DNA from: a virus
IMG/VR virus record: IMGVR_UViG_3300037847_005401
Span: 1-31,796 of that record
Direction: 5' to 3' (one strand)
Length of the DNA: 31,796 nucleotides
Shown: positions 1 through 31,796 of the stretch, one piece after another
Position numbering within the stretch: position 1 is the stretch's first letter
Layout of the letters: every line of letters starts with the position of its first letter
Made by a program: the position numbers and the translations under genes
Notes under the pieces: model-generated
Databases searched by the model: none
What the model saw: the letters and a program-made list of their open reading frames with translations, nothing else
What the model was told of the DNA's origin: nothing

Positions 1-1083
1 ATTGTTAAATAAACCGTAAGATACAGCTCCAGTAGAAGCGTACGCACCGTTCATAGCAGCGATCATGTCGTCAAAGTCAAGAGCAGTTTGTCTCGATAAG
101 AAAAGCATGTTTTCTTCAATAGCACCTTGTGTATCTAATTGCTTAAGGATAGTATCAAAATCTCCTAATGCGCCAGCTCCAGGAGCAGCAGCACCAGCAA
201 AATCATTATATACATTACCTCTATCTTCAATAGCAGCAAATAAACCTTCAGAACCTTCTAAAGAAACACCACCGCCTCCTTTTTTCTCAGCTTCAACCAT
301 CGCCATTTCTAAGTAATCTTCAAAACGTAATCTTGTTTCAGATTCAGCTTTTAGATACCATAAAAATCCTGATTGACCAGCTTCAGTAGCTACTTCAACC
401 CAACCAATTTGAGCAGTATCAGATCCACTTACTTGGTAATAATCTTTAATGATTATTGGCTTATTTGAAAACTGTGTAAAATCTGGTTGTAAAGCTACAA
501 CTCCAGAAGCAGCTGCAGTACCATCACCACCAAGTTCCATGCCTTGACTTCCTTTAGCAAATTCAGAACCGTATACAAATACTTTAGCATCTGTAGCATT
601 AGCTATAGAAGCCAAGTTAGCCACTTTGTATGTTTCAACACCAACAGTAGCTGCATTAGCGGCAGCAGCAGTTACAGTAATTACTCTAGCTTTTATAGTA
701 GTTAGACCAGAAGAAACCACAATAGTAGCACCTTTTCTAATAGCACATTCTTTTCCAGCTTCTAATGGAACTGTAATTGAAGTATTACCAGCAATAGTAC
801 AATTATCATAAGAAATATGTAGTCTATTTTGTTCAGACCAAATTACTTGATCAGATGACATAGGCATTTCAGCGCCTACCATTCTCAAGAAACCTTGTAA
901 AGTTCGGTTTCCGTATCTTTCAACTTCTGCTTCATACAATTCTGGTAAGTATTGTTGAGCAAAAGTATCAGTGTTTCCAGCTCCAACACCATCGTTAAAC
1001 TTTAAATAGTTTGTATCTAAAGTTTGCTTTTTAGCAGCTGGAATTAAGCTTGGTGGAAATGCTCCACTCGTTGCAAAACTCAT
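1..1083 (-). CDS. Major capsid protein (3' end cut off by window edge)
   Basis: The frame reads open from an ATG at 1083 to the first base of the window, giving 361 residues with no stop, so the C-terminus lies outside. The N-terminus begins MSFATSGAFPPSLIPAAKKQ. It is followed by a helix-rich segment with AQQYLPELYEAEVERYGNRT, then alternating strands. A later Gly-rich loop (EKKGGGGVSLEG) precedes a long alpha/beta portion, as in HK97-fold capsid subunits. The position directly downstream of portal and scaffold-like genes is the usual place for the capsid gene. The leader is AT-rich with no Shine-Dalgarno. I judge this by residue pattern and gene order, not by a database match. A different abundant virion protein is possible but less likely. 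Confidence 0.75.
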   Translation of the reverse strand, partial: MSFATSGAFPPSLIPAAKKQTLDTNYLKFNDGVGAGNTDTFAQQYLPELYEAEVERYGNRTLQGFLRMVGAEMPMSSDQVIWSEQNRLHISYDNCTIAGNTSITVPLEAGKECAIRKGATIVVSSGLTTIKARVITVTAAAANAATVGVETYKVANLASIANATDAKVFVYGSEFAKGSQGMELGGDGTAAASGVVALQPDFTQFSNKPIIIKDYYQVSGSDTAQIGWVEVATEAGQSGFLWYLKAESETRLRFEDYLEMAMVEAEKKGGGGVSLEGSEGLFAAIEDRGNVYNDFAGAAAPGAGALGDFDTILKQLDTQGAIEENMLFLSRQTALDFDDMIAAMNGAYASTGAVSYGLFNN

Positions 1084-1104
1084 AATTTATAATTTTAGTT
1101 TAAG

Positions 1105-2268
1105 TTATTTTTTTATTGTTTTTATTTTTAACTTAGAACTATTTGCTCCTGACACCGCTTTTACTCTTAATCCATTAATAAAAACATCTCCAGCATTAGC
1201 AACAGTTTGCCTAGCGTCTTCTGTTATATTTTTAGATTTAGCAGTCATTTCTTTAATAGCATCGGATTTACCTTGCTCATAAAAATGACTAGCTATCGTA
1301 TCAGCGTTTTCAGCAGCATAAATGGCTTTATGATAACCAGCATAATCTTTGACTTCCCCTTTATTATCCAGGAACTTCCCAACAAGATTAGTTAAGTCAG
1401 ATTGGTTTTTAGCTACATTTGTGGTATTAGCAACTTTAAACCTAAACTTCTTCTCTCCAACATCAAAATTAAAACCTTTAAATTCTTTGTTGAAAAAGTT
1501 ATCGGTTCCTTGTTTAAACCTTCCATGTTGCTCTTTAACCATTTTCTGTTCTTCGTTGTATCTATTGAAAAAGTCCATTGCTTTTTGTTGTTCTTGAGTA
1601 ACGCCCGGTCTCAACTTGATCTCGTCGTAATACTTCTTTTTCGTTTCCTCCAAAAAGTTTTTGGCTTTAGCAATTTCTTCTTTGTAAGCAAGTTTCTTTT
1701 TCTTTTGCTCACGCTCCTCAGTTTCTTCAGGATCAAAATAAAATTTATCTTCTAAAGTAAATTCTATTTCTTCTCTGTTTAAGTGAGGTTTAGTCTGTTT
1801 GTAGTATTCTCTAAGTAACACATCTTCTTCTACATTAGTGTAATCCCTATTTAATCTAACATAGTCTTCAACTGTGCCACCTGTTTCTTTCATAAACTCA
1901 ACTAGTTTTTCTACGTTTTCTGGTAAATCAACTTTTTCAGCTACTGGCTCAGGTGTTTTTTCAACCGGCTTTTCTACAGGAGTTTCTTCTTCTGTTATTT
2001 CATTTATAACAGTAAACTCTTCCTCTTCTTTAACTGGCTCTTCCTTAGTTTCTACTTTTTCTTCAACCTTTTCTTCTTTTATTTCTTCTACTACTTTTTC
2101 TTTTTCTACTTCTTCAGGTTGTTCTGTTTTTTCTTCTTTTTTAGTTAAATCTACTTTTGTTGTAGGCTCTTGTTTAACTAATTTTTTAGGTTTCTTTTTC
2201 ATTTTAAAGTCACCTTGTTCTAGAGTTCCATCAGGAGCCTCTTTTACTTCTTCTTTTTCTTTTGACAT
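1105..2268 (-). CDS. Scaffold-like head assembly protein
   Basis: 387 aa, extremely rich in Lys and Glu. Residues 1 to about 110 are a low-complexity, probably disordered K/E/V/T/P segment. From about residue 115 a more structured part begins, containing VEDYVRLNRDYTNVEEDVLL and a long charged helical stretch likely to form coiled coil. It ends in a basic tail (KLKIKTIKK). It sits between portal and capsid genes, 21 bp upstream of the capsid start, which is the usual slot for a scaffolding protein. Such proteins are highly charged, helical and lost on maturation. No protease signature is visible. The scaffold role is inferred from composition and place, not from a recognised domain. Confidence 0.5.
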   Translation of the reverse strand: MSKEKEEVKEAPDGTLEQGDFKMKKKPKKLVKQEPTTKVDLTKKEEKTEQPEEVEKEKVVEEIKEEKVEEKVETKEEPVKEEEEFTVINEITEEETPVEKPVEKTPEPVAEKVDLPENVEKLVEFMKETGGTVEDYVRLNRDYTNVEEDVLLREYYKQTKPHLNREEIEFTLEDKFYFDPEETEEREQKKKKLAYKEEIAKAKNFLEETKKKYYDEIKLRPGVTQEQQKAMDFFNRYNEEQKMVKEQHGRFKQGTDNFFNKEFKGFNFDVGEKKFRFKVANTTNVAKNQSDLTNLVGKFLDNKGEVKDYAGYHKAIYAAENADTIASHFYEQGKSDAIKEMTAKSKNITEDARQTVANAGDVFINGLRVKAVSGANSSKLKIKTIKK

Positions 2269-2293
2269 AATATAATATAATAATTAATAATAA

Positions 2294-4735
2294 TTATCTA
2301 GGATCAAATGGATTTCCAATGTCCATAGATTCTGCTTGGTCAGGAGCAGATGCTTCTTTTTCAAACGAATTTGTTTCAAAGCTTGTTGGTAATAAGTCGT
2401 TTTGTCTTTGGTCTATTAGTTGAGATTGTTGAGTACCTTCAATACGTACTCTTTCATCTTTACGATCTTCAATTTCTTTTTCTTTAGCTTTAGCACCTTC
2501 TACTTCCATCTTTTTTAATTCTAAATCAAATTTATGCTGTTGATTCATAATCATTATTTTGACTTCAGCTTCTTGTCTGTATTTTTCTACATCAAACTGT
2601 ACTTTAGCTTGTTCAAACTGTACTTTTTGTTCTGTTAGTATTTGTTGTTTCTGTGTTTCAGCTAACGCTTGTTTTTCAGCAGCTTCTGCTTGCGACTGCG
2701 CTTGTTGTTGTATTTGTTGTAGCTTCAAAGCTTGCTCTGTAGCTTGCTTTTGCTGTCTACGCTGTTTTAATAATTGATTAGCTAAAGTTAAATTTTTAAC
2801 TTCTCTAATATCAATAGCGTCTTCTAAATCAATACCACCTGTTTTTAAAGCTACTTGTATATTTTCTTCTAATTTAGCTTTTTCTTCATCATCTGGCTCA
2901 AGATCTAAAAATATACCAAAGTCATATATATTTTTATCCATAAGCTCAAATAAGGTAGATACGTTAAACTTCGTTATACTAGTTTGCAAAGCTGATCTAG
3001 TAAGTGGAAACATCAAAGCATCACCTATTCTTAGTGATATATTTTCACAATTTTTAAGTGTTAAATATAAACTAGCTTGTAGTATGTGTCTAGTTGCAGT
3101 ATTTGAATTAGCAGCAGCTATTTTTTGTAAACCTACTAATGAGTTTTTATCAGGATTACTAGCATCTCTAGCTTCATTTAACCCGGTCACATCTCTGATA
3201 AGCTGTAAGTAATATTGATAAGTTTGTATAAGACTTTGTATCTTAGCTCCGCCATTACCACTTTGTAATTCTTGTATCGGAACTTTACCTGGGTTAATAT
3301 CTCCGTCTTGAGTAAATGATCTACCTACAATAGAACCAGTTTGAAAATACATGTTTAAAGCTTCCTGAGGATTATATGTTGTGCCATTACCTAAATCTAC
3401 CTCAGCTAAACCATCTACATCCATATAAACACCGTCAGGAACTACTCTAGATAACACTTGCTGCAACTTGAGATGTGTTAACTGAATCATATCAGCAAAA
3501 CCTGTTATACGATTAACTAATGAATCTATACGTCCTTTATACATTCTAGGAGCACATATATTGTAATTCATATTAACTTTTGTAGTATCAGCAGCTGGTC
3601 TAGTCATATTTTCAGCCATTTGCCATCTAAGCATTTGCGGATGTCCTAGTATTTTTACTCCACTATATAAAACTTCTATTGATCTAAAAGCTTTATTAAA
3701 ACCTTCTGCATTTTCTGGTGGATTAAAAGCATCTGTTTTTTCTAATGCTTTTTCTAAACCATTTGCGGTTTCTTTTATTTTAAATACTTGATTAGTATAG
3801 GTTTTATATTCAAAATACATTACTTGTATTTTATCATCAAAATACCTACCGTTCCAATCGTTTCTATAATTAGAGTTGCCAGGGTACTTTTGTATTTCTT
3901 TCAATTCATCTGGCGTAAGCATAGGAAATTGCTTTTTAAGCTCAGCCATACTTAATCCTTTTACTTCACCTACATACCATATGTCTTCAAAATTAGGATC
4001 TTCTGTGTACGAATAAACTAAATTAGCTGGATCAACATACTCTACACTAACTCCTTCTTGTAAATTAAAACTAGTTTTAGAACAAGCTATACCTAATACA
4101 GTTAGGTCATAATTTAATCTTCTTCTAACTAAATCATACTTGTTGTAATCTAAAACATAGTTAATAGCTTCTTCTTGAGCTATTTCAATACCTTGCTTAT
4201 AATTCAATTGCATATAAACAGAAATCTCATCTGGGTTTGTAGGCATGTTTGATTTGCCACCACCAGTTGAAACGTCTAAACCTAACTGAGCCTTTGCTTT
4301 AGCTATGTATTCTTTAGCATATATATCTTTCATTAAGCCTTGCACATATGCAGATCTTTTACCAGTAGAAGAGGGATCTTGAGCATATGCTTTAATATCG
4401 TAATTTCTTTGAGACATTCCGTTTACAACAATGTCTACAAATTTAGATATTATAGGAACTGGCGTCCAGTCTAGATTTAAATAGCTTAAGTCACCATTTA
4501 TAGAAAGTTCATCTTTATATTTCTGAACAGACTGTTCGCCTCTTGCGTACAACCTTAATTGATGAAAGTTATTATAATTAGTAGCAAACCTATATCCTCC
4601 AGCACCTGTTCTAGTTCCAGAAAACCATTCACCCTCTATGGCTTGTCCTACTTTTAAACCATAGTCATAAGACGCTTTAACTGCATCAGGTACTACCTGA
4701 TCCGGAAATGAACTTCCATAACTAGTTTCTATCAT
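2294..4735 (-). CDS. Portal protein
   Basis: 813 aa. Portals form the dodecameric ring at the head vertex through which DNA is pumped. The first ~110 residues are an N-terminal domain containing PVPIISKFVDIVVNGMSQRN, a hydrophobic-helix pattern typical of portal wings. The middle is mixed alpha/beta. From about residue 655 to the end is a long Gln/Glu/Lys-rich coiled coil followed by an acidic, Pro-containing tail, like the crown/barrel extensions of large portals. The start codon overlaps the terminase stop (ATGA), so the two are translationally coupled. The terminase-portal-scaffold-capsid order supports the call. At 813 aa it is a large portal; no truncation is seen. Confidence 0.8.
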   Translation of the reverse strand: MIETSYGSSFPDQVVPDAVKASYDYGLKVGQAIEGEWFSGTRTGAGGYRFATNYNNFHQLRLYARGEQSVQKYKDELSINGDLSYLNLDWTPVPIISKFVDIVVNGMSQRNYDIKAYAQDPSSTGKRSAYVQGLMKDIYAKEYIAKAKAQLGLDVSTGGGKSNMPTNPDEISVYMQLNYKQGIEIAQEEAINYVLDYNKYDLVRRRLNYDLTVLGIACSKTSFNLQEGVSVEYVDPANLVYSYTEDPNFEDIWYVGEVKGLSMAELKKQFPMLTPDELKEIQKYPGNSNYRNDWNGRYFDDKIQVMYFEYKTYTNQVFKIKETANGLEKALEKTDAFNPPENAEGFNKAFRSIEVLYSGVKILGHPQMLRWQMAENMTRPAADTTKVNMNYNICAPRMYKGRIDSLVNRITGFADMIQLTHLKLQQVLSRVVPDGVYMDVDGLAEVDLGNGTTYNPQEALNMYFQTGSIVGRSFTQDGDINPGKVPIQELQSGNGGAKIQSLIQTYQYYLQLIRDVTGLNEARDASNPDKNSLVGLQKIAAANSNTATRHILQASLYLTLKNCENISLRIGDALMFPLTRSALQTSITKFNVSTLFELMDKNIYDFGIFLDLEPDDEEKAKLEENIQVALKTGGIDLEDAIDIREVKNLTLANQLLKQRRQQKQATEQALKLQQIQQQAQSQAEAAEKQALAETQKQQILTEQKVQFEQAKVQFDVEKYRQEAEVKIMIMNQQHKFDLELKKMEVEGAKAKEKEIEDRKDERVRIEGTQQSQLIDQRQNDLLPTSFETNSFEKEASAPDQAESMDIGNPFDPR

Positions 4736-6960
4736 GTATTTTTAATTTTTGAAACATAACCTTCATTATCATATTTTGAAAAATTTAAATTTAAAGGTTG
4801 TTTATTTTTAATTGAATTAGGTCTATAATTGTTTTTATTACAAGCCATTATAGCTAAACCTGAGCTAATAGTAGCATCATATTTTGTTCTATTATTAATA
4901 TTAAATTTAGACCAATCTTGCAATGTTTTTTGATGGTACATTGTGCCAAACCCATTATTAGTTATACCAACATAATTTTCAATATAAGCTTCAATAGCGG
5001 CAGCGTGTGCTTGTTTAATATCTTCACTTGAATTAGGTATGCCACCTATTTCTTTTTCTGTAATAGATAGTCTATTCCATACTTTATCAGGCCTATTCAT
5101 AGAATAACCTCTATAACCTCGTCTTCTTAAATAGTACAAAAGTCTAGGTCTGTTGTTTTCAGCAAGCAAAGGCATTCCATAAAAAACTAAAGCCATTAAA
5201 ACATCTTCAAAAAACATTTCAGCAGTTTCAGGTCTAGCTATATATTCTAAAAAAAAATGATTAGGCGGAGCGTCCTCCATGGAAAACTTTGTTAATCCGT
5301 GTAATGCTCCATTAGAGCCGCGACCATCAACAGTACCGCTAATGTCGTAAGAATCACAGCCGAAAGCTCCAATATGTTCGTTACCTGGATATTTAATTCC
5401 ATTTTTTATTATTGTTTTATTACATAAGTTTATTGAAGGTACCCAGCTAATGTTAAATCTACCTTTTAAATCCGGCACAAACTGAACTCTAGAATCCTTA
5501 ATTCCAGCTTCCCAAATAAACTTACCTCTTGTAACGTTTGCTTTATTGTTTACTTCATCATTAAAATCTATTTGCTCGTATATTTTTATAAGATTAAATA
5601 GACTAGATTTAGTTTCGTCTCTAAACGCGTGAGCTTCAGTTCTTGGAAACTGCCTATAATATTCGTTTAAACTATCTTGATCTTGTTTTAAACCTTCAAC
5701 TTCGTTTTCCCAGTGGTTAATAACTCCTGTTGTAATTTCGTAACCATCAATTCCTTTGACTCTAGTTTCGCTTCCAGTGAATACAGGTAATCCATAAGTA
5801 TTGATGAATCCTTCGTAGTTCCATTCCATAGGAATGAACAAGCTATAGAGCCCAGAAGCTGTTTGTCCGTTTCTATTTCTTTTAGTAACGTCGCTATTGT
5901 AGTAAAGTTTTTTAAAGTTGTCTCCACCTTTGTCTAAAGAGTTTGATGTTGAGCCCATCATACATTTACCTACGATTCTCGATCCTAAACGTAATGTAGT
6001 TTTTGTAACTCTCCAGTTGTTTAATATATTATCAGGTCTTTCCCATTTACCACTTTCATCATGAGCTAATAGTTTTAGCTTTTCACCATCATAAGAGTTA
6101 TCACCTGTGTTTTTCCAATCAATAGTTGTATCAAGTCCGTCTAGTTCTCTAAGTTGTTCATTCGACTCAAGCTTTCTTCTAGTAAGTTTAGATGCTGGAA
6201 CTCTATAAGCCAACTCAGTTTTTGGCCTGTCCATACCATCTTGAATGGGTTTAAAAAAGAACGGGTAGTTAACCGATATGGGGACAACTTTATCCGTAAA
6301 CATTTTTTTGGCATCTGCACCAGACTTGGACAATATACCGAATCTAGCATCGGAAGATATTGTAGCTTGGTTAACAAGTTCTGCGCTTGACATAAAAGAG
6401 AATCCAGATCGTCTGTTTTTGAGGTAGCATATGCCGTAACATCTGGCATCTGCTTTACACGCTTCCCAAAATATAAAGAAGAGTCTATTTGATTCTCTAT
6501 AATCTGGAGCTCCAATGTCGATTTTTGACCATTGCAAGTACATGTAATGAGTGCCAGTAATGTAAGTAGCAACACCATCATTATAAAACCAAAATCCTTT
6601 TTCTCGTCTATTAAATTCATTGTCAATATAATCGTACCATTTTTCTTTAAAGTCAACTGGATATTCTTCCCAGTCAAATCTTGTTTTTATTCTACTTAAT
6701 TCTTTTGGGTACTCTTGTTTTTCCCAGTATTGTTCAGCTTTTTTTTCGCTTCGTTTAAACGGTTCATCTGCTGCTGGTAAAGCAATCCTGAGATTTTGTA
6801 TTTCAATGATTTGTCCAATTTTACCTGTTTTACTTATTACTATAAAATCATAATCAGGATTATAACCATATTCCCATTTTTTAAATCTGTTATTTTTAGC
6901 TAATATTTTAGGGTTAACAACGTCTTTAATTTCTTTCCAAAGCGTTTGTTTATAACTCAC
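4732..6960 (-). CDS. terL: Terminase large subunit (packaging ATPase/nuclease)
   Basis: 742 aa. It powers DNA translocation into the prohead and cuts the concatemer. The ATPase half has a Walker A-like segment KNRRSGFS (about 181-188), Walker B KLLAHDE (about 296-302, hydrophobics then Asp-Glu) and a coupling motif GSTSN (about 336-340). The C-terminal half fits the RNase H-like nuclease, with a candidate first metal ligand in GAFGCDSYD (Asp near 536) and further acidic residues near 584 and 601. The start is GTG at 6960, inside a GTGA overlap with the upstream gene; no ATG fits as well. The Walker A is unusual because Phe takes the place of the classical GK(S/T) lysine. It is 150-250 residues longer than many TerL proteins. 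Confidence 0.85.
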   Translation of the reverse strand: MSYKQTLWKEIKDVVNPKILAKNNRFKKWEYGYNPDYDFIVISKTGKIGQIIEIQNLRIALPAADEPFKRSEKKAEQYWEKQEYPKELSRIKTRFDWEEYPVDFKEKWYDYIDNEFNRREKGFWFYNDGVATYITGTHYMYLQWSKIDIGAPDYRESNRLFFIFWEACKADARCYGICYLKNRRSGFSFMSSAELVNQATISSDARFGILSKSGADAKKMFTDKVVPISVNYPFFFKPIQDGMDRPKTELAYRVPASKLTRRKLESNEQLRELDGLDTTIDWKNTGDNSYDGEKLKLLAHDESGKWERPDNILNNWRVTKTTLRLGSRIVGKCMMGSTSNSLDKGGDNFKKLYYNSDVTKRNRNGQTASGLYSLFIPMEWNYEGFINTYGLPVFTGSETRVKGIDGYEITTGVINHWENEVEGLKQDQDSLNEYYRQFPRTEAHAFRDETKSSLFNLIKIYEQIDFNDEVNNKANVTRGKFIWEAGIKDSRVQFVPDLKGRFNISWVPSINLCNKTIIKNGIKYPGNEHIGAFGCDSYDISGTVDGRGSNGALHGLTKFSMEDAPPNHFFLEYIARPETAEMFFEDVLMALVFYGMPLLAENNRPRLLYYLRRRGYRGYSMNRPDKVWNRLSITEKEIGGIPNSSEDIKQAHAAAIEAYIENYVGITNNGFGTMYHQKTLQDWSKFNINNRTKYDATISSGLAIMACNKNNYRPNSIKNKQPLNLNFSKYDNEGYVSKIKNT

Positions 6961-7229
6961 TTACTTCTCCCTTCTGCAAATTTAAATACTCTTTCTTTCT
7001 TCTCTTCTTTAGGTTTGCCTTGTAGTAAATTTTCTTCTTCTTCAATACGTTGTAGTATTTCAAAAGCATCAAATATGGCTAGCTTTTTAGTAGCTGCAGC
7101 ATTTTTTAATCTATCTGCTGTAACATCTTCACCAGTGTCTACAATAGGTTCTTTAGCTACTTTAATTAATTCTTTAACTGCTAATTGCCCAGCTTGGATT
7201 ATATTCTTTTTCGTTTCCTTTGTATTCAT
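6957..7229 (-). CDS. Small helical protein directly before terminase (TerS slot)
   Basis: 90 aa, mostly helical and charged, with no cysteine. It contains GEDVTADRLKNAAATKKLAI and ends in a Lys/Glu-rich stretch. Its stop codon overlaps the terminase start (GTGA), and its own first 56 bp overlap the end of the GroES-like gene upstream in a different frame. Its position immediately before the large terminase is where a small terminase subunit is often found, and a short helical DNA-binding or oligomerising protein would fit. I see no helix-turn-helix signature strong enough to call it TerS, so the role is only suggested by context. Confidence 0.55.
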   Translation of the reverse strand: MNTKETKKNIIQAGQLAVKELIKVAKEPIVDTGEDVTADRLKNAAATKKLAIFDAFEILQRIEEEENLLQGKPKEEKKERVFKFAEGRSK

Positions 7230-7767
7230 GGATTAAAGCTATATCATTTGATTTCATACAATAAAGTCGTTCACTATTAATAATAAACTCAAATTCAGAG
7301 TCTGGAGTAAACGTTACGAGTGTCCCAGGTGTTATTTTAAGAGCTTCTAACGAACTATTAGAATATTTTAATATTCCAACGTTAGGTTGTTCTTTCCTGT
7401 TCTCTAATAAATTTTGGTTTTTAAGTGGTTTTACAAAGCAATAATCTAAATGTGGTTTTAAATTATACATATATATTTGTTCGGCTGATACAAAGTATAA
7501 ATCATCTTTAAAATAAGTTGATGAATTTTTTTCTATATTTTTCATATTGTACCATCTTCTAAATATATTATGATGTACATAAACTTCGTCTCCTACTTTT
7601 ACCTTTGAACTATAAGCAGCTGGCGTAGCAACGACCAAAGCTTTTTTACTAACAAACTTATGATCTTCAATACTAGTGTTAACAATGAGGGTTTTACCAT
7701 GGACCTTCTTTGTATTATCATATCTTTCGTTTAAAGGCTTAACAATAAAACTATATAAACTTTTCAT
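7174..7767 (-). CDS. Tandem GroES-like protein (two chaperonin-10-type halves)
   Basis: 197 aa. The two halves look like divergent copies of a co-chaperonin fold. Half one (about 1-108) has FIVKPL at the N-terminus, KVKVGDEVYVHH in the middle and DDLYFVSAEQIYMY at the end. Half two (about 109-182) has CFVKPL, then VGILKY, ITPGTLVTFTP and SERLYCMKSNDIALI. GroES has the same order: an N-terminal V(V)KP strand, K-V-G-D-x-V, then E-(E)-Y-x-x-x-x-x-x-D-I-x-A-V-I. No typical GGIVL mobile loop is visible in either half. It lies next to the terminase, 14 kb from the true GroEL/GroES pair. The domain call is an inference from motif order. A general head-completion beta-barrel is the alternative. Confidence 0.55.
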   Translation of the reverse strand: MKSLYSFIVKPLNERYDNTKKVHGKTLIVNTSIEDHKFVSKKALVVATPAAYSSKVKVGDEVYVHHNIFRRWYNMKNIEKNSSTYFKDDLYFVSAEQIYMYNLKPHLDYCFVKPLKNQNLLENRKEQPNVGILKYSNSSLEALKITPGTLVTFTPDSEFEFIINSERLYCMKSNDIALIHEYKGNEKEYNPSWAISS

Positions 7768-7994
7768 TAGTACTTAAGATCATACTCGACTGATATAGCC
7801 ATATTAGCATTAAACTTTTTCCAAGGCAGTACTTCATTATTTTTAGTTATATAAATATTATATGACTGATCTTTGTCTTCAAAAAGAATATCACTAATGG
7901 TATGTCCACCGTACACTTCCTGACCAGTTGAATAATGCATTGCATCGTTCTTATAATCAGAACCTATACTAATTTTCCTTATTACCTTCGACAT
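7767..7994 (-). CDS. Small conserved-looking protein, unknown
   Basis: 75 aa. It is predicted mostly beta, with aromatic and Gly residues (QEVYGGHTISDILFEDKDQS). There is no signal peptide, membrane segment or Cys pair. Its stop overlaps the start of the tandem GroES-like gene by one base (TAATG), and its start overlaps the end of the coiled-coil gene upstream by 26 bp. It belongs to the run of head-region genes transcribed with the terminase and portal. No function is recognised. Confidence 0.6.
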   Translation of the reverse strand: MSKVIRKISIGSDYKNDAMHYSTGQEVYGGHTISDILFEDKDQSYNIYITKNNEVLPWKKFNANMAISVEYDLKY

Positions 7995-8217
7995 CTTTTT
8001 CTATCTTAGTGTAAGTACCGTCTTCTAAGTTAATCTCTACTGGACCATATTCTTTTTCTAGCTTTTCTTTATAGTCTTCTATGTCTTTGTTAACTTTAGC
8101 TATATCATGTAATAAGCCATGCTTTTGACTTTCTAATAAGCCGATGTTATGAACTAATCCATTTAACTGCTCTTGTTGCTCTTGAATAGTTTTTAATTCT
8201 TCTTCTTTAATTTTCAT
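7969..8217 (-). CDS. Small coiled-coil protein
   Basis: 82 aa. Residues 1-58 are a heptad-like helix rich in Glu, Lys, Gln and Leu (QEQQEQLNGLVHNIGLLESQ), then a short beta-like tail with YGPVEINLEDGTYTKIE. This helix-plus-beta-hairpin form is common among small phage assembly proteins. No catalytic motif is present. The gene overlaps the next one by 26 bp in another frame. The start at 8217 is preceded only by A/T. It could be an assembly adaptor or minor head protein; function is not recognised. Confidence 0.6.
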   Translation of the reverse strand: MKIKEEELKTIQEQQEQLNGLVHNIGLLESQKHGLLHDIAKVNKDIEDYKEKLEKEYGPVEINLEDGTYTKIEKDVEGNKEN

Positions 8218-8242
8218 TTAATTTAATTTAATTATATTTATT

Positions 8243-8464
8243 TTATTCTGGTGGTTCTGGTATTGGATCAGGTGTTATACCATGTTTCTTCAACTCATTT
8301 ATCCACTCATCTTCATCTATAGTTTCATCAATAAACCATTTAGACAAAAGCTTTTGATGAGGATCTACAAATCCATAACCTTCAACTACTTCTTTCATTG
8401 AGTTTTCATAAGCTATCCAATAAGTTCTGATAGCAGGGTTATCTATAGGAATATTACCACTCAT
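8243..8464 (-). CDS. Mini-protein, paralogue 1 of 3
   Basis: 73 aa and acidic. Order of features: an aromatic strand (TYWIAYENSMKEVV), then GYGFVDPHQKL, an acidic turn with W (DEDEWINEL), the pattern HGITPDP, and a Pro/Glu tail. The next two genes share this order, so the three are likely tandem duplicates. They sit just after the large LamG adhesin gene in transcription order and before the head genes. A small virion or fibre-associated role is possible; I recognise no named family. Confidence 0.6.
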   Translation of the reverse strand: MSGNIPIDNPAIRTYWIAYENSMKEVVEGYGFVDPHQKLLSKWFIDETIDEDEWINELKKHGITPDPIPEPPE

Positions 8465-8482
8465 AATACTTTTTTACATTTA

Positions 8483-8692
8483 TTATTCTTCTTCTTCTGG
8501 ATCTGGATCAATACCATGCTGTAATAAAACACTTTTCCACACAGTCTCATCTATATAACTTGTAAAATGATGTATTGTATCTAATCTTTGTTGGGTCTCT
8601 ACAAAACCATATCCTTGAACAGTTGTTTCAGTATCATTATCCCAAATAATGTAGTATAAGGGAGGGTTTGGAAAAGCTATACTTTTAATCAT
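8483..8692 (-). CDS. Mini-protein, paralogue 2 of 3
   Basis: 69 aa. It aligns with its downstream neighbour: YYIIWDNDTETTVQGYGFVE matches the aromatic strand and GYGFV pattern, then IDETVWKSVL and HGIDPDP, with a Glu-only tail. The shared GYGFV, D/E-x-x-W and HGI(D/T)PDP positions make common descent likely. It is an independent reading frame with its own ATG. No catalytic residues or membrane segment can be seen. Function unknown. Confidence 0.6.
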   Translation of the reverse strand: MIKSIAFPNPPLYYIIWDNDTETTVQGYGFVETQQRLDTIHHFTSYIDETVWKSVLLQHGIDPDPEEEE

Positions 8693-8695
8693 ATT

Positions 8696-8902
8696 TTATA
8701 ATTTAGCAAGTTCTTCTGGGTCTATACCAAGCTCAGCTAGTCTAATTAACCAATCATCTTTATCATAGTATAAAGGATCGTTATTAGGCTGTCCACTTTC
8801 TATACTTGTTCCAGTTGGACCTTCTCCATAATGTATAATAGACTTATCATCATTATAAGTTATAAACCATGTGTCTTGCTCGGTAGCTATTATTCTTATC
8901 AT
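8696..8902 (-). CDS. Mini-protein, paralogue 3 of 3 (most diverged)
   Basis: 68 aa. It keeps the aromatic first strand (TWFITYNDDKS), a Gly-containing middle (YGEGPTGT), an acidic turn with Trp (DKDDWLIRLAEL) and the ending LGIDPEE. These match the order seen in the two genes that follow it, although GYGFV is lost. Its start codon overlaps the stop of the 82-aa gene upstream (TAATG). Only 3 bp separate it from the next start. Function unknown. Confidence 0.55.
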   Translation of the reverse strand: MIRIIATEQDTWFITYNDDKSIIHYGEGPTGTSIESGQPNNDPLYYDKDDWLIRLAELGIDPEELAKL

Positions 8903-9150
8903 TACTCAGTAGGATCTGCTGGTTTCCATTCAGGAGTTTGCATTAAAGCTAAAAACTCTGTTTGGTTTAATGTACTAACTGGAGTTAAAGCTCCATTAGT
9001 TATAAAACTTGGTTCAACTAAATAAGATATAACACCTTGAGTATTTGCTATATTTCTTCTCATTGTTTGAGTTGAATCCTCTGCTACTTGGCTAAATATA
9101 ATAGCATTAGTATCAGACAAGTTTATAATTGCATATATTGTATTATTCAT
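8902..9150 (-). CDS. Small protein downstream of the LamG adhesin
   Basis: 82 aa. It starts with a beta-rich segment (YAIINLSDTNAIIFSQVAED), then SYLVEPSFITNGALTPVS, and ends with a helix and Trp-Pro tail (TLNQTEFLALMQTPEWKP). It has no Cys pair, signal peptide or transmembrane stretch. It lies 10 bp downstream of the large LamG gene and overlaps the next gene (TAATG). It could be a fibre chaperone or small virion component, by position only. It may be distantly related to the three mini-proteins that follow, but I cannot support that. Confidence 0.55.
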   Translation of the reverse strand: MNNTIYAIINLSDTNAIIFSQVAEDSTQTMRRNIANTQGVISYLVEPSFITNGALTPVSTLNQTEFLALMQTPEWKPADPTE

Positions 9151-9160
9151 TTTTTTATTT

Positions 9161-11998
9161 TTAAACTACACCAGCAGCTAAATTAGCTAGCGTCATATTT
9201 ACACTTAAAGAATTTGCTTCACCATTTGGAGAATCTCCTGATATATTATTTGCTGATCCCATACTTGTAGAAACTCCATTACCATTTGTTCCTACACCAT
9301 CTACTATAGCATTTTCTAACATACTAGTACTAGTTCCATTATTAGTTCCTATTTCATCTAAAACTGTCCAAGATGGAGATGTCCATGAACTATTACTACC
9401 TAACTGCCACCAAGCTACAGGAGCTGTACCAGAAAAACTATTTAAATCGCTAGGTCGACCTTCATTATAAATTTCTCTAACTTGCGAAGCGTTTAGTTCG
9501 TAATTCCAAATAGATAGATTAGAAATTTTTCCATTAAAAAAGAATCCAGGATTACTACTAGTTCTAGCACCAATCAACCCATTACTATTTGCAGTAACAT
9601 TAGCAACACTTCCTTGCGCGGCAGTATTATTTGATCCATTTAAATATATATTTACTACTGCGCCTGTACTGCCCTTTACAGTTACTATAACATTTTTCCA
9701 CGTTGAGTCAGTAACAGTATTTGTACTGTAAGTTTCACTACCACCTATCACCGCTTGTATTTTTCCAGCATTTGGGTTTCCAGCAACTCCAATTTTTATT
9801 TGAGTAGCAGTATTTGATGTAGTTGGTCCAGCTCCAAAACTGTAAATACAACCTGTACTTTCTTCATCAATATTTATCCAAGCAGAAATAGAAAAAGCAT
9901 CTACACTTGGGGTAAAATCTAAAACAGATGGTCTACCTAAGTTTATATAATCATTTCCATCAAAACTCATAGCATACGGACTGTAACTAGAGGTTGTTAA
10001 TAAGTCACTTGTAACAAGGTTTGATTGAGACATACCTGAGCTATCAGCAGTTAATGTATTTATAAAACCATATTCTTCTATAAGTGGAGTAGAAGAATAA
10101 AAATTATTAGAACCTTTTTGATCTTGAGTACCTGTAGTTTTGTTGTTTAACGGCCACCAATTTAACAAATTTGAATAATTAGAATTATTTGTTAAGTCTT
10201 TTGGAGTTCCACTATTGTATATTTCATCACGTTGAGAATTTGTTACAACATTATTCCATATTGATATATTAGATAAGTTTCCAGTGAAATTAGAAGCAGA
10301 TCCTTGGCCGTCTCTTCCACTACCTATACGAGCTATATTATTTCCAGTATTATAGTCTATAGAAGAAGAACTATAAGTTTGTATGTTATCAGTATAAGCT
10401 GTTAGCGTTGTAGTAGTGTGATCATAACTAAATAAAACGTGATGCCATTTACCATCAATTATATTTGATGTTATGTTACCTCCATTTTGAAGTGTATAAC
10501 ATCCATTAGATATACTATTATATCTAAATATATTCCAGCCACCATCATCTCTACTTTCTCCTTCAAAAAAACCGGCAGATTGATTAGTATTTAAATTAAC
10601 CCATAAGCTAATAGTAAAACTATCTGGCAAAGAAACACCGCCAGTTGGATAAGGTGGAGACCCAGTTCTTGGGTTTAACCAAATTTTAACAGTAGGCCAA
10701 CGAAGATAATTTGTATATACTGAAGGATTAGCATTATTTTCTATTTTCCACTCCGTAGTTGAATTATCATAAATCTCAGTCGCATCGAGTTTATACCAAG
10801 CTTTTAGATTAGAACTTTGAGGTATAGAAGCTAAAGTTTGTATTGGCGAGCCGTAGTTATAAAGAGTTTGCGCTTCTGATGCTTCTAGTTTAGAGTTCCA
10901 TATTTGAGCATTTGAAAGTTCTCCTGTAAATGGTATTGCATTAGCAGTAATATATTTTCCTAATCTTGTTTGAGGAGTGCTTGGTTCTGTTATACTTGTT
11001 GAAGTAGTCTGTGTTGCTTCTTGTTGTCCATTAACGTATAAAATCATAGCACCAGCGTTGTAAGTTACAGTAGCTAAATACCATTTATTTAAAGCTACTG
11101 TAGTTGTTCCTACTGCAGTTTGACCTTCACATTTAAATACTATTTTATCATTAGTGTCTTTAAATATAGAAAATCCATCTGCCGCATAACCTGATTCATT
11201 TGCTATTAAAGATTCATTATTTCCAAGAGAGCCAGTAAATTTTGCCCAAATACTTGCGCTAAATTGCGTTTGACCTGTTGTTAATGTAAAATCAGAATCT
11301 ATTAAATCACTAGTAAAATCAAAAACATAATCTTGAAGAGCACCATTTGTAGTTACATAGTTAGAACCCATATGGGCTGAATTACCAAGTGGGTAGTAAC
11401 CTATAGGTGGACTAGGCAAAGCCATTGGATTAAAAGGATTACCACCATTATAAAGAGTAGCTATAGAGTTTGTTCCTGTTGCTGGAAGAGCGTAGTCAAA
11501 AAAGCAAACTTGTGAAAGTTTACCATTTAATGTAAACGCACCAGTATATTTTTTACCTATATAAGTTATAACTGAAGCATTAGGTCCAACTGATATACCA
11601 CTGGATACTCCACCGTCTGCCACACCGTTAATATAAAAAGTACAACCAGGAGCTTCTATAACTACAGCTACGTGAGTCCAAACATTAGCAGGTATAGTAC
11701 TATTACTGTAAGCTTTAGGGTCACCTCCATCGTCAAATCCTAATTTATCAGTGGTTTCAATAAAGAAAGCATATTGAGTTCCAGTATTACCTCTTTTATT
11801 TACTATATTATGATTTGATTCTGTTTCATCTCTCTTAACCCATGCAGCTATGGTGTTAGAACCTGTCAAATCTGTAGCTGTTGCTCCTGCAGGTATTTCA
11901 ATAGCTTGAGTACCATCAAAGCTCATACTATAATCTTGATTGTTTCCTGTCTTATAATTAGGTAGACGCCATTGTGGATTTATATATTCTGCTCCCAT
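9161..11998 (-). CDS. Fibre/adhesin with four LamG-like (concanavalin-fold) domains
   Basis: 945 aa. Four LamG/pentraxin-like jelly-roll modules can be read at about residues 22-195, 230-385, 430-600 and 672-850. Each has the sequence order SMSFDG or equivalent, T-I-S-x-W-(I/V), a W-x-H/K-V strand, (Y/F)-x-N-G, and a closing (G)-K-(I/L)-S-(N/Q)-x-x-(I/F)-(W/F)-(N/D) followed by YN-x-G. In such proteins these domains bind glycans, so the product probably recognises host surface polysaccharide. The N-terminus (MGAEYINPQWRLPNYKTG) is short and the C-terminus is Ser/Asn/Gly-rich. It lies 11 bp downstream of the BspA-type adhesin gene, whose C-terminus carries a fifth LamG, suggesting domain sharing. 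No signal peptide is present, consistent with a virion protein. Confidence 0.7.
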   Translation of the reverse strand: MGAEYINPQWRLPNYKTGNNQDYSMSFDGTQAIEIPAGATATDLTGSNTIAAWVKRDETESNHNIVNKRGNTGTQYAFFIETTDKLGFDDGGDPKAYSNSTIPANVWTHVAVVIEAPGCTFYINGVADGGVSSGISVGPNASVITYIGKKYTGAFTLNGKLSQVCFFDYALPATGTNSIATLYNGGNPFNPMALPSPPIGYYPLGNSAHMGSNYVTTNGALQDYVFDFTSDLIDSDFTLTTGQTQFSASIWAKFTGSLGNNESLIANESGYAADGFSIFKDTNDKIVFKCEGQTAVGTTTVALNKWYLATVTYNAGAMILYVNGQQEATQTTSTSITEPSTPQTRLGKYITANAIPFTGELSNAQIWNSKLEASEAQTLYNYGSPIQTLASIPQSSNLKAWYKLDATEIYDNSTTEWKIENNANPSVYTNYLRWPTVKIWLNPRTGSPPYPTGGVSLPDSFTISLWVNLNTNQSAGFFEGESRDDGGWNIFRYNSISNGCYTLQNGGNITSNIIDGKWHHVLFSYDHTTTTLTAYTDNIQTYSSSSIDYNTGNNIARIGSGRDGQGSASNFTGNLSNISIWNNVVTNSQRDEIYNSGTPKDLTNNSNYSNLLNWWPLNNKTTGTQDQKGSNNFYSSTPLIEEYGFINTLTADSSGMSQSNLVTSDLLTTSSYSPYAMSFDGNDYINLGRPSVLDFTPSVDAFSISAWINIDEESTGCIYSFGAGPTTSNTATQIKIGVAGNPNAGKIQAVIGGSETYSTNTVTDSTWKNVIVTVKGSTGAVVNIYLNGSNNTAAQGSVANVTANSNGLIGARTSSNPGFFFNGKISNLSIWNYELNASQVREIYNEGRPSDLNSFSGTAPVAWWQLGSNSSWTSPSWTVLDEIGTNNGTSTSMLENAIVDGVGTNGNGVSTSMGSANNISGDSPNGEANSLSVNMTLANLAAGVV

Positions 11999-12009
11999 TT
12001 ATTATTTTT

Positions 12010-15000
12010 TTAATCTCCCATACGGTTCCATAGCTGAACACCGCTCGCCAAGGCATTTGGATCTGGTACATTTCCTGATCCTACAGCATTAGCAAGGGTT
12101 GTTATATTACTCGATGATATTACATTGTCCCAAATCATTACTTCATCCATTCTACCTTTAAAGTGAGAAAAATTAGTTTGACTACCAACTTGATTGATAT
12201 TACCAATATTATAAGGAGTGGCTGTTGTAGATGAGAAGTTTTGACCTTGACCATACGCTTGAGTTGATCCAGTTGTATTATCTACACTACCATTTAAGTA
12301 AAAAGTAATATCATTATTAGTTCCATTGTTAGACACAGTTATAGCAACATGATGCCACTGACCTAAACTCATAGCAGTATTAGCTGTTAGATATTGAGGG
12401 TTAGCACCACCATTTCTTATGAAAACGTCTAGTTTCCTGTCAGAGTTTATATGAAAACCAAACATGTCATTAGGAGCCCAATTACTACCAGTTATAGCAC
12501 CTCTTGATTCCCACTCTTCATCTAAGTAAACATAAGCGCTAATAGTCATAGCTGTAAGACCAGTTGCGGTAAATGTAGTTGCAACATGTTCTGTAGATCC
12601 ATTAAATGATAAAGAGTTTGTGCTTGATACAAGTAATGGTAAAATAGTATCGCTCGTTATAGTCCAGCCAGCACCACCATTAGCAACTGTATTAGTTAAA
12701 AATTCTCTAGCCGCAAAAGCGTTGGCAAAATTACTACCGCCAGATCTATTTGAATCAAAAGTCATTCCACCTTGCGCATTCATATTTACATTTAATGGCG
12801 CATCAGGTGTTTGATTTTTAACAAAATTAGCCCAATAAACTATTGTATCAGTATAATTATTTGTACTCATACCAGAACCATTAAACATATTGTATAAATA
12901 ATATGTACTAGGTGGATTAGCAGATGTGTTTAAGTTCCAAGGTAAATAATGATTAAATACTTGAGCGTTTTCAAAACCTCTCACAAGAGCATTAGCAGCA
13001 TTGCTAACATCCCAATTACTTACATCTTGATTAAACGCTTGATTATTTTCAAAAGGACCTCTTTCAAAATTAGTTACGTTACTTACATCCCACGCGGTAT
13101 AAGTTCTAGCAGTAGCTCCTGTACCGACTGTTACAGATCTTGTATTTATTGGTTGTCCACCGTTGTTAAATGAAGTTGCGTATCTAAAAGTTCTATACAT
13201 ATTAGTTACGTTACTAGTGTCCCATTTTCCAATATCTTTATTGAAAACGTTGTTAGCATGGAACATTTCTGCCATATTATTAACTCTTTGAGTGTCCCAA
13301 GCTAAGTAAGTTTTTTGATAAGCGCCGCTTCCTACAGTTACAGTTTTAGGTTCCATAGTCATCCAGTTTACTTGACCTGTGAACATATTAGCCATAGTAA
13401 CATTTTTACTAGGATCTGTTGTTATTTGCCACTTATCAATATCATACGTCATAGATGTAGTACCACTTAACATACCATGAAAACTAGTTACATTACTAAC
13501 ATCCCAAGCTAATCTAGATCCAGTATCTTTAGTATTTAAATCTGCATTTAAGCTAGAACAACCCTGAAACGCAAGATAGAAATTAGTTACCTTACTAGTA
13601 TCCCAATTACTTATATCTTGATTAAACACTGAGTTGTTGCGCATAAATCCAGTAAAATTAGTCACATTGCCAACATCCCAACCACTTATATCAACATTAA
13701 AGCTAGTAGTTTCTTGAAACATACCGTCAACAGTGGTGATAGAACTCATATTCCAATTACCTATATTAGAATTAGTAAAATCTCCTGCACTTCTATAAAA
13801 CATGCCAGATAATGAAGGCCCGTTAGCTAGATTAGGCGTAGTAGTAGTGTTCATTACTAAGTTATCGCAATCAAAGAAAGTTCTATAAAGAGTTTTCCAA
13901 GGATTACTACCCCAATGAACCATATTTATTATTTTTGATCTATCACCAGCAGAAGGACCATTATAGTTTTGACTTAATGAGTGTATATATTGAGAAGAGT
14001 CTTCGCATATTTTAACTGTTTTATTTCCACCACTAGTATAAGCTGGGCTAGTAGCTGTAAAACCAGAACCTGTATAATTAGCACCACCATTATTTGGATC
14101 ACCTACAAAACCATTACCATCACCCCAGTCTACTTTAAAGTTATTCGGACTGTTTTGAGGTGTTATTGAAAAAGTGTCTCCTGCAGAAACATTTATTGTC
14201 ATTTCAACAGAGTTAAATGGTATGTAAGCACCTCCATCAGTTATATCCCAGCCAGCATTTATTAATGCAACTCTACCTTTAGCAGCGTCTGAATCCATTA
14301 CCTTATAGTTAGCAGGTCCAATATTACCTTGAGTTGTGGCTCTTACACCGCCAGCATCATATCCAGTTATTATAGCGTAAGTATCATAAACTCCATTAGG
14401 ATCAGGATCTCTTTCAACAACGTCACCTACACTAGTATATATACGTAAATCTACTCCACCATTATATATCTTGTTATTTTGATAAGTATTAAGCCCTTGA
14501 CCGCCTTCATATACATTTCCCGGAGTATATTGACTAGTACCCATACCTAAGTTAACTCCTGAATTAACTGTAGAAGCATGTGCACCCCAACCATTAGTTA
14601 TATCTAATAAATTATCATACGCGCTTGTTGAAAATTTAAATGTTCCAGCTCTATGATATTGCCATGTGTTAGATCCTGTAAGTCCTGAAATATCCCAATG
14701 ACCTACAGTAGGACTAAAAGTGTAATTGCCATCATACGCATAAGACATAGTATTAAAACTTGTTAATACGTCTGTTATTTGCCAAGAACTTAATGCCGGC
14801 GTAAGCGCTGTGATAGATTGATTATTAACTCCATCTCTTCTAGCAAAATTAGATACGCTAGAAACTTTTTCCATATTCCAAGCTGTATAGTTTACTCCAT
14901 AAGGATTATTAGAGTCACCTGCTAATATAACTTGAGTTTTACAAGGCTCATCAGATGCATAAGGCTGTAAATTAATTTTAAAAAATAATCCAGACAAACT

Positions 15001-18000
15001 AACGTTATTAGTAGTATTAAATCTCCAATATTTTAATACACCTAGTGGATTACTACCAAGATAATTAAACTTTGAAATATTAGTAAGATTACTAGTGTCC
15101 CAAGCTACATAAGAAGATCCAGTAGGAGAATCAGCTGCTGAAACTAATTTAGGAGATATATCGTTAACACCAGTTATAAGACCAGCATTGTTTCCATCAG
15201 TACCAACGAAAAAACTAATATCTTCAGCATTACTTAAATTCCAATTACTAAAATTCATGTTAAGTCTTCTATTACCACCTAGCTGGCTCGAGCGACTAAA
15301 CATTTCATGAAAATTAGTTATTTGACTTGTGTCCCAATTATTTAAATTGCCTGGATTTTGATTAACATTTAATATATTATCACTAGTTAATGTTAGCGTA
15401 ATGGCATTATTTAAACTACCAAAAGCATTAGCTTCTATTCGTATAACATCACCAACAGATAATTCACGACCCATATACATATAGTTGGGTATAGCTTTGA
15501 AATTGTTATTATCTAAGGTAACTGTTCCAGATCCTTCAACCTTTACAAGCCATCTTATACTATAGTCAACATAAGTTCCACTTTGCCTTCTACCATATAT
15601 AGTGCCAGTATAAGTACCAGCGGTTGCTGTCGTGCCAGCTGGAAAAGACCAAGTAAGATCGCTGTGATCATCTAATAAAGAACAACCTAACATAGAAACA
15701 CCACTAAACATTTCTTCAACTGATGTGATAGCGCCTCCTCCAGTTGCCGTACTTGTTTTCCAACTTCCTAAATTATTATTAGGATCTGCAAATCTAGCGT
15801 TAGCTTTATAACCACTTTCTATCCTAAACATTCGATAAAAACTAGTAAGCAAAGTAGTATTAACTGGATTATTAGATGGAGCTCTTAAACCTAAAGCATT
15901 AAAATAATTAAAAGAAAGGCCATCAAAAACTTGACTACCCCATTGCATGATATCTATTCTATCAAAATTAGCAGAGCTAGTTCCATTAAATCCAGTAAAT
16001 TTTTCAGTTGCACTTTTGTCAAATATTTTTATAGTTCTCCACGTGCCCCAACCTGTTCCAGCAGCGGCGTAAGCGTGACTAGCGTTACCACTATTAGCTT
16101 CTGCTGTTCCATCACCCCAGTCTATATATTGACTTCCTCTAAGATTGAATGAAGCTGTTTGTCCAGCAGCCGGTATTAGTCTTCTAAGAACTGTTGGTAC
16201 TTGAACACCTACATTAACTTCATTGTAACAACCATTAGCATAAGTACATCTAACAGTTGTAAAACCTTCAAAGTTTGAAGCCCATGATAAAACTCCTGTA
16301 GTTTGATCTACAGTTATACTAGAGTTAGTAGAAGTAAAATTACGATCTGCTACAGGCGGTAAAAGTGAAGGGGTTAAAGAAGTTGTTGAAGATGGATCTA
16401 CCATGTATGCTGGGTAAGCAAATGGTAAAGTAGCATCTGGAGTAGCTAAAGTTATATTCCAACCTTTCGTATTTTCAAGATAATCAACATCAGATCTAAC
16501 TACAGAAGGTGCTTCAGTTACTTTGTTTGCATAAAAATTTACAGTTAAATTACTATTGTTATTAGTAGCTTTTAATCTTCTTATGAAATTGTCCATTTGA
16601 CAAACAGACATAAATTGATTTGGGCTAGTGCTATCTTCAAAAGTTCTACTCATACCTGTTAAAGAACTAAAGTCTGCGTTTGTTGGAAATGTAACATTAG
16701 TAAATGTAGCTGCTGCTGTACTATAATTGATAAGACGAAACATGTCATTAAAATTGTCTGTAGAAGACATGTTTACATTACTACCTATATTGACTTCACT
16801 TAACCCATGTGCCCAATAGAAAGTGCTTGTAAAATTAGCTGGTTTTACAGCTATAGGATTAAAGTTAAAAATAGAGTCACTACCTGTACCTATAGTGTCA
16901 AACTGATAAAAAGCTCTATTAAAATTAACTGTATTGGTACTAGAGAAAGTAACATTAGAAAAATCAGGTGTATTAGTAAAATGGCTATTGTTCATAAAGT
17001 CTATTAGACCGTTGACAGTAGGCGCTGTTAAATTTGAAAGATTAAGACCATTTAAGTTTGGACATGGCCCTCGTTCAGCATCTAGTAAGTCTCTACTAAA
17101 ATTCCTAAACATTTCGTTAACATAAGTAGGCGTAAGACTAGCCATAAATGCATTAGAGAAGTTGTCGTTAGGTTTAATTCTCATTAAATAAGCACCGCTG
17201 AACATTCTAAAAGTACTAGCATTACCAGCACAAGCACTCCAAGTACTAAGACCTTCTAACTCATATACGTTACAAGAACCAAATTTCTGAGCAAAGTTAT
17301 TTACTACAGAAACATCCCAATTAGATAATTTTATTTTAGAACCATTTTGTGATGTTAAGCTAGTATTAATATTGCTAAAACTTGGAAATTCTTGATTAGG
17401 CCAAGCCCAGTTAGACAAATCTAAAGTTCCGTTTACTATTGAGTTATTGAACATTTCATTACCTCTAAAACTATTTAAGGCACTATCAAACGTCCAATTA
17501 GAAAGATTTGATCCGTCTTTAAACTTACTTAATTTAAACCAGTACATACCAGCATTGTTAACGGTACTTCCAGTAAAGTCTAAACCAGCCATTTTAAATT
17601 CGCATCCATTGGTAGTAGCACTACCCACATTGTTGAAAGCATAACTAGAGTTTCCAGTAGTAGCAAATTTAGATCCTGTTAAATTTAATAATTCTAAATT
17701 AGTGCAACCTTGAAATAAATAAATTATACTACAGCCAGATGACAAATCCCAATTTTCACACAAAGCATCAGTAAGTCCTGTACAATTAATAAATAAACTA
17801 GTTAAATTACAATTAGCTCCACCAATTAATTTAGTGTTTTCAATATTAGTTAAATTAGTACACGCGTTAAAACCATTTGATAAATCTCTCCAAGGTCTTT
17901 CACCCCAAGATATAACTTTCTTTACTTTGTCTTTGCCACCCGTAACTGCAAACTCATCACAATAACCACTATCTAATTTATTATTTATAGAAACAATACC

Positions 18001-18231
18001 AGCTGTAGCGTCAGGTGCTGTTATAGAAGAATTATTACCTGAATAGCTTTGACTACTTCCGTTAGGCCATTTTACAGTAAAGCTTCCACCGCCAGCAGCA
18101 GCATCAGCTTTAAAAGTAACTTGTCCATCTACTTCAAATTGAAACTCATAAGCTCCTGTAGCCCAACCTGGTCTACCCGGTCCTGGTTTATTAGATAAAT
18201 CGGGGATTGGCATCCCCAGTCCCATTAACAT
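12010..18231 (-). CDS. Giant BspA-like (DUF285) adhesin, three modules plus LamG
   Basis: 2073 aa, the largest gene here. It is built from three units. Each starts with a PKD-like beta domain (with V-x-W-P-N-G in the first and DWGDG in the second and third, about residues 25-105, 685-790 and 1350-1450), followed by a tract of BspA/DUF285 repeats. The repeats have the form W-(D/N)-(V/T)-S-x-(V/A)-T/N-x-F-x-x-x-F, e.g. ISGWDVGNVTNFTGFMRNNS. Before unit two is an Ig-like domain (about 625-680). A LamG domain closes the protein (about 1860-2060). DUF285 repeats are known in bacterial surface proteins and act in adhesion. Here, among virion genes, a receptor-binding fibre is likely. ATG at 18231 is used; a second ATG six bases on is possible. 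Confidence 0.75.
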   Translation of the reverse strand: MLMGLGMPIPDLSNKPGPGRPGWATGAYEFQFEVDGQVTFKADAAAGGGSFTVKWPNGSSQSYSGNNSSITAPDATAGIVSINNKLDSGYCDEFAVTGGKDKVKKVISWGERPWRDLSNGFNACTNLTNIENTKLIGGANCNLTSLFINCTGLTDALCENWDLSSGCSIIYLFQGCTNLELLNLTGSKFATTGNSSYAFNNVGSATTNGCEFKMAGLDFTGSTVNNAGMYWFKLSKFKDGSNLSNWTFDSALNSFRGNEMFNNSIVNGTLDLSNWAWPNQEFPSFSNINTSLTSQNGSKIKLSNWDVSVVNNFAQKFGSCNVYELEGLSTWSACAGNASTFRMFSGAYLMRIKPNDNFSNAFMASLTPTYVNEMFRNFSRDLLDAERGPCPNLNGLNLSNLTAPTVNGLIDFMNNSHFTNTPDFSNVTFSSTNTVNFNRAFYQFDTIGTGSDSIFNFNPIAVKPANFTSTFYWAHGLSEVNIGSNVNMSSTDNFNDMFRLINYSTAAATFTNVTFPTNADFSSLTGMSRTFEDSTSPNQFMSVCQMDNFIRRLKATNNNSNLTVNFYANKVTEAPSVVRSDVDYLENTKGWNITLATPDATLPFAYPAYMVDPSSTTSLTPSLLPPVADRNFTSTNSSITVDQTTGVLSWASNFEGFTTVRCTYANGCYNEVNVGVQVPTVLRRLIPAAGQTASFNLRGSQYIDWGDGTAEANSGNASHAYAAAGTGWGTWRTIKIFDKSATEKFTGFNGTSSANFDRIDIMQWGSQVFDGLSFNYFNALGLRAPSNNPVNTTLLTSFYRMFRIESGYKANARFADPNNNLGSWKTSTATGGGAITSVEEMFSGVSMLGCSLLDDHSDLTWSFPAGTTATAGTYTGTIYGRRQSGTYVDYSIRWLVKVEGSGTVTLDNNNFKAIPNYMYMGRELSVGDVIRIEANAFGSLNNAITLTLTSDNILNVNQNPGNLNNWDTSQITNFHEMFSRSSQLGGNRRLNMNFSNWNLSNAEDISFFVGTDGNNAGLITGVNDISPKLVSAADSPTGSSYVAWDTSNLTNISKFNYLGSNPLGVLKYWRFNTTNNVSLSGLFFKINLQPYASDEPCKTQVILAGDSNNPYGVNYTAWNMEKVSSVSNFARRDGVNNQSITALTPALSSWQITDVLTSFNTMSYAYDGNYTFSPTVGHWDISGLTGSNTWQYHRAGTFKFSTSAYDNLLDITNGWGAHASTVNSGVNLGMGTSQYTPGNVYEGGQGLNTYQNNKIYNGGVDLRIYTSVGDVVERDPDPNGVYDTYAIITGYDAGGVRATTQGNIGPANYKVMDSDAAKGRVALINAGWDITDGGAYIPFNSVEMTINVSAGDTFSITPQNSPNNFKVDWGDGNGFVGDPNNGGANYTGSGFTATSPAYTSGGNKTVKICEDSSQYIHSLSQNYNGPSAGDRSKIINMVHWGSNPWKTLYRTFFDCDNLVMNTTTTPNLANGPSLSGMFYRSAGDFTNSNIGNWNMSSITTVDGMFQETTSFNVDISGWDVGNVTNFTGFMRNNSVFNQDISNWDTSKVTNFYLAFQGCSSLNADLNTKDTGSRLAWDVSNVTSFHGMLSGTTSMTYDIDKWQITTDPSKNVTMANMFTGQVNWMTMEPKTVTVGSGAYQKTYLAWDTQRVNNMAEMFHANNVFNKDIGKWDTSNVTNMYRTFRYATSFNNGGQPINTRSVTVGTGATARTYTAWDVSNVTNFERGPFENNQAFNQDVSNWDVSNAANALVRGFENAQVFNHYLPWNLNTSANPPSTYYLYNMFNGSGMSTNNYTDTIVYWANFVKNQTPDAPLNVNMNAQGGMTFDSNRSGGSNFANAFAAREFLTNTVANGGAGWTITSDTILPLLVSSTNSLSFNGSTEHVATTFTATGLTAMTISAYVYLDEEWESRGAITGSNWAPNDMFGFHINSDRKLDVFIRNGGANPQYLTANTAMSLGQWHHVAITVSNNGTNNDITFYLNGSVDNTTGSTQAYGQGQNFSSTTATPYNIGNINQVGSQTNFSHFKGRMDEVMIWDNVISSSNITTLANAVGSGNVPDPNALASGVQLWNRMGD

Positions 18232-18237
18232 ATTATC

Positions 18238-18537
18238 TTAATATAATGCGATTAATTCTCCTCCACCTGCAGCTAATGTAACACTAGTAGCAGTAACGTG
18301 TGTAACTAACACTGGTAAAAACGATCCAGCAGTAACTCCTTTTAATAGTACAGTAGTACCACCTTCCATTGTCACTGTTAGATCCATAGCTGCACCAACG
18401 TATAATGCACATCCTATTGTACCAGTATGAGCTATTCTATCACCTAATGTATAGTTAGCAGGTTTTAAATCTAAAGCATCATGAGCAAAAACCCTTGGTT
18501 CTGCATTTTGCGTACCTTCTAATCCTCTTATTGCCAT
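18238..18537 (-). CDS. Spike-base-like small virion protein
   Basis: 99 aa, all-beta in appearance. It shows the pattern ALYVG, then D-L-T-V, G-T-T-V-L-L-K-G-V, G-S-F-L-P-V-L-V-T-H-V and ends GGELIALY. The ALYVG ... G-x-x-L-P-V ... (I/L)ALY layout is one I associate with small phage spike-base proteins of the RCAP_rcc01079 type. It is only 6 bp upstream of the giant adhesin gene, so it may be the socket that attaches that fibre to the virion. The family assignment is from memory of the motif layout. A head decoration protein is an alternative. Confidence 0.5.
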   Translation of the reverse strand: MAIRGLEGTQNAEPRVFAHDALDLKPANYTLGDRIAHTGTIGCALYVGAAMDLTVTMEGGTTVLLKGVTAGSFLPVLVTHVTATSVTLAAGGGELIALY

Positions 18538-18542
18538 TTTAT

Positions 18543-18992
18543 TTATTTATTTATTTTTGTAATTTTTTCAGCACCTCTAGAACCAAAGTATGCTACGTAT
18601 ACTGTAACCAGTAACGTTTTTAATAAGTTTATCCATGATTCATCTACGTCGAACTGTAAATGAAATGAATCTACAGCCATCATTAATACAGCTGATGCAG
18701 TTAAAAAAACTAAAGCCAAAGGTCTAGTATTTTTAGAAAGCCATGAGTCTGACTTCATATCAGCTCTCCACCTGCTAGATATTTCTTTTAACTCTTGCAT
18801 ATCTTGCTCTATAAGCTTCATAGCTTCTTCTTTGTCTACAGCTTTAATCTTAGTATCACTTGATATAATATTTTTTACCACGCCTAACGTACCTTGATTA
18901 GGCAGCACATCTCCAATAGCTTGTAGCACTTTAGGGGCTTTGCTAGCTAAAAAAGCACCTACTTTAGTCTCTCTAAATGTTTTCTTTTCCAT
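18543..18992 (-). CDS. Holin (3TM-holin family type)
   Basis: 149 aa. An amphipathic N-terminal half leads into SRWRADMKSDSWLSKNTRPL, a hallmark segment of the 3TM phage holin family. Two clear membrane helices follow at about residues 90-108 and 119-137, then a short basic tail. A first amphipathic helix near 11-40 may be the third membrane-associated segment. Holins make the inner-membrane hole that ends infection and lets the endolysin out. The amidase lies 1.6 kb upstream in the same operon, which supports a lysis role. The start overlaps the upstream stop (TAATG). Confidence 0.8.
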   Translation of the reverse strand: MEKKTFRETKVGAFLASKAPKVLQAIGDVLPNQGTLGVVKNIISSDTKIKAVDKEEAMKLIEQDMQELKEISSRWRADMKSDSWLSKNTRPLALVFLTASAVLMMAVDSFHLQFDVDESWINLLKTLLVTVYVAYFGSRGAEKITKINK

Positions 18993-19582
18993 TATTTAGG
19001 TTTTGAATTAGGATATTTATTATAATAATCACTCATACTTGCTATTTTACCTTTACGAGTTTTATTTAAATAATCTATTTCATCTTGAGTATACTCTCTA
19101 GTCATAGGATCTTTACCTCCTCTTAACGTAGAACCTACAGTAGAAGATATTTTTTGACCATACATTATTCCGTCTCTAGCATATCCACCAGTCGGAGTTA
19201 AACCTTGTAAATAAGAATAATCTTTTTCAGGTTTAGGTTGGCTTATAGGATCAGCTATAAACTCAATAGTTTCTTTTGTTTTACCTTTAGGAAATAAATT
19301 ATAATTAGAAGGATCAACAAGTTTTCTTCCTTCTGCTTCTTCTCTTGTTATACCTTGATTAATTAAATCCTGAATATAACTACTGGGATTTGTAGTTTGT
19401 GTTTGACCTTTTTTTACAGTATAATTGTCTGGTGAATCTTTAGTTATAGTTTTTATTTGAGTACCACCTTTAACTTTTGTTTTAATAACGTCAGTTACGG
19501 TTGCACTAGGATCATTCAAACCATAAAGCTTAGCTGCATGTTTTATAGGATTTTTACCTGCTTGAATTTTACTATAACTCAT
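18992..19582 (-). CDS. Hydrophilic protein of unknown function
   Basis: 196 aa, Lys/Thr/Tyr/Gly-rich and probably largely extended. It contains NLFPKGKTKETIEFIADP and, later, LQGLTPTGGYARDGIMYGQK. The C-terminus ends in Tyr/Asn/Lys-rich residues (MSDYYNKYPNSKPK). There are no membrane segments, Cys or catalytic motifs. It overlaps the metallopeptidase candidate upstream by 11 bp and shares a TAATG junction with the holin gene. Placement within the lysis/tail segment suggests a minor virion or lysis-associated protein, but nothing in the sequence proves it. Confidence 0.55.
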   Translation of the reverse strand: MSYSKIQAGKNPIKHAAKLYGLNDPSATVTDVIKTKVKGGTQIKTITKDSPDNYTVKKGQTQTTNPSSYIQDLINQGITREEAEGRKLVDPSNYNLFPKGKTKETIEFIADPISQPKPEKDYSYLQGLTPTGGYARDGIMYGQKISSTVGSTLRGGKDPMTREYTQDEIDYLNKTRKGKIASMSDYYNKYPNSKPK

Positions 19583-19949
19583 TGTATTTATTTTTAATCT
19601 TTTTTTGAACTTTAGGATTAGAAGCTTCTTTTTCGTGAGCTAAATAAGGAGCACCATCTACTTTGTCGCTTCTCTTGGTTGTTATAGTTTTAGAGCTTCC
19701 TTTGGGTTTAAAAAACATATGCTCATTATCATAACCAAATCTACCTGTATCTTTACTATTAGGCATCATTTGATCATAATGAACTAGTTCGTGAGCTATT
19801 ACATTTTTTAGTTGAGCAGGATCTGTTATATCTTTGCTAATTCTTATTGCTCCGTTTTTAGTAGCTATACCTAATACTCCTTCTTCATCTAAAGTTCTGT
19901 ATACAGGTACGTGATTAAATTTGTAAGGAGGTTCTAATTTAAAGGCCAT
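19572..19949 (-). CDS. Small HELVH metallopeptidase candidate
   Basis: 125 aa. The motif HELVH at residues 53-57, inside a helix (KNVIAHELVHYDQMM), fits the HExxH zinc site: two His ligands and a catalytic Glu. A possible third ligand is Glu106 or Glu108 in AHEKEA, about 50 residues on, as in gluzincin-type peptidases. The N-terminal 40 residues are beta-like (VLGIATKNGAIRIS), as in the edge-strand sheet before such helices. At 125 aa it is a minimal domain. It lies between the holin and the amidase, so it may cut wall peptides, virion proteins or a host target. Activity is inferred from the motif only. Confidence 0.6.
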   Translation of the reverse strand: MAFKLEPPYKFNHVPVYRTLDEEGVLGIATKNGAIRISKDITDPAQLKNVIAHELVHYDQMMPNSKDTGRFGYDNEHMFFKPKGSSKTITTKRSDKVDGAPYLAHEKEASNPKVQKKIKNKYNEL

Positions 19950-19952
19950 ATT

Positions 19953-20261
19953 TTATTTACCTTTTTTCTTATAATTTTTAGAACCGTCAGGATTTAATAC
20001 TCCTATATCTATTAAAAAATCTTTTTTAGTAACATCACCAGACTTGTCATGGTCTTTTAGTTTACTAGGTGAGCTTTTTGTTTTACACCCAAAATTTTTA
20101 GCATAGTTAGCCATCTTGACAACACTCTTTGAATATTTTTTAGTATTATTCATAACAGAGCTAGCAGCAGAGCAAGCATCTTTAAAACCGTTGTTCTTAG
20201 CCCATTTGGTGAACTTACCTTGGTTTTTTTCTTTTATTTCTGGAAAATCTTTTTTAGCCAT
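19953..20261 (-). CDS. Basic protein with one canonical EF-hand loop
   Basis: 102 aa, strongly basic. Residues 70-81 read DHDKSGDVTKKD: Asp at loop positions 1, 3, 7 and 12, Ser at 5, Gly at 6, Val at 8 and Thr at 9, which is a textbook calcium-binding EF-hand loop. The N-terminal part (GKFTKWAKNNGFKDACSAAS) is a helical basic region with three Cys overall (30, 59 and neighbours). Only one loop is seen, so pairing would need a dimer, or the loop may act as a dockerin-like structural site. The stop is 4 bp from the metallopeptidase start. Its start overlaps the 49-aa gene's stop (TAATG). Confidence 0.6.
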   Translation of the reverse strand: MAKKDFPEIKEKNQGKFTKWAKNNGFKDACSAASSVMNNTKKYSKSVVKMANYAKNFGCKTKSSPSKLKDHDKSGDVTKKDFLIDIGVLNPDGSKNYKKKGK

Positions 20262-20410
20262 TACTTATTCATGTTATATGGAAAATTTCTATTAAACCAT
20301 TGCTTGCGCTCATCACAGCCGCAACCTCCTGGTATTTTATCTGCTAACTTTTTTATGCCTGTAGCAGTAGTAAATTTTTCAATTGTATCGCCTAAGCCTC
20401 TTGATTTCAT
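20261..20410 (-). CDS. Short conserved-looking Cys-containing protein
   Basis: 49 aa, read by hand from ATG at 20410 to TAA at 20261. It begins MKSRGLGDTIEKFTTATGIK, continues with a basic helix, then PGGCGCDERKQWFNRNFPY. The CxC followed by D-x-R-K and an F/N-x-x-F-P-Y ending is a layout I have seen in small phage proteins of unknown role; the Cys pair could bind metal. Both ends use TAATG overlaps with neighbours, which is good evidence that it is a real gene despite its size. Confidence 0.65.
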   Translation of the reverse strand: MKSRGLGDTIEKFTTATGIKKLADKIPGGCGCDERKQWFNRNFPYNMNK

Positions 20411-20547
20411 TACTTCATGTGTTTTAAAATCTTGTGCGTACCTGGATGCATAGATTTTTTCTTAGCAATATCTTCTTTATGTATTTGCTTTTTTGCATCA
20501 TAGATTAATTCTCTTTCATGCATCATATCTTTATCGTACTTGTTCAT
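20410..20547 (-). CDS. Short basic helical protein
   Basis: 45 aa from ATG at 20547 to TAA at 20410. It starts MNKYDKDMMHERELIYDAKK, is nearly all charged helix, and ends with a His/Lys-rich stretch (MHPGTHKILKHMK). A much longer frame extends upstream through the amidase gene, but the internal ATG lies 1 bp past the amidase stop and gives the sensible gene. The stop overlaps the next start (TAATG). Function unknown; possibly a nucleic-acid-binding or lysis accessory peptide. Confidence 0.6.
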   Translation of the reverse strand: MNKYDKDMMHERELIYDAKKQIHKEDIAKKKSMHPGTHKILKHMK

Positions 20548-20548
20548 T

Positions 20549-20962
20549 TTATAATTCTTTATATTCTGAAGTTGCATCAAAACTTGGACAAGCTTTGTTT
20601 GCAAATTCATTATGTGAGTAAATAGTAGCATCTGGGTACATTGCTTTAAGTGTTTTAAGCACATGTAACAGGCCTTCTTTTTGTTCTGGTGTTCTAGTAT
20701 CTTTAGGTGTCTTACCATCAGCTTCAACACCTCCGCAATAACAAACCCCTATAGAATTTCTATTGTGATTTTTGCAATGAGCTCCTGATCTATGTATATC
20801 TCTTCCTTTCCATATTTTACCATTGATATCAATATAAAAATGATAACCTATGTCAGACCAGCCGCGTCCTTCAACATGCCACTTTTTTATTGTGTCAACT
20901 GATATATCTTGACCTTCTCTAGTGGCAGAGCAATGAATAATAATTTCGTTTATATTTCTCAT
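20549..20962 (-). CDS. N-acetylmuramoyl-L-alanine amidase (endolysin, T7 lysozyme type)
   Basis: 137 aa. It cleaves the amide bond between MurNAc and L-Ala in peptidoglycan. The Amidase_2 fold is clear: IIIHCSAT gives the first zinc ligand His10, GYHFYI gives Tyr40, GVCYCGG forms the core strand, and SHNEFANKACPSFD supplies His117, Lys123 and Cys125. These correspond to His17, Tyr46, His122, Lys128 and Cys130 of T7 lysozyme. It is a little shorter than T7 lysozyme (151 aa) and has no cell-wall-binding domain or signal peptide, so it depends on a holin for release. The start overlaps the stop of the small membrane protein upstream (ATGA). Confidence 0.92.
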   Translation of the reverse strand: MRNINEIIIHCSATREGQDISVDTIKKWHVEGRGWSDIGYHFYIDINGKIWKGRDIHRSGAHCKNHNRNSIGVCYCGGVEADGKTPKDTRTPEQKEGLLHVLKTLKAMYPDATIYSHNEFANKACPSFDATSEYKEL

Positions 20963-21114
20963 TTATTTCTAAGTTTATGCCATTTATTAACAGTGTAGCC
21001 TATAGTAACTAGTAGCAACACAATTTCTAAGGCTGGCTCTAGCCAGTTTAAGCTAGCTATAGTAAAGGATGTAGCATTCATGAAGTACAACCTTAAGTCT
21101 TGTACAGACATCAT
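20959..21114 (-). CDS. Small single-helix membrane protein
   Basis: 51 aa, read by hand from ATG at 21114 to TGA at 20959. It begins MMSVQDLRLYFMNATSF, has one hydrophobic helix (ALEIVLLLVTIGYTV, about 28-42) and ends in a basic tail (NKWHKLRNK). The amphipathic N-terminus, single transmembrane helix and positive C-terminus suit a small lysis accessory (a pinholin-like or holin-modulating peptide) or a membrane anchor. It sits immediately upstream of the amidase with an ATGA overlap, and shares an ATGA overlap with the 55-aa gene before it, which fixes the first of its two adjacent ATGs as the likely start. Confidence 0.7.
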   Translation of the reverse strand: MMSVQDLRLYFMNATSFTIASLNWLEPALEIVLLLVTIGYTVNKWHKLRNK

Positions 21115-21278
21115 TTCTGAGCTTCTAAAGCGGGATTACCCTTATATACGACATTATCTATAACTAAGCTGTTAGTTATTGATTTGTCTTTAGAAGTCAT
21201 AACTCTTTTTCCTATAACAGGTTTTTCTTTTTGTAAGACAACTCCTGCTGCTTTTTGTTTTTCTCCGTAACTTGGCAT
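21111..21278 (-). CDS. Short hypothetical protein
   Basis: 55 aa from ATG at 21278 to TGA at 21111. It is Lys-rich (MPSYGEKQKAAGVVLQKEKP) with a beta-like end, LVIDNVVYKGNPALEAQK. It has no Cys, membrane helix or known motif. It is coupled to the membrane-protein gene by an ATGA overlap and lies 10 bp downstream of the Gly-rich gene. Frame integrity and the coupled ends support it being real; function is unknown. Confidence 0.6.
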   Translation of the reverse strand: MPSYGEKQKAAGVVLQKEKPVIGKRVMTSKDKSITNSLVIDNVVYKGNPALEAQK

Positions 21279-21288
21279 AATTTTTGTT

Positions 21289-21744
21289 TTATGTAAATAA
21301 AGATCCGTAAGTGTCTGTTGGACCCATTACGCTATTTATAGTGTCAGCATTAGCTGGATTGAATACTGGATTAGATCCAGTGCTTGAATTTTGTGCAATA
21401 TTTTCTACAGGTGCAGCTTGAGGGTTGTTATCTGCTAGTAAACCTTGTTGACCTAAACCAAAATCAGTACCTAACAATCCTTGAGACACGCCACTTAACA
21501 TACCTTGTTGGTAAGCACCAAAACCTCTTAAACCAGCTCCTAATAACATTTTTATTTGTTTGCCTGTTTTTTGACCTCTAAAATCTCTATCTTTAAAATC
21601 TTGTTTTATTTGATCTAGCTCACTCATACCAGCTGACATTCCACCTACTACTCCACCTACTGCTCCTTTTGCTAAAGGAACTATAGCCTGAGGCGGTATA
21701 GCTTTCGCTGGAGATATTTTATTTTGTTTTGTCTCTGTTGGCAT
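21289..21744 (-). CDS. Gly-rich protein, possible internal/virion protein
   Basis: 151 aa. Residues 18-40 are Ala/Gly/Val-rich (VPLAKGAVGGVVGGMSAGMS), a membrane-active-like stretch. A second Gly/Leu-rich segment follows at about 65-105 (MLLGAGLRGFGAYQQGMLSG), then an Asn/Ser/Pro-rich tail. Such Gly-zipper patterns are seen in phage ejected or pilot proteins that form channels, but the protein is short and the analogy is weak. The start overlaps the winged-helix-like gene by 26 bp in another frame. No other signature is present. Confidence 0.55.
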   Translation of the reverse strand: MPTETKQNKISPAKAIPPQAIVPLAKGAVGGVVGGMSAGMSELDQIKQDFKDRDFRGQKTGKQIKMLLGAGLRGFGAYQQGMLSGVSQGLLGTDFGLGQQGLLADNNPQAAPVENIAQNSSTGSNPVFNPANADTINSVMGPTDTYGSLFT

Positions 21745-22153
21745 AGTCTATTGCTTTTGTTATTACTTTATAGCTGTATCTGTTACTTTTTTCTAATTTA
21801 GTTGTAGGCATCTCTTCTTCACCTAGCATAATACGGTACATCCGACTTATCAGTTGCTTGCACTTATAGGAAACTTTATATATATGATATTTTTGGGTAG
21901 TGCGATTTCTCTTTCTCCACACAACTATCCACCCTTGTTTCAATAATCTGTTCCAGCGCCTGTTGTCCCAACTGAATGAGTAGGTACCTTTTATAAAATC
22001 ATCTTTAATAAACATATCTATAGCATCTAAATAAATTAGTAGCTCTAGATCTGCATCTGTTAATTCATTAGTCTTACAAGCCCACTTCCTTATTATCCTA
22101 TAATGTTTAAGTAAACCTAGCTCTTTTAAATCACCAGATGTTAACCTTCTCAT
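21719..22153 (-). CDS. Winged-helix-like protein, putative DNA-binding regulator
   Basis: 144 aa, basic, with a helical N-terminus (LTDADLELLIYLDAIDMF). Next comes a segment with the feel of a MarR-type winged helix: FSWDNRRWNRLLKQGWIVVW as recognition helix and first wing strand, then RKRNRTTQKYHIYKVS as the wing and second strand, then a long helix ending in LGEEEMP. It could be a late-gene regulator or a structural protein that only resembles one. Its start overlaps the groES stop (ATGA), so it belongs to the same expression unit as the chaperonin. I infer the fold from the pattern; no exact family is claimed. Confidence 0.55.
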   Translation of the reverse strand: MRRLTSGDLKELGLLKHYRIIRKWACKTNELTDADLELLIYLDAIDMFIKDDFIKGTYSFSWDNRRWNRLLKQGWIVVWRKRNRTTQKYHIYKVSYKCKQLISRMYRIMLGEEEMPTTKLEKSNRYSYKVITKAIDYANRDKTK

Positions 22154-22410
22154 AAAATAATAACTACGTCAAACTCTTTAATGACTTTATAATTATTTTT
22201 ATTTATTTCAATATTAAATCCAGATGATCTATCATAATATATTTCATCACCTTTTTTTAATACCTCTACATCAGAGCCAGGTTCTATAACCTTAGCTCTT
22301 CTGTATCTAATGTCTTCTCTTTGCTTTTCAGCTAAAATTAAACCGCCTTTTGTAGTCGTATCAACTTCCTTGATAGGGTCTACAACTATATACTTACCTA
22401 CCGCTTTCAT
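22150..22410 (-). CDS. groES: Co-chaperonin GroES
   Basis: 86 aa. GroES forms a seven-subunit lid on GroEL that encloses the folding chamber. Seen here: the N-terminal strand KYIVVDPIKE, a mobile loop of the expected place and type (EVDTTTKGGLILAEKQRE, with the hydrophobic tripeptide LIL in the place of E. coli IVL), KKGDEIYYD for the K-x-G-D-x-V strand, and the closing strand VIKEFDVVIIL for the D-I-x-A-V-I end. It is about ten residues shorter than the E. coli protein. It is downstream of groEL (ATGA overlap), the reverse of the usual bacterial groES-groEL order. Neighbours are groEL and the winged-helix-like gene. Confidence 0.85.
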   Translation of the reverse strand: MKAVGKYIVVDPIKEVDTTTKGGLILAEKQREDIRYRRAKVIEPGSDVEVLKKGDEIYYDRSSGFNIEINKNNYKVIKEFDVVIIL

Positions 22411-23954
22411 GCTCTAACGTTGTTAACCACGCAATCAGTAGAAAGTATAGTTGTTGCTACTGAAGCCGCGTTTTCAAGAGCACTCTTTGTCACTAATAAA
22501 GGATCTATAATACCGGCTTTTACCATATCCACCGTATTTCCTGTAACCACGTCTAATCCTCTACCTTCTTCATCTGGATCAACATATTCTTTTACGCCTG
22601 CATTTTTTAATATAAGTTCATAAGGTTTGCGTATTGCTTGATACAATACTTCTTCACCTATTGACTTAGGCTTTAAATGCATACTAGCATTTAACAAGGC
22701 TATACCACCTCCAGGTACTATACCCTGTTTAATCGCGGCTTTTGTAGCACAAATAGCATCTTCTACTCTATCTTTTTTCTCTTTTAATTCAACTTCTGAA
22801 TTAGCTCCAACTTTAACTGTAGCAACTTTAGCTTTTAATTTAGCTAAACGTTTTTCAAGTCTAATTATAATATTAGGGTTCTTAGTTTCTTTAATTTGTT
22901 TTTCCAATAAGTCAATTGTTTCTTTAACTTCTGGCTTATCGGTAAGATCCACTTGTAATATAGTTTCTTCATTGTTAGTAACTGATTTAATACATGTACC
23001 TAAATGTTCTGGCTGTATAAGATCCATGTCATCACCTAGATCTTCATTAATAAGTGTAGCACCAGTCACAGTACAAAGATCTGATAATACATCTTTTTTA
23101 CTGAATCCATATACTGGCGCATCTACGATATTGACTTTTATATTACCCTTCATTTTATTCATAGCAAGCGCGGAAACTACTTGTGGGTCAACATCAGCAA
23201 TAATAAGAAGGCTTTTACCATTTTTTATAATAAATTCAAGGACCGACTGAATTTTCCTTATATTGGGTATTTGTGACTCTACGATGAGTACTAGCGGATT
23301 ATCTAACTCAGCCGTTCCTTTTTCTTTGTTGGTAATAAAATGGTTGTTTTTTAGAGCTCTATCATATTGTACACCTTCAATCAACTCAACTACTGTATCA
23401 GGTTGTTCATTTGTCTCCATCATAACAATACCTGTTTCATCAACCATCTTAAAAGCTTTTCCTATAATAGCGCCTAATTCTTTATCATTATTAGCAGATA
23501 TAGTAGCTACTTGGTCTATTTTCTTTCCAGTAACTTTTTTTGCTTTTTTGTTTAAATATTTAATAACGCTGTTTACACCTTTATTAATCCCTTCTTTCAT
23601 AGCTCTTTCATCGTCTAATAAAGAATGAGACTGCGCTTCATCTAATATTGCTTTAGCTAGAACTGTAGCCGTTGTAGTTCCATCACCAGCATCTTTAACA
23701 GTTCTTTGAGCTGCTTGTTTAATAAGCGTAGCTCCAATATTTTCTAGTGGATCTTGTAAGGTTATACTATTAGCAACCGTTACTCCATCTTTTGTTATCT
23801 GTGGTGCTCCACTGCTGTCTTCCAATATAACACATTTACCACTTGCTCCTAAGGTTGAACCTACTGCATTAGTAAGTTTCTCAACCCCAGTTAACACCTG
23901 ACTTCTAGCATAATCGCCAAAAGTCAGGTTTTTAACTAACTTTAAATCTTGCAT
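22407..23954 (-). CDS. groEL: Chaperonin GroEL (phage-encoded)
   Basis: 515 aa, a full-length chaperonin in three domains. The ATP site is intact: TLGASGK, ITKDGVTVA (metal-site Asp), KDAGDGTTTATVLA, the equatorial VEDAICATKAA with the catalytic Asp of E. coli D398, GGGIAL and DPLLVTKSAL. The apical domain is present but diverged at substrate-contact places: E. coli Y199, Y203 and L234 appear as Leu, His and Gln, and GFGDRRK reads YGFSKK. The C-terminus stops at STDCVVNNVRA with no GGM repeat tail. The protein is about 33 residues shorter than E. coli GroEL. It probably folds phage virion proteins; host chaperonin replacement is the alternative. It is coupled to groES by ATGA. Confidence 0.93.
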   Translation of the reverse strand: MQDLKLVKNLTFGDYARSQVLTGVEKLTNAVGSTLGASGKCVILEDSSGAPQITKDGVTVANSITLQDPLENIGATLIKQAAQRTVKDAGDGTTTATVLAKAILDEAQSHSLLDDERAMKEGINKGVNSVIKYLNKKAKKVTGKKIDQVATISANNDKELGAIIGKAFKMVDETGIVMMETNEQPDTVVELIEGVQYDRALKNNHFITNKEKGTAELDNPLVLIVESQIPNIRKIQSVLEFIIKNGKSLLIIADVDPQVVSALAMNKMKGNIKVNIVDAPVYGFSKKDVLSDLCTVTGATLINEDLGDDMDLIQPEHLGTCIKSVTNNEETILQVDLTDKPEVKETIDLLEKQIKETKNPNIIIRLEKRLAKLKAKVATVKVGANSEVELKEKKDRVEDAICATKAAIKQGIVPGGGIALLNASMHLKPKSIGEEVLYQAIRKPYELILKNAGVKEYVDPDEEGRGLDVVTGNTVDMVKAGIIDPLLVTKSALENAASVATTILSTDCVVNNVRA

Positions 23955-23987
23955 TTTATTTAATTAAATATAATTGTTTTGAATATT

Positions 23988-24281
23988 TTACTCGAAGGTT
24001 TTAACTACTTTCGGTCCTTTGACAAACTCTAACTTTTTACTGTAATGCTCTATAGAAGCATCTATAGCTTGCTCAGCTCCAGTTATTGTTTCTCTTCTGG
24101 TAACATCGATCCATGTATCAGGATCATCGATGCTTTTATATTCGGTTTGTAAAAATCCATTAGGTAATTGTACTATTCTCCAGTTTTTCTTTTCTGAAAT
24201 ATGTTTCCAGTACTTAATGGTTTCTTCTGTTGGTTGTGGTGCACTATTCCACGTATTAGTGCGGGTATATAAAAACGTCAT
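23988..24281 (-). CDS. 97-aa protein at the head of the chaperonin unit
   Basis: 97 aa, with Trp and Tyr spread through a small alpha/beta form: KYWKHISEKKNWRIVQLPNG, then FLQTEY, a DPDTWIDVTRRE segment and a helix EQAIDASIEHYSKKLEFVKG. No membrane segment or catalytic motif. It is the first gene after the fibre gene in transcription order, preceded by a promoter-like sequence, and is followed after 33 bp by groEL. It may be a small virion or assembly protein. I recognise the layout as common in marine phage genomes but know no function. Confidence 0.65.
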   Translation of the reverse strand: MTFLYTRTNTWNSAPQPTEETIKYWKHISEKKNWRIVQLPNGFLQTEYKSIDDPDTWIDVTRRETITGAEQAIDASIEHYSKKLEFVKGPKVVKTFE

Positions 24282-24310
24282 TGTATTTGGTTTTAAGTTA
24301 AACGTTGGTT

Positions 24311-24339
24311 ATTATATACTATCACTTGATAGTTCGGTT
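24311..24339 (-). promoter_or_regulatory. Candidate promoter with operator-like palindrome
   Basis: On the minus strand a TATAAT box (24316-24311) lies 17 bp from AACCGA (24339-24334). The spacer is the 16-bp inverted repeat ACTATCAAGTGATAGT (24333-24318) plus one A. It lies in the 60-bp gap upstream of the 97-aa, groEL, groES and winged-helix-like genes. The palindrome could be an operator or an RNA hairpin. No T-run follows it, so it does not read as a terminator. Confidence 0.4.
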
Positions 24340-24341
24340 AT

Positions 24342-26792
24342 TTAAGCTTCTAATGCTTCAATACGGGCTGTTAATTCTTTTATTGCTCCAACTAATAGTG
24401 GAACTATTTTACTTTGATCTATACCCTGAGGTATAATGTTTCCTTCTGCATCTACCGCATCTTTGTCTCCTGTTATCGCCTCTGGAACAACATTAGAAAC
24501 TTCATGCGCTAAAAACCCATCTACAGTTCTAGATGGTCCATCTGCTATAAAGTTAAATCTATTTGGTTTAAGTTGCTTTACTCTATCTACAGCCCCTGTC
24601 ATTTCAACTACGTTTTCTTTTAGTCTGTAGTCAGAACTAGTAGCATAGTTTACTGTACTAGCTCCAGCTTGGTTTATAGCACCAGAAGCTGTGCCACTTA
24701 AGTAAAACGATATATGTTTATTACCATATTGACTAGCCACTTGTGTTGCTAAAGGTGCTCCTATTCCACTTCCAGAATTAGTACTATCAAATGTGAAAGG
24801 TGTATTTGCAAATGTACTTGAGTTAGCTGATGTAGTTCCTGTAATATTAGTTTGTTGATTAGTAGTACTCCAAGTTAAATCACCTGATCCATTATTAGTT
24901 AAAACACTATTTGCAGCACCTTGAGCGTTTGGCAGCGTTAAATCATAACTACTAGACATTGTTTCAGGACCTTTTACAGTTACTTGGTTACCGCCTCCTG
25001 CTTCCCACTCTACAACTCCACCTCTTCCATTTTCACCATCACCATTACCTTCAACTCTTATAGTTCCTTTAAAACCATTTACTGAGTTACCTGCTATAAA
25101 CTTATAAGCACTAGTATCAAATTGATATAACTGTTGTGAACTACTATTAGTAATTGTTAAGTCATAACCGGCAGTATTTATAATTCTGTTTGCAGCTAAT
25201 GTTTGGGTAGCATTTCCTAAGTTAGTATTTGTAGGTGTACTCCAGTTACCAGTGTGATTCATATACTGACCAGATGATCCACCTGTTACAGTTACCTCTA
25301 AAGTCCCTGATCCAGTTACTGGTGAATTAGCTACTGAAAACACTGATGGCATTGTTAATCCAACGGAAGTTACAGTTCCAGCGCCTGCTGTACCCCATGT
25401 TAAAACACCTGAACCATTATTTTTCAAAAATGTATTTGAGCCACCTTGAGCAGCTGGAAGCTCTAAAGCATAAGAGCTAGACATTGATCCAGGACCTTTT
25501 ACTTGAACGTGATAGTTACTTGTGCCGCCTGCTTCTATTTCTAATAAACCGCCTCTTCCGCCACTTCCGTCTCCTTCTATTCTTAATGTGCCTTTATGGC
25601 CAAATGCAGAATTACCTATTTCAAACTTAGAATTTGATTCATGAAACTTAAATATTCTTTCAGATGAATTATTATTTAAAGTTAAATCATAATTAGCCAT
25701 TGATATTATCCTGTCACCAGCTAATGTACCATTATTAGTATATATGTTTGTATTATTATCAGTTGGAGTAGCCCACGTACCGTCTTTTTTAAGAAAAGTA
25801 CTACCAGAGCCACCGCCTAAATTAGTTAAAGCTGCGCCTGATGCTAAAGAAAATGTAGTACTAACTAAAGATAAGCCTGTACCAGCGGAATAAGTAGTAT
25901 CTGTATTAGTAGTGTAAGAAGGTACATCCCAAGTATTATCTTTACTTAAAAATCTAGTAGTAGTATCTGAAGTGCCATCAGCAGCAGATAAATCAGCAGT
26001 TACAGTTACAGCACCTTGAGTAGCAGAATTAGGCGTTAAGTTAATATATGTGCCATCTGTAGTATTTACAGAGTCAACAGATCCACCGCCTCCGCTTGAT
26101 GGAGTATTTATCCAGCTTAAAACACCTGAAGCATCTGATTGTAATATTTTCTGATTACCACCTGGTCCAGTAGCAGGGAATTTTACGCTATAACTAGCAG
26201 CACCGCCTCCATGATCAGGACCTATTAATTCTACATGATGTGAGTTATCGTAACAATTAAGCTTTAACTTACCAGCATCGGTAGTTCCATCACCTTGAAT
26301 TATAACATTATCTTTTACTGTTAAAGTGTCAGTAGCAAAAGTTAAGTTAGCAGAAGCTCCAAACGTAGCATCAGTTTTGTACTGTATTTGGTTATTAGCA
26401 CTACCACCTGGTGTCGTTCCAGAAACATTAACAGTTGCAGTACTAGATCCAGATGTTGTAACTACAGCAATATCAGTATTAAAATTTAAAGTATCAATAC
26501 CAGTTACAGCTGTGCCACCGTTATTTTGTACAGAAAATGTACCTCCACCGCCTGCAGCGCTAATTTCGATGTTTTGACCACTAGGCGTGAAAGTAACATT
26601 GTTACCAGCTGTAATAGTAACTGCGCCTGTTAAAGTATTAAATGAAGATACTCCTGACGCTGATCCACCTGGTAAACTAGAAACTTTTATTTGCTTAGTT
26701 TGGAACTTAGGATCACTGCCACTATCTGATATTAGTATTAAATCATCATTAGCAGGCGTACTTTTTATAGGGTAGGAGTATATTATTGACAT
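24342..26792 (-). CDS. Tail fibre with C-terminal S74 intramolecular chaperone
   Basis: 816 aa. The body is Gly/Ser/Thr/Asn-rich beta repeats typical of trimeric fibres. The last 98 residues (from about 719) form a peptidase S74 / endosialidase-chaperone domain: SSDYRLKENV, with the autocleavage Ser and the Lys of the Ser-Lys dyad, then GFLAHEVSNVVPEA and GIDQSKIVPLLVGAIKEL, and a coiled-coil end. The domain trimerises the fibre and then cuts itself off. A module ending in a G-P-x-x-x-x-x-S-Y-x-L-x-(L/F)-P-A/N-x-Q-G strand and an S-G-x-L-T/S-W strand recurs about three times, so the shaft grew by duplication. The N-terminus begins MSIIYSYPIKSTPANDDL, a usual attachment form. Confidence 0.85.
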   Translation of the reverse strand: MSIIYSYPIKSTPANDDLILISDSGSDPKFQTKQIKVSSLPGGSASGVSSFNTLTGAVTITAGNNVTFTPSGQNIEISAAGGGGTFSVQNNGGTAVTGIDTLNFNTDIAVVTTSGSSTATVNVSGTTPGGSANNQIQYKTDATFGASANLTFATDTLTVKDNVIIQGDGTTDAGKLKLNCYDNSHHVELIGPDHGGGAASYSVKFPATGPGGNQKILQSDASGVLSWINTPSSGGGGSVDSVNTTDGTYINLTPNSATQGAVTVTADLSAADGTSDTTTRFLSKDNTWDVPSYTTNTDTTYSAGTGLSLVSTTFSLASGAALTNLGGGSGSTFLKKDGTWATPTDNNTNIYTNNGTLAGDRIISMANYDLTLNNNSSERIFKFHESNSKFEIGNSAFGHKGTLRIEGDGSGGRGGLLEIEAGGTSNYHVQVKGPGSMSSSYALELPAAQGGSNTFLKNNGSGVLTWGTAGAGTVTSVGLTMPSVFSVANSPVTGSGTLEVTVTGGSSGQYMNHTGNWSTPTNTNLGNATQTLAANRIINTAGYDLTITNSSSQQLYQFDTSAYKFIAGNSVNGFKGTIRVEGNGDGENGRGGVVEWEAGGGNQVTVKGPETMSSSYDLTLPNAQGAANSVLTNNGSGDLTWSTTNQQTNITGTTSANSSTFANTPFTFDSTNSGSGIGAPLATQVASQYGNKHISFYLSGTASGAINQAGASTVNYATSSDYRLKENVVEMTGAVDRVKQLKPNRFNFIADGPSRTVDGFLAHEVSNVVPEAITGDKDAVDAEGNIIPQGIDQSKIVPLLVGAIKELTARIEALEA

Positions 26793-26798
26793 ACTTTA

Positions 26799-27395
26799 TT
26801 ATTTGTGGTATTTCTTTTGAGCAGCTTTAACGTTTGGCATGTTATATGTAGCAACTTTGCTAACCATTTCTTCCATTCTCTTCATTGATGGGTGTTTAGC
26901 GTGCATTTTAGCTGGATCTACATAAAACTCTTCACCTTTTTGATACTTATCACTATCTTCAGTAGCTGTCACTTTAGATCTTTCAGGTATATTAGTTTTT
27001 ATTTTACTAAAATTACCCTCATCAAGGCCTTGAGTACTCATTTTTTTACCACTTTCTGCGCTTGTAATAAATTTAGGCATACCTGAAGTGTGATATTCAG
27101 CAGGTTTTGTTGATGATTTTGCTTTTTCTATGTCTTTGAGTATTGGATTACCTTTTTGCTGTGCAGCTTTTACATCAGCCGTAGCTTGTTTTCCAAATCT
27201 ATACTCAATTCCTTTATCTGTGTCTGACATTTTAGCAGCATGGTCATATTTCTTAGCTGCATGATCATATTTTTTAGCTGCGTGGTCGTACTTTTTTGCA
27301 GCATGATCCACCATTTTAGCAGCATGATCCATTTTTGCAGCATGTGAAGCAATATTTCCTGCAGTTGCTTTTAAATCTTGTTTTTTGCTTGGCAT
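26799..27395 (-). CDS. Protein with tandem DHAAK heptad repeats
   Basis: 198 aa, the first gene of the leftward block. Residues about 17-56 contain SHAAKM and then six near-identical heptads of the form D-H-A-A-K-(K/M)-(Y/V/S). The repeat would place Ala, His and Lys on fixed faces of a helix. The remainder is hydrophilic, with KKMSTQGLDEGNFSKIK and a basic C-terminus (NMPNVKAAQKKYHK). No membrane helix or enzyme motif. Its position, 6 bp upstream of the fibre gene, suggests a virion or fibre-associated protein. The repeat may vary in copy number between relatives. Function not recognised. Confidence 0.6.
   Translation of the reverse strand: MPSKKQDLKATAGNIASHAAKMDHAAKMVDHAAKKYDHAAKKYDHAAKKYDHAAKMSDTDKGIEYRFGKQATADVKAAQQKGNPILKDIEKAKSSTKPAEYHTSGMPKFITSAESGKKMSTQGLDEGNFSKIKTNIPERSKVTATEDSDKYQKGEEFYVDPAKMHAKHPSMKRMEEMVSKVATYNMPNVKAAQKKYHK
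27231..27345 (-). repeat. 21-bp tandem repeat encoding DHAAK heptads
   Basis: About five imperfect 21-bp units plus a shorter one, visible on the plus strand as repeats of (T)AGC(A/T)GC(A/G)TG(A/G)TC separated by A/T-rich bases. They stay in frame and code for the heptads. Third-position differences between units (GCA/GCT, ATG/GTG context) show the array is not freshly copied, at least not throughout. Confidence 0.75.
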
Positions 27396-27482
27396 TTTTT
27401 TGTTTTTATAATAAAAATTTTTTACTTATTTGTCTTAATTTTAGTATATTACATATAATTACTCTTTTTTACCTGTTAAGAT

Positions 27483-27536
27483 AGTGACACTTGCCCCTTA
27501 TTAGTATATCTTATAAGGCTAATGTCACTGTTTTTT
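27483..27536 (+). terminator. Hairpin followed by T-run (terminator-like)
   Basis: AGTGACA (27483-27489) pairs with TGTCACT (27523-27529), and inside it CCTTAT (27496-27501) pairs with ATAAGG (27513-27518). GTTTTTT follows directly, giving a rho-independent-type shape for plus-strand transcription. No gene lies upstream on that strand within the region, so it would end either a small RNA, attenuated early transcription, or transcripts arriving from elsewhere on a circular map. Confidence 0.5.
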
Positions 27537-27707
27537 GTAGCATATTAGAAATATAGGAGTAAAGCCCTGCCCCCCTTCGTAATCTATTTACGTTCTAAAA
27601 TAAATTTGATTTTTAATTTAGGGCCCCGCCTAATTTTTCACATTTTGCTTTATATATTTTCAATTTTTGTTTATATATATATATTTTATTTCAAAAAATA
27701 GTAGAAG

Positions 27708-27746
27708 TTACATGCTAAATACATAGATATATCGATACTATATATA
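27708..27746 (+). promoter_or_regulatory. Bipartite motif, copy A (diverged)
   Basis: TTACATGCTAAATAC at 27708-27722 (two changes from the consensus TTACAAACTAAATAC), then exactly 11 bp, then GATACTATATATA from 27734. It lies 65 bp upstream of the first rightward gene's ATG (27787) and is the leading candidate promoter for it. Confidence 0.55.
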
Positions 27747-27786
27747 TAATTAATAAATATAATACTAACGACTTAAATTAAATACT

Positions 27787-27918
27787 ATGCAAAAATACTT
27801 AACTAATATCGAAGCTCACAATGAAGTAATAAATGGGCCATTTGTAAATGACAATTTTAAAACTGCTGAAGAAATTGAAGCAATTGTTAAACAACATTTA
27901 ATAAACAACTTTAAATAA
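27787..27918 (+). CDS. 43-aa protein, first gene of the rightward block
   Basis: Read by hand from ATG at 27787 to TAA at 27918. It begins MQKYLTNIEAHNEVINGPFV and continues with a charged helix (KTAEEIEAIVKQHL). There is no motif I can name. It has an AT-rich leader, a motif copy 65 bp upstream and a hairpin after the stop, so it looks like a monocistronic unit. Its location at the head of the presumed early block suggests a host-takeover peptide, which is inference. Confidence 0.5.
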   Translation: MQKYLTNIEAHNEVINGPFVNDNFKTAEEIEAIVKQHLINNFK

Positions 27919-27929
27919 TATGTAAATTA

Positions 27930-27957
27930 TTGAGAAGTTGTGTGTATTACTTCTCAA
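27930..27957 (+). other. Nine-bp perfect hairpin after the 43-aa gene
   Basis: TTGAGAAGT (27930-27938) and ACTTCTCAA (27949-27957) with a 10-base loop. No T-run follows on either strand, so this may be an mRNA-protecting 3' hairpin, a processing site or a protein target rather than a normal terminator. Confidence 0.5.
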
Positions 27958-27988
27958 CTAAAAATAACAAATAAACAAATATACACTT

Positions 27989-28026
27989 TTACAAACTAAA
28001 TACAAACAGTAAACGATATTATAAAT
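27989..28026 (+). promoter_or_regulatory. Bipartite motif, copy B
   Basis: An exact TTACAAACTAAATAC at 27989-28003, an 11-bp spacer, then GATATTATAAAT from 28015. It is upstream of the gene at 28055, leaving a 5' leader of about 20-30 bases. The flanking 136-bp gap (27919-28054) otherwise holds only the hairpin above. Confidence 0.7.
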
Positions 28027-28054
28027 ATAACTAAACTAATAAAATAAATAACAT

Positions 28055-28291
28055 ATGAAAACTAATAACTTAACTACTAAAAGATTTGTAATCAGAAAAT
28101 CATTACTCGATACAAACACTGTAATCACTTTTACTAACAAAAAAGATATTACATTTACTTACGACCACGACGAAATATACTCAACATTTCAAGAAAAGTT
28201 TGAAAGTATGCCGTGTTTTCAAGAGTACAAATCATACACTAATTCAAATACAGTTCCAAAATTCTGTAGAGATTTAGCTGAAATAAAATAA
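28055..28291 (+). CDS. Small unknown protein, early block
   Basis: 78 aa. Beta-like first half with Thr/Asn/Asp (RFVIRKSLLDTNTVITFTNK), an aromatic/acidic middle (TFTYDHDEIYSTF) and a short helix at the end. It contains two Cys well apart, no metal pattern and no membrane helix. Motif copy B lies upstream and a non-coding, structured stretch downstream, so it is probably a separate transcript. Function not recognised. Confidence 0.6.
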   Translation: MKTNNLTTKRFVIRKSLLDTNTVITFTNKKDITFTYDHDEIYSTFQEKFESMPCFQEYKSYTNSNTVPKFCRDLAEIK

Positions 28292-28368
28292 AGTGAGCTT
28301 AAGCTCGACTCGTAGTTGATAGTCATACTTTAGCGAGTTAGAAAACAATACGAACATATGACTAAACA

Positions 28369-28412
28369 TAGCCTGAATGGTTGGACGAGAGGTTCGATTC
28401 CTCTCCGGGTTA
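28369..28412 (+). ncRNA. tRNA-like acceptor/T-arm minihelix without anticodon arm
   Basis: TAGCCTG (28369-28375) can pair along its whole length with CGGGTTA (28406-28412), counting two G-U pairs. Between them are 11 bases and a canonical T-arm: GAGAGG, loop TTCGATT, CCTCTC. The T-stem abuts the acceptor 3' strand with no gap, as in tRNA and in the tRNA-like domain of tmRNA. No D-stem, anticodon stem or encoded CCA is present. An attP-type relic of a tRNA 3' end is an alternative reading. Confidence 0.5.
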
Positions 28413-28447
28413 CAAACTAAATACTACAAAGTGTAGATAATAATAAT
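28410..28447 (+). promoter_or_regulatory. Bipartite motif, copy C
   Basis: An exact TTACAAACTAAATAC at 28410-28424, which shares its first bases with the tRNA-like acceptor strand, then 11 bp and GATAATAATAAT from 28436. The next gene starts at 28463. Confidence 0.7.
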
Positions 28448-28462
28448 ATAAAACTAATTAAA

Positions 28463-28669
28463 ATGAATAATTTAAATACTACAATAGATAAAATAGCAAT
28501 GTCAGAATTTGATATGCATTACTATCAACTTGGCGACAATGAAAAGCAATGGTGTCATGATGAAATGGTAAATAATCCTAAGTGGCTAAAGAAAGATTGG
28601 GAAGACCCATTATGGTCTGTAGCTGACAAGTGGAAAGCTGGTCTACCAATATATAAAACTTATAACTAA
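28463..28669 (+). CDS. Small acidic/aromatic protein, early block
   Basis: 68 aa, unusually rich in Trp (five) and acidic residues, e.g. YQLGDNEKQWCHDEMV and WLKKDWEDPLWSVADKWK. Probably a compact helical protein. It has one Cys and no transmembrane stretch. It follows motif copy C and lies 20 bp upstream of the next gene, so it may start an operon of five genes. No function recognised. Confidence 0.6.
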   Translation: MNNLNTTIDKIAMSEFDMHYYQLGDNEKQWCHDEMVNNPKWLKKDWEDPLWSVADKWKAGLPIYKTYN

Positions 28670-28689
28670 ACTAATTAAATTAAATAACT

Positions 28690-28890
28690 ATGTATAATCC
28701 AAATAATCCTTCAAACTGGTCTTGGTCAAAAGCCTTCGCAGAAATGGACAAAACTGTTCATCAAGCAGAAATGACTCAACAATGTATAAATCACGTTCTA
28801 AATTATCCCGGTGAAGCTAATGGTGTTTTTATGACACTAAGTAAATCACAACAAGATGATGTTTACGAACTACTAAATGAAATACTATAA
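28690..28890 (+). CDS. Small unknown protein, early block
   Basis: 66 aa. It starts with an Asn/Pro/Trp segment (MYNPNNPSNWSWSKAFAEMD), then two helices, the second being LSKSQQDDVYELLNEIL. Its stop and the next start form TAATG. No metal-binding or membrane motif. Position and size match other genes in this block; function unknown. Confidence 0.6.
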   Translation: MYNPNNPSNWSWSKAFAEMDKTVHQAEMTQQCINHVLNYPGEANGVFMTLSKSQQDDVYELLNEIL

Positions 28891-29075
28891 TGCAAACACT
28901 AACTATATTAGACTTTGGTAGTGGTGAAGTACATCAATACCATAATATAAACTATGAAAAATACGAAATGGAACTCGACGAATTTGTCGGAGTACAACTC
29001 GGATATAATTTAAATGAAGTGGAATACATGTTCCATACTGATAAAACTATTTACAATTTAACTAATAAACTATGA
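28890..29075 (+). CDS. Small beta-rich protein (LDFGSGEVHQY type)
   Basis: 61 aa. It begins with TLTILDFGSGEVHQYHN, followed by an acidic helix (EMELDEFVGVQLGYNLNEVE) and an ending strand. I have seen this arrangement (a strand with D-x-x-x-G-E-V-x-x-Y, then a helix, then N-L-N-E-V-x-(Y/W)-M) as a small protein in marine phages, but no function is known to me. It is coupled at both ends (TAATG with the gene before it, ATGA with the gene after it). Confidence 0.6.
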   Translation: MQTLTILDFGSGEVHQYHNINYEKYEMELDEFVGVQLGYNLNEVEYMFHTDKTIYNLTNKL

Positions 29076-29350
29076 AAAAACTATTAATATCAGTTGGCGC
29101 TTTACTATTAATGTCGTCAACAAGCAATACAACTTACCCATCAGACCAACTATGTTTAGCTTTATTAAACTTAAATGACTTGAACGAGTGGATGTGGGAA
29201 GATGTTAACAACGGAAGACTATCACAAGAACAAGCAGAAATGTATAGTGAATTATTACATGAAACTTATATATTCATTGAAGATTACTATAAACATTTAC
29301 CTGATGGAACTTATTACGAATTTGATTTACAAACTAAACACAATTACTAA
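29072..29350 (+). CDS. Possible exported small protein with signal peptide
   Basis: 92 aa. The first ~20 residues (MKKLLISVGALLLMSSTSN) fit a signal peptide: two Lys, a hydrophobic core and a Ser/Thr exit, with no Cys for a lipoprotein. The rest is acidic and helical (LNLNDLNEWMWEDVNNGRLS), with many Tyr and Leu. It could act at the cell envelope, for instance in superinfection exclusion, but that is inference. Its last codons also spell motif copy D. The start overlaps the stop of the preceding gene (ATGA). Confidence 0.55.
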   Translation: MKKLLISVGALLLMSSTSNTTYPSDQLCLALLNLNDLNEWMWEDVNNGRLSQEQAEMYSELLHETYIFIEDYYKHLPDGTYYEFDLQTKHNY

Positions 29351-29364
29351 TCGATAATAATAAT
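29327..29364 (+). promoter_or_regulatory. Bipartite motif, copy D (within the upstream gene's 3' end)
   Basis: TTACAAACTAAACAC at 29327-29341 (one change), exactly 11 bp, then GATAATAATAAT at 29353-29364 and ATG at 29365. The first half lies inside the coding region of the gene before, so it is kept despite a coding constraint. The ATG follows the start of GATA by 12 bp. Confidence 0.7.
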
Positions 29365-29616
29365 ATGAAATATATACAAACAGATAACTTAACAGCAATA
29401 CTATATCCAGATGGTGGCAAGAAACTACAAATATTCAACTGTCACAAATCAGAGTACGGTTGGAACTCAAGAGATTTAATCACATCTTTCTTTGGAGTAA
29501 GTGATGAAGAATTTACTAAAGAATATGTACAAAATAAAGTAGACGAAGTCTATTCTACTTTTAACAATAAAGAAATAGACGAATTATTCAATAAAATAAA
29601 TAATGAAAATGACTGA
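29365..29616 (+). CDS. Small acidic protein, early block
   Basis: 83 aa. It opens with a beta hairpin (YIQTDNLTAILYPDGGKKLQ), then aromatic residues (YGWNSRDLITSFFGVS), then an acidic helical tail. No Cys pair beyond a single Cys, and no membrane helix. It is driven by motif copy D with almost no leader. Its end overlaps the next gene. Function unknown. Confidence 0.6.
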   Translation: MKYIQTDNLTAILYPDGGKKLQIFNCHKSEYGWNSRDLITSFFGVSDEEFTKEYVQNKVDEVYSTFNNKEIDELFNKINNEND

Positions 29617-29779
29617 ACAAGAAGTAATAGATAAGGTATGTGACAGAGTTGTCAATACTATATACAACGAGCTAGACTACTATATGTTTGAGTTTCTAGG
29701 TTATACTGAAACTAACGAGCAATATGTAAAAGATGCAGATAAACTAATTAATAAAATAATAAATAACTTAATAAAATGA
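29609..29779 (+). CDS. Short helical protein (MTEQ pair, first)
   Basis: 56 aa from ATG at 29609 to TGA at 29779; an upstream in-frame ATG at 29603 would add two residues. It begins MTEQEVIDKVCDRVVNTIYN, is all-helical and acidic, then Lys/Asn-rich. I chose 29609 because the next gene also begins MTEQ with a similar helix. It overlaps the gene before it and is coupled to the gene after it (ATGA). Function unknown. Confidence 0.5.
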   Translation: MTEQEVIDKVCDRVVNTIYNELDYYMFEFLGYTETNEQYVKDADKLINKIINNLIK

Positions 29780-29946
29780 CAGAACAACAAGCAATTGAAG
29801 CAATCGCTAATGATATACAGGATGGTATCTACGGCTTTACACAGAAATGTGGTACTGAATGGCAAAAGTGGACATTTGCACTTATGCAAGCAAGAAAAAT
29901 ATATAATGGTGAACTAATAATAGACTTGGAAAATGGAAGTGAGTGA
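29776..29946 (+). CDS. Short helical protein (MTEQ pair, second)
   Basis: 56 aa from ATG at 29776 to TGA at 29946. It begins MTEQQAIEAIANDIQDGIYG, with a start like the gene before it and a Trp-rich middle (GTEWQKWTFALMQARKIYNG). It may be a diverged duplicate of its neighbour. ATGA overlap with the preceding gene, and overlap with the next start. Function unknown. Confidence 0.5.
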   Translation: MTEQQAIEAIANDIQDGIYGFTQKCGTEWQKWTFALMQARKIYNGELIIDLENGSE

Positions 29947-30100
29947 CATAAATTACAATGTAAATCAGATAGAAGATGCTAAAACATTGAAAGCAGTAAT
30001 GTTCTTAATGATACAAGAACATGTTAGAACAATACCAAACGATCAAGAATTAGGAGCAGAAGTAAGAAAAATAATAAATAAATTCAATGAAGACAATTAA
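29933..30100 (+). CDS. Short helical protein, early block
   Basis: 55 aa, ATG at 29933, TAA at 30100. It overlaps the gene before it by 14 bp. It begins MEVSDINYNVNQIEDAKTLK, then a hydrophobic helix (AVMFLMIQEHVRTI) and a basic end. Mostly helical; no recognised motif. GTG at 29939 is an alternative start. Confidence 0.45.
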   Translation: MEVSDINYNVNQIEDAKTLKAVMFLMIQEHVRTIPNDQELGAEVRKIINKFNEDN

Positions 30101-30230
30101 ATTTTACCCAAGTGACAGGTCACTTATCAAACTAGACGGAAAACTATATAAAGGTTATACTATTAATGATGTTCCTTATGATATACAAGGATGGTTTAAC
30201 TACAAAGGTTTAACATTTGTTACAAACTAA
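30087..30230 (+). CDS. Short beta-rich protein, early block
   Basis: 47 aa, ATG at 30087, TAA at 30230. It reads MKTIKFYPSDRSLIKLDGKL, then a Tyr/Gly-rich strand region (YKGYTINDVPYDIQGWF). It overlaps the preceding gene by 14 bp in another frame, and its stop codon lies inside motif copy E. Small all-beta form; no named family. Confidence 0.5.
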   Translation: MKTIKFYPSDRSLIKLDGKLYKGYTINDVPYDIQGWFNYKGLTFVTN

Positions 30231-30257
30231 ATACAATAGTTGTTCGATAATATACAC
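30220..30257 (+). promoter_or_regulatory. Bipartite motif, copy E
   Basis: An exact TTACAAACTAAATAC at 30220-30234, which contains the TAA stop of the gene before it, then 11 bp, then GATAATATACAC at 30246-30257 and ATG at 30258. The distance from GATA to ATG is again 12 bp. Confidence 0.75.
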
Positions 30258-30482
30258 ATGAACGATATAAAACTATGTAAATGTGGTGTACGTGAAGTAC
30301 ATCCAGTAAGAATTAAATACGGCTACAACACTTGCGTCGGTTGTAGCACAGCAGAAAAATACGGGTGTGTTGATATTATCAATCATAAAACAGGTAACAA
30401 CATACAAATACTATCAAGACAAGATGCTGATACTATCGCAAAACTCACTCGAAGACGCGGATATGGCACATATCTAAGATAA
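30258..30482 (+). CDS. Small zinc-ribbon-like protein
   Basis: 74 aa from ATG at 30258; the TTG further upstream is rejected because it lies inside motif copy E. It contains CKCGVREVHPVRIKYGYNTC and then VGC, so Cys7, Cys9, Cys26 and Cys29 (with Cys37 near) give a CxC...CxxC metal pattern like short zinc ribbons. It is basic at the end (KLTRRRGYGTYLR), suiting nucleic-acid binding. It may regulate transcription or bind DNA; a TraR/DksA-like role is only a guess. It is followed by a 131-bp gene-free stretch. Confidence 0.6.
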   Translation: MNDIKLCKCGVREVHPVRIKYGYNTCVGCSTAEKYGCVDIINHKTGNNIQILSRQDADTIAKLTRRRGYGTYLR

Positions 30483-30613
30483 ACACGAACGACAAACCGA
30501 AACCGGGAATAGTGTAACTTATTATAGGTCCTAATTTTGGTAGCTCATGCTTAAGCGAACAACAGGTAGATTTATCTACTAACGAGACGCAAAAGGTATG
30601 GGCTTTTCGTGGT
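30483..30613 (+). other. Gene-free stretch with small hairpins
   Basis: 131 bp, less A/T-rich than its surroundings and with no useful frame. GTAGAT and ATCTAC face each other at about 30566-30579. ACGCAAAAG (30587-30595) pairs with CTTTTCGT (30603-30610) with one bulged base and a GTATGGG loop, just 3 bp before the next ATG (30614). The second hairpin could control translation of that gene. No known riboswitch is recognised. Confidence 0.4.
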
Positions 30614-30796
30614 ATGAGTAAACAACAACAAACAATTACCAAACAACTACAAAACTTGTATTCTTGGACACAATTCTATCAAGAAAGAGGTAATAAAGAA
30701 CAAATAAGAAAGTGTCAAACTCAAATCGCCGAGTTGAAAAAGGCGTATAATCAAACAAAATCTAATAAAAATGGCAAAACAAAGAACGCTAAATGA
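30614..30796 (+). CDS. Small Gln/Lys-rich helical protein
   Basis: 60 aa. It begins MSKQQQTITKQLQNLYSWTQ and is a coiled-coil-like helix with a very basic, Asn/Lys-rich tail (NQTKSNKNGKTKNAK). It is likely to bind nucleic acid or a partner helix. Its end overlaps the next gene by 26 bp in another frame. A hairpin lies over the region of its start. Function unknown. Confidence 0.5.
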   Translation: MSKQQQTITKQLQNLYSWTQFYQERGNKEQIRKCQTQIAELKKAYNQTKSNKNGKTKNAK

Positions 30797-31121
30797 GATT
30801 AGACAATCAAAAGAGTACCAAATTGCTAAAAAAGCTGGTGATACAAATGTATATTTAAAAGAAAAAGATACACAACCAAAAAACCCCTTTGAACACGAAG
30901 AAGTAGATAAAGCTGTTGATCAAATTGTAGAAACACTACAACCTGAAATATTTGATGCTATATTTGAAGCAATTAACAATGAAATGAGCAATAATTTCTT
31001 ATTTCAATCAGATAATTACTTTACTGAAGCAGGTTTAGAACTATTTGAAGATGAGTGGTTTGAGTTTTATCACGAGCAACATGGTAAAATAATGCATAAA
31101 CTACTACAAAACTTAAAATAA
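30771..31121 (+). CDS. Acidic helical protein, early block
   Basis: 116 aa, the longest gene of this block. A basic N-terminus (MAKQRTLNEIRQSKEYQIAK) is followed by an acidic part (NPFEHEEVDKAVDQIVETLQ) and a Phe/Glu-rich region (ELFEDEWFEFYHEQHG). No Cys or membrane helix. It could mimic DNA or bind a host protein, as many acidic early phage proteins do, but there is no direct evidence. TAATG overlap with the next gene. Confidence 0.6.
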   Translation: MAKQRTLNEIRQSKEYQIAKKAGDTNVYLKEKDTQPKNPFEHEEVDKAVDQIVETLQPEIFDAIFEAINNEMSNNFLFQSDNYFTEAGLELFEDEWFEFYHEQHGKIMHKLLQNLK

Positions 31122-31255
31122 TGGAAAAATATATATATAGATGTAAAGAATATGTAAAAAGTAAGTACGATAATCTATGTAGAAATTGCAATTCTAACAA
31201 AAGTTATTGCAATTATTCCAGAAATTACAAACTAAATACGAATACTATAAGATAA
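31121..31255 (+). CDS. Short four-Cys protein, possible zinc knuckle
   Basis: 44 aa, ATG at 31121, TAA at 31255. It reads MEKYIYRCKEYVKSKYDNLC, then RNCNSNKSYCNYS, giving Cys8, Cys20, Cys23 and Cys30, with a CxxC in the middle. A small zinc-binding fold is likely. It is basic, so nucleic-acid binding is plausible. It is coupled to the gene before by TAATG, and its last codons contain motif copy F. Confidence 0.55.
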   Translation: MEKYIYRCKEYVKSKYDNLCRNCNSNKSYCNYSRNYKLNTNTIR

Positions 31256-31262
31256 TATAAAT
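31225..31262 (+). promoter_or_regulatory. Bipartite motif, copy F
   Basis: An exact TTACAAACTAAATAC at 31225-31239 (inside the coding end of the gene before), 11 bp, then GATAATATAAAT at 31251-31262 and ATG at 31263. It has the same 12-bp GATA-to-ATG distance as copies D and E. Confidence 0.75.
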
Positions 31263-31484
31263 ATGTTATACGATAAATTAAAACCACATATTAAAGATAA
31301 ACTTAAATCTCAAGCTGAAGAATATTCAGTGAGTATTAATAATATCTTTGATACATTAAAACAAAAAAACAGTTACACTGATTTAACTATTGAAGAGATA
31401 AGAACTATTTGTACATTTGGTGATGTATGGTATTATGACTTAACTCAAAAAGATATTATATGGGGTGACTGGCTAACTAAATAA
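31263..31484 (+). CDS. Small helical protein, early block
   Basis: 73 aa. Mostly helical: MLYDKLKPHIKDKLKSQAEE, then SINNIFDTLKQKN, an acidic helix and a Trp/Tyr-rich end (FGDVWYYDLTQKDIIWGDWL). No metal or membrane motif. It follows motif copy F with no room for a leader. It is 2 bp from the next gene. Function unknown. Confidence 0.6.
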   Translation: MLYDKLKPHIKDKLKSQAEEYSVSINNIFDTLKQKNSYTDLTIEEIRTICTFGDVWYYDLTQKDIIWGDWLTK

Positions 31485-31486
31485 AT

Positions 31487-31796
31487 ATGAGAGCGCAAAA
31501 ACTAGCAATTGAAACATTAGAAGCACTAGGTGTTAAAGATGTAACTACAAACAGGCAAAAGAAAAATGGTACAACTATGTTTGAACTACCTACAGGTGAC
31601 ACTGTAGCTGAATTTAAATCAGGTTATATTAGAAAATACTTAATGTCTAAAAGACCAGAACACAAGTACCATACTTGTTATCAGCTAAATCCAGTATATA
31701 AATCTGCTCACAAAGTAATATCAAGTGAAGGTGATTTATATGAATGGGAAAATAATAAAAGAATGTTGATTAAAAACAGAGCTGAAAGACTGAAAA
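31487..31796 (+). CDS. Early-block protein, cut by window end
   Basis: ATG at 31487, open through the last base: at least 103 residues. It starts MRAQKLAIETLEALGVKDVT, then a Lys/Thr region (NRQKKNGTTMFELPTGDTVA), a basic strand and helix (FKSGYIRKYLMSKRPEHKYH) and a final charged stretch. No family recognised. The real end lies outside the window. Confidence 0.55.
   Translation, partial: MRAQKLAIETLEALGVKDVTTNRQKKNGTTMFELPTGDTVAEFKSGYIRKYLMSKRPEHKYHTCYQLNPVYKSAHKVISSEGDLYEWENNKRMLIKNRAERLK

Follow-up and report, generated by a model that had tools for sequence, protein, structure and literature searches.

A repeated bipartite motif in uncultivated marine phages, the predicted promoter of a phage-encoded sigma-70-family factor

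The bipartite motif found six times in the rightward gene block of the window (the whole virus contig that was analysed, 31.8 kb or 31,796 nucleotides) is probably a promoter read by a sigma-70-family factor that the phage itself encodes and that would reprogram the host RNA polymerase for the block of replication and accessory genes. This reading draws on the motif itself, its bias in strand and position, its conservation next to a near-random spacer, its co-occurrence with a sigma gene and the fold class assigned to the encoded protein. The preliminary description of this DNA had proposed a phage-specific promoter, possibly one read by a sigma-like factor or a polymerase of the phage; the sigma factor and the leaderless starts are additions beyond that reading.

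All six copies of TTACAAACTAAATAC-N11-GATA lie where the preliminary description had placed them (Table 1). The box is exact in four, with one change in copy 4 and two changes in copy 1, and exactly 11 bp separate it from GATA in every copy. The claim that the motif was confined to the plus strand also stood, since searching the window for box, spacer and GATA together, three mismatches being allowed, returned six matches, all on that strand; 100 dinucleotide shuffles gave 0.08 matches on average and never more than 1. The 15-mer taken without the spacer and GATA gave 8 matches at three mismatches against 5.3 expected, which is not significant, so it is the fixed spacing that matters. The three copies said to overlap the end of the preceding gene do so, each holding its stop codon. 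The A/T tract described after GATA is present, but it is structured: relatives read GATAATA, with a purine 12 nt after the G. In the closest relative, the probable counterpart of copy 1 is exact (IMGVR_UViG_3300038530_001619:37610), and the flanks of copy 5 are conserved while its spacer is not. Copy 3 is located directly 3' of a tRNA-like RNA element.

Table 1. Predicted promoter copies and the gene block downstream of them (coordinates of the window)
Feature	Coordinates	Strand	Box	Predicted -10	Predicted +1	First ORF downstream	Stop codon held by the copy
Promoter copy 1 (predicted)	27708..27746	+	27708-27722, 2 changes	GATACT 27734-27739	A 27746	ATG 27787 (43 aa)	
Promoter copy 2 (predicted)	27989..28027	+	27989-28003, exact	GATATT 28015-28020	A 28027	ATG 28055 (78 aa)	
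Promoter copy 3 (predicted)	28410..28448	+	28410-28424, exact	GATAAT 28436-28441	A 28448	ATG 28463 (68 aa)	
Promoter copy 4 (predicted)	29327..29365	+	29327-29341, 1 change	GATAAT 29353-29358	A 29365	29365-29616, +1 = A of ATG (predicted leaderless)	stop of ORF 29072-29350
Promoter copy 5 (predicted)	30220..30258	+	30220-30234, exact	GATAAT 30246-30251	A 30258	30258-30482, +1 = A of ATG (predicted leaderless)	TAA (30228-30230) of ORF 30087-30230
Promoter copy 6 (predicted)	31225..31263	+	31225-31239, exact	GATAAT 31251-31256	A 31263	31263-31484, +1 = A of ATG (predicted leaderless)	TAA (31253-31255) of ORF 31121-31255
Rightward small-gene block downstream of promoters, cut by contig end	27787..31796	+					

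A scan of IMG/VR found the exact pattern in at least 119 stretches. In thirty records, one strand carried 1 to 13 copies and the opposite strand 0-1; the reversed pattern, used as a control, was nearly absent. Contigs of related viruses supplied 664 distinct instances, whose profile is wTACAAACTAAATACGA-N8-kGGATAATA, in which the 8 spacer bases are poorly conserved; the box spans 17 contiguous bp (-38 to -22), and TAC is repeated in it at an 11-bp step. Counterpart promoters of the window and its closest relative are 82-96% identical in the motif and 36-64%, mostly 36%, in the spacer.

For the comparison of layout and sigma genes, 15 near-complete relative genomes were fetched. Near-complete genomes carry 5-14 copies each, almost all on one strand. 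Copies equally common inside genes and on both strands, which the preliminary description had named as speaking against a promoter, are not what they contain: 16 genomes have 119 copies on one strand against 2 on the opposite one, and 92% fall into early-strand territory, where the replication genes and small genes lie, while the structural genes are without copies. The expected enrichment at gene starts is also there, as for 75% of copies the next ORF starts between 10 nt before and 60 nt after the predicted +1, compared to 14% of random positions in the block. Moreover, 66% of motif sites are noncoding versus 14% of random sites. This distribution suggests that the motif is a family-wide promoter, and together with the sigma gene present in all near-complete motif genomes (see below) it supports the proposed phage-specific promoter, whose activity we infer.

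Taking GATAAT (motif positions 26-31) as the -10 element at -12 to -7 places the predicted +1 at motif position 38, 7 nt past GATAAT. Among the 515 instances without ATG there, this position is a purine in 97%, and a pyrimidine directly precedes it in 70%. In 145 of the 664 instances (22%) an open ATG begins exactly at position 38, whereas positions farther downstream average 6.8 each; in these sites the ATG follows the first base of GATAAT by 12 bp, a single-position peak. A TA-like signal approximately 10-12 bp before the start codon is the sequence mark used for leaderless genes (PMC3160421). Copies with ATG at position 38, among them three of the six in the window (copies 4-6), would thus give leaderless mRNAs. 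Transcripts of Flavobacterium johnsoniae are mostly leadered, and Bacteroidota are without Shine-Dalgarno sites or make little use of them (PMC6847099).

In the window, the genes for terminase, portal, GroEL and tail proteins run leftward and the small-gene block rightward. The longest relatives reach 60-71 kb, so the window represents about half a genome. By terminase, the nearest named genome is Podoviridae sp. ctfjg026 (MW202828, 62%), followed by Flavobacterium elemo phages (43%) and then Cellulophaga phages; a DNA search of the block among named phages gave no match. The hosts are probably Bacteroidota, judging from these cultured terminase relatives and from MAG contigs of Sphingobacteriales, Saprospiraceae and Flavobacteriaceae on which the sigma gene was found. 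Binning errors probably explain the other MAG labels among sigma contigs (Aliivibrio, Ilumatobacteraceae, Halieaceae). In relatives, the block continues with ligase, Erf, exonuclease, a 206-aa HTH gene, the sigma gene, thymidylate synthase and ribonucleotide reductase. The sigma gene of IMGVR_UViG_3300025759_000093 is located at 61571-62317, some 4.7 kb beyond the site that corresponds to window position 31263. The window is a fragment that ends before this gene, which is why the sigma gene was invisible to the preliminary description; the window's phage presumably has it beyond the contig end.

The sigma gene of the block encodes a protein of 243-259 aa with sigma-70 regions 2 and 4. It matches the PHROG 351 sigma factor with an E-value of 3e-20. 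Of 44 members, 40 matched Pfam Sigma70_r2 at E<=0.01 (the sigma protein G016 above the cut-off), and 24 matched Sigma70_r4 with a best E-value of 6e-8 (G016 below the curated cut-off). The matches of a PDB profile search with the phage protein were all sigma factors, and in the fold search the 50 PDB matches listed were sigma factor chains (sigma-A/sigma-70/sigma-S), with E-values from 7e-6. The AlphaFold model has a pLDDT of 77 and a pTM of 0.45, with the relative placement of the domains uncertain. By region 2, region 4 and fold, the protein belongs to the sigma-70 family, and we infer that it would bind the core RNA polymerase and start transcription at the motif.

All 15 near-complete motif genomes contain the sigma gene, two of them in frameshifted form and one with a non-ATG start. 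In the opposite direction, the motif was present in 67 of 80 contigs picked by the sigma gene only, with 322 copies on the sigma strand and 6 on the other. Terminase-chosen records containing the sigma gene all have the motif, and five terminase-related phages (MW202828, elemo 6-9C, phi46:3, phi38:1 and Gundel_1) have neither. A repeated one-orientation motif before phage genes and its co-occurrence with a phage sigma gene in relatives are the marks of a phage-sigma-dependent promoter set of the 7-11 type, and both are seen here. The remaining 13 sigma contigs had no motif within the stretch covered; in three of these a variant box, TACACGGACTTAA, stands before an unchanged GATAATA. Two diverged sigma proteins on MAG contigs come with boxes that have diverged as well: at 52% identity the box is ACACAAATTAAAnACGA, and the most diverged system (48% identity) has TTGCAGATcTATAACGA...TATAATAA in the same architecture, with a canonical TATAAT at the place of GATAAT, which supports GATAAT as the -10 element. 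The correlation between sigma and motif distances is weak (Mantel r 0.16-0.26) and confounded by shared ancestry.

In the proposed mechanism, the phage sigma factor would redirect the host RNA polymerase to phage promoters of the replication and accessory block, an early or middle class. GATAAT would serve as the -10 element and wTACAAACTAAATACGA as the upstream box at about -38 to -22. Transcription would begin on the purine at position 38 and, where this purine is the A of ATG, would yield a leaderless mRNA.

It is possible, albeit on the unlikely side, that a DNA-binding activator occupies the upstream box, with the polymerase and a host or phage sigma reading the -10 element only, as in the activator-dependent promoters of lambda CII and T4 MotA. 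The 206-aa HTH protein is the obvious example, its gene being found in 14 of 15 near-complete sigma genomes just before the sigma gene and usually overlapping the sigma start; this protein may act either as a co-activator or as an anti-sigma. The 17-bp box exceeds the usual coverage of sigma region 4, and its TAC step of 11 bp points the same way. In addition, the one variant-box (class-B) genome compared, the single one of its class to pass the filter in a comparison for residues switching with the promoter class, has altered the box and kept the sigma region 4 helix, including region 4.2, nearly unchanged, so the reader of the box may differ from sigma region 4. However, an activator requires a second factor, and the tie between the HTH protein and the box is a candidate only; the recognition helices of the HTH protein were seen, by eye, not to vary with the box. 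Moreover, the -10 sequence GGATAAT is unlike the host -7 element TAnnTTTG, which makes a host sigma alone unlikely. A rather doubtful elaboration is a two-protein code, where the sigma factor would read GGATAAT and the HTH protein the 17-bp box, the box drifting while region 4 stays fixed, and leaderless mRNAs would be launched in a mostly leadered phylum.

A T7-type promoter for a single-subunit phage RNA polymerase, with the start at the G of GATA, is very unlikely. Some relatives' copies read TAAATACGAACACTATAGGATA, close to T7 TAATACGACTCACTATAGGGAGA, but this is a likeness by letters. A search for T7-type RNA_pol (PF00940), to which a distant N4-like polymerase would be out of reach, gave hits in 0 of 32 records at E-values up to 10, compared to 1e-109 for the T7 control with the same tool. 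The spacer, which occupies the position of the T7 CACTATA, is near random between counterpart sites, and a T7-type start leaves the conserved GATAAT and the purine 7 nt later unexplained. The TATAAT found at the GATA position in the divergent sigma-bearing phage also argues against it. This candidate was rejected on the polymerase search, the spacer and the +1 statistics. Giant structural proteins of 2,300-3,860 aa were considered as virion RNA polymerases and rejected: they held loose motif strings only, and the one scanned had no RNA polymerase family match.

An RNA-level element, i.e., a leader or translation enhancer in the mRNA, would fit the location of the motif shortly before genes in a phylum without Shine-Dalgarno sites (PMC6847099), yet it is highly improbable: the distance from motif start to ATG varies from 38 to >80 nt, motif sites reach into the ends of other coding sequences, the spacer keeps its length of 11 bp while its sequence varies, and the purine at 38 is fixed even without ATG. 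Chance occurrence, or an artefact of low complexity in A/T-rich DNA, which the preliminary description had discounted, is practically negligible given the enrichment of the spaced pattern and the near-zero reversed controls in 30 records, despite the unenriched 15-mer.

That phages can encode sigma factors with dedicated promoter sets is already established. T4 gp55 (late) and SPO1 gp28 (middle) are phage sigma factors appropriating the host core polymerase, and they differ from the present system in sequences and cofactors. Lambda CII and T4 MotA promoters have a conserved box at about -35 to -25 upstream of the -10 element, with CII direct half-sites about one turn apart; unlike there, a sigma gene accompanies the motif here, and the HTH partner is a candidate. 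The closest precedent is gp47 of podophage 7-11, a sigma factor with bipartite late promoters GTAAtg-(16)-aCTA (PMC8948821). Both are podophage sigma-70-family factors with region 4 homology and a small set of bipartite promoters, redirecting the host polymerase (here as predicted). In contrast to the late genes of 7-11, the present motif would serve replication genes and small genes; its sequence is unrelated, its upstream box is longer, leaderless starts are predicted, and the phages are of Bacteroidota type. The phiEco32 gp36 sigma recognizes tAATGTAtA promoters and starts 6-8 bp downstream of the -10-like element (PMC4331800, PMC8948821). It resembles the present case in being a phage sigma with its own promoter set and a similar start distance (here predicted), but its promoter has a single element and the protein lacks region 4 homology, whereas two elements and region 4 are present here. 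The Bacteroidota primary promoter, -33 TTTG / -7 TAnnTTTG (PMC6847099), likewise places two elements before the start; as the preliminary description had noted, the motif matches neither. A search of the open-access literature found no report of the motif or of this phage sigma family.

For uncultivated marine phages that probably infect Bacteroidota, a large group in which the sigma gene or motif occurs on hundreds of contigs, the result offers a readable regulon and its likely factor. The motif allows the block, its strand and probable transcription starts to be called from sequence alone. The sigma factor, HTH protein and promoter set form a candidate orthogonal expression system for laboratory Bacteroidota, and the predicted leaderless starts bear on how translation begins on ribosomes that use Shine-Dalgarno sites little.

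The host-type pattern TTTG-N17-23-TAnnTTTG was not enriched, with 45 early and 33 late matches versus 45 and 45 in the reversed control. A late-gene promoter was sought by 8-mer enrichment, which brought up only TTATATTATATTATG adjoining ATG and a GCTTCGGC hairpin.

Directly adjoining the third promoter copy (upstream box at 28410-28424), the plus-strand stretch 28308-28411 is possibly a new structured RNA: an H-type pseudoknot would come first, and 3' of it a tRNA-like part with an acceptor stem and a T-arm but no anticodon arm. Neither ARAGORN nor Rfam gave a match anywhere in the window. Among the 16 genomes, the acceptor/T-arm part has 11 fully paired matches on the early strand, distributed over 10 of them, and a single match on the late strand; the acceptor sequences vary among the matches yet remain complementary.

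In the sigma-bearing contigs L233, L245 and L246 the upstream box of the promoter is different (cTACACGGACTTAA), while both the -10 GATAATA and its spacing to the box are unchanged. The start of the phage sigma-70-family gene is overlapped in most sigma-bearing phages by the gene of a 206-aa HTH protein, a candidate co-activator or anti-sigma factor. One relative, G007 (IMGVR_UViG_3300030104_004476), carries the HTH-sigma gene pair twice, the copies having diverged.

On the relatives' late strand, TTATATTATATTATG, often preceded by a hairpin terminator (GCTTCGGC), leads directly into the ATG of major structural genes and possibly represents a late promoter or an initiation context. The window also encodes a phage GroEL.

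Features of the window and of one relative (L131 in G016)
Feature	Position	Strand	Remarks
Possible pseudoknot stem 1	ACTCG 28308-28312 with CGAGT 28334-28338	+	H-type
Possible pseudoknot stem 2	TAGTCATA 28320-28327 with TATGACTA 28357-28364	+	H-type
Possible tRNA-like acceptor stem and T-arm	28370-28411	+	3' of pseudoknot
HTH protein gene (example)	L131:3351-3971 in G016	-	
Late gene start	near 2268	-	window site for TTATATTATATTATG
GroEL gene	22407-23954	-	PHROG 5725, Pfam Cpn60
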